Assembly (NCBI RefSeq): GCF_003030345.1
Contig: NZ_CP028158.1
Coordinates: 3,534,001-3,598,000 of the forward strand
Direction: 5' to 3'
DNA length: 64,000 nucleotides
Source of the DNA: Plantactinospora sp. BC1
Lineage (GTDB): Bacteria > Actinomycetota > Actinomycetes > Mycobacteriales > Micromonosporaceae
Shown: one piece after another, positions 1-64,000 of the stretch
Numbering within the stretch: position 1 is the first letter of the stretch
Layout: each line of letters opens with the position of its first letter
Translations under genes and position numbers: made by a program
The notes under the pieces: generated by a model
Database searches by the model: none
Told to the model about the DNA's origin: nothing
What the model saw: the letters and a program-made list of their open reading frames with translations, nothing else

Positions 1-156
1 CGGCGCTACAATTCACGCCTGCCCACGCGCCACGGACCGCCGAGCCCGGCCGGCCCGGGACACGGGGGTCCCTCAACCACATCGGCCCGACACAACGCAT
101 AGCGCTGCGCCGGCCGATCCCGGCCGTGCTCGCTCATCGCCTCCGGAAGGTCATTC

Positions 157-1800
<1,644 letters not shown>

Positions 1801-1823
1801 CCCCAAAAGTCAACCAGTCGTGT

Positions 1824-1868
1824 CCATCTGATCACCACGCGTACATCGGGCGCGCGGTGATCGGATGG
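1824..1868 (+). terminator. Long hairpin after hrdB
   Basis: An 18-bp stem (1824-1841 with 1851-1868) contains one G-U pair and one A-C mismatch and closes a 9-base loop. It begins 24 bases after the hrdB stop. There is no T-run, as is common for actinobacterial terminators. A terminator or transcript-stabilising role is inferred. Confidence 0.6.
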
Positions 1869-2045
1869 TTCCCCACTTGTGATCGTTGACGTGGCACCCT
1901 GGTGGCACGGCACACTGTCTCTACCACGTGTGACATCGGTCCCCCGGGGGCACACTGGGAAGGCCACACCCCACAAGGGTGTTGCACGATAGGTGAGCAA
2001 TGAACGACGAGAGTGTTCATCGGTGACGACCGCAGGAGGAAGGCG

Positions 2046-2279
2046 ATGACCCCGACCCTCACGCCGCCGCCCGAGACGGTGGCTCCCCCAGCCGCCGATG
2101 AACGGTGCGACCGCTGTAACGCCGCCGGCAAGCTTCGGATCACCCTCGCGGGTGGGAGCGAGCTGGTGTTCTGTGGGCATCACGCGAACAAGTACGCCGA
2201 GGATCTCGTGAAGATCACGGTCCGGTACGCGGTTGACCCGGAGTTCAGCTGGCGTGGCGCCGATTTGATGGCGAACTAA
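2046..2279 (+). CDS. Small zinc-ribbon-like protein (DUF7455 type)
   Basis: A 77-residue conserved actinobacterial protein of unknown function. The start at ATG 2046 is chosen because AGGAGGAAGGCG lies directly upstream; an earlier in-frame ATG at 2013 lacks such a site. A CxxC pair (CDRCNAAG) followed by a CGHH segment could bind zinc. The position just after the principal sigma gene is, from memory, recurrent in actinomycetes. It is probably a separate transcript, since it lies about 245 bases from hrdB behind a hairpin. A strong terminator follows. No function can be assigned. Confidence 0.85.
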   Translation: MTPTLTPPPETVAPPAADERCDRCNAAGKLRITLAGGSELVFCGHHANKYAEDLVKITVRYAVDPEFSWRGADLMAN

Positions 2280-2297
2280 CCTAACCAGGACATAGCT

Positions 2298-2330
2298 GAC
2301 CGGAGGTGCCCCGAGCGGGCGCCTCCGGTC
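2298..2330 (+). terminator. Hairpin terminator after the DUF7455 gene
   Basis: A 14-bp stem (2298-2311 with 2317-2330, one G-U pair) closes a 5-base loop, 19 bases after the stop codon. It may also serve the convergent helicase gene. Confidence 0.7.
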
Positions 2331-2439
2331 GTCTATTCCCCGACAGTGCCGATTGCCGACACTCTCGGCGATCGGCCACGATGACGCCCGGAGCGGCCGT
2401 CCCGTGTCGTCACCGGCCGCACCGCAACGTGCGGTGCGG

Positions 2440-4161
2440 TCACAGCGTCTGGACGGTGGCGATCCGCTCCTCGAGCTGCTCGATGGTGGCCTGCGCGCTG
2501 GGCGGACCGCCGCAGCGGCGACGCAGCTCGGCATGGATCTTGCCGTGTGGCAGCCCGGTCCGATGGTGGTGCGCCGCGACCAGCGCGTTGAGCTGACGGC
2601 GCAGGTTGACCCGCCGTTCCGCCGCGCTGAGCGGCCGGCTCTCCGGCCGGGGCGCCGGCACCGGCTCGGCGGTCTTGCGGCGGCGCTGCGCGGCCAACTG
2701 CTCGGCCTGGCGCTTGCTCAGCAGCACCGCCACCTGGTCGGCGGTGAGCAGGCCGGGCAGGCCGAGATATTCCTCCTCCTCCGGCGTACCCGCCTGGGCG
2801 CCGGTGCCGAAGGAGGCCCCGTCGAAGATGACCTGGTCGAGTTCGGCGGTGGCGGAGAGCGCCTCGAACCGCTTCTCCAGTTCCCCGCTGGCCTGCTCGT
2901 TGCGCTGGGCCCGCTCCAGCAGGTCGTCGTCGAGCCCGTCACCGCGCTTCGGCCCGCCCAGCACGTGGTCCCGCTCGACCTCCATCTCGCTGGCCAGCCC
3001 GAGCAGGTGCGGCACGCTGGGCAGGAAGACCGACGCGGTCTCGCCGGGCCGGCGGGCCCGGACGAACCGGCCGATCGCCTGGGCGAAGAAGAGCGGCGTG
3101 GAGGCGCTGGTGGCGTAGACGCCGACGGCCAGCCGGGGAATGTCGACCCCCTCGGAGACCATCCGCACCGCGACCATCCAGCGCTGCTCCGAGGCGGCGA
3201 AGGCGGCGATCCGGGCCGAGGCGCCCTGGTCGTCGGAGAGCACCACCACCGCCCGCTCCCCGGTGATCCGTTCGATCAGCCGGGCGTACGACCGGGCGGA
3301 GTTCTGGTCGGTGGCGATCACCAGGCCGGCGGCGTCGGAGACCCCGCCCGCCCGGAGCACCTGTAGCCGGGCGTCGGCGGCCCGGAGCACCTGCGGCATC
3401 CAGTCCCCGGCCGGGTCCAGCGCCGTACGCCACGCCTGGGCGATCAGGTCCTGGGTCATCGGCTCACCCAGCCGGGCGGCCAGCTCGTCACCGGCACTGG
3501 TCCGCCACCGGGTCTCCCCGGAGTACGCCAGGAAGATCACCGGGCGGACCACGCCGTCGGCGAGCGCGTCGGAGTAGCCGTACACGGAGTCGGCCCGGGA
3601 GCGTTGCAGGCCGTCGGCGCCCCGCTCGTAGCTGACGAAGGGGATCGGGTTCTCGTCCGACCGGAACGGCGTACCGGTCAGCATCAGCCGGCGTACGGCG
3701 GGCTCGAAGGCCGCCTTGACCCCGTCGCCCCAGGACCGGGAGTCGCCGGCGTGGTGGATCTCGTCGAGGATCACCAGCGTCCGGCGGGTCATCGTGCGGC
3801 GGCGGTGCACCTGCGGGGCGATGCCGACCTGGGCGTAGGTGACCACCGCACCGTGGAAGTCCGCCGAGGAGTGCAGGTCGGCGTTGCGGAACGCGGCGTC
3901 GAGCTGGATGCCGACCCGGGCCGCCGCGACCGCCCACTGGGTCTTCAGGTGCTCGGTCGGCGCGACCACGGTGACCGCCTCGACGGTGCCGTCGGCGAGC
4001 AGCTCGGCGGCGATCCGCAGCGCGAAGGTGGTCTTGCCGGCACCGGGCGTGGCGACGGCCAGGAAGTCCTCCGAGCGGCGCCGCAGGTATTCGACCAGCG
4101 CCTTACGCTGCCATGCCCGCAGCGCCGGGAACGACTCGAGAACCGGCAGTGGGGCTCCCAC
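2440..4161 (-). CDS. DEAD/DEAH-box (SF2) helicase
   Basis: Superfamily 2 ATP-dependent nucleic-acid helicase, about 573 residues from GTG 4161, which has GGAGGGG about 10 bases upstream. Longer readings to 4299 run through Arg-rich non-family sequence. The Walker A motif (TPGAGKTTFAL) lies near residue 40. The Walker B/motif II is DEIHH, motif III LTGTPFRS, and motif VI QAIGRFVRARR. The organisation resembles the XPB/RadD-like group of short bacterial helicases. The C-terminal ~120 residues are charged and probably helical. It stands alone, convergent with the DUF7455 gene. Substrate and pathway cannot be inferred from sequence; nucleic-acid remodelling or repair is likely. Confidence 0.9.
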   Translation of the reverse strand: MGAPLPVLESFPALRAWQRKALVEYLRRRSEDFLAVATPGAGKTTFALRIAAELLADGTVEAVTVVAPTEHLKTQWAVAAARVGIQLDAAFRNADLHSSADFHGAVVTYAQVGIAPQVHRRRTMTRRTLVILDEIHHAGDSRSWGDGVKAAFEPAVRRLMLTGTPFRSDENPIPFVSYERGADGLQRSRADSVYGYSDALADGVVRPVIFLAYSGETRWRTSAGDELAARLGEPMTQDLIAQAWRTALDPAGDWMPQVLRAADARLQVLRAGGVSDAAGLVIATDQNSARSYARLIERITGERAVVVLSDDQGASARIAAFAASEQRWMVAVRMVSEGVDIPRLAVGVYATSASTPLFFAQAIGRFVRARRPGETASVFLPSVPHLLGLASEMEVERDHVLGGPKRGDGLDDDLLERAQRNEQASGELEKRFEALSATAELDQVIFDGASFGTGAQAGTPEEEEYLGLPGLLTADQVAVLLSKRQAEQLAAQRRRKTAEPVPAPRPESRPLSAAERRVNLRRQLNALVAAHHHRTGLPHGKIHAELRRRCGGPPSAQATIEQLEERIATVQTL

Positions 4162-4354
4162 CCAGAACACTCCCCTCCGACGGCCAGGTATCCGACCACA
4201 CGAAAACGCCCCCGCGACCGGATCGAGCGCGAAGGCCGTACCAGCATAACCAGCCGGACCCATCCGACCCAGGCGACACCGACGCCACAGGGGCCACACC
4301 CGGGCACCGCCGGGTCAGGGCCTTCGACGTGCCGGGCCGCCCGGGCCCGCCGGG

Positions 4355-5068
4355 TCAGCGGCCCCGGTCGGCGGGGCGTCCGCCGTCGGCCGGCCGGTCC
4401 GCCGGGCCGTCGTCGACCGCCCGGTACGCGGGGCTGGAGCCGTCGTCGGGTCGCCTGGCGGCCGGCACCGGAGCCGACCAGCGTCGGCGCAGGGCCACCA
4501 GCCGGAGGGCGAAGACGAAGAGGGCTGCCGCCATCAACGGCCCGGGGCCGGCCAGGCCGGCCCGGTCCAGGGCGACCACCGCGACCGCGCCGGCCAGCGC
4601 CGCCACCGCGTAGATCTCCCGGCGCAGCACCACCGGGATCTCCCCGGTGAGCAGGTCCCGACCGAGGCCGCCGCCGATCCCGGCCATCATGCCGATCATG
4701 CCGGCGCCGAGTGGCGGCACGCCGGCGTCGAGCGCGATGAGGGTACCGGTGACGGTGAAGAGGCCGAGCCCGGCCGCGTCGAGGACCAGGACGGTGGTAC
4801 GCAGCCGCGCCAACTGTGGGTGCAGCCAGAAGACCGCCGCGGCGGTGACCATCGCGGTGACCGCGTACCGCCAGTCGGCGAAGGCCAGCGGTGGCCCGTC
4901 GCCGATCACGACGTCCCGGAAGAGGCCGCCGCCGAGCGCGGCGACGAAGCCGACGAAGACGACCCCGAAGAGGTCGAGGCGCTTCACGACCGCGGCTGAC
5001 GCACCGGAGGCGGCGAAGATCGCCACCCCGGTGAGGTCGGCGAGGAGGAGGGCGGTTGCGGCGGTCAC
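4355..5068 (-). CDS. Trimeric intracellular cation channel (TRIC)-like membrane protein
   Basis: A 237-residue integral membrane protein of the bacterial TRIC/UPF0126 (YadS-like) family, predicted to conduct cations such as K+. About seven hydrophobic helices form two repeats, each with the signature GGG-x-x-RD (GGGLFRDVVIGDGPPLAF and GGGLGRDLLTGEIPVVL). The charged C-terminal ~35 residues (RRPDDGSSPAYRAVDDGP) are probably cytoplasmic. It is followed by the helicase gene on the same strand but about 190 bases separate them, so co-transcription is uncertain. The family call is strong; ion specificity is not shown by sequence. Confidence 0.9.
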   Translation of the reverse strand: MTAATALLLADLTGVAIFAASGASAAVVKRLDLFGVVFVGFVAALGGGLFRDVVIGDGPPLAFADWRYAVTAMVTAAAVFWLHPQLARLRTTVLVLDAAGLGLFTVTGTLIALDAGVPPLGAGMIGMMAGIGGGLGRDLLTGEIPVVLRREIYAVAALAGAVAVVALDRAGLAGPGPLMAAALFVFALRLVALRRRWSAPVPAARRPDDGSSPAYRAVDDGPADRPADGGRPADRGR

Positions 5069-5107
5069 CGCAGGATGTTACGCGCCGGACGGCCGCCTCG
5101 GCCCGGC

Positions 5108-5326
5108 TCAGTCCCGCATGGAGTCGTAGATCTCCTTGCACTTCGGGCAGACCGGCGAGCCGGGCTTGGCGGCCTTGGTGACCGGGAACGTCTCACCGCA
5201 GAGCGCGATCACGAAGGTCCCCATGACCGCACTCTCGGCGATCTTTTCTTTCCGGACGTAGTGGAACATCTCCGGCCCGGTGTCCGCGTCCTTCAGCTCC
5301 GGACGCTCGAGAACCTCTGTGCTCAC
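5108..5326 (-). CDS. DUF3039 domain protein
   Basis: A 72-residue conserved actinobacterial protein of unknown function. A cysteine in the middle (LCGETFPV) and a C-terminal CPKC knuckle (PVCPKCKEIYDSM) suggest a small zinc-binding fold. It ends 39 bases before the TRIC-like gene and may share a transcript with it. The start is ATG 5326, preceded by GGGAGGAAT about 10 bases upstream. Because DUF3039 has no assigned role, nothing more specific is claimed. Confidence 0.9.
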   Translation of the reverse strand: MSTEVLERPELKDADTGPEMFHYVRKEKIAESAVMGTFVIALCGETFPVTKAAKPGSPVCPKCKEIYDSMRD

Positions 5327-5433
5327 GGCAGTGATTCCTCCCTAAGTGACCCCGCCAACGCTCAAGTTTGGCAGGTCACTGCCGAGCGGTCCACCGGAAC
5401 ACCCGCCGGCCCCGGCCCGTACGGTGGTCAGCC

Positions 5434-6351
5434 GTGAACGATTTCCAGATCCGGTACGGCGCCGAGGTGGCCGAGGCACTGCACGCCGGGCGGCCCGTCG
5501 TCGCCCTTGAGAGCACCATCGTCTCGCACGGCCTGCCCCGGCCGGACAACCTGCGGGTGGCCCGCGAGATCGAGGCGACGGTACGCGCCGAGGGCGCCGT
5601 ACCGGCCACCATCGGGATGGTCGAGGGCGAACTCGTGGTGGGCCTCGACGACGCCCGGTTGACCCGGCTCGCCTCCTCGGACGGGGTGGCCAAGCTCTCC
5701 GTACGCGACCTGGCGGTGGCCGCGGCGACCGGGGCGGACGGTGCCACCACGGTGGCCGCCACCAGCGCCGTCGCGGCGGCGGCCGGGATCCGGGTCTTCG
5801 CCACCGGCGGGCTCGGCGGGGTGCACCGGGAGGCGGCGCAGACCTTCGACGAGTCGGCCGACCTGACCACGCTCTCCCGGACCCCGATCGCGGTGGTCTG
5901 CGCCGGGGTGAAGTCGATCCTCGACGTCGGCGCGACGCTGGAGCGGCTGGAGACGCTCGGCGTGGCGGTGGCCGGTTACCGCAGCCGCCGGTTCCCCGGC
6001 TTCTTCGTCACCGACGGCGGCTTCGACCTGGACTGGTCGGTCGACTCACCGGAGCAGGTCGCCGCGGTGCTGGCGGCCCGGGCCGCCCACGGGGTGCAGC
6101 CGGGTGCGCTGATCGTGGCCAACCCGCTCCCCACCGACGAGCAGCTCGATCCGGCCCTGCACGACCGGACCCTGGCCGACGGGTTGGCCCGGCTCGCCGC
6201 CGGCGGGGTGACCGGCAAGGCGGTGACCCCGTTCCTGCTGGCCCACTTCCACTCCGCCACCGAGGGCGCGAGCCTGGCGGTGAACGTCCGGATCATCCTG
6301 CGCAACGCGGCCCTCGCGGCCCGGATCGCCGTGGCCGCCGCCGACCGGTGA
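5434..6351 (+). CDS. psuG: Pseudouridine-5'-phosphate glycosidase
   Basis: PsuG cleaves the C-C glycosidic bond of pseudouridine 5'-phosphate to ribose 5-phosphate and uracil in pseudouridine catabolism. At 305 residues it matches the usual ~300-residue size. Visible family motifs are [14 protein letters not shown] near residue 26 (catalytic Glu), [21 protein letters not shown] and [16 protein letters not shown] (carrying the Lys). Start GTG 5434 is chosen because family homology begins at [11 protein letters not shown]; the in-frame ATG at 5368 adds unrelated sequence. The stop overlaps the start of the next gene (TGATG), so translation of the kinase is probably coupled. Confidence 0.95.
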
Positions 6352-7301
6352 TGGCCAGCACGGGACCCGGGACGGGACGCAGGATCCTCGTCGTCGGCGA
6401 CATCGTCACCGACGTGCTGGCGGTGCTGGCCGGGCCGGTGGCGCCCGGCTCGGACACCTCGGCCGAGATCCGGGTCACCGGGGGCGGCCAGGCCGCCAAC
6501 ACCGCCGCCTGGCTGGCCTGGCGGGGCTGCCCGGTCACCCTGGTCGGCGAGGTCGGCGCCGACGAGGCCGGCGCCGCGCGGCTCGCCGAGCTGACCGCAC
6601 TGGGCGTGCGGTGCGTGGTGCGGCGGCATCCGGACGTGCCGACCGGCACCGTCATCGTGCTGGCCGGGAACGGGGAGCGGACCATGGTGACCCAGCGCGG
6701 CGCGAACCTCCGGCTGAGCCCGGGGCACGTGGACGCCGCGCTGGGCGCGAGCGTGGACGCCGGGCATCTGCACCTGTCGGCGTACACCCTGTTGGACGCC
6801 GGGTCGCGGGAGGCCGGGCGGCGCGCGCTGGCCGCCGCGCGCGGGCGCGGCCTCACCACCAGCGTCGACGCGGCCTCCGCCGAACCGCTGCGCCGGGTCG
6901 GTGCGGCGGCGTTCCTGTCCTGGGTACGCGACGCGGACCTGCTGCTGGCCAACGCGGACGAGGCGGCGGTACTCGCCGGCCCGGGCTCACCGGCCGATCG
7001 GGCACGTGCCCTGACCGAGGTGGCCCGGCACGTGGTGCTGAAGGATGGCGCCGCCGGTGCGGTCTGGGCCGAACGCGGCGGTGCGGTGGTCTCCGCGCCG
7101 GCCCGCCGGGTTCCGGTGCGGGACGTGACCGGGGCCGGGGACGCCTTCGCGGCCGGCCTGCTGGCGGCCTGGGTCGGCGGGGCGGGCGCGGCCGAGGCGC
7201 TGGACCGCGCGGCCGAACTCGGCGCGGCGGCGGTCGGCATCCTCGGCGCCCGGCCGGGGCCCCGGCCGACGACCGACGGCTCCGCCGAGGTCACCGGCTG
7301 A
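6351..7301 (+). CDS. PfkB-family sugar/nucleoside kinase (probable pseudouridine kinase)
   Basis: A 316-residue ribokinase-family enzyme. The N-terminal substrate motif VTGGGQAANTAAWLAWRG and the C-terminal DVTGAGDAFAAGLLAAW, with the catalytic Asp and anion hole, are both intact. It overlaps psuG by one base (TGATG; a GTG at 6348 is the alternative start). Pseudouridine kinase (PsuK) is the natural partner that makes pseudouridine 5'-phosphate for PsuG, so the role is inferred from context; PfkB specificity cannot be read from sequence alone. Together the two genes would recycle pseudouridine from RNA turnover. Confidence 0.9.
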   Translation: MASTGPGTGRRILVVGDIVTDVLAVLAGPVAPGSDTSAEIRVTGGGQAANTAAWLAWRGCPVTLVGEVGADEAGAARLAELTALGVRCVVRRHPDVPTGTVIVLAGNGERTMVTQRGANLRLSPGHVDAALGASVDAGHLHLSAYTLLDAGSREAGRRALAAARGRGLTTSVDAASAEPLRRVGAAAFLSWVRDADLLLANADEAAVLAGPGSPADRARALTEVARHVVLKDGAAGAVWAERGGAVVSAPARRVPVRDVTGAGDAFAAGLLAAWVGGAGAAEALDRAAELGAAAVGILGARPGPRPTTDGSAEVTG

Positions 7302-7351
7302 CCACCGCCCTCCTGACCGCTCGCGTGCCGGGCGGGGGCGGCCGGTACGGA

Positions 7352-7708
7352 TCAGGGCTCGGCGTCGATCACCCGGTGCGGCCGCTCCTCGGCGGGCAGC
7401 GCCCGGGGCGGGGTCTCGTCGAGGTGGCTTCGACGCAGCTTGGCGCCGAGCCGGTGCTGCTCCTTCGGCGGGCGGTCGTTGGCGAGGAGCACCGCCAGCC
7501 ACGGGATCAGCACCATGCCGACGGCGCAGAGCGGCAGCCAGAGCCAGAGCAGCGGGGCCTTGGCGCCGACCAGGATCGCGCCGACGACGACGCAGATCGC
7601 CCGGATGGACATCATCACGATGTACCGGCGCTGGCGGGTACGGAGCTGGTCGTCCTGACTGCGCGAGGCGTCGGTGATCAGGATCGGCTGGTACGCCTGA
7701 CGCTTCAC
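7352..7708 (-). CDS. DUF3099 membrane protein
   Basis: A 118-residue protein with two adjacent hydrophobic helices (ICVVVGAILVGAKAPLLW and LPLCAVGMVLIPWLAVLL) framed by basic ends (RTRQRRY; LRRSH). The segment QPILITDASRSQDDQLRTR is typical of DUF3099 proteins of actinobacteria. Start GTG 7708 is chosen for GGAGG five bases upstream; a longer reading to 7825 adds non-conserved sequence. It is convergent with the pseudouridine genes. Function unknown; inner-membrane location is inferred from the helices. Confidence 0.85.
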   Translation of the reverse strand: MKRQAYQPILITDASRSQDDQLRTRQRRYIVMMSIRAICVVVGAILVGAKAPLLWLWLPLCAVGMVLIPWLAVLLANDRPPKEQHRLGAKLRRSHLDETPPRALPAEERPHRVIDAEP

Positions 7709-7862
7709 CACGGCCTCCGGAAGGGATGCGGTCGGTCCACCCCGGAACTCTCCCGTCCCGGGATGCCACCCCCATCCTCGCACCTTCTCCTGGGAAGCGG
7801 CGCCGGGCCGAGCCTCTGCCGACACCTCCTCGGCGTGTTACGCACGTGGTACGCTCCCTCGG

Positions 7863-8150
7863 GTGGGCAGCCGGTTCAGCTTCAGCGACGAGGCACTGGG
7901 CAACCTGCGGGTCCACGACGTCACCCCCGGCGAGGTGTGGGAGGCGCTGCACAGCGCCCGACGAGTGATCCGCCACCTCGGCGACGACGTGATGGTCGTC
8001 TACGCCGTCGCACGGCGCGGGCGTCGACTGGCCATCCTGCTGGCCGAGGCCGACCGGAACGACAACGACTGGGACATCCTCTCCGCGCGCGACCTGACCG
8101 ACATCGAGTCCAAGCGCTACGAGGAGGCGATCCAGGGGCGCCGAGGGTGA
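7863..8150 (+). CDS. BrnT-like toxin candidate
   Basis: A 95-residue protein. The order FSDEALGNLRVHDVTPGEVWEAL, a central strand VMVVYAVARRGRRLAILLAE and the terminal DILSARDLTDIESKRYEEAI follows the BrnT ribonuclease toxin layout (N-terminal Phe-x-x-x-K/A-x-x-N-L-x-x-H, C-terminal ISAR-x-x-x-x-x-E-x-x-x-YE). It is followed about 120 bases later by a BrnA-like ribbon-helix-helix gene, as in brnTA operons. The match is to the fold-level pattern and some catalytic positions are not evident, so it may be a diverged or inactive toxin. The start is GTG 7863. Confidence 0.6.
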   Translation: MGSRFSFSDEALGNLRVHDVTPGEVWEALHSARRVIRHLGDDVMVVYAVARRGRRLAILLAEADRNDNDWDILSARDLTDIESKRYEEAIQGRRG

Positions 8151-8267
8151 GTTCCGCCGGCCTCACTCGGGCGGGCCGGAGATGGCCCACCGGGAGGCCG
8201 GACCGCCCACCGGGAGACCAGGATCGAGCAGAAAATCGAGCACGGAGACGAGGAGGAGGCGGTGACG

Positions 8268-8579
8268 ATGCACCGAGACGATGCCATCAAGCGGTTCGAC
8301 GCCGGAGACGACCAGATCGCGGACCTGATCAACGAGGCGCAGCCGGTCGAGCTGCCCACCCCGGACACCGACGTGCCGATGGTCAGCCGCTCCGTACGCC
8401 TGCCGCTGGACACCTACGAACGGGTCCGCTCGGCCGCCGAGGCGCGGGGCATCGGGGTGACCACCCTGATGCGGCAGTGGATCGAGGCCGGGCTGGCGGA
8501 CCTGGACGACTCGGCGACGGTGTCGCTGGCCGACGTACGCCGGGCCCTGGCCGCGCTCGCTCACCCGACCGCGGCCTGA
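8268..8579 (+). CDS. BrnA-like ribbon-helix-helix antitoxin candidate
   Basis: A 103-residue protein. The segment MVSRSVRLPLDTYERVRSAA-x-x-RGI-x-VTTLMRQWIEAGL has the strand-helix-helix of CopG/BrnA-type DNA-binding antitoxins (residues about 42-80). An acidic N-terminal region (DDAIKRFDAGDDQIADLINEA) could neutralise the toxin. ATG 8268 has AGGAGG eight bases upstream; GTG 8262 is also possible. Paired with the BrnT-like gene it would form a type II toxin-antitoxin module that represses its own promoter; this role is inferred. Confidence 0.6.
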   Translation: MHRDDAIKRFDAGDDQIADLINEAQPVELPTPDTDVPMVSRSVRLPLDTYERVRSAAEARGIGVTTLMRQWIEAGLADLDDSATVSLADVRRALAALAHPTAA

Positions 8580-8624
8580 GCCCGACCGCCGGCGGTCGTC
8601 GCCGCCCTGGGGACGACCGCCCGG

Positions 8625-9842
8625 TCAGATCGGCGGGGCCGGCTGCTCGGGCGCCTGGCCCCGCGAGCGGCGCAGGTCGGAGAGGGCCACCCCGAGCAGC
8701 ACCCCGGCGGCGGTACCGGCGACCGCCAGCAGCGGCAACCGGACCATCGCCGGTACCACCGCTCCGAGCAGGACCAGGCCGGCCACCCGGGGCCGGGAGA
8801 CCCGCCCGAACACCTGGAACTCGAAGCCGGCCCGTCCGGCCAGGAACAGGGCGGGACCGCCGAGGATGGTGATCAGCCAGCTGGGTACGACGTGCCCGAA
8901 CGGGTGCGTGATGGTCAGCTCGTAGCCGACCCCGGTGAGCACGATCCCGGCAATCATGATCAGGTGCGTGTACGCGATCGAGAGGCCGAGCCGGGTCGGA
9001 TTCCGGGCCCGGATGATCGCGATCGGGAGCACGTGCCCGGCCCGATAGAAGTAGATCCGCCAGAGCAGCACGGTGGTCAGCAGCGCCAGCCCCAGCGCGC
9101 TGGTCCGGTCGGGCGTGAAGGCACCACCACCGCCGCTGAAGGTGACCCCGGTGACGAGGATCAACTCGCCGAGCGCGATCAACAGGAACTGCTGGTAGCG
9201 CTCGGCCAGGTGCTCCCCGGCGAACGGCTGCTCGCCGTACTGCGAGCGGCCGAGCCGGGGAGTCGGCCAGCCCAGCGCGAACCCGAGATAGTCCACGGTG
9301 ATCGCGACGGTCCAGAGCACCCCCCGGAGGACACTCTCGTCGACGATTCCCCCGACCAGCCACGGCACGGCGGTCAACGCGGACCAGAAGAGCACCCGTC
9401 GGGGCGCCGCCGGATCGGCGGTGGCGGTGCGGCCACGCGTGGCGAACAGGAAGAACCCGATCCGGCCGAACTGGACCGCGAGATAGGCGACGGCGAAGAC
9501 GAGAGCCCGCTCGCCGAATCCCCTCGGCAACGCGACCGCGACCACCATGCTGCAGACCACCGTGATCACCACGACGCCCTGCACGGGGAACGCCTCGGGC
9601 TCCAGGGCGCTGGTGACCCAGGCCGTCGACGCCCAGATCAGCCAGAGCGCCAGAAAGAGCACCAGGGTCTGGCCGGCCTCGGAGAGCAGGATGCGCTGAT
9701 CCGTGGTGAAGTCCTCGACCAGTCGCTGGGAGACCCGGGTGAGCGCGAAGACGAAGACCAGATCCAGGAACAGTTCCAGGAACGTGGCCCGCTGCGAACT
9801 GGACTCGGCGCGCAGCAGCGGGTCCGCTGGTGTGTCAGCCAT
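8625..9842 (-). CDS. Low-temperature-requirement A (LtrA)-family membrane protein
   Basis: A 405-residue polytopic membrane protein with about ten to twelve hydrophobic helices. The N-terminal signature SSQRATFLELFLDLVFVFAL followed by TRVSQRLVED, and the segment GEHLAERYQQFLLIALGELIL, are characteristic of the LtrA family, named from a Listeria locus needed for growth in the cold. The biochemical role is unknown. It has an ordinary length and a short basic tail (RRSRGQAPEQPAPP). It is monocistronic and convergent with the antitoxin-like gene, 45 bases apart. Confidence 0.92.
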   Translation of the reverse strand: MADTPADPLLRAESSSQRATFLELFLDLVFVFALTRVSQRLVEDFTTDQRILLSEAGQTLVLFLALWLIWASTAWVTSALEPEAFPVQGVVVITVVCSMVVAVALPRGFGERALVFAVAYLAVQFGRIGFFLFATRGRTATADPAAPRRVLFWSALTAVPWLVGGIVDESVLRGVLWTVAITVDYLGFALGWPTPRLGRSQYGEQPFAGEHLAERYQQFLLIALGELILVTGVTFSGGGGAFTPDRTSALGLALLTTVLLWRIYFYRAGHVLPIAIIRARNPTRLGLSIAYTHLIMIAGIVLTGVGYELTITHPFGHVVPSWLITILGGPALFLAGRAGFEFQVFGRVSRPRVAGLVLLGAVVPAMVRLPLLAVAGTAAGVLLGVALSDLRRSRGQAPEQPAPPI

Positions 9843-10044
9843 CCGGCATCAGCCGGGTGGGTCGGGTCGGCGGCCCGAGGCGTACCCGGGTCCGAGCCGT
9901 CGCAACCACCACCTCGCCCCCCGAGCGTCGACGATCTCAACACTCAACGAGCCAGCATGGCGCGGGGGCGCTGCGGCCGTCCGAATCGGCCCGCCGGTCG
10001 CCGAACCGGCCCCGTCACCCCCGGCTCCGGCCACCGTCCGTATC

Positions 10045-10098
10045 CGCCTGGCGGCCGGCGGTCCCCGGTACGTTAGCCCGCCTGGCGGCCGGTGGTCC
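10045..10098. repeat. 20-bp direct repeat, two copies
   Basis: CGCCTGGCGGCCGGCGGTCC at 10045-10064 recurs with one change at 10079-10098, a period of 34 bases, between the LtrA-like and HhH-GPD genes. Purpose unknown. Confidence 0.7.
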
Positions 10099-10119
10099 GT
10101 GGCCGGGGCGGGTGCCGGG

Positions 10120-10698
10120 TCAGTCTGCCGCCGCGGCCCTGGCGGCGGCCTTCATCTGCTGCTTGTGCTGGCGTACCTTGGCCAGCGACGTCTCGTCCAC
10201 CACGTCGGCGACCGAGTAGTAGGCACCGTCGACGCCGTAGTCGCCGGCCGCCTCGCGCCAGCCGGGCGGCTGCACACCGAAGCGCTTGCCGAGCAGAGCC
10301 AGGAAGATCTGCCCCTTCTGCCTGCCGAACCCGGGCAGCCCGGTGATCCGCTTCAGCAGCTCGCGGCCGTCCTCGGCCTCCGACCAGAGCCGGCTCGGGT
10401 CGCCGTCGTACCGCTCGACGAGGGTCCGGCACACCTCCTGCACCCGGCCCGCCATCGCCTTGGGAAACCGGTGCAGGGCGGGGCGCTCGGCGAAGATCGC
10501 GGTCAGCGCGTCCGGGTCGAAGTTGGCCAGCTCGGCCGCGTCCGGCGGGTGGCCGAGCCGCCTGACCAACTCGTACGGGCCGGCGAAGGCCTTCTCCATG
10601 CTGACCTGCTGGTCCAGCACCATGCCGATCAGCAGGGCGAGCGGGTCACGCCGGAGCAGTTCGTTGGCTTCGGCGTCGATGGGCAGCGAGAGCGTCAT
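10120..10698 (-). CDS. HhH-GPD base-excision repair protein
   Basis: A 192-residue protein of the helix-hairpin-helix GPD superfamily (Nth/MutY/AlkA relatives). The N-terminal LLIGMVLDQQVSMEKAFAGP matches the substrate-pocket helix of short actinobacterial members. ITGLPGFGRQKGQIFLALLGKRFG is the HhH motif. The Fe-S cluster cysteines of Nth are absent. The usual catalytic Lys or clear catalytic Asp is not obvious, so lesion specificity and even glycosylase activity are open. Start ATG 10698 fits the family N terminus MTLSLPIDAEANELL; GTG 10719 is an alternative. The Lys/Ala-rich C terminus (KQQMKAAARAAAAD) is basic. Confidence 0.85.
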   Translation of the reverse strand: MTLSLPIDAEANELLRRDPLALLIGMVLDQQVSMEKAFAGPYELVRRLGHPPDAAELANFDPDALTAIFAERPALHRFPKAMAGRVQEVCRTLVERYDGDPSRLWSEAEDGRELLKRITGLPGFGRQKGQIFLALLGKRFGVQPPGWREAAGDYGVDGAYYSVADVVDETSLAKVRQHKQQMKAAARAAAAD

Positions 10699-10926
10699 GC
10701 GGCTATCTTGCCTGCTCACCTCGGCACCGGGGGAACGCCCCGGCCGGGTCCGGCCCGCAGACAGGTGCCGCCGCCCTGGGCGGCCCGGACATCCGCACGG
10801 CGCTGGGTCGTTCCGCCGGAATCGACGGTAATCTAACCAGACGGGCCGATCGGTCTCGGAGACTCTCCTGCACCTGCCGGATCGGCCCGTCGATCCGGAT
10901 CTTCCCGAGTGCCTCGGAGGGGTCTC

Positions 10927-11355
10927 ATGGCGCTGATCCTGGTGACGACGTTGGCTGCGCTCGCCGCCGTACTGGCGGTCGGGGTGTTGGTCCTGCTCGG
11001 CAGAGGAGGCGACGGAGCGCCGCTGCTCCGCTGGTCAGGGCTGCTGATCACCGCACTGGTGGCGGTCGTCCTCGCCCCGTTCACCGTCGAGGACTCCGGC
11101 GCGGCGGCGATCGTCCTGCTCGGCGTACCGGTGCTCGCGGCCGCCCTTCCCGCACTGGCCCAGCGGTTCGTTCCGCGCGGCGCCGGGTACCTCGATCTCC
11201 TCGCGGCGGTCGTGATCGGCGGCTGGGGACTGCTGCTGGCCCTCGGCGGCCTCGGTGTCGCGTTCCTCCCCTCGGCGCTGCTGTTCCTGGCCGGCGCGGC
11301 CCGGAGCCTGGCCCTCGACCACCGCTCGCCTCCGGGTCCCGCGCCGAGCCGCTGA
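10927..11355 (+). CDS. Small hydrophobic membrane protein
   Basis: A 142-residue protein with four to five hydrophobic helices (starting MALILVTTLAALAAVLAVGV; later VVIGGWGLLLALGGLGVAF) and a short polar tail. The start ATG 10927 is supported by GGAGGGG four bases upstream. No family is recognised. It is flanked by unrelated genes and convergent with the SnoaL-like gene. Likely an inner-membrane protein of unknown function. Confidence 0.75.
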   Translation: MALILVTTLAALAAVLAVGVLVLLGRGGDGAPLLRWSGLLITALVAVVLAPFTVEDSGAAAIVLLGVPVLAAALPALAQRFVPRGAGYLDLLAAVVIGGWGLLLALGGLGVAFLPSALLFLAGAARSLALDHRSPPGPAPSR

Positions 11356-11433
11356 GCACCCAGTGCCGAGCTGCGCCGCCCCGGGCCGGACGCGACGCCT
11401 CGGTCACCACCTCTGCACGGCGGGCATCCGACC

Positions 11434-11799
11434 TCAGCCGGGTACCTTGTCCAGGAAGCCGTAGACCGCCCGGATCCGCCCCTGGCCGGTCACTCCGGCG
11501 ACGTCGAAGCCGACCGCGACCGGTTCACCGCCGGACGCCGGTACGAGTTGCCAGCCGAACCGGACGATGTCGTGATGCCCGTCCACGACCCCGGTCTGCT
11601 CGAAGCGCAGCCCGGGAAACATCTCCCGGGCGGCACCGATCACCGCACCGATCCCGTCGTGTCCGCCGACGTCGGCGAGCGGGTCGGTGTAGGTGGCGTC
11701 CTCGGCGAAGAGGTCGGCGATGCCGGCCGAGCGGGTGGCGGGATCCGGCTCGTTCCACAGGTCGAGGTACCGGCCGACGAGTCCCTTGAAGTCGGTCAC
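11434..11799 (-). CDS. NTF2/SnoaL-like protein
   Basis: A 121-residue protein of the nuclear transport factor 2 fold. The N-terminal helix FKGLVGRYLDLWNE, then LFAEDATYTDPLADVGGHDGIGAVIGAAREMFPG, then sheet-forming segments (IVRFGWQLVP; IRAVYGFLDKVP) are diagnostic. Members are polyketide cyclases, isomerases or ligand-binding proteins; no catalytic Asp/His pair specific for a known enzyme is evident. It has no operon partner. The family call is firm and the function open. Confidence 0.85.
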   Translation of the reverse strand: MTDFKGLVGRYLDLWNEPDPATRSAGIADLFAEDATYTDPLADVGGHDGIGAVIGAAREMFPGLRFEQTGVVDGHHDIVRFGWQLVPASGGEPVAVGFDVAGVTGQGRIRAVYGFLDKVPG

Positions 11800-11960
11800 G
11801 CTGGAGTCCTTCCGAACGACGGTGCGGGTGGGGCCGGCGGCAGGAAGTTGATCAGTGCCGCCGGCGCCACCAAACCTGCCACCGGGCCCGGATGCTGTCG
11901 ATTACCTCGGAGGTCAGGTGACGTGCCGCACCACGCTCGGCAACTGGGGAGCAGCCGGCG

Positions 11961-12470
11961 TCAGCAGTACCGGTAGACGTGGGTGGCCCAGTTCCGGTAC
12001 GGCGCGACGTCGCCGAGGGCCCGCGCGGCGGCGCCGACCGAGAAGAGGCGACTGCCGCTGTAGAGGAACGCCACCGAGCCACTGGTCAGGTTGTAGTGCG
12101 CGGACTCGACGCGGTACTGCCAGCCCCAGGTGGCCAGGTCCTGCCGACCGCAGTCGGACAACCGGCCCCGGGGGTAGCCGTAGCTGGTGCGGTCGTAGAA
12201 GCAGAACCAGCCCTGCGGGCAGTCGGCGACCGCGGCCCGGGTGTGTCCGGGGCGGGTCAGGGTGACGACGAACCGTCCCCCGTCGTAACTGATTTCGTTG
12301 TCGTTGAGGACCACCCCACCGGGATGCGTGGCGAGATAATCCGAGATCACTTTCGGGACATCGTCCGGCCGGGGCACGGAACTGGCAGCCGGCGTCGCGG
12401 GAAATGCGACGACGGCAACACCGACGAGGCTGAGCAGGATGGCGGAGCAGCGTCTGACAACTGGCGTCAT
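11961..12470 (-). CDS. Secreted peptidase-inhibitor I36-family protein
   Basis: A 169-residue exported protein. The signal peptide is MTPVVRRCSAILLSLVGVAV through the ATPAASS region. The mature part contains CPQGWFCFYDRTSYGYPRGRLSDCG, the Cys-rich crystallin-like motif of family I36 (Streptomyces metalloproteinase inhibitor), and ends with a Cys (VYRYC). ATG 12470 has GTGAGGT upstream and gives the signal peptide directly. In actinomycetes such proteins are secreted and may inhibit extracellular proteases; actual inhibition is not shown by sequence. Confidence 0.85.
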   Translation of the reverse strand: MTPVVRRCSAILLSLVGVAVVAFPATPAASSVPRPDDVPKVISDYLATHPGGVVLNDNEISYDGGRFVVTLTRPGHTRAAVADCPQGWFCFYDRTSYGYPRGRLSDCGRQDLATWGWQYRVESAHYNLTSGSVAFLYSGSRLFSVGAAARALGDVAPYRNWATHVYRYC

Positions 12471-12848
12471 GGATGACCTCACGGGGGTGAATGCGCATGA
12501 CAGGAGCAACGCCGGCGAGACGGTCACCCGGAGGATGTCGACGATGGACGATCACGTATCCATGCCAACACTCTCCGCAGTCACCGCTGCTCCCAGAGTA
12601 GGAACGAGGCGCGCGTGATCGCCACTCGTAGCCAGCAAGTGACGTGAGTGAATAGCTGTCGGAAATTGGAAGGTGGCGAGACGGCTCTAGACTGTCCGCC
12701 GACGGGCGATCTCCACCGGCCCGTCACGGCTGTTCGTGGCTATATCGCCGTCGATCGGGTACGCGAATGTCCCGTGAATCAGCGGCCCGACAGTCATCCG
12801 TGACGCGAATTTGACAGCGTTTCGCGAATTCGGTGCCTTACGGACGAC
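12471..12848. other. 378-base intergenic region upstream of the I36 gene
   Basis: No credible coding frame. It is more AT-rich than its surroundings and presumably carries the promoter of the I36-type gene. The octamer CGCGAATT occurs at 12804-12811 and 12823-12830, 19 bases apart, a spacing that could place two sites on similar DNA faces. No binding protein is recognised. Confidence 0.5.
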
Positions 12849-14810
12849 TCAGCCGAGACGATCGGTACGCGACCGTTCGAGATAGAGCGTGTAGCCGCTC
12901 GTGGCACCGTCGGCCGGGTCGGCGCCGCCGGGACCGGGCAGCCGGCTCGTCTCCTGGCTCAGCAACTCCCCGGTGGCCGTACTGAAGATCAGGGTGACCC
13001 GTTCGCCGAACGGGGCGCTCCCGGCGACGTCGGCGCTGACCGCGATGCCGCCGCGACGGAGGCGATCCTGCACCACGCCCCGATAGGTCAGTCCCGCGGT
13101 CCCGGCGAGCACCGTAAGGACGGCGGCCCGCTGCTGCCGGTCGAGGGGGTGGAACATGTTGACGCTGGCCACGGCGCGCAGTCGGCCCACCGGACCGAGG
13201 TGGGGCGGCTGCTCCCGGTCGAGTTGCCCGACCAGGATCGCCGGGTCCGCCGAGGGAGACCTGACGACGATCGTCAGTCCGCCGGGTGGAAACGGGTGCG
13301 AGGTGGGCACCTGGTCATTCCGGTCGGTCCGGGTCACCACCCGTAGCCCGGAGAGGTCCTCGGCCCACCACAGCTGTTCCTCCTCGACGGTGACGCCCCC
13401 GTCCCGCCCGGCCGGCGTCGTCTCCCGGGACCAGAGTCGCGCCCGGGTGTACGCGTACCGCCCGGTCGCCGGGGCCTCCGTGCCCTGCCGGACCAGGTCG
13501 GCAAGGTGATAGAGCCAGGTGCTCGCGGCGGCGGGCGCGTCCGGGAGCACGGGTCCGGCCGACCCGACCGGCGGGCTCGACGGTGCGGTGGGCGTCGCCA
13601 CGGGCTCCGGGTCGCCCCGGTCCGCCACCAGCACTCCGGCGGTACCCGCCAGGGCCATCCCGGTGGCCCCTGCCACCGCCGCGGTCAACACGCTGCGCCG
13701 GGTCCAGGTGACGCCCAACCACCGGGCCGGAACCGGCAGCACCGGCCTCGGGGAAGGCGGGACCTGGGCCGGCGGGGCCTGGGACGGCTCGGCCGGCGGG
13801 GTCTCCGGCCACCGGGGCACGGGCTCGGGCGACCTGGGCCCGGGGACGACCGGTGGCGTCGCGCCCGGGGTGAGGCGTGCCGGGGGCAGGCTCGCCCGTC
13901 GCGCGGAGCCGATCTCGTCGAGCACGTCCTCCTGGCGGCGCAGTGCCTGGATCCGGTGCAGGTGCTTCCGCCAGTACCGGACGTCGCCGTCGAGCCCTCC
14001 GCAGGCGAAGACCACGTGGTCGAGTACCAACTCGGTGGGTGGGCGGCTCCGGTCGACGAACTCCGCGACGATCTCCGACTCGGGCACCGCCCGGACCGTC
14101 CACTTGCTCCGGCCCTGCTTGTCCTGGCCAAGTACGCTCCCGGCGGCCTCGGCCAGCCGCCGGGCCAGCTCGGCGGTGTCCAGCCGCCCGTGTACCACCA
14201 GGCCCTGCCGGGCAGCGAGCGCGACCAGGGCGTCGACCAGGGCGTCGTCGGTCTCGCAGCTCGCCGGTCCCGACCGGAACGCCTCGGCGGCCACGGCCGT
14301 CTCCGCCCAGAGCCGCAGCACGCTGTCGTAGGTGTCCCCGCCCGTGATGCCACAGCCCCGGAGGAACGCCTCCAGGCACTCCCGGGTCGGCAGCACCAGA
14401 CCGTTCTTCGCCCGGGAGAGGTTGGCGGCGCTGCTGCTGGGGCCGAGTCTCATCCGTTCCAGCGGCGGCTCGCCGGCGTCCGCGTGGACGTCGCGGAGCA
14501 CCTGCGCGAGCCGGGCCACCGGCCCGAACCCCAGCAGCGGGTTGCCGGGCCGTCCGGTCCGCGTCCCGTCGGTACGGGGTCGGGGGACCCTGGCCCTCCC
14601 GGTCGCCGGCCGCCCCGCCTGCCCTATCTGCCCCGCCCGCCCTGTCTGCCCTGTCTGCCCTGCCCGCGCGGATGGTGGGGCGGGTCGGCCCGGCTGCCCG
14701 GGCGGTCCGGGCCGGCTGGACTCCCGGGCTGCGCCGGAGCGTCCGAGCGGTTCCGGCTCGACACGGGGATCGGTCGGCTGCTGGCGACGATGCCAGTCAC
14801 TGTCTTGCAC
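12849..14810 (-). CDS. Membrane-anchored HTH protein with CU044_5270-type C-terminal domain
   Basis: A 653-residue protein of unusual architecture. Residues 1-92 are Pro/Gly/Gln-rich with a short repeat (GQTGQTGRAGQIGQAG). Residues about 97-155 resemble the Xre-like HTH of actinomycete regulators (VARLAQVLRDVHADAG, then NLSRAKNGLVLPTRECLEAFLRGCG). Residues 160-300 are helical, 305-365 Pro-rich, and 373-396 a transmembrane helix preceded by TRRS. The exterior part (about 430-650) resembles CU044_5270-family proteins (YHLADLVRQGTEAPATGRYAYTRARLW). Topology would be HTH inside and sensor-like domain outside. This suggests a one-component transmembrane regulator; ligand and targets are unknown. 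Confidence 0.75.
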   Translation of the reverse strand: MQDSDWHRRQQPTDPRVEPEPLGRSGAARESSRPGPPGQPGRPAPPSARAGQTGQTGRAGQIGQAGRPATGRARVPRPRTDGTRTGRPGNPLLGFGPVARLAQVLRDVHADAGEPPLERMRLGPSSSAANLSRAKNGLVLPTRECLEAFLRGCGITGGDTYDSVLRLWAETAVAAEAFRSGPASCETDDALVDALVALAARQGLVVHGRLDTAELARRLAEAAGSVLGQDKQGRSKWTVRAVPESEIVAEFVDRSRPPTELVLDHVVFACGGLDGDVRYWRKHLHRIQALRRQEDVLDEIGSARRASLPPARLTPGATPPVVPGPRSPEPVPRWPETPPAEPSQAPPAQVPPSPRPVLPVPARWLGVTWTRRSVLTAAVAGATGMALAGTAGVLVADRGDPEPVATPTAPSSPPVGSAGPVLPDAPAAASTWLYHLADLVRQGTEAPATGRYAYTRARLWSRETTPAGRDGGVTVEEEQLWWAEDLSGLRVVTRTDRNDQVPTSHPFPPGGLTIVVRSPSADPAILVGQLDREQPPHLGPVGRLRAVASVNMFHPLDRQQRAAVLTVLAGTAGLTYRGVVQDRLRRGGIAVSADVAGSAPFGERVTLIFSTATGELLSQETSRLPGPGGADPADGATSGYTLYLERSRTDRLG

Positions 14811-15346
14811 GTTACGCGGCCTTTCGAGGGGCGGGTAACGCCTCGCGGTCGCGACGCGTCACCCGCCGGGTCCAGCGGTTCCAGACCATCGTTGGAGATC
14901 ATTTCCCGCCCGGACCGGTTGCAGCCGGTCCGATGATCTCGAACGACATTCCGGATCATCTCACCACCGCCCGGCGGGGGGCTAGTCCAGAAAAAACAAA
15001 ACTTCGGAGCCGATCCAGCAATGAATCGGTCAATGGCTATGTGTCACGGCAACATTCGCGCCATCAAGAACTTCGAGCGGCAACCCGAAAATGCTTCACC
15101 TGCTTTCGTCGCCACACAAGCGGGGCCAGCGACCGAACCGAAGCGGAGAGCGAAGTGGAGAGCGAAGTGGACTGTCGCCTACCGGCTACCTACGGTAAAG
15201 TTCCCCACTAAGCGTGATCGGGCGATCACAGCACCCCGATTCGGCCTTCCATGGGTCCAGCGGAGTCGGGTGGGGGTCTTCCGTTGCAGCGGAAGACCCC
15301 CTTTCAACCGTCGACCCCCGAAGCCGGCCCGGCCCGGAGGCGCACC
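14811..15346. other. 536-base intergenic region with palindromes
   Basis: No convincing gene. It contains an 8-bp-arm hairpin at 14911-14932, inverted GATGATC/GATCATC arms at 14932-14938 and 14954-14960, and a palindrome GTGATCG-GG-CGATCAC at 15214-15229. From about 14985 to 15250 it is clearly less GC-rich, with an A-rich run (agaaaaaacaaaa). It ends in a terminator with a T-run. It probably holds the promoter of the HTH/CU044_5270 gene and perhaps a small + strand RNA. Confidence 0.55.
15272..15304 (+). terminator. Rho-independent terminator
   Basis: A perfect 12-bp stem (15272-15283 with 15290-15301) has a 6-base loop and is followed on the + strand by TTT. No + strand gene lies upstream. 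It could also act for the minus-strand small membrane protein ending at 15347. Confidence 0.8.
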
Positions 15347-15670
15347 TCACTGACCTGGACCGGAACCCCCCGTACCGATCATGATCAGTGCCTTCAGCAG
15401 CCGGCCGAACCAGCCGTCGCGGCCCTTACCGTCCGCCGGTGCCGTGACCCGGCGGACCACCCCGACGGCGACTCCGCAGAGCACGACCAGGACGGCCAGT
15501 GCGGGCCAGAGCGGTACCCCGATGTGCAGCAACAGGACCATGCAGCCCATCAACATGGCGAGCACCGGGACGAGCAGTCCGCCGGCAATCGCCACGCCGG
15601 AAACGAGACGAACCCGTTCCGACACTCTCCCCCCGGACCCGGAATCCGGGTCCCCTTTCCTCGCAGGCAT
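15347..15670 (-). CDS. Small two-helix membrane protein
   Basis: A 107-residue protein. A polar N terminus (MPARKGDPDSGSGG) is followed by two hydrophobic helices (VSGVAIAGGLLVPVLAMLMG and LWPALAVLVVLCGVAVGVV) and a basic tail (KGRDGWFGRLLKALIMIG). ATG 15670 has AGGAAGG five bases upstream. The frame stays open far upstream, to 17236, but only this part has gene-like features. No family recognised. A terminator lies about 45 bases past the stop. Confidence 0.6.
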   Translation of the reverse strand: MPARKGDPDSGSGGRVSERVRLVSGVAIAGGLLVPVLAMLMGCMVLLLHIGVPLWPALAVLVVLCGVAVGVVRRVTAPADGKGRDGWFGRLLKALIMIGTGGSGPGQ

Positions 15671-16291
15671 CTCGGCCTTCCTCGCTTGCGCCGGACGGCG
15701 ACACCGTGATCGTGCACACCGACCGGAGGTCCGATAGTCACGACGAGAACAGGATTGCCCGGACGGTCTGCAGCCCGCCCGCTGATCTCGTTGATTGGAG
15801 GGATCATGTGCAAGCGAACGGGATTCGTCAAGAAGCGAAATGAGTCCGTTCTTGTTCCGATTCGACGAAGGGAGATTTTCCGTTTCGGAAGGGAGAATCC
15901 AGAACCGGCATCGGAGCGGGCAGGCAGCACGGAAAAAGGCCGTACGCTGCGGGTTCGTGCGGCGGGAAAAGTTCCGCCGGGGACGGAAGAACTCCCCGCC
16001 GGTCCGGGTCGATGACAGGCAGCCGGATTTGCCGTGGATGGCCACGGTCAGCCGCGGGCGGTCCGGGGCGCCCGCTCCGGGCATCGGCGGAAAAACGGCT
16101 CCGCCTGTCCCGGTCGAAGCGCAGCACCGGAGCCGGCCGGCCTTGCCTTGCCGTACCGGCACCACCCCGGGGCGGGTACCGGCGACCGCCGCGCAATCTC
16201 CGTCGTTGCCGGCCGAGCGGGATCGAGCGGGGCGACGGGCGGAGCCGGATGCTCCGCTGAGCATCGTCGATATTGCCGGGGCGGGGCGGGG
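15671..16291. other. Gene-poor, compositionally distinct stretch
   Basis: About 620 bases with no supported gene. AT-rich patches around 15740-15960 contrast with the neighbours. A possible 69-codon ORF at 15806-16015 (+) has GGAGGG just upstream of its ATG and starts MCKRTGFVKKRNES, but its codon third positions are not GC-biased. It is therefore either foreign, decayed or not coding. Confidence 0.45.
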
Positions 16292-16353
16292 CGTGCTGGA
16301 ATGGCTCATATCGCCGCAGTGCGGGGGCAACCGCACTGGGAACGGCCAGCACG
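16292..16353 (+). promoter_or_regulatory. Structured repeat element, copy 1 (candidate cis-regulatory RNA)
   Basis: The outer helix CGTGCTGG (16292-16299) pairs with CCAGCACG (16346-16353). It encloses a conserved 17-base strand AATGGCTCATATCGCCG (16300-16316) and a hairpin CAGTGCGG-GGGCAA-CCGCACTG (16317-16338). The core 16294-16338 matches 17784-17828 at 40 of 45 positions, and all differences inside the hairpin preserve pairing. It lies about 160 bases before the exported-protein gene at 16511. No known riboswitch is recognised. Confidence 0.65.
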
Positions 16354-16510
16354 GGAGCACCGCAGTGTCGGCAGCGCGCGCCGCGACGCCAGATCCGCAC
16401 TGCATTCGCCGGGCCAGCTTCCGCCAACGACGGACACCCACCCAGCACGGGTCGGCGCGTCCGACGAGATCTGCCAACGCACCAGACCGGCGACGAGATG
16501 AGAAACGATC

Positions 16511-17098
16511 ATGAATACCCGGAACAGTTTCGCGGGGTGGTACCGCAACCGCTTCGTGTGGGTGGCGGTCATCCTGCTGGCGGTGTCGGCCGGCACGGTC
16601 GTACTGATCAACACGGCCGGCTCGGAGGCCAGGCCACCGGATCTGCAGGGGCAGATCATGACCCGGTTGCGGACCACACTGGAGTCGGCCGACCCGGCGC
16701 AGCACCAGCACGCGGGCCACAACGTGCAGCAGGCGACCGCCGAGAAGGACGGCAAGAAGCCGGCGATCATCTGCGGGGTCCGCGTCTACGGCTTCGAGCC
16801 GAGCGAGGTCACCGCGCTCGCCGACGTGCAGACCGTCTACGGCTTCCACCTCTGCGGGGTCGCCGAGCAGAACCGGCCCTGGGACTGGGCGGTCAAGCTG
16901 GCCGGCCCGGTGATCGTGGACATGTCCACCGAACCGCCCGCCATCCAGGTGGTCGAGGCGACCGCCGACGTCCGGTTCATCGACCGGCTCCGGGAACTGT
17001 TCCCGGACAAGTACGAGAAGCTGGCCGAGAAGGAGGCACTGGACGAGTCCGAGATGGCCGACCTGCGCCGCCGGTACGACGAGGCGGCCGGGCTCTGA
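16511..17098 (+). CDS. Exported or membrane-anchored protein of unknown function
   Basis: A 195-residue protein. The N terminus NSFAGWYRNRFVWVAVILLA and onward is a single hydrophobic helix after a basic stretch (signal anchor or uncleaved signal). The exterior domain has two cysteines (IICGVRVYGF and FHLCGVAEQNRPWDW) that could form a disulfide. It ends in a charged helix (FPDKYEKLAEKEALDESEMADLRRRYDEAAG). No family recognised. It lies downstream of the structured repeat element at 16292 and shares that element type with the LPMO gene. Start ATG 16511 gives the signal-like N terminus. Confidence 0.7.
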   Translation: MNTRNSFAGWYRNRFVWVAVILLAVSAGTVVLINTAGSEARPPDLQGQIMTRLRTTLESADPAQHQHAGHNVQQATAEKDGKKPAIICGVRVYGFEPSEVTALADVQTVYGFHLCGVAEQNRPWDWAVKLAGPVIVDMSTEPPAIQVVEATADVRFIDRLRELFPDKYEKLAEKEALDESEMADLRRRYDEAAGL

Positions 17099-17226
17099 CC
17101 GCCCGGGGCGGCCGGCGGCGAGGTCGTACCCGATCCCGTCCGGCCGCCGGGGCGTACCCCGCTCGGTAGACTTCCGGTTCGTCGGGTTTCGGGGCGGACC
17201 CGGCGTACCCGAGTGGAGGTCGACCC

Positions 17227-17667
17227 GTGACGACACCGCACCGACCCCCGCTGGCCGAGCGGCTCGACCTGGCCCCGCACCCGGAGGGCGGCTGGTTCCG
17301 CGAGACCTGGCGCTCGACGCACGCCTTCACCCCCGAGGGGTACGCCGGGCCGCGTGCCGCCGCGACCGCGATCTACTTCCTGCTGCAACCCGGGGAGCGG
17401 TCCCGCTGGCACGTCGTCCGCTCCGACGAGCTGTGGCTCTGGCACCGGGGCGGCCCGCTGCGGCTGCGGCTCGGTGGCGTGGCCGAGGTGCCGGCGGAGG
17501 TGCCGACCGAGGCCCGACTCGGCCCGGACGTGGCCGCCGGTGAGCAGCCACAGTTGCTGATCCCCGGCGGTGTCTGGCAGTCGGCCGAGCCGGCGGGCGA
17601 CCAGCCGGTCCTGGTGAGCTGCGTGGTGGCGCCCGGCTTCGACTTCGCCGACTTCCAGTTGGCCTGA
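17227..17667 (+). CDS. Cupin superfamily protein (DUF985 / Cupin_5)
   Basis: A 146-residue single-domain cupin. LAPHPEGGWFRETWRS is the N-terminal signature of the DUF985 group. YFLLQPGERSRWHVVRSDELWLWHRGGPL contains the metal-ligand-like His and Glu of the first cupin motif. The later GGVWQSAEPAGDQPVLVSCVVAPGFDF is the second motif. Proteins of this group are structurally cupins without agreed activity. It follows the exported protein by about 130 bases and may be independently transcribed. Confidence 0.9.
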   Translation: MTTPHRPPLAERLDLAPHPEGGWFRETWRSTHAFTPEGYAGPRAAATAIYFLLQPGERSRWHVVRSDELWLWHRGGPLRLRLGGVAEVPAEVPTEARLGPDVAAGEQPQLLIPGGVWQSAEPAGDQPVLVSCVVAPGFDFADFQLA

Positions 17668-17778
17668 GCCGACCTCCACTCCCCCTGCCCCGCGCTGCCG
17701 ACAGCGGTCGGGTCGGGTGGACATGCGGGACCATTCCGTCGGGCACGTATCGATAGACACCTATTGATTGAGCCGGCC

Positions 17779-17840
17779 ATCCATGCTGCAATGGTTCATA
17801 TCGCCGCAGTACGGGGGCAACCGTGCTGCGTGTGTGGGAT
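17779..17840 (+). promoter_or_regulatory. Structured repeat element, copy 2 (candidate cis-regulatory RNA)
   Basis: This copy has the conserved strand AATGGTTCATATCGCCG (17790-17806) and the hairpin CAGTACGG-GGGCAA-CCGTGCTG (17807-17828). Compared with copy 1, a G-C pair is replaced by A-U and a U-A by U-G, keeping the stem. An outer helix (17779-17786 with 17832-17840) is possible but needs G-U pairs and a bulge. It lies about 135 bases upstream of the LPMO start. Confidence 0.65.
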
Positions 17841-17975
17841 CCGGGCCTGATGTGCCAGTAGCCGGTGACCGGGCGACGGACGCCACCACCACGCCCGCAC
17901 GCCCCGCCGGAAAACACCCGACCGCGCCGCCCGCCGACACCCCTGGGCAGCGGGTCGAACAGAAGGGATCAACTC

Positions 17976-18647
17976 GTGAAACTCATGCGCAGACTGACGG
18001 TCGTCGGTGTCTCCGCCGTACTGACCGCCGGCCTCCTGACGGTGATCTCGCCGACCCCGGCCAACGCACACGGCGCGCTGATGATTCCGGCGAGCCGGAC
18101 GTACGCCTGCTACCGGGACGGCCTGACCCCGCAGGGCAACATCGTGAACAAGAACCCGGGCTGTGTCGCCGCGGCCAACATCAGCGGCGTCTCCCCGCTC
18201 TACAACTGGTTCAGCGTGCTCCGCTCGGACGGCGCCGGCCGGACCCGGGGCTTCATCCCGGACGGCCAGCTGTGCAGCGGCGGCAACTCCACCTTCCGGG
18301 GTTGGGACCTGGCTCGGAACGACTTCCCGAAGGCCCAGGTCAGCTCGGGCGCGAGCATCGAGTTCCGGTACAGCAACTGGGCCGCGCACCCCGGCCGGTT
18401 CGACCTGTACGTCACCCGCAACGGTTGGAGCCCCACCCGCGCGCTGGCCTGGAGCGACCTGGAGTCGACGCCGTTCTCCTCGGTCACCAACCCGCCGCAG
18501 CGGGGCAACGTGGGCAGCAACGACGGCCACTACTACTGGACCGGTCGACTGCCGTCCGGCAAGAGCGGCCACCACATCATCTACTCGGTGTGGACCCGCT
18601 CCGACAGCACCGAGACCTTCTACGGCTGCTCGGACGTGACGTTCTGA
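17976..18647 (+). CDS. Secreted lytic polysaccharide monooxygenase (AA10, chitin-binding type)
   Basis: A copper enzyme for oxidative cleavage of chitin or cellulose, 223 residues. A Sec-type signal (MKLMRRLTVVGVSAVLTAGL through SPTPANA) is cleaved before HGALMIPASR, leaving the N-terminal His of the copper histidine brace. A second His lies in NWAAHPGRFDLYVTR. The C-terminal pattern HHIIYSVWTRSDSTETFYGCSDV is typical of AA10. Four further cysteines are consistent with disulfides. No carbohydrate-binding module follows. GTG 17976 has GAAGGGA upstream. Expression may be controlled by the upstream structured element; a strong terminator follows. Confidence 0.95.
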   Translation: MKLMRRLTVVGVSAVLTAGLLTVISPTPANAHGALMIPASRTYACYRDGLTPQGNIVNKNPGCVAAANISGVSPLYNWFSVLRSDGAGRTRGFIPDGQLCSGGNSTFRGWDLARNDFPKAQVSSGASIEFRYSNWAAHPGRFDLYVTRNGWSPTRALAWSDLESTPFSSVTNPPQRGNVGSNDGHYYWTGRLPSGKSGHHIIYSVWTRSDSTETFYGCSDVTF

Positions 18648-18714
18648 CCCGCTGAGCCCGTCGGCCCCCGCACCGCGAGCACGTCGCCCGGCCCGCCCCC
18701 GCGCGGCGAACCGT

Positions 18715-18775
18715 GACGCTCTCGACGGGATGCCACCGCCCCATCCGGCGGCGCATCCCGTCGAGAACGTCTTTT
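18715..18775 (+). terminator. Strong rho-independent terminator after the LPMO gene
   Basis: A 14-bp perfect stem (18720-18733 with 18753-18766), extended by four more pairs beyond one mismatch, is followed by TTTT at 18772-18775, about 70 bases after the stop. T-runs are uncommon in this GC-rich DNA. Confidence 0.85.
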
Positions 18776-18897
18776 CCCGGCCCGTCGGTTGTTTCCGGCC
18801 GGTCCGGCTCGTCGTGCCGGGTCGACCATCCCGGGTCCGCACCGGGTCGGGCAGTCCCGCCGATGTCTCACTGGCACCGACCGGGCACCCTTGGCAC

Positions 18898-20169
18898 ATG
18901 ACGACCGCACCCGCGCCGGGCACCGCCTACCACCGGCTGGCTCGTACCGACCGGCACCGCTGGTGGCGCCCGCTGCTCGGGACCCTGCTGATCCTCGGCG
19001 GCACCTTCGTGCTGCTCTGCCTGCTGGTCGGCATCGGCACCGCGATCGCCGCCGTCAGCGGGCGTCCGACCGGCCCGGACGGCCTGCCGGCGCTGGGCGC
19101 GCTGGGTGATCTCGTACTCTTGCTGGCCGCCATCGCCGCCGCGCTGCCGTTCGTCCTGCTCGCGGCGCGCTGGGTGCAGGCCCGTCCGGCCGGTACGGTC
19201 TCCTCGGTACTCGGCCGGCTGCGCTGGCGCTGGCTCGGCTGGTGCGCGCTGGTTGCCGTACCGGCGGTGTTGTTCCTGCTCGGTGGCAGCTTCGGCCTGC
19301 TCGCCCTGACCGGCAGCGCCGACGGCGACGAGGCGGTCGGCACCGGCTGGCCGGGCTGGGCGGGCTTCCTCGGCGCACTGGTCCTGCTGCTCCTGCTGGT
19401 GCCGTTCCAGGCCGCGGCCGAGGAGTACGTCTTCCGGGGCTGGCTGTTACAGCTCGTCGGGGTGTTCCTCCGGACGCCGTGGCCGGCGATCGCCCTCCAG
19501 GCCGTGCTCTTCGCGTTCGCGCACGGCTGGGGCACCGGGTGGGGCTTCGCCGACCTGATGGTCATGGGTGGCGTACTCGGCTGGTTGACCGTCCGTACCG
19601 GCGGCCTGGAGGCCGCGATCGCGCTGCACGTGGTGAACAACCTGGTCTCGTTCGTCGGCGCGGCGGCGCTGGGACAGCTCGGCATCGACGAGACCGCCGC
19701 CGACGCTCCCTGGGAGATGTTCGCGGTCAGCCTGCTGGTGAACGCCGGCTACGCCGTCGCGGTGCTCCGGCTGGCCCGCCGCCGCCGGCTGCCGACCGTC
19801 TCGCCCGAGCGACCGGCCCCGCCGCCCGGTTACCCGGCCGCCGTCCCCGGACACCCGTTCCCCGCCCCCGCCCACCCGGCCGCCGTCCCCGGACACCCGT
19901 TCCCCGTACCCGCCCACCCGGGCGCCGGGTCGGGGCAGCCGCTCCCCGGACCGGGGCAACCGCTCCCCGGGGCCGGGCCGCCCTTGCCCGCGACCGACCG
20001 GTACGGCCGGCAGAACGGGGCCGAACAGCACGGCCGGCAGAACGAGGCCGACCAGCACGGCCGGCAGAACGGTCAGCGCGACAGCGGTGAACGGCACGGG
20101 CATCAGCCGCCGGCCGCCCCGGCACAGGGGCCGCGAGCTGGTCAAACGCCGACCGGACCGACCGACTGA
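18898..20169 (+). CDS. CPBP-family intramembrane protease with Pro/Gly-rich tail
   Basis: A 423-residue membrane protein. About eight helices contain the CPBP (Abi/CAAX-like) glutamic protease motifs: AAEEYVFRGWLLQ (Glu-Glu...Arg), FAFAHGWGTGWGF and HVVNNLVSF. The tail from about residue 300 is a low-complexity extension with two tandem repeats: Pro-rich (AVPGHPFP-x-PAHP units) then YGRQNGAEQHGRQNEADQHG. Such proteases cleave membrane substrates or mature peptides; the substrate is unknown. ATG 18898 is used because the reading upstream is unrelated. The tail is probably cytoplasmic and disordered. Confidence 0.9.
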   Translation: MTTAPAPGTAYHRLARTDRHRWWRPLLGTLLILGGTFVLLCLLVGIGTAIAAVSGRPTGPDGLPALGALGDLVLLLAAIAAALPFVLLAARWVQARPAGTVSSVLGRLRWRWLGWCALVAVPAVLFLLGGSFGLLALTGSADGDEAVGTGWPGWAGFLGALVLLLLLVPFQAAAEEYVFRGWLLQLVGVFLRTPWPAIALQAVLFAFAHGWGTGWGFADLMVMGGVLGWLTVRTGGLEAAIALHVVNNLVSFVGAAALGQLGIDETAADAPWEMFAVSLLVNAGYAVAVLRLARRRRLPTVSPERPAPPPGYPAAVPGHPFPAPAHPAAVPGHPFPVPAHPGAGSGQPLPGPGQPLPGAGPPLPATDRYGRQNGAEQHGRQNEADQHGRQNGQRDSGERHGHQPPAAPAQGPRAGQTPTGPTD

Positions 20170-20261
20170 CCGGCGCCGTGCCGACGCGTTACACCCGACG
20201 GGTGGTTCCGGGCCGCCAACTGCGGGGGTTGCGGGTCGGCCCGGTCGGGGCGGCGGGCAGG

Positions 20262-21755
20262 ATGGACGCCGTGGACGGGAACGAGATGCTGCTGTCCCCG
20301 GCTGGGGTCGACCAGCTCCGGACGGCACTGACCAGCGCGGGCTACACCTCGAGCGGCATCGCCGACCGGCTCGGCCCGGCCGCGACGAGCGGACTGACCC
20401 GCAACGACTACCGGGCGGCACTGCGCGCCACCGAGGACCGCGACCCGCTCGCCACCCTGATCCGGCTCTTCGTCTGCGCCCAGACCGAGCCGGAGGCGGC
20501 CGTACGGGCGGCCCTCGCCCCGCTGCCGCTTGCCGAGGCGCTCGCCGGAGGGCTGCTCGAACGGGTCGGCGACGGGCTCCGCCAGGGCGTCGACCTGGAG
20601 CCGTACGGAGACACCTGGTGGGTCCTCTCCGACGTACCGGCCAGCGCCCGGCCCGGCCAGCCGCTCGCCGCCGACCACGTACTCGGGATCGGCGGCGCGA
20701 CCACCACGCTGGTCGGGGCGACCATCCGGCGCCCGGTCGGCAGCGCCCTCGACCTCGGCACCGGAAGCGGCGTGCAGGCCCTGCACCTGGCCGAGCACGC
20801 CCGCTCGGTGACCGCCACCGACGTCTCCGAGCGGTCGCTGCGGTTCGCCGCGACCACCGCCGCACTGAACGGACACCGCTGGGAGCTGCTCAGGGGCGAC
20901 CTGGTCGGCCCGGTGGCCGGTCGCCGCTTCGACCTGGTGGTGAGCAACCCGCCGTTCGTGGTCGGCCCCGGCACCACCACGCACAGCTACCGCGACTCGG
21001 GCCGGGTCGGTGACGGGATCGCCGCCGAACTGGCCGCCGCCGCGCCGAGCCTGCTCACCAAGGGCGGCACCATGCAGTACCTGGCCAACTGGCTGCACGT
21101 GGCCGGCGAGGACTGGGGTGAGCGGGTGGCCGGCTGGTTCGCCGGTACCGGCCTGGACGCCTGGGTGATCCAGCGCGAGGTCGCCGACCCGATGAACTAC
21201 GTCGACCTGTGGCTCTCCGACGCCGGCGAGGCGGCCGACCCGCACCGGGTGGCCGCCTGGCTCGACTGGTTCGACGCGCAGAAGGTCGAGGCGATCGGCT
21301 TCGGCGTGGTGAACCTGCGCCGGGGTGGCCACACCGATCCGGTGGTACGGGTCGAGGACCTGCGGCAGGCGGTACAGCCACCGATGGGCGAGCAGGTCGC
21401 GGCCTGGTTCGACCGGCAGGACTGGCTGCGCGGCCGGGACGACGAGGCGCTGCTGACGACCAGGTTCCGGGCGGTCGACGGGCTGAAGCTGCGCCAGGAG
21501 GCGTCGATGGGCGACGACGGCTGGGTGGTGGACCGGCAGGTGCTCGTCCAGTCGCACGGGCTGCGCTGGACCGAGGAGGTGGACCCGCTGGTGCTGGCCC
21601 TGGTCGGCGGGGCCAACGGCCAGGTGCCGCTGCGCGAGCAGCTCGCGGTGCTGGCGCTGGCGCACGACGTACCCGCGACGGACCTTGCCGAGGCGGCCGC
21701 GCCGATCATCGCGCACCTGGTGGAACGCGGCGTCCTGGCGCCCGTGGCAGACTGA
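20262..21755 (+). CDS. Class I SAM-dependent methyltransferase with N-terminal DUF7059-type domain
   Basis: A 497-residue enzyme. The first ~160 residues form a helical domain seen in related actinobacterial methyltransferases. The Rossmann SAM site is [19 protein letters not shown] (near 166), and the catalytic NPPF motif is [12 protein letters not shown], typical of HemK/RlmF-like amino or nucleobase N-methyltransferases. The C-terminal ~150 residues form an extra winged-helix-like part. The substrate could be a protein glutamine, rRNA base or DNA base. The stop is five bases before dtd, so the two genes probably form one transcript. Confidence 0.88.
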
Positions 21756-21760
21756 CCGTC

Positions 21761-22183
21761 GTGCGTGCGGTGGTGCAGACGGTCAGCCGGGCCAGTGTGA
21801 CGGTGGACGGCGAGGTGGTCGGGGCGATCTCCGACGGGCTGCTGGTGCTGCTCGGGGTGACCCACGCCGACACCCGGGCCACCGCCGAGACGATGGCCCG
21901 GAAGGTGCACGAGCTGCGGATCCTGGACGACGAGCGGTCGGCCGCCGACGTCGGGGCGCCGCTGCTGGTGGTCAGCCAGTTCACCCTCTACGGCGACGCC
22001 CGCAAGGGCCGCCGGCCCAGTTGGGGCGCGGCGGCCCCGGCCGAGGTGGCCGAACCGCTGGTCACCGCGTTCGTCGAGGCGCTGCGGCTGCGTGGCGCCA
22101 AGGTCTCCACCGGCCGCTTCCGGGCGCACATGCTGGTCGAGAGCGTCAACGTCGGCCCGCACACGGTGCTGCTGGAGCTGTAG
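21761..22183 (+). CDS. dtd: D-aminoacyl-tRNA deacylase
   Basis: DTD hydrolyses D-amino acids (and Gly from mischarged tRNA-Ala), protecting translation. It is 140 residues, the usual length. The motif [17 protein letters not shown] is the active-site signature, and [12 protein letters not shown] carries the Gly-Pro (cis-Pro) motif used for chiral proofreading. GTG 21761 begins [21 protein letters not shown], the conserved N terminus. It follows the methyltransferase gene by five bases. Confidence 0.96.
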
Positions 22184-22223
22184 CGCCGACCCGCGCCGCC
22201 CGTCGGGCGGACCGCAGGACGGC

Positions 22224-23024
22224 TCAGAAGAAGAGGCCGCGCTTCTGCATCGACTGGCGCAGCCAGCCGTCGAGCTGCCGGACCCAGTCCGTCCGGTCCA
22301 CTGAGGCGTGGTCGACGGTGAACCGGCCGAACGCGTCCCGGCCCTCGGTGAAGAGACCGCCCCGCTTGTCGATCTCCAGCACGATCTGCAACTGCTGCGG
22401 CGTGGCCACGAAGGTCAGTTCGAGCTGGTTGATCGCCCGGGCGTACTGCGGACCGGGATAGAACTCGATCTCCTGGTAGAACGGCAGGCTCTGGCGTACG
22501 CCGTAGATGTGGCCGCGCTCGACGTCCGCCCGGCTGAACCGGAAGCCGAGCTGGACCAGGGCGTCGATGACCCGCTCCTGTGCCGGCAGCGGATGCACCG
22601 CGACCGGGTCGAGGTCACCCTTGTCCACCGCGCGGGCCACCTCCAGCTCGGTACGCAACCCCATGGTCATCCCGTGCAGGTGGCGACCGCCGATCTCGGT
22701 CAGCGGCGTCTCCCACGGCACCTCGAAGCGGAACGGGATGTCGTGGCGCTGCCCGCTCTCCAGCCGGAACGGGCCGGTCACCCGCTGCCGCTGGAACTCC
22801 TGGGTGGTGTTGTACTCACTGTCACCACTCTCCACCTCGACCCGGGTCACCAGGCCGAGCGCGACGTACTCGACGTCCACCGGATGGTCGCCGCCCGCGA
22901 CGTGGACCTGGCCCTCCAGATAACCGCCTGGCCGGCAGTTCGGGTTGGTCAGCACCGTCTCGACCGACGGACCGCCCACACCCATCGCCTGCATCAACCG
23001 CTTGAAGACCACCACGTCCTCCAT
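22224..23024 (-). CDS. Spo0M-family sporulation-control protein
   Basis: A 266-residue cytoplasmic arrestin-like protein. [20 protein letters not shown] followed by [17 protein letters not shown] is the characteristic N terminus of Spo0M, which in Bacillus affects sporulation and cell shape. The C-terminal half ends in [13 protein letters not shown]. Homologues are widespread in actinomycetes. Its role here is not defined, though the adjacent alternative sigma gene is divergently oriented and the two share an upstream region of about 270 bases. Confidence 0.92.
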
Positions 23025-23293
23025 CCGTCGTCGATCTCTGTCCCGTCTCGCACGGTAACCGTCACTGGCAAGTACCGCCCGGGCAACGGGCCGGAGCGGT
23101 CCGGTACCGGAGGACGACGATCAATGGGATCAAGGTCGAGAAACCGGGACGAATCAGCCCCCGGCGGTCTCCCGGTTTCATGCCAACCCGACGTTCTCCT
23201 CACCTCGGCTTCACGCCCTACCGGCCAAGCTATGTGTCACCAGCGCGGTTGTCCGCTGGTACGCGCCACATTGTCGAAGCGGGGAGGCGACAG

Positions 23294-24328
<1,035 letters not shown>

Positions 24329-24340
24329 GCCGTACCCTCC

Positions 24341-24375
24341 GGAGCCCCCGCCACCTGCCCGGTGGCGGGGGCTCC
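24341..24375 (+). terminator. Perfect hairpin terminator between sigma and ABC permease genes
   Basis: Arms of 15 bp (24341-24355 with 24361-24375) pair perfectly around a 5-base loop, 12 bases after the sigma stop. The convergent ABC permease gene ends at 24414, so it may work in both directions. Confidence 0.85.
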
Positions 24376-24413
24376 GCGCTGTGTCCGTGCTCCCGGGTTC
24401 GGGCCCGTCCGGT

Positions 24414-26042
24414 TCAGCCGATCGCCAGGTCCCGACGGCGGAACGTGGCCAGGCCGAGCCCGGTCAGCGCCACCGCGACGGCGAGCAGCACCACCAGGGG
24501 GGTGGCGCTCGGGTCGGCGGCCGGCACCGCCGGCAGGTGGGTGAAGGGCGACAGGTTCAGCACCGGCTGCGGCAGCTCCAGCAGCGCGCCGAGCTGTCCC
24601 AGCAGGACGCAGAGCAGGAAGGCCGTCCAGGACAGCGCCACCGACAGCCGGGGCAGCAGCCCGAACAGCACCACCACCAGACCGGCGAGGACCAGCGCCG
24701 CCGGCGCCTGGACCAGTCCGGCGACGGTGAGCCGGGCCACCTCGCCGGGTACGTCGCCGCTGACCAGGCCGTAGCCCAGCCCGGTGCTCGCGCCGGCCAG
24801 CGCCAGCAGGACGACCGCGCCGAGGGCGGCCCAGAGCAGGTGGCTGAGCAGCCAGCGGGGCCGGCTGACGGCGGTGGCGAGTATCCCCTCCAGGGTGCCG
24901 GCCGCCTCCTCGGTCCGCAGCCGCAGCACCGCCTGGACCACGAAGCCGGCCACCGCGAGCGCGAACATCGCCATCATGGTGCCGAGGAAGGCGTCGATCA
25001 GCTTCTCGGTGCCGCCGAGCTGGGCGATCAGCTCGGTGGCCGCCTCGTTCTCGCCGACGAAGCTGTCGACCTCCTCGCCGACCGAACCCATCGACATCCC
25101 CATCACCACGACGCCGACGGCCCAGCCCAGCACCACACCCCGCTGCAACCTCCAGGACAGGCCGGCGGGGCTGAGCAGACCCCGGGCCGCCACCGCCGGG
25201 CCACGGCGGACGGCCAGCAGCCCGGCGCCAAGGTCGCGGTGGGCGGTCAGCAGGAACGCCGTACCGACGGCGAGCAGCGCGAAGCCGACCGTCAGGGCGA
25301 GTACCGGCCAGCGGTTGCGGTCGAACGCCTGGACCTGGCTGGCCCAGCCGAGCGGGGAGAGCCAGGACGGCCAGGCGCTGACCACCCGCATCCCGTCGGC
25401 GGAGACGGTCCCCCAGGCGTCTCCGGCGGCTCGGAGCAGGAAGGCGACGCCGACGACGGCCGCGGCCATGCCGTTCGCGCCGCGCGCCGTACCGGAGATC
25501 TGGGCGGTCACCGCGGCGACCGCCGCGAACGAGACCCCGATCCCGGCGATCGCCGCGCCGAGCGCGAACGAGCCGGCCACCGGCAGGTCCCCGGCCACCA
25601 GAACCAGGGCCAGCAGTACCCCGCTGAGCACGTTGGCGGCGAGCGTGGTGAGCAGGGCCGCGGTGAGCGGGGCGTGCCGGCCGACCACCGCCGAGCCGAG
25701 CAGCTCCGCCCGGCCGGTCTCCTCGTTCTGCCGGGTGTGCCGGACCACCGCGAAGGTGCTGAGCAACGCGGCGAGCAGGGCCAGCATCGTGTACGCCTCG
25801 GCGGTGACCACCGACCCGAGGCTCGGCCCGGAGACCGGGCCGTTGAACGCCCGGGCGACCACACTGGCGGCGCTGGTGGTGGCGTAGCCGATCCGGTCGG
25901 ACTCGGTGCCGTAGATGCCGGCGACGCTCTGCGCGACCGCGGCGGCGACCCCGGGCACGGCCAGCACCCAGACCAGGAGCTTCACCCGGTCCCGGCGCAC
26001 CGCGAGCCGGGTCAGCCGGGCGGTGCCGGTCAGCGCGGTCAC
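24414..26042 (-). CDS. ABC exporter permease (polyketide-antibiotic-exporter type)
   Basis: A 542-residue permease with about twelve hydrophobic helices arranged as two similar halves, the layout of actinomycete exporters annotated as polyketide antibiotic or drug transporters. It starts at GTG 26042, overlapping the stop of the ATPase gene (GTGA), so the two proteins are translationally coupled. Recognisable segments are [20 protein letters not shown] and [19 protein letters not shown], repeated motifs of this family on cytoplasmic loops. With the upstream ATPase it forms a complete exporter; substrate unknown. Confidence 0.9.
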
Positions 26043-26965
26043 CGGGCACCCGCCGGCACAGGACGCTCGGCGGCGCCGGTCTCGGAACCGTCGCCGTAGT
26101 GCCGCATGAACAGCTCCTCCAGGGTCGGCGGCGTACTGGTCAGGGCCCGTACCCCGAACCGGGCGAGGTGGGCCAGCACCGGGTCGAGGGTGCCGGACTC
26201 GACCTCGAACCGGGTGGTGGAGCCGGAGACGGTCACCGCGTGCACCCCGGCCAGGTCGGCGAGCCCCTCCACCGGGCGCTCCGTCTCGACCGTCATCGGG
26301 GTCCGGGTCAGGTGGCGCAGCTCGGCCAGGGTGCCGGACTCGACGGTACGGCCGGCCCGGATGATGCTGACCCGGTCGCAGAGCGCCTCCACCTCGGACA
26401 TCACGTGGCTGGAGAGCAGCACGGTCTTGCCCGCGTCGCGCAGCGCGGTGACGTACTCCCGGAAGACCGCCTCCATCAGCGGGTCCAGCCCGGAGGTCGG
26501 CTCGTCGAGCACCAGCAGTTCCACGTCGGAGGCGAACGCGGCGACGATCGCCACCTTCTGCCGGTTGCCCTTGGAGTAGGTGCGGCACTTCTTGGTCGGG
26601 TCGAGGTCGAAGCGTTGCAACAACTCGTCCCGGCGGGCCCGGTCCAGCCCGCCGCGCAGCGCGCCGAAGAGGTCGATCGCCTCCCCGCCGGAGAGGTTGG
26701 GCCAGAGGTTCACGTCGCCGGGCACGTACGCCAGCCGGCGGTGCAGCGACACGGCGTCCCGCCAGGGATCGCCACCGAGTACGCCCACCTCGCCCGCGTC
26801 CTTGCGGAGCAGGCCGAGCAGGATCCGGATGGTGGTGGACTTGCCCGCCCCGTTCGGTCCGAGGAACCCGTGCACCTCGCCGGACCGGACGGTCAGGTCC
26901 AGTTCGTCCAGCGCGCGGGTGGCCCCGAAGGTCTTCACCAGGCCGGCCACCGAGATCGCGGTCAT
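26039..26965 (-). CDS. ABC exporter ATP-binding protein
   Basis: A 308-residue nucleotide-binding subunit that energises the adjacent permease. Walker A is [14 protein letters not shown] (near residue 35). The signature is [15 protein letters not shown], a common variant of LSGGQ in drug exporters. Walker B is [15 protein letters not shown], and the switch His lies in [16 protein letters not shown]. The C-terminal ~90 residues form the DrrA-like extension. The RBS GGGAG is four bases before ATG 26965. Three 20-bp tandem repeats lie directly upstream. It is divergent from a TetR-family gene that probably represses it. Confidence 0.95.
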
Positions 26966-26974
26966 GACGCTCCC

Positions 26975-27034
26975 TTGCTAGTTGCCGATTCCGCTTACTA
27001 GTTGCCGATTCCGCTTGCCAGTTGCCGATTCCGC
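26975..27034. repeat. Three tandem 20-bp repeats in the ABC operon leader
   Basis: Units 26975-26994, 26995-27014 and 27015-27034 share GTTGCCGATTCCGC and differ only in the first six bases. They end about 10 bases before the ATPase start codon, overlapping the region that would form its 5' leader. Confidence 0.9.
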
Positions 27035-27108
27035 GTCGTCCGGGAACCGTCCGGGAACCAGGACGACGTGTCGAGCCGGATCGTGACAGTGTCTCGATGC
27101 CAGTGTAC

Positions 27109-27155
27109 TGACCGATGGTAGGACGACGGTCACAAATTCCTGATCGTCGGTCAGG
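27109..27155. promoter_or_regulatory. Inverted half-sites, candidate TetR operator
   Basis: CTGACCGA (27109-27116) is the inverse of TCGGTCAG (27148-27155), and a further CGGTCA lies at 27128-27133. These are three TGACCG-type half-sites between the divergent regulator and exporter genes. The arrangement suits a TetR-family operator and overlaps the likely regulator promoter; binding is inferred. Confidence 0.45.
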
Positions 27156-27173
27156 GGGCGGTACCCTGGGCGG

Positions 27174-28007
27174 ATGGATCGACCTCCCGCTCTCGACACC
27201 CGGAGCCGGATCCTGCGTACCGCCCTGGACCTGTTCGGCGCGCAGGGCTACCAGCGCACCTCGCTGCGGCAGATCGCCGACCGGCTGGGGCTGACCAAGG
27301 CGGGCATCCTCTACCACTTCCCCAGCAAGGAACACCTGCTGGTGGCGCTGGCCGAGCCGCTCGTCTCCGACCTGGAGGCGGCGCTGGAGCGGGCGGCCCA
27401 GCTGCCCTGGCCGGCGGCCCGCTGGGCGGCGCTGGAGGGCTGGCTCGACACCCTGCTGCGGCACCGGCGACCACTGGGGACGCTCTACCACGACATGACG
27501 CTGCTCGCCCGGGGCAGCACGTACGCCCGGATCATGCGGCTCGCCACCAGGGCGTACGACCTGGTCGCCGGCCCGGGCGCGACCCGGCTGGAGCGGATCC
27601 GGGCCATCCAGGCCACCGGGATGCTCGGCGACCCGATCGTCTTCTACGCCGACGTGCCGGACGACGAGTTGCGGGCGGCGCTACTCGACGGCGCGGTCCG
27701 GCTGCTCAGCGAGCCGGCGCCGCGAGCCGGCACCGACCGGACCGGAGAACGGGCCGCAGAACCGGGCGGAGAACGGGCCGCAGAACGCGGCGGAGAACGA
27801 CAGTCCGGTCCGGAGCGGGTTCGGCCGAGCCGTCGGCGCCGGGCGGGGCGACCGCCCGGGCTCAGTGCCGAACAGGTGCGTACGGCCCGGGCGATGCACG
27901 GCGCCGGGCTGCACACCGTGGACCAGATCGCCGCCAGCCTCGGCGTCTCCCGGGCCACCCTCTACCGGCACCTCCGGGTCGCCGACCCGGCCCAACCCGA
28001 GCGATAA
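27174..28007 (+). CDS. TetR-family regulator with an additional C-terminal HTH
   Basis: A 277-residue regulator. The N-terminal TetR HTH is residues 9-55 (SLRQIADRLGLTKAGILYHFPSK contains the recognition helix), followed by a ligand-domain-like helical part to ~180. Residues 186-222 are a linker made of a 24-bp DNA repeat (GERAAEPGGERAAERGGER). Residues 224-268 resemble the resolvase/Hin-type HTH (AGRPPGLSAEQVRTARAMHG, then IAASLGVSRATLYRHL). TetR proteins usually end after the ligand domain near 190-220, so the second DNA-binding module is an addition. It likely represses the divergent exporter operon. Confidence 0.85.
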   Translation: MDRPPALDTRSRILRTALDLFGAQGYQRTSLRQIADRLGLTKAGILYHFPSKEHLLVALAEPLVSDLEAALERAAQLPWPAARWAALEGWLDTLLRHRRPLGTLYHDMTLLARGSTYARIMRLATRAYDLVAGPGATRLERIRAIQATGMLGDPIVFYADVPDDELRAALLDGAVRLLSEPAPRAGTDRTGERAAEPGGERAAERGGERQSGPERVRPSRRRRAGRPPGLSAEQVRTARAMHGAGLHTVDQIAASLGVSRATLYRHLRVADPAQPER

Positions 28008-28113
28008 CGAGACAGGTTCCGACACTAATTCGAGATGATTTTGAGACACCCCGGGCGGCGGCGAACACGGCGGCCGGCCCGCGCGTCGAGCCGCCGCCGA
28101 ACCGAGCCACGGC

Positions 28114-29304
28114 TCAGAGCGACGGATCCTGCGGGTCGAGGCCGTGCAGCGGAAAGACCGCCTTGCGGGTCGCCATGATCGCCCGGTCCACCGCGTCCGG
28201 CTCGCCGGTCGGCTGCCACGGCTCGTACGAGCCGTCCGCCTCGTCGGTCATCCGCAGCGGCACCTCCCGCTCCGGACGGCGGGCCTTGGCCAGCTCCCGC
28301 CAGGCCGGCGGGGTCAGCGCGGCCGGGTCGACCGGTTCGCCGGTGGCGACCGCGAGCAGGTGCGTCCAGGCCCGGGGCACCACCTCGACCAGCGCGTAAC
28401 CGCCGCCGCCGGTGGCCACCCAACGCCCCTCACAGAGTTCGTCGGCGAGCGCCCGCAGCGCCAGATAGCTCGCCCGCTGCCCGTCCACGCTCAGCCGCAG
28501 GTCGGCCAGCGGATCGAGCCGGTGACTGTCGGCACCGCACTGGGTGACCAGGATCTGCGGCCGGAACGCGCGCAGCAGCGCCGGAACGGTGGCGTGGAAA
28601 CCACGCAGCCAACCCGCGTCGCCGGTCCCGGGCGGCAGCGGCAGGTTGACCGCGCTCCCCTCGGCCCCCGGACCACCGATCTCGTCGGAGAACCCCGTAC
28701 CCGGAAAGAGTGCCAACGGCGTCTCGTGCAGGCTGACCGTCAGCACCCGGGGATCGCCGTAGAAGATTTCCTGCACCCCGTCGCCGTGGTGCACGTCGAC
28801 GTCCACGTAGGCCACCCGCTCGGCGCCGAGGTCGAGCAGCCGGGCGATCGCCACCGCCGGGTCGTTGTAGACGCAGAACCCGGCCGCCCGACTCGGCATC
28901 GCGTGGTGCAGGCCACCGGCCACGTTGACCGCGCGCCGGGCCTCGCCCCGCCAGACCGCCTCGGCCGCCGCCAGGCTCGCCCCGGCCACCAGGGCGCTCG
29001 ACTCGTGCATCCCGTCGAAGATCGGATTGTCCGGGGTGCCGAGGCCGTACCCGGAGAAGAGCGGGTCGCTCGGCGCCGCCCGGACCGCGTCGAGGTAGTC
29101 CGGCCGGTGCACCCGGGCCAGTGCCGCGTCGTCGGCCGGGGTGGGGGCCACCAGGCGTACGCCGGGGCGGTCCAACACGCCGAGTTCCCGAGCCAGGGCC
29201 ACGGTCAGTTCCACCCGTACCGGGTCGAGCGGATGGTCACCCAGGTCGTACGTCAGCAGACTCTCGTCCCAGACCACCACCGTGTCGTCCGACATGGTGT
29301 TCAT
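28114..29304 (-). CDS. AcuC-like histone-deacetylase-family protein
   Basis: A 396-residue Zn-dependent amidohydrolase of the HDAC superfamily. The active-site region is GGLHHAMPSRAAGFCVYNDP and VAYVDVDVHHGDGVQEIFYG (Asp and His metal ligands and charge relay), with GGGGYALVEVVPRAW near the C terminus. In Bacillus, AcuC deacetylates acetyl-CoA synthetase; that role is inferred for this protein. ATG 29304 is used; ATG 29295 is also possible. The C-terminal ~60 residues beyond the catalytic core are charged. It lies on the same strand as the rhodanese gene, about 135 bases downstream. Confidence 0.92.
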   Translation of the reverse strand: MNTMSDDTVVVWDESLLTYDLGDHPLDPVRVELTVALARELGVLDRPGVRLVAPTPADDAALARVHRPDYLDAVRAAPSDPLFSGYGLGTPDNPIFDGMHESSALVAGASLAAAEAVWRGEARRAVNVAGGLHHAMPSRAAGFCVYNDPAVAIARLLDLGAERVAYVDVDVHHGDGVQEIFYGDPRVLTVSLHETPLALFPGTGFSDEIGGPGAEGSAVNLPLPPGTGDAGWLRGFHATVPALLRAFRPQILVTQCGADSHRLDPLADLRLSVDGQRASYLALRALADELCEGRWVATGGGGYALVEVVPRAWTHLLAVATGEPVDPAALTPPAWRELAKARRPEREVPLRMTDEADGSYEPWQPTGEPDAVDRAIMATRKAVFPLHGLDPQDPSL

Positions 29305-29384
29305 CGTCGCACGGGGAACGGCGGCCGGCCGCGACCGCCTACCCGGAGCGCCGCGCGCCGCCACCGCGACGGTACGCCGGCTCG

Positions 29385-29435
29385 GTCGCCCGCCGCGACG
29401 GGTTGCCGGCCGAGTCGCCCGCCGCGACGGGTTGC
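29385..29435. repeat. 22-bp direct repeat, two copies
   Basis: The 22 bases at 29385-29406 (core CGCCCGCCGCGACGGGTTGC) recur at 29414-29435, just after the rhodanese stop codon. Not obviously a terminator. Confidence 0.75.
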
Positions 29436-29439
29436 GGGT

Positions 29440-30312
29440 TCAGTCGGCGGCCGGTGCGGGGTCGCCCGGCTCGGGACCGAGCGCGACCGGCCGTTCCGGG
29501 TCGGTGATCCAGTGGCTCCACGACCCGACGTAGAGCGCTGCCCCGGGGTGTCCGGCCCGGTGCAGGGCGAGCACCGCCTGCGCGGCGGTCACCCCGGAGC
29601 CGCAGTACGCGCCGACCCGCGCCCCGGGCCGGACGCCCGCCTCGGCGAACCGGGCGCGCAGCGCCTCGGCGGCCGGAAACCGGCCGTCCGTCCCGACGTA
29701 CTCGGTGGCCGGCATGTTCACCGCGCCGGGAATGTGCCCGGCCACCGGGTCGACGGGCTCGGTCTCGCCCCGGTAGCGCACCGCCGCCCGGACGTCGACC
29801 AGCACCCCGTGCGCCGCCATCTCCGCGGCCGAGCCGGCGTCGAGCACCGGCATCCCGCCCGGGCGTACGGTCATGTCTCCCGGCGTCAGCGCCGGTGGCT
29901 CGGTGGTCACCGGCAGCCCGGCCCCGGCCCAGGCCGGGAAGCCGCCGTCGAGCACCCGGACCTGCGCATGTCCCGCCCAGCGCAGCGTCCACCAGGCGCG
30001 GGCCGCCGCCATCCCGTCGCCGCCGTCGTAGACCACCACCGGGCCTCCGGCGCGGACGCCGGCCGTGCGGAGCACCCGCTGCAAGGCCGCCGGGTCGGGC
30101 AGCGGATGCCGGCCGTGCACGCCGGGCGGCCCGGACAGCTCGGTGTCCAGGTCGACGAAGACCGCGCCCGGCAGGTGCCCGGCCAGGTAGTCCCGGCGGC
30201 CCGGCGGCCCGACGAGCCGCCAGCGGACATCGAGTACGACCGGTGGCTCGGCGGACGCCAGTTCGGCGGCGAGCCGGGTCACGTCGACGAGGAGGTCATC
30301 CGGTCCGGACAC
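29440..30312 (-). CDS. Two-domain rhodanese-like sulfurtransferase
   Basis: A 290-residue thiosulfate/3-mercaptopyruvate sulfurtransferase. The first rhodanese domain (about 1-130) lacks the catalytic Cys; the second contains AYCGSGVTAAQAVLALHRAG, whose Cys accepts the persulfide. RDYLAGHLPGAVFVDLDTEL and VAGHIPGAVNMPATEY are the paired CH2A motifs. It is of ordinary length. It is divergent from ideR with under 100 bases between starts. It may supply sulfane sulfur; the physiological acceptor is unknown. Confidence 0.94.
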   Translation of the reverse strand: MSGPDDLLVDVTRLAAELASAEPPVVLDVRWRLVGPPGRRDYLAGHLPGAVFVDLDTELSGPPGVHGRHPLPDPAALQRVLRTAGVRAGGPVVVYDGGDGMAAARAWWTLRWAGHAQVRVLDGGFPAWAGAGLPVTTEPPALTPGDMTVRPGGMPVLDAGSAAEMAAHGVLVDVRAAVRYRGETEPVDPVAGHIPGAVNMPATEYVGTDGRFPAAEALRARFAEAGVRPGARVGAYCGSGVTAAQAVLALHRAGHPGAALYVGSWSHWITDPERPVALGPEPGDPAPAAD

Positions 30313-30409
30313 GGCGTCCAGTCAACACCATCCGGAACGGAACCGCCCGGCTCGGCGGCACTGAATATCGGTACCCCGAGGTACCATCGTGACCGGGAGG
30401 ACCACTGAC

Positions 30410-31096
30410 GTGAACGACCTAGTCGACACCACCGAGATGTACCTGCGCACCATCCTCGAACTGGAAGAGGAGGGGGTGCCGCCGCTGCGTGCCCGGATCG
30501 CCGAGCGGCTGCGCCAGAGTGGTCCGACCGTCAGCCAGACCGTTGCCCGGATGGAGCGCGACGGCCTGCTGACCGTCGAGGACGACCGCCACCTCCAGCT
30601 CACCGCGCTCGGCCGCACCCAGGCGATCTCGGTGATGCGTAAGCACCGGCTGGCCGAGCTGCTGCTCGTCAACGTGATCGGGATGCCCTACGAGGAGGCC
30701 CACGACGAGGCCTGCCGCTGGGAGCACGTGATGAGCGACTCGGTGGAGAAGAAGGTCTACGAGCTGCTCGACCGCCCGACCCGGTCGCCGTACGGCAACC
30801 CGATCCCGGGGCTGGAGGCGTTCAGTCCCAATCCGGACGTCCTGGTCGAAACGGTCACCGAGGGTGAGCGAAACCTCGCCTTCCCCGGCCTGAGCGGCCC
30901 GGTGGTGGTCCGACGGATCTGCGAGAGCGTCCAGAAGGACGGCGACGTGCTGCGCCAGTTGCACGCGGCCGGCGTCGACCCGGGCGCGATGGTCACCGTC
31001 GCGCAGGAGCGGGACGGGGTCACCATCGACCGCTCCGGCGACAAGGTGCGGCTCCCCCGCGAGGTCGCCTCCCGGGTCTTCGTCGCCGCACACTGA
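30410..31096 (+). CDS. ideR: Iron-dependent regulator of the DtxR family
   Basis: IdeR is the Fe2+-activated repressor of iron-uptake genes in actinobacteria, 228 residues. The N-terminal winged helix is TTEMYLRTILELEEEGVPPL then RARIAERLRQSGPTVSQTVARMERDGLL. The metal-binding helix segment HRLAELLLVNVIGMPYEEAH and EACRWEHVMSD contains the Met/Cys/Glu/His ligands (C-x-x-x-H-V-M). A C-terminal SH3-like domain follows (LPREVASRVFVAAH). Start GTG 30410 has GGGAGG upstream and matches the family N terminus; GTG 30389 lacks a site. The stop codon lies inside an 18-bp tandem repeat. Confidence 0.96.
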   Translation: MNDLVDTTEMYLRTILELEEEGVPPLRARIAERLRQSGPTVSQTVARMERDGLLTVEDDRHLQLTALGRTQAISVMRKHRLAELLLVNVIGMPYEEAHDEACRWEHVMSDSVEKKVYELLDRPTRSPYGNPIPGLEAFSPNPDVLVETVTEGERNLAFPGLSGPVVVRRICESVQKDGDVLRQLHAAGVDPGAMVTVAQERDGVTIDRSGDKVRLPREVASRVFVAAH

Positions 31097-31135
31097 CCGG
31101 TCGCCGCACACCGACCGGTCGCCGCACACCGACCG
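31082..31135. repeat. Three tandem 18-bp repeats overlapping the ideR stop
   Basis: GTCGCCGCACAC(T/C)GACCG is repeated three times with a period of exactly 18. The first copy contains the last codons and the TGA of ideR; in copies two and three that T is C. A slipped duplication beginning in the coding end is likely. Confidence 0.9.
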
Positions 31136-31244
31136 CCACCGCAAGGCCGCCACACCCCCGCCCGGCACCGGGCCGGCACCACCACGCCCGGACCGACGGG
31201 GCCGGTTCACCGCCGGCTCCGGTCCGGCGACGGTCAGGGGCTGG

Positions 31245-31790
31245 TCAGAGACTGCTGGTGTCGATTTTCTTCGCCAGGTTGATCAGCTTGGGCGCCAGGG
31301 CGTCGGCCTCGGCCCGGTCCTCGCCGGTGGGGAAGGTGAAGCGGAGGCTGACCAGCCGGCCGTTCCCGGTGAGCCAGCCCACCTCGACCGTGCTGCCGGT
31401 GCTCTTCGCCGGGGCCGTGGTGGCCCGATAGGCGGCCTTGCCCAGCCCCTTGACGCTCTTGCCGCCGCTCGGCACCACCTCGTCGGCGAAGATCGACGCG
31501 TCGGCCGTGGTCGGGGTCACCGAGAGCGCGAGTTCGGGCCGGGCCTCGGCCTCGCCGCGCAGCACGCAGGTGTCGGTCTTGCCGTGCCGGCTCGCCGCCG
31601 CCACCTCGAACCGGGCGCCGATGGCCTGCTCGACCGCCGGATACTCCAGGAGCTGACAGGCACCGCCGGCAGCCGACGCCGGCAGCCGGACCACCTTCGG
31701 CGCCGGCCCGGCCGACTGCGGCGCCGCCTCCTCGGCACAGCCGGCAAGCAGCAGCAAACCGGCGCCAATCAGGCAGAGTCGTCCGCGCAT
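31245..31790 (-). CDS. Lipoprotein of unknown function (DUF3558-like)
   Basis: A 181-residue exported protein. The signal MRGRLCLIGAGLLLLAGCAE carries a lipobox (LLAGC, Cys 17), so it should be lipid-anchored outside the membrane. The mature part has two cysteines (GGACQLLEY, DTCVLRGEA), the pattern of DUF3558-type actinobacterial lipoproteins, and ends with a helical DALAPKLINLAKKIDTSSL. It lies convergent to ideR and its repeats. Function unknown. Confidence 0.8.
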   Translation of the reverse strand: MRGRLCLIGAGLLLLAGCAEEAAPQSAGPAPKVVRLPASAAGGACQLLEYPAVEQAIGARFEVAAASRHGKTDTCVLRGEAEARPELALSVTPTTADASIFADEVVPSGGKSVKGLGKAAYRATTAPAKSTGSTVEVGWLTGNGRLVSLRFTFPTGEDRAEADALAPKLINLAKKIDTSSL

Positions 31791-31965
31791 CTCGCACCTC
31801 CCACCCGTCCGGCCCGAGCGCCGGGGAATCCGTCGGACACCGTACGGGTTCGGCCCGCGCGGCGAAACCCCGCGCCCCCGGCGAGCGGAACGGCCCGGTT
31901 CGGTCCGGCCCGCACGGCGAACACCGCGGCCCCCGCACGGTCACCGCCGAGCGGAACGGCCGGGC

Positions 31966-32247
31966 TCAGTCGGCCGGCGCTACCGGGTCGTCCAGGTAAG
32001 GGCAGTGCCGGCAGCCACGCCCACAGCAGGTGCCACGCCGGGCCAGGAAGCCGGCGGTGAGCACGAAGAGCCCGGTGCCCGGGTCGGGATAGCCCGCCTC
32101 ACCGGCCGCGAGCGCGGCGGCGTGGGCGGCGAGAATCCGCTCCCGGTCCGGGTGCGTCGGCGGAAGGCGGGACGGATGCGGCTGGTCCAGCGGTCGGGGT
32201 GCCAACGGCAGGCGCCGCCCGCCGGCCCGTTCCTCCGTACCGTCCAT
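31966..32247 (-). CDS. DUF5522 Cys-rich small protein
   Basis: A 93-residue conserved actinobacterial protein. The central LPPTHPDRERILAAHAAALAAG and the Cys-rich end TCCGRGCRHCPYLD (C-C-x3-C-x2-C, probable metal site) define DUF5522. It sits 79 bases after the DUF2332 gene on the same strand, possibly one transcript. A metal-binding role is inferred; no activity is known. Confidence 0.85.
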   Translation of the reverse strand: MDGTEERAGGRRLPLAPRPLDQPHPSRLPPTHPDRERILAAHAAALAAGEAGYPDPGTGLFVLTAGFLARRGTCCGRGCRHCPYLDDPVAPAD

Positions 32248-32326
32248 CCCGCCGACCCTACGACAACCCGCCGACCCCTCCGGTCACCGGTCGGCAGCGC
32301 CGGCCGGGCCGGTGCCGGGGCAGCCG

Positions 32327-33262
32327 CTATCCGAACCAGACCATCGACTGTCCGTGCCCCCGGGTCCAGGCGAGCGGCCTGCCGTCCAGCGCGAGTACGT
32401 TGTGGAACGCCTCGCTCGGCTGCTCCGGCAACCCGTCGTAGGGCAGTACCTCCGGAGCCTCGTTCGCGATCCAGTGGCCGGGCAGGCCGCGTACCAGATC
32501 GGCGAAGGCCTGCCGGCGCGGCGCCGGCACCTGGTAGAGCACGGAGGTGTGGAAGACCACCAGGGTCGCCCCGGACGGCGCCTGCGCGGCCAGCGCGGCA
32601 AGGTCGTCCACCAGGTCGCCGCGGCGCAGCAGCGGCGGCCCGGCGGCGGCGACGGCCGCCGCCGACCGCAGCCGGGCCCGCCGGTGCGCGTGCTCCGGCC
32701 AGATGGTGGCGTCCAGCCAGGCCAGGTCGGCGGGATCGGTCACGTCCAGCGGGTTCAGGTCCAGGCCGGCCCGCCACACCACCTCGGGCAGCCGGGTCGG
32801 CGGCGTCACCCCGGTGACGGCGCAGTCCAGCACCGGCTCGCCGGTGCCGAGCAGGTGGTCGCCGTAGCGGTAGGCGTAGCGGTCCGGATAGAGGCAGAGC
32901 CCGGCGGAGGCGCCGACCTCCAGCAGCGCGAGCGGCTGCGGCAGGGCGGTGAGCACCGGCAGCAGCAGCGCGCACCGACCGGCCTCGTTGGTCTGGGTGG
33001 CCCGGGTACGCACCTGCGCCGCGATCGTCGGCCAGTTCGCCACCGCATAGTCGTGGAACGCGGCCGGGTCCTCGACCGGACCGCCGAGCAGGCGTACGAC
33101 CCCGAAGAGCAGGTTCGGCTGCTGCTTGGCCGGCGGCAGCGTACCGATCAGGGAGAGCAGTTCGTCGTCGCGGGAGACGGCCAGGGCGAGCCGCTCGTAG
33201 GCGGGCGACACGCCCCGCGTCTCCCGGGTACCGAACTCGACGTAGCGGGCGGCGATCGTCAT
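32327..33262 (-). CDS. DUF2332 family protein
   Basis: A 311-residue soluble protein conserved in actinobacteria. It starts MTIAARYVEFGTRETRGVSP, and GASAGLCLYPDRYAYRYGDH has a glycine-rich turn reminiscent of a methyltransferase-like Rossmann fold. LVVFHTSVLYQVPAPRRQAF is another conserved segment. No catalytic function has been assigned to the family. It is followed by DUF5522. ATG 33262 is the only good start. Confidence 0.9.
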   Translation of the reverse strand: MTIAARYVEFGTRETRGVSPAYERLALAVSRDDELLSLIGTLPPAKQQPNLLFGVVRLLGGPVEDPAAFHDYAVANWPTIAAQVRTRATQTNEAGRCALLLPVLTALPQPLALLEVGASAGLCLYPDRYAYRYGDHLLGTGEPVLDCAVTGVTPPTRLPEVVWRAGLDLNPLDVTDPADLAWLDATIWPEHAHRRARLRSAAAVAAAGPPLLRRGDLVDDLAALAAQAPSGATLVVFHTSVLYQVPAPRRQAFADLVRGLPGHWIANEAPEVLPYDGLPEQPSEAFHNVLALDGRPLAWTRGHGQSMVWFG

Positions 33263-33349
33263 CTGCCGATGATCCCAGCGGAGCCGTCCACCGGCTCCAC
33301 GCAGCGCCGCTACCTCCGGGTGTCCCCGATCACCCCGCTCCCGGACGCG

Positions 33350-33385
33350 GCGACCGCCCGACCCCGGTCGGGGTCGGGCGGTCGC
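33350..33385 (-). terminator. Hairpin terminator after nrdJ
   Basis: A perfect 16-bp stem (33350-33365 with 33370-33385) has a 4-base loop, 26 bases past the nrdJ stop, between it and the DUF2332 gene. Confidence 0.85.
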
Positions 33386-33410
33386 TTCGCTCAGCCGAGG
33401 TCAGCCGGGT

Positions 33411-36281
33411 TCAGCTGCACCCGGAGGTGGAACCGCAGCCCTCGCAGACGTAGCAACTGCCGGCGGGGCGCATCTTGGTGCCGCAGGTGAAGCAGAGCGG
33501 GGCGTCCGCCGCCGTGCCGAGCACCGCCTCCAGCAGTTCGGTGGAGGAGCCGACCTTAGGCGCCGGCCGTTCCGCCGCCACCTCGACCTGCTGCTCCGCC
33601 GCCGGCTCCGGCTTCGCCGTCTCCACCGGTGCCGACGCGGCCATCGCGGCGAGATCCACCGCGCTCTCCGCCTCGGCCTCGGCCCGCAGCTGCGCGGCCC
33701 GCTCCTTGGCGGTGAAGATGCCCAGCTCGGCCCGGCGCTCGTAGGGCAGGAAGTCCAGCGCCAGCCGGCGGAAGATGTAATCCATCACCGAGGCCGCCAT
33801 CCGGATGTCCGGGTCGTCGGTCATCCCGGCCGGCTCGAACCGCATGTTGGTGAACTTGCTGACGTACGTCTCCAGCGGCACTCCATATTGCAGACCGATC
33901 GAGATGGCCACCGAGAAGGCGTCCATCACCCCGGCCAGCGTCGAGCCCTGCTTCGACATCTTGAGGAAGACCTCGCCGAGGCCGTCGTCCGGGTACGACG
34001 AGGCGGTGAGGTAGCCCTCGGCCCCGCCGACCGAGAACGAGACCGTCTCGGAGGGACGCTTCTTCGGCAGCCGCTTGCGCACCGGCCGGTACTCGACGAC
34101 CTTCTCGACCGCCTTCTCCGCCGTCTTCTCGACCGCAGCCGGCTCGACCGCCTTCTCCTTCTCGTTCTTGGCGGCGGAGAGCGGCTGGCCGACCTTGCAG
34201 TTGTCCCGGTAGATCGCCAGGGCCTTGAGGCCGAGCTTCCAGCCCTCGAAGTAGATCTCCTCGACCTCCTCGACGGTCGCCGACTCCGGCATGTTGACCG
34301 TCTTGGAGATCGCGCCGGAGATGAACGGCTGCACGGCGGCCATCATCCGGACGTGCCCCATCGGGGCGATCGAGCGCTGGCCCATCGCGCAGTCGAAGAC
34401 GGCGTAGTGCTCCGGCTTCAACCCGGGCGCGTCGACGACGTGACCGTGCTCGGAGATGTGCTCGACGATCGCCTCGACCTGCTCCTCGGGGTAGCCGAGG
34501 CTGCGCAGGGCGCGCGGCACGGTCTGGTTGACGATCTGCATCGAGCCGCCGCCGACCAGCTTCTTGAACTTCACCAGCGCGAGGTCCGGCTCGACCCCGG
34601 TGGTGTCACAGTCCATCATCAGCCCGATGGTGCCGGTCGGGGCGAGCACCGACGCCTGGGCGTTGCGCCAGCCGGACTTGTCACCGATCTTGTTGCCCTG
34701 GGTCCACTGCTTGGTGGCCTCCCGGACGATCTCGGTGGCGACCGTGCCGGTCGGCTTGATCGCGTCGTTCGCGGCGGCGTGCTTGCGCATCACCCGCTTG
34801 TGCGGCTCGGCGTTGCGGGCGTACCCGTCGTAGGCGCCGACCACGCCGGCCAGCTCGGCGGAACGGCGGTAGGCGGTGCCGGTCATCAGCGAGGTGATCG
34901 CGGCGGCCACCGACCGGCCGCTCTCCGAGTCGTACGGGTGGCCGGTCGCCATCAGCAGCGCGCCGAGGTTGGCGTAGCCGATGCCGAGCTGCCGGTACGC
35001 CCGGGTGGTCTCGCCGATCTTCTCGGTCGGGAAGTCGGCGAAGCAGATCGAGATGTCCATCGCGGTGATGACCAGCTCGACCGACCTGACGAACCTGGCC
35101 ACCTCGAAGCCGCCGTCGGCGCGGAGGAACTTCATCAGGTTGAGCGAGGCCAGGTTGCACGAGGAGTTGTCCAGGTGCAGGTACTCCGAGCACGGGTTGG
35201 AGGCGGTGATCCGCCCGGTCTCCGGGCAGGTGTGCCAGTCGTTGATCGTGTCGTCGTACTGCAGGCCGGGGTCGGCGCACTCCCAGGCGGCCTGGGAGAT
35301 GGTCCGGAACAGCCCCTTGGCGTCGATGGTCTCGATCACCGCGCCGTCCAGCCGGCCGCGCAGGTCGAAGCTGCCGCCGTCCTGCACCGCCCGCATGAAC
35401 TCGTCGGAGACCCGGACCGAGTTGTTGGCGTTCTGGTACTGCACGCTGACGATGTCGGAGCCGCCGAGGTCCATGTCGAAGCCGGCGTCCCGCAGTGCGC
35501 GGATCTTGTGCTCCTCGCGCGCCTTGGTGAGGACGAACTCCTCGACGTCGGGGTGGTCGACGTCCAGGATGACCATCTTGGCCGCCCGCCGGGTGGCCCC
35601 GCCGGACTTGATGGTGCCGGCGCTGGCGTCCGCGCCCCGCATGAAGCTGACCGGGCCGGAGGCGGTGCCGCCGCTGGAGAGCAGCTCCTTGGAGGAGCGG
35701 ATCCGGGAGAGGTTGACCCCGGAGCCGGAGCCGCCCTTGAAGATCAGCCCCTCCTCCTTGTACCAGTCGAGGATCGAGTCCATCGAGTCGTCGACGGCGA
35801 GGATGAAGCACGCGCTCACCTGCTGCGGCGAGGCGGTGCCGACGTTGAACCAGACCGGGGAGTTGAAGCTGAACACCTGGTGCAGCAGCATCCAGGTCAG
35901 CTCGTGCTCGAAGACCTCGGCGTCGGCCGGGCTGGCGAAGTAGCCGTGCTGCTCCCCCGCCGCCCGGTACGTCTTCACCACCCGGTCGATGAGCTGCTTG
36001 AGCGACCACTCCCGCTCCGGGGTGCCGACGGCGCCCCGGAAGTACTTCGTGGTGACGATGTTGGCCGCGTTGACGCTCCACGAGTCCGGGAACTCGACGC
36101 CCCGCTGCTCGAAGTTGATCGAGCCGTCCCGCCAGTTCGTCATGACGACGTCCCGGCGCTCCCAGGTCACCTCGTCGTACGGGTGCACCCCCTCGGTGGT
36201 CCAGACGCGCTCGACCTTCAGGCCGGCCGTCGTCGCCGCCCGGGTCCGTGACCTACTTGCTGTCACACCTTCCCCCGACAT
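33411..36281 (-). CDS. nrdJ: Adenosylcobalamin-dependent (class II) ribonucleotide reductase
   Basis: NrdJ reduces ribonucleotides to deoxyribonucleotides without oxygen using B12, 956 residues. Landmarks are the substrate/radical loop GGSGSGVNLSRIRSSKE, ASNPCSEYLHLDNSSCNLASL (active-site Cys and Glu), and APTGTIGLMMDCDTTGVEPD. The C-terminal zinc-ribbon/redox tail is CFTCGTKMRPAGSCYVCEGCGSTSGCS in part (four CxxC-type cysteines). A Lys/Glu/Val-rich insert near 720-750 (VEPAAVEKTAEKAVEKVVEY) looks like expanded low complexity. ATG 36281 has AAGGGGG upstream. It is in an operon with nrdR, 70 bases upstream. Confidence 0.97.
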   Translation of the reverse strand: MSGEGVTASRSRTRAATTAGLKVERVWTTEGVHPYDEVTWERRDVVMTNWRDGSINFEQRGVEFPDSWSVNAANIVTTKYFRGAVGTPEREWSLKQLIDRVVKTYRAAGEQHGYFASPADAEVFEHELTWMLLHQVFSFNSPVWFNVGTASPQQVSACFILAVDDSMDSILDWYKEEGLIFKGGSGSGVNLSRIRSSKELLSSGGTASGPVSFMRGADASAGTIKSGGATRRAAKMVILDVDHPDVEEFVLTKAREEHKIRALRDAGFDMDLGGSDIVSVQYQNANNSVRVSDEFMRAVQDGGSFDLRGRLDGAVIETIDAKGLFRTISQAAWECADPGLQYDDTINDWHTCPETGRITASNPCSEYLHLDNSSCNLASLNLMKFLRADGGFEVARFVRSVELVITAMDISICFADFPTEKIGETTRAYRQLGIGYANLGALLMATGHPYDSESGRSVAAAITSLMTGTAYRRSAELAGVVGAYDGYARNAEPHKRVMRKHAAANDAIKPTGTVATEIVREATKQWTQGNKIGDKSGWRNAQASVLAPTGTIGLMMDCDTTGVEPDLALVKFKKLVGGGSMQIVNQTVPRALRSLGYPEEQVEAIVEHISEHGHVVDAPGLKPEHYAVFDCAMGQRSIAPMGHVRMMAAVQPFISGAISKTVNMPESATVEEVEEIYFEGWKLGLKALAIYRDNCKVGQPLSAAKNEKEKAVEPAAVEKTAEKAVEKVVEYRPVRKRLPKKRPSETVSFSVGGAEGYLTASSYPDDGLGEVFLKMSKQGSTLAGVMDAFSVAISIGLQYGVPLETYVSKFTNMRFEPAGMTDDPDIRMAASVMDYIFRRLALDFLPYERRAELGIFTAKERAAQLRAEAEAESAVDLAAMAASAPVETAKPEPAAEQQVEVAAERPAPKVGSSTELLEAVLGTAADAPLCFTCGTKMRPAGSCYVCEGCGSTSGCS

Positions 36282-36351
36282 CTCATCCGCCCCCTTACGC
36301 ACGCACGACTCTTCCCGTCGTACGGCTTCGCTGATCTGTTACCAGAACGAA

Positions 36352-36864
36352 CTAACTGGCCGGCTCGCCCGCCGGCTGGACGGCCCCGACGCCGTCCGCC
36401 GCCGGACGGCTCCGCGCCACCGCCGCCGCCCGCAGCGTTTCGATCTCGCGCTCGAAGTCGTCCAGCGACTCGAACGACCGGTAGACGCTGGCGAAGCGCA
36501 GGTAGGCCACCTCGTCCAGCTCGCGCAGCGGACCCAGGATGGCCAGCCCCACGTCGTGACTGGGGATCTCGGCCGCACCCCTGGCCCGGACCGTCTCCTC
36601 GACCCGCTGGGCCAGCAGGGCGATCGCGTCGTCGTCCACCGGCCGCCCCTGACACGCCTTCCGCACCCCGCCGATGATCTTCGTCCGGCTGAACGGCTCG
36701 GTGACGCCGCTGCGCTTGACGACCGCGAGCACCGGCTCCTCGACCGTGGTGAACCGTTTGCCGCATTCCGGGCAGGCCCGCCGGCGCCGGATCAACTGGC
36801 CGTCGTCGGCCTCCCGCGAGTCGACCACCCGGGAGTCGGCGTGCCGGCAGTACGGACACCGCAT
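36352..36864 (-). CDS. nrdR: NrdR transcriptional regulator of ribonucleotide reductase genes
   Basis: A 170-residue Zn-ribbon/ATP-cone repressor that senses ATP/dATP and represses RNR operons. The N terminus [20 protein letters not shown] with [13 protein letters not shown] forms the four-Cys zinc ribbon. The ATP-cone follows ([20 protein letters not shown]). ATG 36864 has AAGGAGGTCGGCG directly upstream; the longer frame is not family-like. The C-terminal ~25 residues ([20 protein letters not shown]) extend beyond the usual ~150. It leads the nrdRJ operon and probably autoregulates. Confidence 0.97.
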
Positions 36865-37012
36865 CGCCGACCTCCTTCGCACCGCCGGGACCACCGCGCC
36901 TGCGGCCCGCCGGAAAAAGCGGACCCGCCCACAGGCAGCCGACACCGGCGGTCAGCCACCTTCCGGCGGCTCCCGCAGTGTTGTGCGTACCCGAGAGCTG
37001 CGGGTAACGGAA

Positions 37013-37060
37013 CCCCAACTTCTAGGCTACTTACACCCTTGTCACTACTACATCTAGGGG
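37013..37060. promoter_or_regulatory. nrdR: Candidate tandem NrdR boxes upstream of nrdR
   Basis: Two related 16-mers, CCCCAACTTCTAGGCT (37013-37028) and CTACTACATCTAGGGG (37045-37060), lie 32 bases apart centre to centre. That equals three helical turns, as described for NrdR box pairs. They resemble the actinobacterial box pattern remembered as ACACTACATCTAGTGT, the second better than the first. They are about 150-195 bases upstream of the nrdR start. Confidence 0.45.
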
Positions 37061-37149
37061 TCGACCGTATGTCGCCGAACAGCCGAGGTCAAGTTGAACA
37101 GGGCGTGGCGCGGCCCGCAAATCTTCCAACCGAGGGACGGACGGAGCGG

Positions 37150-37476
37150 TTACCGCTTCGCCGGCAGGATCAGGCGCTGACCGGCGTGCACCGTGTAGCC
37201 GTCGAGGTCGTTGAGCCGGCGGATCTCGTCGATCACCGCGAACGGGCGTCCGCTGGGCCGGTGCCGCTCGGCCACCGACCAGAGGGTGTCGCCGGGCCGG
37301 ACCACCGCCGTCTCCGCCGACCGGGGCGGGTCGGCGGCCCGGGAGGCGGGCGAGAGGATCGCCGCCAGCCCCGCCACGAGGAGCAGCAGGAGCACCGTCA
37401 CGACCAGCCGGCCGCGCCGGGTGAGCCGCAGCCGGCCACCGCCCCGGGAAGTCCTCGGGTATCCCGTCGCACCCAT
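37150..37476 (-). CDS. LysM-domain membrane protein, probable SOS division inhibitor (YneA/DivS/ChiZ-like)
   Basis: A 108-residue protein. A basic N terminus (RLRLTRRGRLVVTVLLLLLV) contains a transmembrane helix, followed by a short linker. The C-terminal LysM domain is TAVVRPGDTLWSVAERHRPS through DEIRRLNDLDGYTVHAGQRL. ATG 37476 has GGAGGT four bases upstream. The layout (TM + LysM) and the head-to-head position with lexA over shared SOS boxes match YneA, DivS and ChiZ, which delay division after DNA damage. The division role is inferred from architecture and context. Confidence 0.85.
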   Translation of the reverse strand: MGATGYPRTSRGGGRLRLTRRGRLVVTVLLLLLVAGLAAILSPASRAADPPRSAETAVVRPGDTLWSVAERHRPSGRPFAVIDEIRRLNDLDGYTVHAGQRLILPAKR

Positions 37477-37491
37477 CGTGACCTCCAAGAT

Positions 37492-37505
37492 CGAACAGGA
37501 GTTCG
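37492..37505. promoter_or_regulatory. lexA: SOS (LexA) box 1
   Basis: CGAAC-AGGA-GTTCG is a perfect actinobacterial SOS box, extended to TCGAAC...GTTCGA (37491-37506), in the shared upstream region of lexA and the LysM gene, 16 bases above the latter's start. Confidence 0.9.
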
Positions 37506-37507
37506 AA

Positions 37508-37521
37508 CGAACGGACGTACG
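37508..37521. promoter_or_regulatory. SOS (LexA) box 2, one mismatch
   Basis: CGAACGGACGTACG fits CGAAC-N4-GTTCG except for one base (GTACG), exactly 16 bases after box 1. Confidence 0.55.
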
Positions 37522-37531
37522 ATGGTTTATC

Positions 37532-37545
37532 AGAACAGGCGTTCG
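37532..37545. promoter_or_regulatory. lexA: SOS (LexA) box 3
   Basis: AGAACAGGCGTTCG has an intact GAAC-N4-GTTC core, 24 bases from box 2 and about 180 bases upstream of lexA. Confidence 0.8.
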
Positions 37546-37722
37546 ATGTCGAGCCGACGGAGGCGACACGCCGCAGGGAATGTCGTACAGATGTTTGAAA
37601 CTATGTGATCTCACCTATACGGTTTTGAACACCGACACCGGGACCGTGCCACCTGCGGGACCGGGCCGGGCCACGACGCACCACGAGCCGCCAAGGCACC
37701 CCACCGCCACCAGGAGGACGAC

Positions 37723-38508
37723 GTGTCGACCGACGACCGGACGAGCCGGCAGAAGCCCCAGAAGAGCGGCGCACCGGGCAGCCGGGCCGCCCGACGCACG
37801 GCCGGGCCGCGCGCCCGGGAGGGTGCCCCCGCACTGCGCGCGGTCACTCCGGTGGTCAGCACCTTCCCCGACCTGGTCTCCGCGGACCTCACCGCCCGGC
37901 AGCGCCGCATCCTGGAGTTCATCCGGGACTGGGTGGAGCGCTACGGCTACCCGCCGAGCGTCCGGGAGATCGGCGAGGCGGTCGGCCTGGTCTCCCCGTC
38001 GAGCGTGGCCTACCAGCTCAAGGAGCTGGAGCGGAAGGGTTTCCTCCGGCGCGACCCGAACCGCCCCCGTGCCGTCGACGTGCGTCCGCCGAGCGAGATG
38101 ATCGACGACGAGACGGCCCGGGCCCAGCGTCCCACCCCGGCCTACGTGCCGCTGCTCGGTCAGATCGCCGCCGGTGGCCCGATCCTCGCCGAACAGGCCG
38201 TCGAGGACATCTTCCCGCTCCCCCGCGAACTGGTCGGCGAGGGCGAGGTCTTCATGCTCCAGGTCAAGGGTGACTCGATGCTCGACGCGGCGATCTGCGA
38301 CGGCGACTGGGTGGTCGTCCGCCAGCAGCCGACCGCGAACTCGGGAGAGATCGTCGCGGCGATGCTGGACGGCGAGGCGACGGTCAAGACCTACCGCCGC
38401 CGGGACGGGCACGTCTGGCTGATGCCGGCCAACTCCGCCTTCGACCCGATCGCCGGTGACAGCGCCACCATCATGGGCCGAGTGGTGGCGGTGCTCCGCC
38501 GGATCTGA
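37723..38508 (+). CDS. lexA: LexA repressor
   Basis: SOS repressor, 261 residues, cleaved in RecA's presence. A 50-residue basic/Ala N-terminal extension precedes the winged HTH (AROUND residues 54-110; [20 protein letters not shown] then [20 protein letters not shown]). The cleavage site is Ala-Gly in [15 protein letters not shown]. The catalytic Ser lies in [14 protein letters not shown] and the catalytic Lys in [13 protein letters not shown] 37723 has AGGAGG five bases upstream. The N-terminal extension is longer than in many LexA proteins; an internal start is possible. Upstream SOS boxes imply autoregulation. Confidence 0.97.
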
Positions 38509-38534
38509 CGCGTACCCGGTCGAGTCGTCCGCAG

Positions 38535-38568
38535 GGGTATCCGTGCCCGGCCCTCGGCAGGGATACCC
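38535..38568. terminator. Hairpin between convergent lexA and Gly-rich membrane protein gene
   Basis: GGGTATCC (38535-38542) pairs with GGATACCC (38561-38568) around an 18-base GC-rich loop, 26 bases after lexA and 16 bases after the facing gene's stop. Confidence 0.65.
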
Positions 38569-38583
38569 GCCCGGCCGGCCGGG

Positions 38584-40443
38584 TCAGCGGTAGTCGTAGT
38601 CGTCGGGCTGGCCGCCGGAGCGCTGCCGGGGCTGGCCGCCGTACTGCCCACCCCGAGGAGCACCACCACGGGGCCCGGCACCCTGGCCGGTCCGGGGCCC
38701 GCCACGCTGGTCGACCCACTGGTCGTCCGGTCCCGGCCGACCACCCCGCCCGTTGCCGTTGCCGCCGGACGGCTGGCCGCCGTACACGCCGCCGCCACCG
38801 GCCCGGGGCCGGCCGGCCGGAGCGCCGCCGCCGGCCGGCTGGCCGCCGTACACACCGCCGCCACCGGGTGGGCGACCGCCACCGCCCTGGGGACGACCAC
38901 CGCCACCCTGGGGACGTCCGGCGCCGCCCTGCGGGCGCCCTCCGCCAGCGCCGCCACCCTGCGGGCGTCCAGCACCAGCACCGCCACCCTGGGGGCGTCC
39001 GCCGCCGCCGGCCTGGGGACGTCCGCCGCCGGCCTGGGGACGGCCGCCGTACACGCCTCCGCCGCCGGACGGCTTCGCGCCGTAGACACCACCGCCGTCG
39101 GCCGGCTTTCCGCCGTACACACCGCCGCCCGCCGGCCTGCCCCGACCGGCCGGCTCGTAGTCGTCGGCCGGACGGTCGGAACGGTAGCCGTCGTCGTACC
39201 CGCCGGAGCGGGCCGGACCCCAGTTCGACCCGTCGTCGTAGTCGCCTCGCCGGCCCCCGGAGCGATCCCGGTCACCGCCCGGCATCCCCTCCCGGCCGGC
39301 CCTCGGATCGACGTCGTCACCGTCCGGCCCGACGGCGCCGAGGCCGTCCTCCCGGGGCCGGCGGCGGGCCCGCACGATCCCGAAGATGCCGAGCCCGACC
39401 AGCAGGGCGCCGAGCACCCCCACGGCCGCGATGAGATAGGTGATGTCGTCCAGGGTGAGCGAATCCGTCCAGGACTTCGCGGACTTCTTCGCTTCGGCCC
39501 CGGATTCGCCGGCCGCCGCCGCCACCTCCTTGGCCGGGGTGTAGCTGAGCACCGTCACGTCCAGTTCCTCGTCGAGCGAGGCGACGTCGGAGACGGTGAG
39601 GAAGCTCTTGCCGTCCGGGGTGTAGGCGATCGCCTCGCCGAACGGGTCGGCCAGGGCCGTCATCCGAGGCTTCCCGCTGGTCAGGGTCTTGACCAGGTCG
39701 TCGCCCTGCACGTCCCACTCGAAGGCGTCCGCGTACGTGCGCAGGACGACCCGGGCACCGTCCGGCGACCGGGCCGCACCGGTGATCGTCACCCGGCCCG
39801 CCCCGCCGAACGGGTTGGCGGTGGAGGACTTCGGCAGGGTGATCTCGCCGGCCTTCGCCAGCGGCACACCCTCCTCGTTGTTCTTCTCCAGCGCCGCGCT
39901 CGGGCGGTAGATCTCCGCCTTGCCGGTCGACTTGGTGATGATCAGCGGCACGTTGTCGGCGCCGATCAGCAGCGCCTCGGCGTCGTGCCGCTTGTTGCCC
40001 GGAAAGGTCAACCGGTGCAGCACCGGCTTGGTGGCGCCGCTGACCGGCATGCTCCAGAGCACGACGCTGGTCCGTCGCTCGGTGTCGTTGTCACCGGTGT
40101 CGGCGATCCAGACGGTCTTGCCGTCGGCGGAGAGGGCGAGGTCCTCCGGGTCGCGCGGGCTGGTCGGGTACTGGACGGCCTTCTTCAGCTTGCACTTGGT
40201 GTCCAGCAGGAAGACGCGCTCCCGGCTCTCGTCCTCGCTCCCGTCGTTGATCATGACGTAACCACTGGACGTGGCGATCATGCCGGAGAGTTCCGTCATC
40301 CGTTCGTCGGTGACGGTGCAGACCTTCTTGCCGGCAGCGGCGGAGGCCGCGACAGCTCCGAAACCGAGGCTGGCCCCGAGCAGGCCCAGGGTCAACCCGA
40401 GCACGCCGGAGGCAACCAGCACCATGGAGAGGACTCGCCGCAT
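38584..40443 (-). CDS. Signal-anchored beta-propeller-like protein with long Gly/Pro/Arg-rich cytoplasmic tail
   Basis: A 619-residue protein. Signal peptide: residues 1-37 (MRRVLSMVLVASGVLGLTLG onward, ending ASAAAG). Exterior domain: ~40-325, with repeated blade-like segments (DLALSADGKTVWIADTGDND; GAARSPDGARVVLRTYADAF; GEAIAYTPDGKSFLTVSDVA) suggesting a propeller. Transmembrane helix: 335-357, stop-transfer RARRRPRED. Tail: 358-619, acidic/Arg stretch then tandem GGGRPQGGG and GGGVYGG(K/Q)P units, probably disordered. No enzyme motif is seen. ATG 40443 gives the signal peptide. It is convergent with lexA; an SOS link is not implied. Confidence 0.8.
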   Translation of the reverse strand: MRRVLSMVLVASGVLGLTLGLLGASLGFGAVAASAAAGKKVCTVTDERMTELSGMIATSSGYVMINDGSEDESRERVFLLDTKCKLKKAVQYPTSPRDPEDLALSADGKTVWIADTGDNDTERRTSVVLWSMPVSGATKPVLHRLTFPGNKRHDAEALLIGADNVPLIITKSTGKAEIYRPSAALEKNNEEGVPLAKAGEITLPKSSTANPFGGAGRVTITGAARSPDGARVVLRTYADAFEWDVQGDDLVKTLTSGKPRMTALADPFGEAIAYTPDGKSFLTVSDVASLDEELDVTVLSYTPAKEVAAAAGESGAEAKKSAKSWTDSLTLDDITYLIAAVGVLGALLVGLGIFGIVRARRRPREDGLGAVGPDGDDVDPRAGREGMPGGDRDRSGGRRGDYDDGSNWGPARSGGYDDGYRSDRPADDYEPAGRGRPAGGGVYGGKPADGGGVYGAKPSGGGGVYGGRPQAGGGRPQAGGGGRPQGGGAGAGRPQGGGAGGGRPQGGAGRPQGGGGRPQGGGGRPPGGGGVYGGQPAGGGAPAGRPRAGGGGVYGGQPSGGNGNGRGGRPGPDDQWVDQRGGPRTGQGAGPRGGAPRGGQYGGQPRQRSGGQPDDYDYR

Positions 40444-40524
40444 CCGCCCAGTGTCGCATGCTGATGCCGCCAACCGGGGAAGCGGCGTGATCAACGCTCC
40501 GTCACCGGTCAACGGCGCGGCCGG

Positions 40525-41976
40525 TCATGCCACTACCTCCCGGTACGGCGCCAGCTCCGCGGCAAGCGCCTCGTCCACCCGTACGTGGAGTTTCGTCCCC
40601 TCCGGCAGGTGCGCCGTGCCGAGCACCTCGCCCCGGCGGTGCACCCGGGCAACCAGGTCGCCCCGGTCGTACGGGAGCACGGCCCGGACCTCGACCGCCG
40701 GCCGGGGCAGCCGGGCCTCGATCGCCGCCCGGACGTCATCGACACCGCCACCGGTACGCGCGGAGACGAAGACCGCGTCCGGCCACTCCCGCTTCAGCCG
40801 GAGCAGGGTCTCCTCGTCGGCCGCGTCGGTCTTGTTGACCACCAGCAGCTCGGGGAGCTTGTCCGCGCCGACCTCGGCCAGCACCTCGCGTACCGCCCGG
40901 ACCTGCTCCTCGGGGTCGGCGTGCGCGCCGTCGACCACGTGCACGACGAGGTCGGCGTCGGCCACCTCCTCGAGGGTGGAGCGGAACGCCTCGACGATCT
41001 GGTGCGGCAGGTGCCGGACGAAACCGACGGTGTCGGCCAGCGTGTAGACCCGGCCGTCGGCGGCGTACGCCCGGCGGGTCGTCGGGTCCAGCGTGGCGAA
41101 GAGGGCGTCCTCGACCAGTACTCCGGCGTTGGTCAACCGGTTGAGCAGGCTGGACTTGCCCGCGTTGGTGTAGCCGGCGATGGCCACCGCCGGCACGTTG
41201 TTGCGGGCCCGCCGGGCCCGCTTGGTGATCCGGGCCGTCCGCATGTTCTTGATCTCCCGACGGAGCCGGGAGATCCGGATCCGGATCCGGCGCCGGTCGG
41301 TCTCCAGCTTGGTCTCACCGGGACCACGCAGCCCCACGCCGCCACCGGCGCCGCCACCGCGACCGCTACCACCGGCCTGCCGGGAGAGGCTCTCACCCCA
41401 ACCACGCAGCCGGGGCAGCAGGTATTCGAGCTGGGCCAGCTCGACCTGGGCCTTACCTTCCCGGCTCTTGGCATGCTGGGCGAAGATGTCGAGGATCAGC
41501 GCGGTCCGGTCGACCACCTTGACCTTGGTGCGCTGCTCCAGGTTGCGCAGTTGGGACGGGGAGAGCTCACCGTCACAGATCACCGTGTCGGCGCCGGAGG
41601 CCAACACCACCGAGCCGAGGTCGTCCACCTTGCCCCGACCGATGTAGGTGGCCGGGTCGGGGCGGCTGCGCCGCTGGATCAGGCCCTCGAGCACCTGCGA
41701 ACCGGCCGTCTCGGCGAGCGCGGCAAGCTCCGCGAGGGAGTTCTCCGCGTCCGTCACCGTGCCGTCCGTCCAGACGCCGACCAGGACCACCCGCTCCAGC
41801 CGAAGCTGCCGGTATTCGACCTCGGTGACGTCGGCCAGCTCGGTGGAGAGGCCCGCGACCCGACGGAGCGCCTGGCGGTCCTCCAGCTCCAGCTCGCCCG
41901 TGGTGACGTCGCCATCGATGACGATGGCGTCAAGGTCCTCGTCCGCCAGCCGAACGAAGCTTTCCTGGTCTCGCAA
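40525..41976 (-). CDS. hflX: GTPase HflX
   Basis: A ribosome-associated GTPase that splits stalled 70S ribosomes, 483 residues. The start is TTG 41976 because AGGAGG lies six bases upstream and homology begins LRDQESFVRLADEDLDAIVI; longer readings from 42156 enter non-conserved Arg-rich sequence. The N-terminal domain contains TYIGRGKVDDL. A Gly-rich loop GGSGRGGGAGGGVGLRGPGE precedes the coiled coil. G1 is AGYTNAGKSSLLNRLT, G3 DTVGFVRHLP, and G4 NKTD. TTG starts are less efficient, which may lower expression. Confidence 0.95.
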   Translation of the reverse strand: MRDQESFVRLADEDLDAIVIDGDVTTGELELEDRQALRRVAGLSTELADVTEVEYRQLRLERVVLVGVWTDGTVTDAENSLAELAALAETAGSQVLEGLIQRRSRPDPATYIGRGKVDDLGSVVLASGADTVICDGELSPSQLRNLEQRTKVKVVDRTALILDIFAQHAKSREGKAQVELAQLEYLLPRLRGWGESLSRQAGGSGRGGGAGGGVGLRGPGETKLETDRRRIRIRISRLRREIKNMRTARITKRARRARNNVPAVAIAGYTNAGKSSLLNRLTNAGVLVEDALFATLDPTTRRAYAADGRVYTLADTVGFVRHLPHQIVEAFRSTLEEVADADLVVHVVDGAHADPEEQVRAVREVLAEVGADKLPELLVVNKTDAADEETLLRLKREWPDAVFVSARTGGGVDDVRAAIEARLPRPAVEVRAVLPYDRGDLVARVHRRGEVLGTAHLPEGTKLHVRVDEALAAELAPYREVVA

Positions 41977-42698
41977 GCCGATCCTCCTGATCTGGTCTCT
42001 TCGCCGTCCCCGCCGGAGCGCGGTGCCTGTCCGCCCGGCCGGTCGGGACTTCCGACGCCCCTGCGTCATCTGCGCGCTCTGCGGCTTGTCGTCGCATTGG
42101 TTACGCTCTGCGCGCTGGTGGCAATCAATCGTGACACGTGCGCCGGTCGGACGCACCCGCTATATACCCGTCGGACGGACGGCCTACGTCTCGGCGGGCG
42201 CACTCTCTGCGCCCCGCGCCGGGCCAGGGCTCCGGTCACGGCGGGCCGGGCGGTCGCGTCATCCGGAATGGTCAACGTCCCCTGGCGGCGGGAAATTCCG
42301 GTACGCACGGCCCGTGGCGACGCGGGTGGCGCCGCCCGTGGGCTGCTGTCGACCCGGTGCTGCCGGCCGAGCCGGCTCGTCCCGTCGGCACGTCGTGTCG
42401 ATCCCGTTCGTCGTCGCGGCGAACTGGCGGGAGGCGATGGCGAACTGGCGGAAGGTGAGGGGCGAGCTGGTGGAAGGCGACGTCGCGGCGAACTGGTGGA
42501 AGGCGAGGGGTGAGCTGGTGGAAGTGAGTCGGTGACGCAATCGGGCGGGCTGGCGTCGGCGGCGTTGTCGAGTCCGCCTAGTGTGGTGCGGGTCGCCGGG
42601 CGGCGACCGAGGGCAGGCCCGGCCGACGGCGGGTCGGGTCCGGCAGGCGAGAATGCTGACGGCGGCAGTGAGGCCGCGGGAAGACGACGGAGGACCAC
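41977..42698. other. 722-base intergenic region between divergent hflX and malic enzyme genes
   Basis: No supported gene; reading frames here are Arg-rich artefacts. It should contain both promoters. It includes an array of five 21-bp tandem units (42418-42528). Nothing else is recognised. Confidence 0.6.
42418..42528. repeat. Five degenerate 21-bp tandem repeats
   Basis: The units start at 42418, 42439, 42461, 42487 and 42508, with consensus GGCGAACTGGTGGAAGGCGAG plus small spacers. They lie about 170 bases upstream of the malic enzyme gene. The purine-rich second half resembles Shine-Dalgarno sequence. Confidence 0.85.
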
Positions 42699-44180
42699 GT
42701 GGCGATCACCCGACTGCCGAGTGCCGGATTCTCGATCACGATCCGGATCAGCGTAACGGCGGACGCCTCGGCCATCGGCCGGCTGACCACCTGCGTCGGT
42801 GAGGCCGGTGCCATCGTCACCGCCCTCGACGTGGTCGACTCCGACCCCACCACGGTGGTCGTCGACCTGACCTGCGACACCGCCGACGCGACCCACGCCG
42901 ACCAGGTGGTGCAGGCGCTGACCGCACTGGACGGAGTGGACGTCCGCAAGGTCTCCGACCGGACCTTCCTGCTGCACCTGGGCGGCAAGATCGAGGTCTC
43001 GCCGAAGGTGGCGCTGCGCAACCGGGACGAGCTTTCCCGGGCGTACACCCCGGGGGTTGCCCGGGTCTGCCTCGCGATCGCGGAGAACCCCGCCGACGCG
43101 CGACGGCTGACCATCAAGCGGAACACCGTCGCGGTGGTGACGGACGGCTCGGCCGTACTCGGACTCGGCAACATCGGTCCGGCGGCGGCGCTGCCGGTGA
43201 TGGAGGGCAAGGCCGCGCTCTTCAAGCGCTTCGGCGGGGTGGACGCCTGGCCGGTGGTACTGGACACCCAGGACCCGGACGAGATCGTCTCGATCGTCCG
43301 GGCGATCGCCCCGCAGTACGGCGGGATCAACCTGGAGGACATCGCCGCGCCGCGCTGCTTCGAGATCGAGAACCGGCTGCGTGAACTGCTCGACATCCCG
43401 GTCTTCCACGACGACCAGCACGGCACCGCGATCGTGGTGCTCGCCGCGCTGACCAACGCACTGCGGGTGGTCGGCAAGAAGCTCGCGGACGTCCGGGTGG
43501 TCGTCTCCGGCGCCGGTGCCGCCGGTACGGCGATCATGAAGCTGCTGCTCCGGCAGGGCGTCGGCGACATCGTCGCGTACGACCGTCAGGGCCCGCTGCA
43601 CCGCGGCCTGGAAGGGCTGAACCCGGCCTGGCAGTGGTTGGCCGAGAACACGAACCGGGACAACTTCTCCGGTGACCTCAAGACGGCCCTGCACGGCGCC
43701 GACGTCTTCATCGGGGTGAGCGCCCCCAACCTGCTCACCGGGGACGACATCGCGATGATGGCTCCCGACGCGATCGTCTTCGCGCTGGCCAACCCCGACC
43801 CCGAGGTGGACCCCCGGGAGGCGCGCCGGCACGCGGCGGTGGTCGCCACCGGCCGGTCCGACCAGCCCAACCAGATCAACAACGTACTCGCCTTCCCGGG
43901 CGTGTTCCGGGGGATGCTCGACGCGCACGCCGAGGAGTTCACCGAGGAGATGGCGATCGCGGCCGCCCGGGCCATCGCCGACGTGGTGGGCGCAGAGAAG
44001 ATCAACCCGACGGTCATCGTGCCGAGCGTCTTCGACTCCCGGGTGGCACCGGCGGTGGCGGCCGCCGTCCGGGCCGCCGCGCAGCACCCCGCTCCCCCGC
44101 CGGCCGCTGACCCCGGGCCGGCCGACCTGCCCGAGATCGCCGCCGAGGCCGCCGCCCCGGCCAGCCCGCTGTCCAGCTGA
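42699..44180 (+). CDS. NAD(P)-dependent malic enzyme with N-terminal ACT-like domain
   Basis: Oxidatively decarboxylates malate to pyruvate, 493 residues. Residues ~10-85 form an ACT-like regulatory domain (FSITIRISVTADASAIGRLT). The catalytic part includes AYTPGVARVCLAIAENPADA (Tyr), VVTDGSAVLGLGNIGPAAAL (Gly-rich), VMEGKAALFKRFGGVDAWPV (Lys), IPVFHDDQHGTAIVVLAAL (metal ligands) and the Rossmann VRVVVSGAGAAGTAIMKLLL. GTG 42699 has GGAGG five bases upstream. The C-terminal ~30 residues are Pro/Ala-rich. NAD versus NADP preference cannot be read reliably. Confidence 0.95.
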   Translation: MAITRLPSAGFSITIRISVTADASAIGRLTTCVGEAGAIVTALDVVDSDPTTVVVDLTCDTADATHADQVVQALTALDGVDVRKVSDRTFLLHLGGKIEVSPKVALRNRDELSRAYTPGVARVCLAIAENPADARRLTIKRNTVAVVTDGSAVLGLGNIGPAAALPVMEGKAALFKRFGGVDAWPVVLDTQDPDEIVSIVRAIAPQYGGINLEDIAAPRCFEIENRLRELLDIPVFHDDQHGTAIVVLAALTNALRVVGKKLADVRVVVSGAGAAGTAIMKLLLRQGVGDIVAYDRQGPLHRGLEGLNPAWQWLAENTNRDNFSGDLKTALHGADVFIGVSAPNLLTGDDIAMMAPDAIVFALANPDPEVDPREARRHAAVVATGRSDQPNQINNVLAFPGVFRGMLDAHAEEFTEEMAIAAARAIADVVGAEKINPTVIVPSVFDSRVAPAVAAAVRAAAQHPAPPPAADPGPADLPEIAAEAAAPASPLSS

Positions 44181-44229
44181 CCCCACCGCCCGCCCCAACG
44201 CGTCCCCGGCCGCCCACGGGGCTGCCCGA

Positions 44230-44324
44230 GAGACCGCAGAGCCGGCGACGCTGCGCGACAGACCGGGAGCGAACAGGGCTGGGCGACAGGCCGCAGAGCC
44301 GGCGGGAGTGCGCGACAGACGGGA
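44230..44324. repeat. Imperfect ~40-bp direct repeat, two copies
   Basis: 44230-44268 and 44285-44324 share CCGCAGAGCCGGCG and GCGCGACAGAC blocks at a 55-base period, between the convergent malic enzyme and dapF genes. Confidence 0.7.
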
Positions 44325-44350
44325 CAGGACGGCCTCGGTGAACGGGACGC

Positions 44351-45196
44351 TCAGGCGGTGAGGGCGGCCAGGTCCAGCTCGCCGTGTGCGACCAGGACCG
44401 CCGGGCCGGCGAGCCAGCAGCTCTCGTCGTCCAGGGTCACCGTCAGCCGGCCGCCGGGCACGTCCACCGCAACCGCCCCACTGGTACGCCCGGCGTCCCG
44501 CAACGCCACCGCCGCCACCGCGCAGGCGCCGGAGCCGCAGGAGAGGGTCTCCGCCGAGCCGCGCTCGTAGACCCGCATCCGCACATGCAGGTCGGCACCG
44601 TCGACCGGCTCCCCGGGAGCGACGAACTCGACGTTCACGCCGGTCGGAAAGACCGCCGGGTCGAAGTCGGGTGAGCGGGTGAGGTCGAGTCCGGCCAGCT
44701 CGATGCTGGTCGGCAGTACGCAGACCAGGTGCGGGTTGCCGCAGTCAACGGCGGTACCGGCAAGGGTCAGTCCGCCGAGTGCGGCCACCGAGCCTCCGGT
44801 GATCCGGGGCGGCCCGAGGTCGACCGCGATCTCCCCGGAGTTCACCTCGGCGCGGACCACTCCGGCGCGGGTGGCGATCGGCAGGCCGCCGTCGACCGGC
44901 TCGGCCAGCCCGTTGGAGATCAGGTACCGGGTGAAGACCCGCACCCCGTTGCCGCACATCTCGGCGACGGAGCCGTCGGAGTTCCAGTAGTCCATGAACC
45001 ACTCGGCGGCGTCGGCGTAGCCGACCGCGTCCGGGTGCTTGGCCGCCCGGACGACCCGCAAGAGCCCGTCGGCGCCGATCCCGCGCCGACGGTCGCAGAG
45101 CGCCGCCACGATCGACGGGGTCAGGTCGAGCTGGCCATCTGGGTCGGGCAGGAGCACGAAGTCGTTACCGGTGCCGTGGCCCTTGGTGAACCGCAC
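44351..45196 (-). CDS. dapF: Diaminopimelate epimerase
   Basis: DapF converts LL- to meso-diaminopimelate for lysine and peptidoglycan, 281 residues. The two catalytic cysteines are in EMCGNGVRVFTRYL and LSCGSGACAVAAVAL; GHGTGNDFVLLPDPDG is the N-terminal signature. GTG 45196 begins the conserved N terminus although its GGAGG is unusually close, and a start further upstream is possible. It lies about 210 bases downstream of miaA on the same strand, separated by a 28-bp repeat array, so co-transcription is likely but not certain. Confidence 0.96.
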   Translation of the reverse strand: MRFTKGHGTGNDFVLLPDPDGQLDLTPSIVAALCDRRRGIGADGLLRVVRAAKHPDAVGYADAAEWFMDYWNSDGSVAEMCGNGVRVFTRYLISNGLAEPVDGGLPIATRAGVVRAEVNSGEIAVDLGPPRITGGSVAALGGLTLAGTAVDCGNPHLVCVLPTSIELAGLDLTRSPDFDPAVFPTGVNVEFVAPGEPVDGADLHVRMRVYERGSAETLSCGSGACAVAAVALRDAGRTSGAVAVDVPGGRLTVTLDDESCWLAGPAVLVAHGELDLAALTA

Positions 45197-45294
45197 CCCT
45201 CCATCATCCCCGAGCGCCCGACGCCCCCGCCGGGCACCCTCACCGGGACCCGGCACCATCCACCCCGGCACACCTCAGCGACACCGACCCGCCC

Positions 45295-45393
45295 GGCGAC
45301 CGCAGCAGGCTCCGCCGCCTCGGCAACCACAGCAGGCGCCCGTCGCCCCGGCAACCACAGCAGGCGCCCGTCGCCCCGGAAACCACGGGAGGC
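45295..45393. repeat. 28-bp tandem repeats between miaA and dapF
   Basis: Two identical 28-bp units (45322-45349, 45350-45377; core GGCAACCACAGCAGGCGCCC) are flanked by a degenerate unit before (45295-45321) and a partial one after (45378-45393). Confidence 0.9.
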
Positions 45394-45406
45394 TCGCGGG
45401 GATAGG

Positions 45407-46366
45407 TCAGCCCGGGTGGCGGGCCGGGTCGGCCGAGCCGGCGGGCACGGCGGGCGGCGGGTCGGCGACCAGGGCGAGGGCCGTCTCGACCAGGTCGTCG
45501 CGGGCACCGTCCAACCAGTGGATCCGGGGATCCCGGCGGAACCAGGAGCGTTGCCGCCGGACGAAGCGTCGGGTCGCCTGAATGGTGTCGGCCCGCGCCT
45601 CCGGCTCGGATATCTCGCCGTCGAGCAGCCGGAGCACCTGCTGGTAGCCGAGCGCGCGACTCGCGGTCCGGCCCTCCCGCAGGCCCTGCTCCGCCAGCGC
45701 CCGGGTCTCGTCGACCAGGCCGTCCGCCCACATCTTGTCCACCCGTACGGCGATCCGCTCGTCCAGCGCCGCCGTCTCCCGGTCGACCCCGATCTGTACG
45801 GCGTCGTAGTACGGTGTCGGCCGGGGCAGCGAGGCGGTGAACGGCGCTCCGGTCAGCTCGATCACCTCCAGTGCCCGTACGATCCGTCGCCCGTTGCTGG
45901 GCAGGATGTGCTGCGCGGCCACCGGGTCGGCGGCGCGTAGCCGGGCGTACAGCGGGGCCGGTCCCGACTCGGCGAGTTCCGCCTCCAGCCGGGCTCGGAC
46001 CAGCGGGTCCGTACCGGGGAACTCGAACTCGTCGACCACCGCCCGGACGTAGAGCCCGGAGCCGCCGACCAGCAGCGGTACCCGGCCCCGGGCCAGGATG
46101 TCGTCGACCGCCGCCCGGGCCAGCGCCTGGTACGCCGCCACGCTCGCCGGTTCGGTGACCGGCCAGATATCCAGCAGGTGGTGCGGTACGCCGGCCCGCT
46201 CGGCCGGGGTCAGCTTGGCGGTGCCGACGTCCATCCCGCGATAGAGCTGCATCGAGTCGGCGTTGACCACCTCGCCGCCGAGCGCCTGGGCGAGTTCGAT
46301 GCTCAGCCCCGACTTGCCGGTGGCGGTGGGTCCGACGACGGTGACGACCCGGGCACGCGGGCTCAT
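45407..46366 (-). CDS. miaA: tRNA dimethylallyltransferase
   Basis: MiaA adds a dimethylallyl group to A37 of tRNAs reading UNN codons, 319 residues. The P-loop is VVGPTATGKSGLSIELA. NADSMQLYRGMDVGTAKLTP contains the catalytic Asp and substrate loop. GSGLYVRAVVDEFEFPGTDP and the C-terminal RRFVRRQRSWFRRDPRIHWL are tRNA-binding segments. Its ATG overlaps the stop of the dioxygenase-like gene (ATGA). MiaB, 4 kb upstream on the same strand, thiomethylates the product. Confidence 0.97.
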   Translation of the reverse strand: MSPRARVVTVVGPTATGKSGLSIELAQALGGEVVNADSMQLYRGMDVGTAKLTPAERAGVPHHLLDIWPVTEPASVAAYQALARAAVDDILARGRVPLLVGGSGLYVRAVVDEFEFPGTDPLVRARLEAELAESGPAPLYARLRAADPVAAQHILPSNGRRIVRALEVIELTGAPFTASLPRPTPYYDAVQIGVDRETAALDERIAVRVDKMWADGLVDETRALAEQGLREGRTASRALGYQQVLRLLDGEISEPEARADTIQATRRFVRRQRSWFRRDPRIHWLDGARDDLVETALALVADPPPAVPAGSADPARHPG

Positions 46367-47232
46367 GCCGGCCCTCCGCCCGGCGCGCCGGAGACCGGCG
46401 ACCGCTCCGGCTCACCGGGCCCGGGCGGCCCGTCCGGCTTGTCGGCCGACCAGAAAGCCACAGCGCCCGGCGTGGCGGTGGCCAGGGCGCCCGGCGTGGG
46501 GGTGGCCACGGTGCCGGGCGTCCAGGTGGCCACGAAGTAGCTGACGCCGTAGGGCGCCGCGTAGTAGCCGAGGTCGCCTTGCCAGGGTGCCCCGCTGTGG
46601 GCCGCCGCCGTGGCGAGCACCTGCCACGGTGCCCGGCCGGCGACCAGCAGCCGGGTCGACAGTTCCGGCTCCAGTCCGAGCAGGGCCGGACCGTCGGCGT
46701 CGCGGAGGGCCGCAGCGACCCGGTCGTCGTAGGGGCGGGCGCGCGGATCGTCGTACCCGGGGGAGCGCTCGCCCCGGCACGCAGACCCGTCCCCCAACAC
46801 CAGCAGCGCGATCCGCTCGGCCGGATCCTCGACCAGTTCGGTACCGATCCGCCGGCACTCGCCCACCGGGGCGTCGGTGGCCACGCTCTGCCCTCGCCGG
46901 GGTCCGGTGGCACCGGCCCGATCCAGCAGCCAGGCGCCGAGCAGCAGGCTGAGCGGCAACTCGCCCCGGCCGGTGCCCGTACCGTCCGGACCCAGCCGCA
47001 GCACCCGATCCAGCCCGTACGGTCGGAGGCTGCCCGAGTCGCCCGGCCCGTACCGTACGGTCTGGGCACCGGCCCCGACCAGGACCAGGACGTCCGGCTC
47101 ACTCGCCAGCAGCCGACGGACCGCGTCGACGCAGGCGAGACGGAGGTCATCCAGCTCACCGGCTGCAGCGGCGGCCAGTTCGGGAACGATCATCGGGGGA
47201 TGCGGGCAGACCGCGGCGGCGACCAGTGGCAC
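46363..47232 (-). CDS. Class III extradiol dioxygenase-like protein with repetitive C terminus
   Basis: A 289-residue protein of the LigB/class III extradiol dioxygenase fold found upstream of miaA in actinobacteria. VAAAVCPHPPMIVPELAAAA has the first His-Pro-Pro metal-site motif and ALLVLGDGSACRGERSPGYD the second. Whether iron ligands are complete is unclear, so it may not be a dioxygenase. The tail contains three near-repeats of TPG(T/A)(V/L)AT(P/A) (about residues 240-262), a local expansion. GTG 47232 is the start. It is translationally coupled to miaA. Confidence 0.85.
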   Translation of the reverse strand: MPLVAAAVCPHPPMIVPELAAAAAGELDDLRLACVDAVRRLLASEPDVLVLVGAGAQTVRYGPGDSGSLRPYGLDRVLRLGPDGTGTGRGELPLSLLLGAWLLDRAGATGPRRGQSVATDAPVGECRRIGTELVEDPAERIALLVLGDGSACRGERSPGYDDPRARPYDDRVAAALRDADGPALLGLEPELSTRLLVAGRAPWQVLATAAAHSGAPWQGDLGYYAAPYGVSYFVATWTPGTVATPTPGALATATPGAVAFWSADKPDGPPGPGEPERSPVSGAPGGGPA

Positions 47233-47441
47233 GCCACCACCGTAGCGGGCAGCGAACCTTACACCCGTTGGCCAGACGATCCGGGTGCGGTCAAGGACAC
47301 CGTATGGTCACGGTCGACGATAGGCGCTCGACGCGGACGGGGTTGGACCTGTGACAATGCCGGGAGAAACTTCGCTGCGCCGTGGCGGCGACCGCCGGGG
47401 ACCCCCATCCCCGGCAGCGCCGGGAGAACGAGGATGGGCTC

Positions 47442-48650
47442 ATGAGTGACTGGACTGCCTTTGGACGGGTGGATGCGGACGGCAACGTCTACGTCAAGAC
47501 GGCCGAGGGTGAGCGGGTGGTCGGTTCCTGGCAGGCCGGTGCGCCGGAGGAAGGTCTGGCCCACTTCGCCCGCCGCTTCGCCGACCTGGTCACCGAGGTC
47601 GACCTGACCGAGGCCCGTCTCAATTCGGGGGCGGCGGACCCGTCGGGTTCGCTCGCCACGATCCGGCGGTTGCGGGCGTCGCTCGCCGACGCGCACGTGG
47701 TCGGTGACCTCGACGCGCTCGCCGCCCGGCTGGACCGGCTGGCCACGCTCGCCGAAGGCAAGGCCGGCGAGGCGCGGGCGGCCCGGGAGACGGCCCGGGC
47801 CGAGGCGGTGACCCGGAAGACGGCGCTGGTCGAGGAGGCCGAGAAGCTGGCCGCGGAATCCACCGGGTGGAAGACCGCCGGCGACCGGCTCAAGGAGATC
47901 CTCGACGAGTGGAAGACCATCCGGGGCGTCGACAAGAAGACCGACGGCGAGCTGTGGAAGCGGTTCGCGGCCGCCCGGGACGGCTTCACCCGGCGCCGCG
48001 GGGCGCATTTCGCCACCCTGGACGCCCAGCGCAAGCAGGCTCAGGCGGCCAAGGAGGAGCTGGTCGTCGAGGCCGAGTCGCTGGCCGACTCGACGGACTG
48101 GGCCGCGACCGCGAACCGGCTGCGGGAGCTGATGGCACAGTGGAAGGCCGCGCCGCGCGCCTCGAAGGAGGCCGAGGAGCGGCTCTGGGAACGGTTCCGG
48201 GGCGCCCAGGACAGCTTCTTCTCCCGGCGTAGCGAGGTCTTCTCGGCTCGGGACGCGGAGCAGCGCGGCAACCTGGAGCGCAAGCAGGCCCTGCTCGCCG
48301 AGGCCGAGGCGCTCGACGTCGACGGCGACCCGCGCGGCGCGCAGGCGAAGCTGCGGGAGATCCAGGGGCAGTGGCACGAGGCGGGCCGGGTTCCCCGGGA
48401 CGCGGCGGCCAACCTGGACCGCCGGCTGCGTGCGGTGGACGAGCGGGTCCGCCAGGCGATGGATTCGGCGTGGCGGCGGACCGAGCCGTCGGCCAATCCG
48501 CTGCTCGCGCAGATGCGTGACCAGGTCGCCGAGGCCGAGCAGCGGCTGGCCCGGGCCCAGGCGGCCGGCGACGCGAAGCGGATCCGCGAGGCCGAGCAGG
48601 CCCTCGCCGCCAAGCGCCGCTTCCTCGAACTGGCCGAACAGGCGAGCTGA
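47442..48650 (+). CDS. DUF349 coiled-coil protein
   Basis: A 402-residue, mostly helical protein. The N-terminal DWTAFGRVDADGNVYVKTAE is followed by several DUF349 repeats of about 70 residues, each with LKEILDEWKTI or LRELMAQWKAA or LREIQGQWHEA followed by LW-x-RF. The Gln/Glu/Ala-rich C terminus is predicted coiled coil. DUF349 proteins are highly charged and of uncertain role. ATG 47442 fits the family N terminus. A hairpin terminator lies between it and the convergent miaB. Confidence 0.92.
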   Translation: MSDWTAFGRVDADGNVYVKTAEGERVVGSWQAGAPEEGLAHFARRFADLVTEVDLTEARLNSGAADPSGSLATIRRLRASLADAHVVGDLDALAARLDRLATLAEGKAGEARAARETARAEAVTRKTALVEEAEKLAAESTGWKTAGDRLKEILDEWKTIRGVDKKTDGELWKRFAAARDGFTRRRGAHFATLDAQRKQAQAAKEELVVEAESLADSTDWAATANRLRELMAQWKAAPRASKEAEERLWERFRGAQDSFFSRRSEVFSARDAEQRGNLERKQALLAEAEALDVDGDPRGAQAKLREIQGQWHEAGRVPRDAAANLDRRLRAVDERVRQAMDSAWRRTEPSANPLLAQMRDQVAEAEQRLARAQAAGDAKRIREAEQALAAKRRFLELAEQAS

Positions 48651-48716
48651 ACCGGCTCCGGGCTGCCGTGCCGGGGGCGCCGGCAGCGGTCGCGTGGCGG
48701 CACCGGGCACCGGTCG

Positions 48717-48742
48717 GGCCGGTCTCCGTGCGGAGACCGGCC
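48717..48742. terminator. Hairpin between convergent DUF349 and miaB genes
   Basis: GGCCGGTCTCCG (48717-48728) pairs perfectly with CGGAGACCGGCC (48731-48742), a 12-bp inverted repeat with effectively a 4-6 base loop, 67 bases after the DUF349 stop. Confidence 0.75.
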
Positions 48743-48756
48743 GGGTAGAGGACAGC

Positions 48757-50250
48757 TCAGCGGTCGCAGGCCGCCGCGGACGCGGGCAGCGGCGGCGGCA
48801 CGCCGACCGTGGGCAGCCCGAGCGAAACCCCGGGGGTACGCGGTGTCCGGCCCGCCTCGGCGGCGTCACCGGCCCGGGTACGCCGGTGGGCCAGCGGCTC
48901 CCCGTCGGCGTTCAGGTGGTGTGGCGCGGCGTAGCTGACCGTGGTGTGCACGATGTCGCCGGGCCGGATCTTGCCCTCGTACGAGCCGGCGGCGAAGTGC
49001 ACCAGCCGGCCGTCCCGGGCCCGTCCGGAGAGCCGTCCGGTGCGCTCGTCCTTGCGCCCCTCGCCGACCGCGACCAGCACCTCGACCGGGGTACCGACGA
49101 GCTTCCGGTTCTCCGCCCAGGTGATCTCCTCGACCGCCGCGATCAGCCGCTCGTAGCGCTCCTGCACCACCTGCTTCGGCAGTTGGTCGGGCATGGTCGC
49201 GGCGGGCGTGCCGGGGCGCTTGGAGTACTGGAAGGTGAACGCGGAGGCGAACCGGGCCTCCCGGACCACCTCCAGGGTGCGGGCGAAGTCGGCCTCGGTC
49301 TCGCCGGGGAAGCCGACGATGATGTCGGTGGTGATCGCCGCGTCCGGCATCGCCGCCCGAACCTTCTCGATGATCCCGAGGTAGCGCTCGGCCCGGTACG
49401 ACCGGCGCATCGCCCGGAGCACGTCGTCGGAGCCGGACTGCAACGGCATGTGCAGCGAGTGGCAGACGTTCGGGGTCTCGGCCATCGCGGCGATCACGTC
49501 GTCGGTGAAGTCCTTCGGGTGCGGGCTGGTGAACCGGACCCGCTCCAGCCCCTCGATCCCGCCGGTCGCCCGGAGCAGCTTGCCGAAGGCGAGCCGGTCA
49601 CCGAACTCGACGCCGTACGAGTTCACGTTCTGGCCGAGCAGGGTGACCTCGAGCACACCCTCGGCGACCAGGGCACGTACCTCGGCCAGGACGTCGCCGG
49701 GCCGGCGGTCCTTCTCCCTGCCGCGCAGCGCCGGCACGATGCAGAACGTGCAGGTGTTGTTGCAGCCCACCGAGATCGACACCCAGCCGGCGTACGTCGA
49801 CTCGCGCCGGGTCGGCAGCGTGGAGGGGAAGACCTCCAGCGACTCCAGGATCTCCACCTCGGCGGCGGTGTTGTGCCGGGCCCGCTCCAGCAGCACCGGC
49901 AGCGCGCCGATGTTGTGGGTGCCGAAGACCACGTCGACCCAGGGTGCCCGGCGGACGATCTCGCCCCGGTCCTTCTGGGCCAGGCAGCCGCCGACCGCGA
50001 TCTGCATGTCGGGGTGCTTGTCCTTGACCGGGCGCAGGTGGCCGAGGTTGCCGTAGAGCCGGTTGTCGGCGTTCTCGCGTACCGCACAGGTGTTGAAGAC
50101 CACCACGTCCGGGTCGTCGGAGTCGGCCGCGCGCACGTAACCGGCCTGCTCCAGCAGTCCGGAGATCCGCTCGGAGTCGTGCACGTTCATCTGACAGCCG
50201 TAGGTGCGCACCTGATAGGTACGCGGGCTGCCGGGGGCTGCGGTAGTCAT
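48757..50250 (-). CDS. miaB: tRNA-2-methylthio-N6-dimethylallyladenosine synthase
   Basis: MiaB is a radical-SAM methylthiotransferase converting i6A37 to ms2i6A37, 497 residues. The N-terminal UPF0004 domain has [21 protein letters not shown] and GGCLAQKD, giving the three auxiliary-cluster cysteines. The radical-SAM motif is [11 protein letters not shown], and the TRAM domain lies before residue ~450 ([20 protein letters not shown]). The C-terminal ~30 residues are a Pro/Ala extension. ATG 50250 begins [20 protein letters not shown]. It is divergent from the DUF2277 gene. Confidence 0.97.
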
Positions 50251-50332
50251 GACAGTGACAGAGTATCCGCAGGACTCGGGAAGCCCGTTCCCCCGGGACG
50301 TCGTCCACTCCCCTTCACCGGAAGGTAGCGCC

Positions 50333-50581
50333 ATGTGCCGGAGCATCAAGACCCTTCGCCAGCCGTACGCCGAGGTCGTCACCGAGACGGACATCGAGGC
50401 GGCGGCGTTGCAGTACGTCCGCAAGATCTCCGGGTTTCGCGCCCCGGCCGCGCACAACGCGGCGGCGTTCGACGCCGCGGTGGCCGCCGTGGCCGAGGCG
50501 ACCCGGACCCTGCTCGACCAGCTCGTGGTGAAGGGCTCCGGCGCCGGCCAGCCGGCGAAGGACGGCCAGCCGGCCGGCTAG
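50333..50581 (+). CDS. DUF2277 protein
   Basis: An 82-residue conserved protein. [20 protein letters not shown] opens it and [19 protein letters not shown] is the central DUF2277 motif. ATG 50333 has GGAAGG upstream. The C terminus [16 protein letters not shown] is low complexity. It is divergent from miaB with about 80 bases between start codons. DUF2277 proteins are sometimes noted beside DNA-metabolism genes but have no defined function. Confidence 0.85.
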
Positions 50582-50614
50582 CGGCCCGGAGCAGCCCGGC
50601 TGGCGAGTCGGCGG

Positions 50615-51097
50615 TCAGGCGGCGGCGAGCGCCGGGATGACCGAGTCGGGGACCCAGCGCGAGCGCTGGCACGGCGACCAGCCCCGGCAGCGCGGGCTGA
50701 GCAGCGTGCAGAGCCGCTGTTCGGAGAGGATCTCGCCGTCCTCGGTGTCCCGCACGTCGTGGTGCACGGGCCGGATGGTGCCGTCGGCCGCGACCAGCAG
50801 GTGCCGGCCGGCGTCGAGGGTGTCGTCCGCCAGCAGGCAGGCCCGGCCCAGCCGGCGGGCGAACGCCGCGACGGCGCTCACCTCCGGCAGCCCGGCCGGC
50901 ACCCCGTAGCAGTCGACGGAGGTCGGGAAGTCGCCGGGGCGGTGCCAGACGTCGACCAGCAGCGCGCCGGACGGCACCCGGACCGGGTCGACCCCGCCGA
51001 GCGGCAGCACCGGTACGTCGAGCGCGTCGGCAAGCGCGAGGCGGATCTCCGAGGCGGCGACGCGCCCCTCCGTCCTCCAGTTCCACAGCTCGATCAT
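50615..51097 (-). CDS. Conserved hypothetical protein
   Basis: A 160-residue soluble protein starting MIELWNWRTEGRVAASEIRL at ATG 51097, with GAGGAGG upstream. It contains VWHRPGDFPTSVDCYGVPAG and ends with a Cys/Arg segment (CTLLSPRCRGWSPCQRSRW). No family recognised; the sequence reads as a small alpha/beta protein. It lies convergent to DUF2277, 33 bases apart. Confidence 0.65.
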   Translation of the reverse strand: MIELWNWRTEGRVAASEIRLALADALDVPVLPLGGVDPVRVPSGALLVDVWHRPGDFPTSVDCYGVPAGLPEVSAVAAFARRLGRACLLADDTLDAGRHLLVAADGTIRPVHHDVRDTEDGEILSEQRLCTLLSPRCRGWSPCQRSRWVPDSVIPALAAA

Positions 51098-51645
51098 TGC
51101 CGCCTCCTCGCCGTAATCGTTCGTGGCTGGATGCCGGGTCTCGGTCGGGCATCCCCCGTCGGGCCGGGCACCCCGGTGCCTGGGTGTGACGGCCTCACCC
51201 ACGATGGTGCCGGGCACACCCGGTCGAGAGCGGCTAAGTTACCGGTCTGTGACCATATCCGCCGAAATAGACGGCCGTTGACTACCTATTGTAGTCGGAG
51301 GAAGCCACTGCTCCGGCGCAGCGCGCCGGGGATGCTCACCCAGCGTGTTCTGTTCGGCTCGGCCCGGTCGGGCACCGGACACTTCGGGCTGCCGCCGGTG
51401 ACCCGACCGCAGGCGCCGCCGGGTGCGACGACCGCGAATACCTTTCCACTGATCGAGGTGTTCACCGGCCGGGCGACCGGCACGGACCCCGCCGAGTCAG
51501 CCGCCGCCCGGCGCCTTCGCAGCCGGTGCCTGGTCGGCGATCTTTTCTGGACCACCCTCGACCGGCGTCGGCGACCGGCCGTCCCGGTGAACCGCCCGAA
51601 TGGCGCACACCCTACGATCAGGGGCGGAAGGATGCCGCTGGCTGA
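51098..51645. other. 548-base intergenic region before tRNA-Sec
   Basis: No supported coding sequence. It contains a 17-bp palindrome GACTAC-CTATT-GTAGTC at 51280-51296 within an AT-richer patch (51240-51300), a possible operator or promoter region. It also holds the upstream sequence of the minus-strand gene ending at 51097 and of the tRNA. Confidence 0.5.
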
Positions 51646-51741
51646 GGAGGCGGGCAGGCGCCTGGTGGTCCTCCCGGTCTTCAAAACCGGTGCGACCGAG
51701 TAGCTCGGTCGGGCGGGTTCGATTCCCGTACGCCTCCGCCA
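51646..51741 (+). tRNA. selC: tRNA-Sec (anticodon TCA)
   Basis: A 96-base selenocysteine tRNA with encoded CCA. The acceptor is GGAGGCG (51646-51652) with CGCCTCC (51731-51737). The anticodon stem-loop CCGGT-CTTCAAA-ACCGG places TCA at 51681-51683. A long extra arm (GCGACCGAGTAGCTCGGTCG region) and a T arm GCGGG-TTCGATT-CCCGT follow; the tRNA ends with G plus CCA. The long extended D and variable arms are typical of tRNA-Sec. Its presence implies UGA decoding as selenocysteine in this genome. Confidence 0.93.
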
Positions 51742-51905
51742 GCAATTTCCGCGACTTTCCCGCGACGACCCCGTTGCCCGGTTTCCGATGCCCCTCCGTG
51801 CCGGGTCCGGAAGCGGGCAACTGTCGCCAGCTACCCAACGTCATTCCTTCTTTACGGTATGTGACGCACGTCGTCGGCGGTGTTATCGCCCCGTGATGAA
51901 CTCGA

Positions 51906-51936
51906 TTGCATTCCAGCACGTCAGGTCCCCTAGAGT
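51906..51936 (+). promoter_or_regulatory. Candidate promoter of the glu operon
   Basis: TTGCAT (51906-51911) and TAGAGT (51931-51936) resemble -35 and -10 elements with a 19-base spacer, 60 bases before the leader ORF. Inferred from sequence only. Confidence 0.35.
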
Positions 51937-51996
51937 TGCGTCACCGATTCAGCGGAATCCGGTGCGACAGATCGTGGACGAGACAGGTAGGGGGAC

Positions 51997-52077
51997 ATGA
52001 CCGAGCGGAGCGAGCGCGTCAGCCAGCTCAGTCACCCGGGTCATGGCGCCGACGAGCGCAGCGAGGAGACGACGTGA
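51997..52077 (+). CDS. Leader micro-ORF of the MTER family before gluA
   Basis: A 26-codon ORF (starts [17 protein letters not shown], ends ERSEETT). It has AGGGGGAC directly before ATG 51997. Its TGA (52075-52077) overlaps the GTG start of gluA (GTGA), so translation of gluA could depend on reading through it. The same N-terminal pattern MTER-x-ER-x-SQ-x-S occurs in the leader ORF overlapping rny at 57 kb. Whether the peptide has a role or only its translation matters is unknown. Confidence 0.55.
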
Positions 52078-52826
52078 CCGGTACGACCGACCAGCCGCTC
52101 ATCAGGCTTGACGGGGTCAACAAGTGGTTCGGCCCGTTGCACGTGTTGCAGGACGTCAACCTCTCCGTAGAGCGGGGCGAGGTCGTCGTGGTCATCGGTC
52201 CGTCCGGCTCCGGAAAGTCGACGCTGTGTCGGGCGATCAACCGGTTGGAGCCGATCAACTCCGGGACGATCACCTTCGACGGTCGACCGCTACCGGCCGA
52301 GGGCCGGGCACTGGCCCGGCTGCGCAGCGAGGTCGGCATGGTCTTCCAGTCGTTCAATCTCTTCGCCCACAAAAGCATTCTGGACAACGTGACCCTCGGC
52401 CCCATAAAGGTCCGCAAGGAGAAGCCGACCGTCGCCCGGGAGCGTGCCATGCAGTTGCTGGAGCGGGTCGGCATCGCGAGCCAGGCGGAGAAGTACCCTG
52501 CTCAGCTCTCCGGCGGGCAGCAGCAACGGGCCGCCATCGCCAGGGCCCTGGCGATGCAGCCGAAGGCGATGCTCTTCGACGAGCCCACCAGCGCGCTGGA
52601 CCCGGAAATGGTCGGCGAGGTGCTGGACGTGATGACCTCGCTGGCCAGCGAGGGCATGACGATGGTGGTGGTCACCCACGAGATGGGCTTCGCCCGGCAC
52701 GCCGCCAAGCGGGTCATCTTCATGGCCGACGGCCAGCTCGTCGAGGACGCGCCGCCGGACGAGTTCTTCGGCAACCCGCGCAGCGAGCGGGCCAAGGACT
52801 TCCTGTCGAAGATCCTGACCCACTAG
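52074..52826 (+). CDS. gluA: Glutamate-type ABC transporter ATP-binding protein
   Basis: The ATPase of a polar amino-acid (probably glutamate) importer, 250 residues. Walker A is [20 protein letters not shown], the signature [17 protein letters not shown], Walker [15 protein letters not shown], and the switch His [14 protein letters not shown] 52074 overlaps the leader ORF stop. It is the first of four genes (gluABCD) in the arrangement known from Corynebacterium glutamicum. Specificity is inferred from synteny. Confidence 0.95.
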
Positions 52827-52885
52827 TTGTCCAGTATGTGGAGCGTCGCTGCGGGCGCCGCTCCACCAAGAGGAGGAGAAAGATA

Positions 52886-53821
52886 ATGCGTATCGCACGC
52901 ATGGCGGCGCTGACCGCTATGGCGGCGCTCGCCCTGTCGGCCGCGGCCTGCGGCGAAGAGGGTGCGCCGACGCCGAGCGGAGCCGGCAACGGCTCCGACG
53001 CCCCGGGCGGCGACACCTGCCAGACGTCCGGCACGACCTTCACCCCGGCCTCCAACGTCGCCATCACCGGCAGCCCGACCTACGACAAGATCAAGGCGGC
53101 CGGCAAGGTCAGCGTCGGCGTCAAGTTCGACCAGCCCTTCCTCGGCTACAAGGACGCCCAGGGCACCCGGTGCGGCTTCGACATCGAGATCGCCCAGTAC
53201 GTCGCGAGCAAGCTCGGGATCGACCCGACGAAGATCGAATACAAGGAGATCCCGTCGGCGAACCGGGAGACCGCGATCAAGGGTGGTGAGGTCGACTACT
53301 ACGTCGGCACCTACTCGATCACGGACAAGCGGAAGAACGACATCTCCTTCGCCGGGCCGTACTACGTCGCCGGACAGGCCCTGCTGGTCCGCAAGGACGA
53401 GACGGCGATCACCGGCAAGGACACCCTCAAGGGCAAGAAGGTCTGCTCCGCGACCGGTTCGACGCCGATCCAGAAGGTCCGGGACGAGGGCCTGACCGAG
53501 CCGGAGAACATCGTCGAGTTCAAGACGTACTCCGAGTGCGTGTCGCAGCTGCTCGACGGCAAGGTGGACGCGCTCACCACCGACGACGCCATCCTGAAGG
53601 GCTACGCGGCGCAGGCGGCCGGCGAGCTCAAGGTCGTCGGCGAGCCGTTCAGCACCGAGAAGTACGGCATCGGCCTGCCCAAGGACGACAAGGCGCTGCG
53701 GGACTACGTCAACGACCAGATCCAGGCGGCCTTCACCGACGGCACCTGGCAGAAGATCTACGACGGCACGCTGGGCAAGTCCGGCTCCTCGGCGACCCCG
53801 CCGACGCTGGAACGGTACTGA
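52886..53821 (+). CDS. gluB: Glutamate-type ABC transporter substrate-binding lipoprotein
   Basis: A 311-residue extracytoplasmic solute-binding protein. The signal MRIARMAALTAMAALALSAA ends in a lipobox (SAAAC, Cys 21). The SBP family 3 fold is visible: YDKIKAAGKVSVGVKFDQPF, GFDIEIAQYVASKLGI, YVGTYSITDKRKNDISFAGP and QKIYDGTLGKSG at the end. It has two further Cys (KVCSATGST; YSECVSQLL) that could bond. ATG 52886 has AGGAGG nine bases upstream. A strong hairpin follows before gluC. Confidence 0.95.
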   Translation: MRIARMAALTAMAALALSAAACGEEGAPTPSGAGNGSDAPGGDTCQTSGTTFTPASNVAITGSPTYDKIKAAGKVSVGVKFDQPFLGYKDAQGTRCGFDIEIAQYVASKLGIDPTKIEYKEIPSANRETAIKGGEVDYYVGTYSITDKRKNDISFAGPYYVAGQALLVRKDETAITGKDTLKGKKVCSATGSTPIQKVRDEGLTEPENIVEFKTYSECVSQLLDGKVDALTTDDAILKGYAAQAAGELKVVGEPFSTEKYGIGLPKDDKALRDYVNDQIQAAFTDGTWQKIYDGTLGKSGSSATPPTLERY

Positions 53822-53854
53822 CAGCCGCTGACGGCGATCTGATCTGCTAACGAC

Positions 53855-53884
53855 GCCGGGCGGGGAGTCCGCTCCCCGCCCGGC
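53855..53884 (+). terminator. Intra-operon hairpin between gluB and gluC
   Basis: A perfect 12-bp stem (53855-53866 with 53873-53884) has a 6-base loop. Lying between binding-protein and permease genes, it could partially terminate transcription or protect the gluAB mRNA 3' end, giving an excess of binding protein. Confidence 0.75.
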
Positions 53885-53907
53885 CTGGCGACGACTGAGA
53901 GCGAGGC

Positions 53908-54564
53908 ATGGGCGAGTTCTTCCGCGTACTGGCGGACAACCAGGACCTGTTCGTCGACGGGTTCACCAACACCGTCAAACTCTTCCTGATCTCCGCCGTC
54001 TTCACCCTCGTCCTCGGCACCCTGCTCGGTGCGATGCGGGTCTCCCCGGTTCCCGCGCTGCGCGCGTTCGGGGCGGCGTACGTCAACGTGCTGCGCAACA
54101 CCCCGCTGACCCTGGTCTTCGCCTTCCTCGTCTTCGCGGTGCCGAAGCTCGACGTCAACATCGACTACTTTCCGGCCGCCTGCATCGCGCTCACGCTCTA
54201 CACCTCGGCATTCGTCTGCGAGGTGGTCCGCTCCGGCGTGAACACCGTGGCGGCCGGGCAGGCCGAGGCGGCCCGCGCCCTGGGCATGACCTTCGACCAG
54301 GTACTCGGGTTGATCGTCCTGCCGCAGGCGCTCCGCTCGATGGTGCCGCCGATGATGAGCGTCATGATCGCGATGCTCAAGAACACCACGATCGCCGCCG
54401 GCTTCTCCGTACTGGAGGCCGGTGCCATCCCGGCGTACATGGCCGAGCGGGGTGAGCCGCAGTTCGCCGTGCTGCTCTGGATCACGATCGGCTTCCTCAT
54501 CCTCATTCTTCCGCTGGTCTTCCTACAGCGGTTCCTCGAGCGCAAGTGGACGGTGGCACGGTGA
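53908..54564 (+). CDS. gluC: Glutamate-type ABC transporter permease 1
   Basis: A 218-residue HisM/GluC-family permease with about five helices. The EAA-type loop AGQAEAARALGMTFDQVLGLIVLPQALRSMVPPM (in part) contacts GluA. The N terminus MGEFFRVLADNQDLFVDGF is conserved in glutamate permeases. Start ATG 53908. The end overlaps gluD start (GTGA), implying coupled translation and a GluC-GluD heterodimer. Confidence 0.94.
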   Translation: MGEFFRVLADNQDLFVDGFTNTVKLFLISAVFTLVLGTLLGAMRVSPVPALRAFGAAYVNVLRNTPLTLVFAFLVFAVPKLDVNIDYFPAACIALTLYTSAFVCEVVRSGVNTVAAGQAEAARALGMTFDQVLGLIVLPQALRSMVPPMMSVMIAMLKNTTIAAGFSVLEAGAIPAYMAERGEPQFAVLLWITIGFLILILPLVFLQRFLERKWTVAR

Positions 54565-55430
54565 GTCAGGCGACGGTTCTCTACGACCTTCCGGGGCCGA
54601 AGGCACGCCGCCGCAACGGTCTGATCGGGATCCTCACCATCGCCGGGATCGTCGCTCTGCTCGCCTTCGTGGGCTACCGGCTCTGGGAGACCGGCCAGTT
54701 CGAGGCACGCAAGTGGGAGCAGTTCAGGTTCGAGGCGGTGCAGGTCGAGCTGCTCAACGGGCTCTGGGCCACCCTGAAGGCGGCCGGCATCGCCGCCGTA
54801 CTCGCCATGCTCTTCGGCGCCGTCTTCGCCAGCGCCCGGCTCAGCGACCGGTGGATCCTGCGCGCGCCGGCCACCTTCGTCGTCGAACTCTTCCGGGCCA
54901 TCCCGCTGCTGATCCTGATCTTCTTCGGCTACTACGTGCCGTTGCAGTACGGCTGGCCGATCGACAAGATCTGGGCGCTGGTCATCGGGCTGACCCTCTA
55001 CAACGGCTCGGTACTGGCCGAGATCTTCCGGGCCGGCCTCAACGCCGTACCCCGGGGCCAGTCCGAGGGCGGGTACGCGATCGGCCTGCGCAAGAACCAG
55101 GTGCTCCGGCTGATCCTGCTGCCCCAGGCGGTGCGCTCGATGCTGCCGGCGATCGTCAGCCAGCTCGTGGTGCTGCTCAAGGACACCGCGCTCGGGTTCA
55201 TCATCACCTACCCGGAGCTGCTCTACGTCGGCAAGACGATCGGCGGCCGGCTGTCGTTCGGGCTGCCGTACGTGCCGACGTACCTGATCGTCGCCGCCAT
55301 CTACATCTCCATCTGCGGGCTGCTCTCGCTGCTGGCCTGGTGGTTGCAGAAGCGGATGATGCGGATGCCGAAGACGGCCGCACCGGTGATGCAGACCAAG
55401 GAGGCGGGCGGCGCCGCCAGCACCCTCTGA
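54561..55430 (+). CDS. gluD: Glutamate-type ABC transporter permease 2
   Basis: A 289-residue permease partner of GluC. One N-terminal helix (NGLIGILTIAGIVALLAFVG) precedes the HisMQ-type core; the EAA-like loop is RGQSEGGYAIGLRKNQVLRL followed by LLPQAVRSMLPA. GTG 54561 overlaps gluC. The C terminus is basic (KRMMRMPKTAAPV). It completes a GluABCD importer. Confidence 0.94.
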   Translation: MSQATVLYDLPGPKARRRNGLIGILTIAGIVALLAFVGYRLWETGQFEARKWEQFRFEAVQVELLNGLWATLKAAGIAAVLAMLFGAVFASARLSDRWILRAPATFVVELFRAIPLLILIFFGYYVPLQYGWPIDKIWALVIGLTLYNGSVLAEIFRAGLNAVPRGQSEGGYAIGLRKNQVLRLILLPQAVRSMLPAIVSQLVVLLKDTALGFIITYPELLYVGKTIGGRLSFGLPYVPTYLIVAAIYISICGLLSLLAWWLQKRMMRMPKTAAPVMQTKEAGGAASTL

Positions 55431-55496
55431 GGCAGCCACCTCGGATCGCTCAGCGGAACTTTCCGGGGCGAGGTTCCGGCGGCAGGTGCGCGCCGG

Positions 55497-57272
55497 TCAG
55501 CGGGCGATCTCGGTGACCCGGGACTCGCGTACCACGGTCACCCGGATCTGCCCCGGATAGGTCAGCTCCTCCTCGATCTGCTTCGCCACGTCCCGGGCCA
55601 GCACCGCCGCGCCGATCTCGTCGACGTCGTCCGGCTTGACCATCACCCGGATCTCCCGGCCCGCCTGCATCGCGAAGACCTTCTCCACGCCCGACTTGCC
55701 GGCGGCGATCTCCTCGATCCGCTCCAGCCGCTTGACGTACGCCTCCAGGCTCTCCCGGCGGGCGCCCGGCCGACCGCCGGAGCAGGCGTCGGAGGCCTGG
55801 GTGAGTACCGCCTCGATCGTCTGCGGCTGCACCTCGTTGTGATGCGCCTCGATCGCGTGTACGACCTCCTCGGCCTCGCCGTACTTGCGGGCCAGGTCGG
55901 CGCCGATCAGCGCGTGGCTCCCCTCCACCTCGTGGGTGAGCGCCTTGCCGATGTCGTGCAGGAACGCGGACCGCTTGATCAGCGGCACGTCGAGCCGCAG
56001 CTCGGCGGCCATGATCCCGGCGATGTGCGCGGTCTCGACCAGGTGCTTGAGCACGTTCTGCCCGTACGACGTCCGGTAGCGCAGCCGGCCGAGCAGGCTG
56101 ACCATCTCCGGATGGATCTCGGTGATCCCGACCTCGACCAGGGCGTCCTCGGCGGCCCGTTGGCAGAGCCGCTCCACCTCGTGCTTGGCGGTCTCGAAGA
56201 CCTCCTCGATGCGGTGCGGGTGGATCCGGCCGTCGAGTACCAGCTTCTCCAGGGTGAGCCGGCCGATCTCCCGGCGTACCGGGTCGAAGCAGGAGAGCAG
56301 GACCGCTTCCGGGGTGTCGTCGATGATCAGGTTGACTCCGGTGACCGACTCGAAGGCCCGGATGTTGCGCCCCTCGCGGCCGATGATCCGGCCCTTCATC
56401 TCGTCACCGGGCAGGTGCAGCACGCTGACCACGCTCTCCGCGGTCTGCTCGCTGGCCACCCGCTGGATCGCGTCGACCACGATGTGCCGGGCCCGCTGCT
56501 CGGCGGTGTTCCGGGCGTCGGCCTCGATGTCCCGGACCAGGATCGCCGCCTCCCGCTTCGCCTGGCCCTCGATCGCCTCCACCAGCTCGGCCCGGGCCGC
56601 GTCGGCGGTCAACCCGGCGATCCGCTCCAGCTCCCGCTTCTGCCGCTCCTCCGCCTCGGCCAGTGCGGTCTCCCGGGCCACCAGCGCCGCCTTCCGGGCC
56701 GCCAACTCGGCGGTCGCGGCGCTGAGCTGACGCTCCCGCTCGGCGAGCCGCTCCACCTCCTCGGTGTGCAGCCGCTCCCGCTCGTCCATCCGCTGGGCCC
56801 GACGTTCCACCTCGGCCGCCTGCTCCCGGGTGGTGGAGGCGAGCAGCGAGATCTCCCGCTCGCCGCTGCGCCGGGCCGCCGCGCGTACCTGCTCGGCGTC
56901 CGCCTCGGCCTGCCGGTGCGCCCGGTCCAGTACCGTGTCGGCCTCGGCCCGGGCGGCGTCCAGCACCCGCTGCGCCTCGGCGCGGGCGGCGCTCGCCTCG
57001 GCCTTCGCGGCGGCGGCGTCGGCCCGGGCCGCGGCGGCGGCCGACTTTGCCGTGTCGACGCTCGACGACGCCTCGTCGGCGGCGGTACGCAGCGCCGCCA
57101 GCGACTGTTCCTGCCGGTCCTTCTCGGCGACGAAGGCCGGATCGTCCGGTGGCGGCGTGGCGGCCACGGTCCCGATCCGGCGCAGCGCCCGGGTGCCCAG
57201 GCTGATCGCGACGAGCACCAGCGCGGCCAGCCCGACGATGGCGGCCAGCAGCACCCATTCCAGGCCGCTCAT
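55497..57272 (-). CDS. rny: Ribonuclease Y
   Basis: A membrane-anchored endoribonuclease initiating mRNA decay, 591 residues. The N-terminal TM helix is EWVLLAAIVGLAALVLVAIS. A long Ala/Glu/Arg coiled coil covers ~55-230. The KH domain contains KGRIIGREGRNIRAFESVTG. The HD domain has LHDIGKALTHEVEGSHALIG with the His-Asp metal pair, near 400. ATG 57272 overlaps the stop of a leader micro-ORF (ATGA). RNase Y is more typical of Firmicutes but occurs in many actinomycetes. Confidence 0.96.
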   Translation of the reverse strand: MSGLEWVLLAAIVGLAALVLVAISLGTRALRRIGTVAATPPPDDPAFVAEKDRQEQSLAALRTAADEASSSVDTAKSAAAAARADAAAAKAEASAARAEAQRVLDAARAEADTVLDRAHRQAEADAEQVRAAARRSGEREISLLASTTREQAAEVERRAQRMDERERLHTEEVERLAERERQLSAATAELAARKAALVARETALAEAEERQKRELERIAGLTADAARAELVEAIEGQAKREAAILVRDIEADARNTAEQRARHIVVDAIQRVASEQTAESVVSVLHLPGDEMKGRIIGREGRNIRAFESVTGVNLIIDDTPEAVLLSCFDPVRREIGRLTLEKLVLDGRIHPHRIEEVFETAKHEVERLCQRAAEDALVEVGITEIHPEMVSLLGRLRYRTSYGQNVLKHLVETAHIAGIMAAELRLDVPLIKRSAFLHDIGKALTHEVEGSHALIGADLARKYGEAEEVVHAIEAHHNEVQPQTIEAVLTQASDACSGGRPGARRESLEAYVKRLERIEEIAAGKSGVEKVFAMQAGREIRVMVKPDDVDEIGAAVLARDVAKQIEEELTYPGQIRVTVVRESRVTEIAR

Positions 57273-57352
57273 GCCGGCACTCCGCTACGCCGGGTGCCGG
57301 CGTGCGGCACATCCGCACTGAACTGGCTGATTCGCTCGCGTCGCTCGGTCAT
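57269..57352 (-). CDS. Leader micro-ORF 2 of the MTER family before rny
   Basis: A 27-codon ORF, starting MTERRERISQFSADVPHAG and ending RRSGVPA. Its ATG (57352) overlaps the stop of micro-ORF 1 (ATGA), and its own TGA overlaps the rny ATG (ATGA). It shares MTER-x-ER-x-SQ-x-S with the gluA leader ORF. A translational relay into rny is inferred; no function for the peptide is known. Confidence 0.55.
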   Translation of the reverse strand: MTERRERISQFSADVPHAGTRRSGVPA

Positions 57353-57405
57353 GCCGGAGCCCCGGCGTGACTGAACCCGCTACCGATGCTGGCCCGCTCG
57401 GTCAT
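57349..57405 (-). CDS. Leader micro-ORF 1 of the MTER family before rny
   Basis: An 18-codon ORF, MTERASIGSGFSHAGAPA, with GGGGAGG six bases upstream of ATG 57405. It stops in an ATGA overlap with micro-ORF 2. The end HAGAPA parallels HAG...VPA of micro-ORF 2, suggesting tandem duplication. It is the only one of the two rny leader ORFs with an obvious ribosome site. Confidence 0.55.
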   Translation of the reverse strand: MTERASIGSGFSHAGAPA

Positions 57406-57926
57406 GGCCGCCTCCCCTGTGCCGTCAAGCGCCGGAGGGACCACGCCCGTGGGTGGGGCGTGCCCTACGGCTGTCACGACGCCCGACCGAGGCGGCTGGC
57501 CGAGGGTACGGCCACCGGGCAGTGCCCCCCGGGGACACCGCCGACGACCGGGTGCTGGTGCTGCGCGGTCACCCGACCGGCCCGTCCGGTAACCGAATAA
57601 TCTGGCCGATGAACTGGCCTGAAGTGATGCCGTACTGTTACGCGATCTATGTTGTGCGCTTAGCCTGCGATGGTCGGGAAAACTCGTCTAAGGCGAGGCT
57701 AGGTCGCGATGGGGCATTCGGTCAAGAAACTCATGATCCGGCCAGGTGACTGACGTAGGGCGACGGCACGCTCACGGGAAGCTGATTTCAGGGCGGGCAT
57801 AAGGGGGCGAGTCCGGAATCCGACTCGACCTGCGGCCACGACGACACCGGTCCGGATATCGGACCGGAAGCGCTCCCAGCTCGGAGCACGGGCACCCGCC
57901 CGACGCCCCGGAGGGCCCTCGGCGAC
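57406..57926. other. 521-base intergenic region upstream of rny
   Basis: No supported gene. From about 57590 to 57760 it is AT-richer. On the minus strand TTGACC (57725-57720) and TAGCCT (57701-57696) with an 18-base spacer could form an rny promoter, giving a leader of about 400 bases. Confidence 0.4.
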
Positions 57927-58631
57927 TCAGCCCGCGCCCAGCGTCACCGCCGCCGCCACCAACTCGGGATTGCCGGGCGCGGGCGAGCCGTCCGGCAGCG
58001 TCCGGATGTCCTCCAGCCCGATCCGGGTGCCGAGCCCGCGCCGGACCGCCTCGACGAGTACCGCCCAGCTCGCCGGCCCTTCGCCGTGCAGCAGTATCGG
58101 TGGGCCGTCGGCCGGGAGCGCGGCGAGCATCGCGGCGGCGTCGGCCAGCGCCTCGGCCGGCTCCGGCCGCATGCACTCGACCAGCACCCGTACGCAGGGC
58201 ACCCGCCACCGCTGGTACGCCGCCACCGCCTCGACCGTCCAGAGGCCGGCCTCGACCCCGACACCGCGCTCGTGCAGCGCCCCGGCCACCAGCTCGGCAC
58301 CCGGCTCGTGCGCGTTGACCGAGGCGAAGTCCGGCAGCACCGTCCAGCCGCGTACCGCCGCCAGCCGGGCGGCCGGGTCGGGCTGGATCCAGGCACCGGT
58401 GCTGACCCCGACCGGCAGGCCGGGACAGGCTCGGCGGATCGCGGTGACCGCCGCCGCGATGTCGGGCGCGGCCAGCGACTCCCGCCCGTCCCGGTCCCTG
58501 GGGTGGACGTGCACCGCCACGGCACCGGCGAGCCGGCACCGGGCCGCGTCGGCGGCCAACTCGGCGGGGTCGACCGGCACGGCGGGATGCTCGTCGCGGC
58601 GTACCCCGCCGTTGAGACATGCCTTCAGCAC
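57927..58631 (-). CDS. BKACE (beta-keto acid cleavage, DUF849) family enzyme
   Basis: A 234-residue TIM-barrel enzyme of the 3-keto-5-aminohexanoate cleavage family, which condenses beta-keto acids with acetyl-CoA under Zn. KACLNGGVRRDEHPAVPVDP is the N terminus; GAVAVHVHPRDRDGRESL has the metal-binding His-x-His; GVEAGLWTVEA and RIGLEDIRTLPDG carry other active-site residues. It is shorter than the ~275-residue type enzymes and lacks some C-terminal elements, so the substrate may differ. GTG 58631 has GGAG upstream. Confidence 0.88.
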   Translation of the reverse strand: MLKACLNGGVRRDEHPAVPVDPAELAADAARCRLAGAVAVHVHPRDRDGRESLAAPDIAAAVTAIRRACPGLPVGVSTGAWIQPDPAARLAAVRGWTVLPDFASVNAHEPGAELVAGALHERGVGVEAGLWTVEAVAAYQRWRVPCVRVLVECMRPEPAEALADAAAMLAALPADGPPILLHGEGPASWAVLVEAVRRGLGTRIGLEDIRTLPDGSPAPGNPELVAAAVTLGAG

Positions 58632-58663
58632 GTTGACGGCTCCGCAGTCCAGCTCAGGCGCCC

Positions 58664-59404
58664 CTAGAGGGCGTCGCGATCGGGTTCGGCACCGGCTTCG
58701 GCCAGCGCGTCCGCGTCGATCTGGTCGGCGAACTCGGCCGCCTCGGCGTCCCGCTCGGCCAGCGCGTCCCGGACCGCCCGGATCGCCACCCCGGGCGGGT
58801 AGCCCTTGCGGGCCAGCATCCCGACCAGCCGCCGGAAGACCGCCTCGGGAGAGCCGGTGGCGGTACGCAGTTTCCGGTCGACCAGTTGCCGGGCCGTCTC
58901 GGCCTCGGTCGTCTCGTCCAGCTCGCCGAGCGCCTCGGTCGCGATGTCGGCGTCCACGCCCCGCTGGCGCAGCTCGTTGGCGAGGGCGCGCCGGGCCAGT
59001 CCCCGGCCCTGGTGGCGGCTGCTCACCCAGGCCCGGGCGAACGCGGCGTCGTCGATGATGCCGACCTCGTCGTAGCGGTCGAGCACCTCGGCGGCCACCT
59101 CTTCGGAGATGCCCCGCCGGGCGAGTGCGGTGGCCAGCTCGGCCCGGGTGCGCGGACGCACGGCGAGCTGACGCAGGCAGATCTCCCGGGCCTGCTCCGC
59201 CTCGTCACGCGGAGCACTCGGCGTCGGCGACCCGTCCGGATCCGCGTCACCCGGTCCTCCCGCCCCTGCGGGCCACCGCCCGGACGGGCTGGCCGGGCCA
59301 CCTGACCGGCCCCGGCGCGCACGGCCGGTGCCACTGCCGCCCGTACGGGCCGACGGGGCGGCATCCCACCCCCGGCCCGTACGGGCACCACGTCGTCCTG
59401 CCAC
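58664..59404 (-). CDS. recX: RecA regulator RecX
   Basis: RecX modulates RecA filaments, 246 residues. A long Gly/Arg/Pro-rich N terminus (~70) precedes the three-helix repeats: EICLRQLAVRPRTRAELATA then LARRGISEEVAAEVLDRYDE, and GIIDDAAFARAWVSSRHQGR, and later VFRRLVGMLARKGYPPGVAI. GTG 59404 is 24 bases after recA's stop, so recA-recX is one operon. The conserved domain starts only near residue 70; a shorter start is possible. Confidence 0.93.
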   Translation of the reverse strand: MAGRRGARTGRGWDAAPSARTGGSGTGRARRGRSGGPASPSGRWPAGAGGPGDADPDGSPTPSAPRDEAEQAREICLRQLAVRPRTRAELATALARRGISEEVAAEVLDRYDEVGIIDDAAFARAWVSSRHQGRGLARRALANELRQRGVDADIATEALGELDETTEAETARQLVDRKLRTATGSPEAVFRRLVGMLARKGYPPGVAIRAVRDALAERDAEAAEFADQIDADALAEAGAEPDRDAL

Positions 59405-59427
59405 GTCGATGTGGACCCGGTCGACCG

Positions 59428-61569
59428 TCAGAAGTCCACCGGCGGAAGCTCCGGCCCGCCGGCCGCGTCCGTCCCGGCGGCCATCCCGACGCCGAGCTTC
59501 TCGAGGATCTTCTTCTCGATCTCGGCCGCCACGTCCGGGTTCTCCCGGAGGAACTCGCGGGCCTTCTCCTTGCCCTGGCCGAGCTGGTCACCGTCGTAGG
59601 TGTACCAGGCGCCGGACTTGCGGATGATCGACTGCTCCACGCCGACGTCGATCAGCGAGCCCTCCCGGGAGATGCCCTTGCCGTACATGATGTCGAACTC
59701 GGCCTGCTTGAACGGGGCCGCGACCTTGTTCTTCACCACCTTGACCCGGGTCCGGTTGCCGACCACGTCGGTGCCGTCCTTGAGGCTCTCGATCCGGCGC
59801 ACGTCGAGCCGGACCGAGGCGTAGAACTTCAGCGCCCGGCCACCGGTGGTCGTCTCGGGGCTGTTGTGCACCATCACACCATCGACGAAGTAGTTGTGGT
59901 TACCCTCGACCTCGATGTCGAACCGGTTCATCGAGCGGGTCTTCGGCTTGACCCGCACGTCGATGATCCGCGCCGGCACCGGCGTCATCTCCGCCGGCAC
60001 GAACTCCGGCTGGACGACACACCGGCCGTGGAAGCGCGGAAGCAGCTTGGACTCCATCGCCACGGGCACATACGGCGCGACGATCTCCTGGAACCTCGCC
60101 GAGGCCGCGGTGGTGAACTGGATGAACGACATCTGTCGCGCACCCCGGCTCACCAACTTCACGTCCAACTCGTACGCGTCCCGCAGGTGCTCGACCAGGC
60201 GTTCGCGCGTGCCCTCGGCCATCGCCTCGACGCAGATCTCGATCCGTCCCGAGCCGCCCTCGGTCCGCTGCTGGAGCCCCTTGGAGCGCAGCGTGAAGCC
60301 ACCGTCGTCCATGTACCACACCGCGAGTGCCAGCGGCGTCAGCGCCTTGAGGTAGTCCCAGCTCAGATGCTTCTTCCCGTCGCCGAGGTAGACCGCCCGA
60401 CGCAACTCGTCCAGCTCGGGCAGCGGCGTGAAGTCCGCGAAGACTGCCCCTCGGGCGTCGGTCCGGCGCGAGTTCGGGATGTTTCCGAGCAGCGACACCT
60501 TCCAGTCGAGGTAGCCGGCCTGCTCGGCACCGTGGCCGAGCCGGAACCGCACCCCGGACCGGTCACGCCGGTTGGGCGAGAGGTTGCCGTCACCCATCAG
60601 CGAGCCGAGCACCACCTGCCACTGCTGCTCGCTGAGCCGGCGTTGCTCGGCCAGCATCACCCGGTCACCGGCGATCAACTCGCCAGCCTCGCGCCAGCCG
60701 CCCGGGGTCCGGACAAGGTGGTTGGCGGTGGCGGCGAACTGCGCGCGCCCGTTGCCGCCGGACTTGGCGACCGTGAACTGGAGGAACTCCTCGGCCGGAC
60801 CGTTGTTGAACCAGTTGACGATCCGCTTGGGCTCGACCCGGTCGGTCTCCGGGTCGTACGAGAGCACCTCGACGTCCATCCGCTGGTTGACGATCTTGCC
60901 GATCTTCTCCTGCGTGCCGTCCGCGAGGGTGACCCTCGTCGAGTACGACATGCAGCCGAACATCACACCGATCTTTTCGCGGAGCTGGTTGATGAAGATC
61001 GCCGTGGTGCCGGTGTGACTCAGCACACCGGTGATCTTCCGCAGCGCCTGGCTCATCAGCCGGGCCTGGAGGCCGACGTGGCTGTCGCCCATCTCGCCCT
61101 CGATCTCGGCACGCGGCACCAGCGCGGCGACCGAGTCGATCACGATGATGTCGAGCGCGCCGGACCGGATCAGCATGTCGGCGATCTCCAGCGCCTGCTC
61201 ACCGGTGTCCGGCTGGGAGACCAGCATCGCGTCGGTGTCCACGCCCAGCGCCTTCGCGTATTCCGGGTCGAGGGCGTGCTCCGCGTCGATGAACGCGGCG
61301 ATGCCGCCGGCCTTCTGTGCGTTGGCCACCGCGTGCAGCGCGACGGTCGTCTTACCGCTGCTCTCCGGGCCGTAGATCTCGACGACCCGGCCGCGCGGCA
61401 GACCCCCCACGCCGAGCGCCACGTCGAGCGCGATGGAACTGGTCGGAATCACGGCGGTCTGGATGACCGGCCGCTCCCCCAGCCGCATCACCGAGCCCTT
61501 GCCGAACTGCTTGTCGATCTGAGCGAGAGCAAGGTCGAGTGCCTTCTCCCGGTCAGGTCCTGCCGCCAT
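59428..61569 (-). CDS. recA: Recombinase RecA containing an intein
   Basis: Strand-exchange ATPase and SOS co-protease, 713 residues as encoded: RecA residues 1-205, a 364-residue intein, then 144 RecA residues (349-residue mature RecA, normal length). Walker A is [14 protein letters not shown], Walker [18 protein letters not shown] 61569 gives the usual N terminus [20 protein letters not shown]; 61596 and 61623 are alternatives. The insertion lies at [11 protein letters not shown], in the L2 DNA-binding loop region. Splicing motifs look intact, so functional RecA needs protein splicing. An SOS box lies upstream. Confidence 0.97.
59863..60954 (-). mobile_element. RecA intein with LAGLIDADG homing endonuclease
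   Basis: 364 residues. The N-terminal Cys1 is in [20 protein letters not shown]. Block B is [13 protein letters not shown]. The endonuclease motifs are [14 protein letters not shown] and [13 protein letters not shown], with Asp/Gly at the catalytic turns. Block F is [17 protein letters not shown], and it terminates VMVHN before Ser+1 of RecA. All residues needed for splicing (Cys1, His-Asn, Ser+1) are present and both endonuclease motifs retain acidic residues. The site matches that of the Mycobacterium leprae RecA intein as remembered, not the M. tuberculosis one. Confidence 0.95.
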
Positions 61570-61700
61570 CGTCGCCACCCCTGCCTTCGCCGGCATCTTC
61601 GCTGAGCTTTTCGTCACGCGCACACGCTAGGCGCTCGGTCCGACAGAAAACAGCCGGCTGGCCGCGACCTGTGGATGGGCGCCCCGCTGTGGACAATAGC

Positions 61701-61714
61701 CGAACAGGTGTACG
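61701..61714. promoter_or_regulatory. recA: SOS (LexA) box upstream of recA
   Basis: CGAACAGGTGTACG fits CGAAC-N4-GTTCG except for one base (GTACG), 132 bases before the recA start. A TATAGT -10-like hexamer on the minus strand (61745-61740) lies just upstream of it, so LexA would block early elongation or initiation. Confidence 0.8.
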
Positions 61715-61785
61715 ACTCGGCACACGACACGCCAAACTACTATAAGTGCCTAATCGATCACTTTGAGACGCGTGTCGATCGATGG

Positions 61786-61986
61786 TCAGCGTAGCCGAGC
61801 CGGCACCCGGTCCGGGTACGCCGCGCAGACCGCCCGCCACACCACCACGGTCTCCTCGCCGGCCTCCAGCGCCTGCCGGATGGTCCGGCCGCCCAGCTGC
61901 GGCAACACCTGGTCGGCGGCGATGCTGCCGGCGTACGCCGGACCGAACGTCTGCTCCAACCGCGCCCAGAAGTCTGTCAGCCGCAC
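61786..61986 (-). CDS. DUF3046 protein
   Basis: A 66-residue conserved actinobacterial protein starting MRLTDFWARLEQTFGPAYAG, with the family segment LPQLGGRTIRQALEAGEETV then VVWRAVCAAYPDRVP. It typically lies just upstream of recA. It is on the recA strand but separated by the SOS-controlled promoter. A single Cys is retained. Function unknown. Confidence 0.92.
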   Translation of the reverse strand: MRLTDFWARLEQTFGPAYAGSIAADQVLPQLGGRTIRQALEAGEETVVVWRAVCAAYPDRVPARLR

Positions 61987-62025
61987 CGAACCAATCCCCT
62001 TCCCCGACGGACACCCGCCCGGTCC

Positions 62026-63348
62026 TCAGGCACCGCCCCGCACCCCCGGCGACGCCGTCCGCAACGCTAGCGCCAGCAGCGGCACCACGGCGACCGCGGC
62101 CAGTAGGTTGAGCACCGGATAGCCGGCAACCTGGATGACAAACCCGCTCAGCGCCCCGGCCAGCGCCCCGGCCAGCCCCATGGTCAGGTCGGAGAGCCCC
62201 TGCACCGCCGGGCGCACCGACGCCGGCACCGACTCCGACAGCAGGGTCGAGCCGGCCACCATCGTGCCGGACCAGCCGAGCCCGAGCAGGGTGAGCCCGA
62301 TCGAGATCCGGACCGTGTCGTGCCCGGCGGTCCCGGCGACCGCGCAGGCGGCGAGGAGCACGCCGAGTCCGCCGAGGATCACCGCACGCCGGCCGAGCCG
62401 GTCGGTGAGCCAGCCGACCAGCGGGGAGAGCGCGAACATCCCGGCGATGTGCAGGCTGAGCACGATGCCGACCACCCGGAGCAGGTGGGCGTCGGAGTGC
62501 CACTCGCCGAGGCGTACCGGGGTCATCACCATCACCCCGACCATCACCAGGTGCCCCATCGCGACGGCGGAGATGCCGAGCCGGGCCGCCGGCAGCTCGC
62601 GGACCACCCGGAGGGCGCCGCGCAGGCCGTCGTCCCGGCCGGGCCGGGTGCCGGGGGTGGCGGCCACCGGCGGGGCGTCGGCGGCCGCGAGCCGGCGGGC
62701 GGTCAGCAGCGGGTCGGGCCGGAGGAACACCAGGAGTACGCCGGCAGCCAGCGCGAAGGCGAACACGCTGAAGACGAAGGGGCCGGCCAGCACGGGTACC
62801 CCGGTCCAGGCCAGCGCCCGGTCGGCCGGCGCGGCGAGGTTCGGGGCGGCCACCGCGCCGATGGTGGTGGCCCAGACGGCGATCGACAGGTGTCGGCCCC
62901 GGCGGGCCGGATCGGCCAGGTCGACGGCGGCGTACCGGGCCTGGAGCCCGGCGGTCGTCCCGCCACCGAAGAGGAGCGCGCCGACGAAGAGCAGCGGTAC
63001 CCAGTCCGTGACCGCCGCCACGATGATCAGGACACCGCCCACCGCGCCGACCAGGTACGCGGTGATCAGCCCCGGCCGCCGGCCACCGGTACGCATGATC
63101 CGGCTGACCGGTACGGCGAGCAGCGCCCCGCCGACCACCGAGGCGCTCTGCACCAGGCCGGAGATCGCGGTGCCGCCGAGCCGCGCCGCGAGCAGCACGC
63201 CGACGGTCATCCCGATGGTCATTCCGGTGCCGCCGATGATCTGGGTGAGGCAGAGCAGCAGCAACGTGCGCCGCTGGACCCGGGCGACGCCGACCGGCGC
63301 CGCCCCGGCGGGGCGGCCCCCGACTCCGGTGGTGAGTTCCGCCGTCAT
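62026..63348 (-). CDS. Major facilitator superfamily transporter
   Basis: A 440-residue membrane protein with about twelve helices. GGTGMTIGMTVGVLLAARLG begins the first pair. The cytoplasmic loop motif SRIMRTGGRRPG resembles the MFS motif A, repeated in the second half as GWLTDRLGRRAVILGGLGVL. A polar loop with RPDPLLTARRLAAADAPP separates the halves. Substrate unknown; drug efflux is a common role. ATG 63348 has GGAG upstream. It ends 40 bases before the DUF3046 gene. Confidence 0.9.
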   Translation of the reverse strand: MTAELTTGVGGRPAGAAPVGVARVQRRTLLLLCLTQIIGGTGMTIGMTVGVLLAARLGGTAISGLVQSASVVGGALLAVPVSRIMRTGGRRPGLITAYLVGAVGGVLIIVAAVTDWVPLLFVGALLFGGGTTAGLQARYAAVDLADPARRGRHLSIAVWATTIGAVAAPNLAAPADRALAWTGVPVLAGPFVFSVFAFALAAGVLLVFLRPDPLLTARRLAAADAPPVAATPGTRPGRDDGLRGALRVVRELPAARLGISAVAMGHLVMVGVMVMTPVRLGEWHSDAHLLRVVGIVLSLHIAGMFALSPLVGWLTDRLGRRAVILGGLGVLLAACAVAGTAGHDTVRISIGLTLLGLGWSGTMVAGSTLLSESVPASVRPAVQGLSDLTMGLAGALAGALSGFVIQVAGYPVLNLLAAVAVVPLLALALRTASPGVRGGA

Positions 63349-63518
63349 GTCAGCCGCTCCCGTCCCCGTTTCGGACCCGCCGCCTCCGGCGGGGCGGCCC
63401 GCGTCGGGCACCGCAAGGAGCGGTGGGCCGGGGCCATCCTTACCCGCGGATCGAAGCACGCCTCCCGGCCCGGTTCAACCCCGATTCGCCGCCGGCGTAG
63501 CCGCGAGCCGCCGGCCGG

Positions 63519-64000
63519 TCAGAGCCCCAGGTCGCGGCCGATGATCTCCTTCATGATCTCGGTGGTGCCGCCGTAGATGGTCTGCACCCGACCGTCCAGC
63601 CAGGCCCGGGCGACCGGGTACTCCAGCATGTAGCCGTAGCCGCCGTGCAGTTGGACGCAGCGGTCGGCGACCCGGTTCTGCAACTCGGTGGTCCACCACT
63701 TGACCTTCGCCGCGTCCACCGCGGAGAGCCGGCCCGCGTTGAACTCGGCGACACAGTGGTCGAGGAAGGTACGGGCGATCGTGACCTCGGTGTCCAGCTC
63801 GGCGAGGAGGAAGCGGTTGTGCTGGAACGCGCCGATCGGCCGGCCGAACGCCTGGCGGGACCGGGCGTGCTCCAGGGTGACCGCGAGCAGCCGCTCGGCG
63901 GCGGCGACCGCGGCGACCGCGATGCCGAGCCGTTCCCGGGGCAGGTTCGCCATCAGGTGGTAGAAGCCGCTGTTCTCCGTACCGAGCAGGTTCGCCGCCG
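63519..64000 (-). CDS. Acyl-CoA dehydrogenase, C-terminal part (continues beyond window)
   Basis: 160 codons of a flavoprotein that oxidises acyl-CoA thioesters; the N-terminal part lies beyond position 64000. NLLGTENSGFYHLMANLPRE is the start of the C-terminal helical domain, then RLGIAVAAVAAAERLLAVTL. HARSRQAFGRPIGAFQHNRF and LHGGYGYMLEYPVARAWLDG contact the flavin and CoA. RVQTIYGGTTEIMKEIIGRD has the family Glu position near the end of the conserved core. Substrate chain length cannot be told. Confidence 0.95.
   Translation of the reverse strand, partial: AANLLGTENSGFYHLMANLPRERLGIAVAAVAAAERLLAVTLEHARSRQAFGRPIGAFQHNRFLLAELDTEVTIARTFLDHCVAEFNAGRLSAVDAAKVKWWTTELQNRVADRCVQLHGGYGYMLEYPVARAWLDGRVQTIYGGTTEIMKEIIGRDLGL

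Follow-up and report, generated by a model that had tools for sequence, protein, structure and literature searches.

The window analysed here, a stretch of 64,000 nucleotides from the genome of Plantactinospora sp. BC1, carries on its forward strand two genes for exported proteins, each preceded by a copy of the same short element. The first gene (16511..17098) encodes a 195-aa protein, here called P195, that has a predicted N-terminal helix and, at E ≤ 1, is without a match in Pfam or NCBIfam, and the second (17976..18647) encodes an LPMO of the AA10 family (Pfam LPMO_10, E 1.8e-56); LPMOs are copper enzymes. A Cupin_5 protein is encoded between P195 and the LPMO. The Pfam and NCBIfam searches confirm the original prediction that copy 1 stands before an exported protein of unknown function and copy 2 before an LPMO. 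Among 24 aligned P195 sequences, Cys88 and Cys115 are invariant and a His-rich stretch is present, and the AlphaFold model of P195 (mean pLDDT 75.5) has no fold match in the PDB at E ≤ 0.001.

The two copies are identical at 40 of 45 positions in an ungapped comparison of 16294-16338 with 17784-17828, whereas the best ungapped 45-mer between shuffled leader regions has 30 matches (200 dinucleotide shuffles), which bears out the duplication first noticed in the sequence. Each copy contains a hairpin, P3. In copy 1 (16317..16338, from its fold and from covariation) it consists of 8 bp formed by the arms CAGTGCGG and CCGCACTG and the loop GGGCAA at 16325-16330, and in copy 2 (17807..17828) the arms are CAGTACGG and CCGTGCTG, with the same loop at 17815-17820. 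From copy 1 to copy 2, one G-C pair becomes A-U and one U-A pair becomes U-G, just as had been proposed, and both changes keep the pairing. Both hairpins are more stable in folding than their own shuffles, with z scores of -2.9 and -3.3.

A covariance model, R1, was built from 34 copies of the element (alignment A1), both window copies included; it matches copy 1 at 16260..16357 with 109.3 bits and copy 2 at 17751..17847 with 72.3 bits. R2 is a broader model whose alignment also contained the window copies, and R3 is a model of LPMO leaders outside the window, which were themselves found with R2; R3 recovers both window copies, copy 1 with E 3.7e-15 and copy 2, at 17753-17847, with E 8.5e-11. 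Between 15800 and 18100 of the window no Rfam 15 family reaches its gathering threshold (two matches at E ≤ 5, with E 2.6 and 3.5, are both far under the family cut-offs), in keeping with the initial remark that the element matches no known riboswitch class. Five tRNAs at a single locus (L113) are the sole Rfam 15 matches in 11 relatives.

Distribution of the element and the genes that follow it

Further copies occur in other Micromonosporaceae. A sequence pattern with up to three mismatches matches 42 of 200 genomes of this family (among the 52 pattern matches listed, three have a different core, and one of these, L036, was discarded), while R1 matches 145 of 354 family genomes at E ≤ 0.1 and R2 matches 160 of 354 at E ≤ 0.01, the weakest of which may be due to chance. 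At the level of the order, a search of 397 genomes gave matches in 38 at E ≤ 0.001; of these, 37 belong to the family, and the one outside (G633) was rejected as an element, as it sits within an unrelated open frame. In the class, searched with strict filters that, like those of the order and family searches, may miss weak matches, R2 has matches in 10 of 296 genomes, R3 in 5 of 178, with two of each set belonging to Micromonosporaceae. The eight other matches of R2 look like chance, several of them lying over open frames, and the three other matches of R3 lie over open frames; all were rejected. A degenerate exact pattern, run against one genome per species (84,980), finds 47 stretches, all from Micromonosporaceae by record title, in the genera Micromonospora, Plantactinospora, Phytohabitans and Asanoa and in another member of the family. 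The covariance-model search of actinobacterial genomes that was originally suggested therefore does yield more copies, with covariation and upstream of exported-protein genes, but in the order, the class and the 84,980 species representatives searched they appear to be confined to this one family. The 11-mer TCATATCGCCG alone was rejected as a marker, having matched 40 of 61 genomes, with most of the 32 loci read lacking the element.

The Plantactinospora sp. BC1 genome itself holds a third copy (G000:C1:5693189-5693286, minus strand), found by R2, which precedes a second LPMO that is 67% identical to the LPMO of the window. Genome G330 has three strong copies (L095, L096 and L097), of which two precede P195 genes that are nearly identical.

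The association with downstream genes was assessed in 60 sources, namely the window and 59 loci hand-picked from the R1 matches (mostly second or weaker copies), which contain 68 R1 matches at E ≤ 0.001. For 66 of these the first same-strand downstream gene is Cip1-like (31), P195 (26) or LPMO (9), the Cip1-like family being assigned by Pfam PF21340 and PDB 3zyp; of the remaining two, L129 lies just before an LPMO gene by coordinates and L100 is near a contig end. All 67 assessable matches have a same-strand gene from the P195, Cip1-like or AA10 LPMO family. In one genome (G009) the element precedes all three gene types, and another Cip1-like locus (L171) also carries it. All three families encode exported proteins, some of which are linked to cellulose breakdown. 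When 90 LPMO loci were gathered by protein similarity, R2 matched 35 of them at E ≤ 0.01, 22 among the 30 nearest to the query and 13 among a further 60 selected from the similarity list; the 55 LPMO loci with no R2 match at this threshold count against the explanation favoured below.

Structure of the leader

P3 covaries. In A3, an alignment of 51 matches that are mostly LPMO leaders, include some spurious low scorers and were fitted to the structure, 88.9% of P3 cells are paired, both sides have changed at six of the eight pairs (shuffled mean 2.9, equalled in 1 of 500 shuffles), and 15 further pair types are seen (shuffled mean 9.0, with 0 of 500 shuffles reaching 15). Because A3 was fitted to the structure, an arm-swap test was anchored on the loop alone; it used distinct stems only, left out the 15 of 159 elements that lack the anchor (12 Cip1-like, one P195, two LPMO) and, like the covariation statistics, ignores kinship among the sequences. 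In permutations within each class, the native arms fold better than every one of 300 for P195 (29 distinct stems) and likewise for LPMO (41 distinct stems), and for Cip1 (12 distinct stems) 22 of 300 permutations are as low as the native, which is a weak result. An earlier, ungapped version of the test that used a coarse anchor had given p values of 0.13 for P195, 0.18 for Cip1 and 0.009 for LPMO; it was weak for all but LPMO, in part owing to mis-anchored rows, and was redone with the pairing-independent anchor. Across the 68 R1 matches P3 is 92.8% paired; the four pairs that have changed on both sides are no excess (341 of 500 shuffles reach four), and the cells changed on both sides number 33, against 11.1 in shuffles (0 of 500). 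Mutual information over the leader alignment was discarded as a covariation signal, as it seemed to be dominated by subgroup ancestry.

At one P3 pair in the P195 and Cip1 leaders, A-C mismatches (12) outnumber G-U pairs (8). The stems of LPMO leaders diverge in sequence yet pair, as in GCGGUACG/CGUACCGC, GGUGCGG/CCGCACC and ACAGCGCG/CGCGCUGU, and the stem of L223 keeps its pairing with a bulge. Of 149 anchored elements, 125 have a loop that reads GGGGC and then AAC, UGA, UGC or UAA, a count for which the anchor itself demands a G-rich GGC and which leaves aside the 10 of 159 elements without it. A covarying helix thus lies upstream of related genes on their coding strand, the Cip1 class being weak when taken by itself, and the covariation and arm-swap results therefore speak for a structured leader RNA more than for a DNA palindrome. 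The original prediction had offered a cis-regulatory RNA or a protein-binding palindrome; these results support the former, and the latter is the less well supported of the two.

Upstream of P3 is a block that looks partly like a promoter, being arranged like a -35 followed by an extended -10 element. In copy 1, the candidate -35 is TTGCCG (16273..16278) and the candidate extended -10 is TGC TGGAAT (16294..16302), 18 nt after the -35 hexamer; in copy 2, the candidates are TTGATT (17764..17769), from the CTATTG block of LPMO leaders, and TGC TGCAAT (17784..17792), with a spacer of 17. Across the 34 copies of A1, TTG and TGnT..AnT are invariant (T35, G36, T38, A41 and T43 in the latter), the TTG being lost in a Cip1 subgroup. 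In the copies inspected by eye, the poorly conserved spacer gives 17 or 18 nt between the hexamers, and position 2 of the candidate -10 is G or C, not the usual A. Scanned under strict criteria for sigma-70 promoters, the window region yielded none. The stretch AATGGYTCATATCGCCG, initially described as conserved and single-stranded, is indeed conserved, but it looks partly like a -10 and its last bases probably lie within a short helix. In ten Cip1-like leaders (L113-L118 and L120-L123), a TATAAT-like box sits about 44 nt further upstream than the -10 normally does and the conserved TTG is lost, and so transcription may start earlier there.

A short helix, P2, is predicted at the base of P3, with GCCG (16313..16316) pairing with CGGC (16343..16346) in the fold of copy 1. 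Pair variation is seen at one position, which is G-C in 73, G-U in 20, A-U in 5 and unpaired in 5 of 103 leaders, and in the LPMO folds inspected P2 is CCG with CGG or another combination such as CGUA with UACG; the evidence for P2 is weaker than that for P3. The outer 8-bp helix that had been proposed to close copy 1 is present as complementary sequence (16292-16299 with 16346-16353), is 80.3% paired in A1 and pairs in 684 of 809 cells of 103 P195 and Cip1 leaders, but the other 125 cells are unpaired and copy 2 lacks the complementarity altogether. Both-side changes affect four of its pairs, in 8 cells altogether, of which the sister leaders L126-L128 supply three. Were this helix real, transcription would have to start upstream of the proposed promoter.

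Beyond these helices, a downstream block, CAGCACGGGAGCACCGCAGTG (16347..16367 in copy 1), is similar in P195 and many Cip1-like leaders and is missing from some short ones. Further downstream, 28 of 50 LPMO leaders have a hairpin of the GUCC/GGAC type, compared with 4.1 in single-base shuffles, for a pattern that was picked after inspecting these leaders, which are related to each other; copy 2 is absent from those listed with it. P195 leaders (0 of 26) and Cip1 leaders (3 of 31) show no enrichment of the TCC/GGA hairpin. A pseudoknot pairing GCC with the loop was rejected, ACC being present in several leaders in which the loop is unchanged.

Possible roles of the element

The element is probably a promoter-linked, structured 5′ leader RNA that is common to a small regulon of exported proteins. 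From the layout of the promoter-like block, transcription would start just after the conserved TTG-N17/18-TGnTGnnAT sequence, and the mRNA would therefore begin with a clamped stem-loop, in which the short helix P2 closes P3 and P3 bears the GGGC loop. The conserved downstream stretch would come next, followed in many LPMO messages, though not in that of copy 2, by a second hairpin. If RNA is the functional form, a common trans-acting factor, either a protein or a small RNA, may bind the loop together with the downstream stretch and so set the lifetime or the translation of the regulon messages jointly. Counting against this reading as a whole are the strict promoter scan that came up empty, the weak arm-swap result for Cip1, the A-C mismatches in P3 and the searches that found no expression platform. 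The same genome encodes a 6C small RNA (RF01066; L313, G000:C1:4383927-4383999; 68.8 bits, above the Rfam cut-off), which is a separate trans RNA, unlike the leader element, and has C-rich stretches complementary to the element's G-rich loop; pairing between the two may therefore be conjectured.

We are aware of no control of bacterial LPMO genes at the RNA level, and no description of the element was found among the matches listed from open-licence papers. In the cip-cel operon of Ruminiclostridium cellulolyticum, RNA stem-loops set the levels of cellulose-degrading proteins; these are reported to be intergenic processing sites in one operon, whereas the present elements precede separate genes in another phylum (PMC10311766).

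A rival account, though in our view an unlikely one, is that a 5′-terminal stem-loop merely shields abundant secretory mRNAs from 5′-dependent decay and senses nothing. Stem-loops of the ompA type at the 5′ terminus stabilise mRNA in E. coli. Work cited in PMC3997798 offers precedents in stabilising 5′ stem-loops of E. coli mRNAs and in the leader mRNA of Bacillus subtilis aprE; such structures likewise lie close to the 5′ terminus of the message or right at it, and one of them serves a secreted enzyme. Only a few bases would separate the helices of the present element from the inferred start site, and neither a terminator scan of the window region nor a test of Shine-Dalgarno (SD) pairing in 41 leaders revealed a riboswitch-like platform, all of which suits a passive stabiliser. 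However, the conserved GGGC loop and the conserved downstream stretch would be superfluous for pure stabilisation, and both features, along with the defined three-gene association, set the element apart from these precedents.

It is improbable that the leader itself binds a small molecule or ion, such as a cellulose breakdown product or copper, as a riboswitch would. Orphan riboswitch candidates are structured leaders found by comparative genomics, and the present element resembles them in being a structured leader with covariation upstream of one coherent gene set and with no Rfam family. It differs from them in having no ligand and no recognised expression platform and in being found in one bacterial family in these searches, and its common structure is simple, one clamped hairpin. 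There is no terminator-like site at 16150-18000 of the window, and TTTT is present in 0 of 41 leaders. In the same 41 leaders, which were hand-picked, SD accessibility is near that of leaders whose upstream parts were shuffled by single bases, with mean z values of 0.08 for P195, -0.59 for Cip1 and 0.86 for LPMO; SD pairing shows no clear excess, with Cip1 leaning slightly towards it.

Less probable again is a DNA operator, in which a dimeric transcription factor would bind the inverted repeat a short way downstream of the promoter. In its favour, P3 forms an inverted repeat adjoining the promoter-like block, DNA further upstream is also conserved in LPMO leaders (ATCGA-N7-CTATTGC), and some stems accommodate A-C mismatches. 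Yet conservation resides in the asymmetric loop, and the wide variation of LPMO stems that stay paired, as well as the bulged pairing of L223, argues against a protein reading the stem as DNA; no sequence-specific half-sites common to the sites were found, and LPMO stems have pairing, not sequence, in common. Finally, a leader-peptide attenuator, in which translation of a short peptide from the AATGG frame would control the gene, is very improbable, for although a frame M(A/V)HIAAxRGQP from the conserved ATG (16301 and 17791 onward) overlaps the hairpin in copy 2 as well as in the majority of P195-type copies, ATA, ATT or TTG replaces the ATG in 4 of the 34 listed copies, the end of the frame varies, the ATG falls inside the inferred -10, the frame occurs in 0 of 45 LPMO leaders, and no conserved short open reading frame emerges from the 34 copies and 45 LPMO leaders.

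The structured 5′ leader RNA read by a common factor invites a bolder and much more tentative proposal: conceivably, it belongs to a new class of RNA sensors or of RNA-protein regulatory systems that set the output of cellulose-acting exoproteins in Micromonosporaceae once transcription has begun, and P195 would then be a partner of LPMOs and Cip1 that has so far escaped recognition. The covariance models make the question of a regulon directly testable. The element would mark a small regulon across a large set of actinomycetes associated with soil and plants, and it ties the uncharacterised exported protein P195 to LPMOs and Cip1-like proteins.
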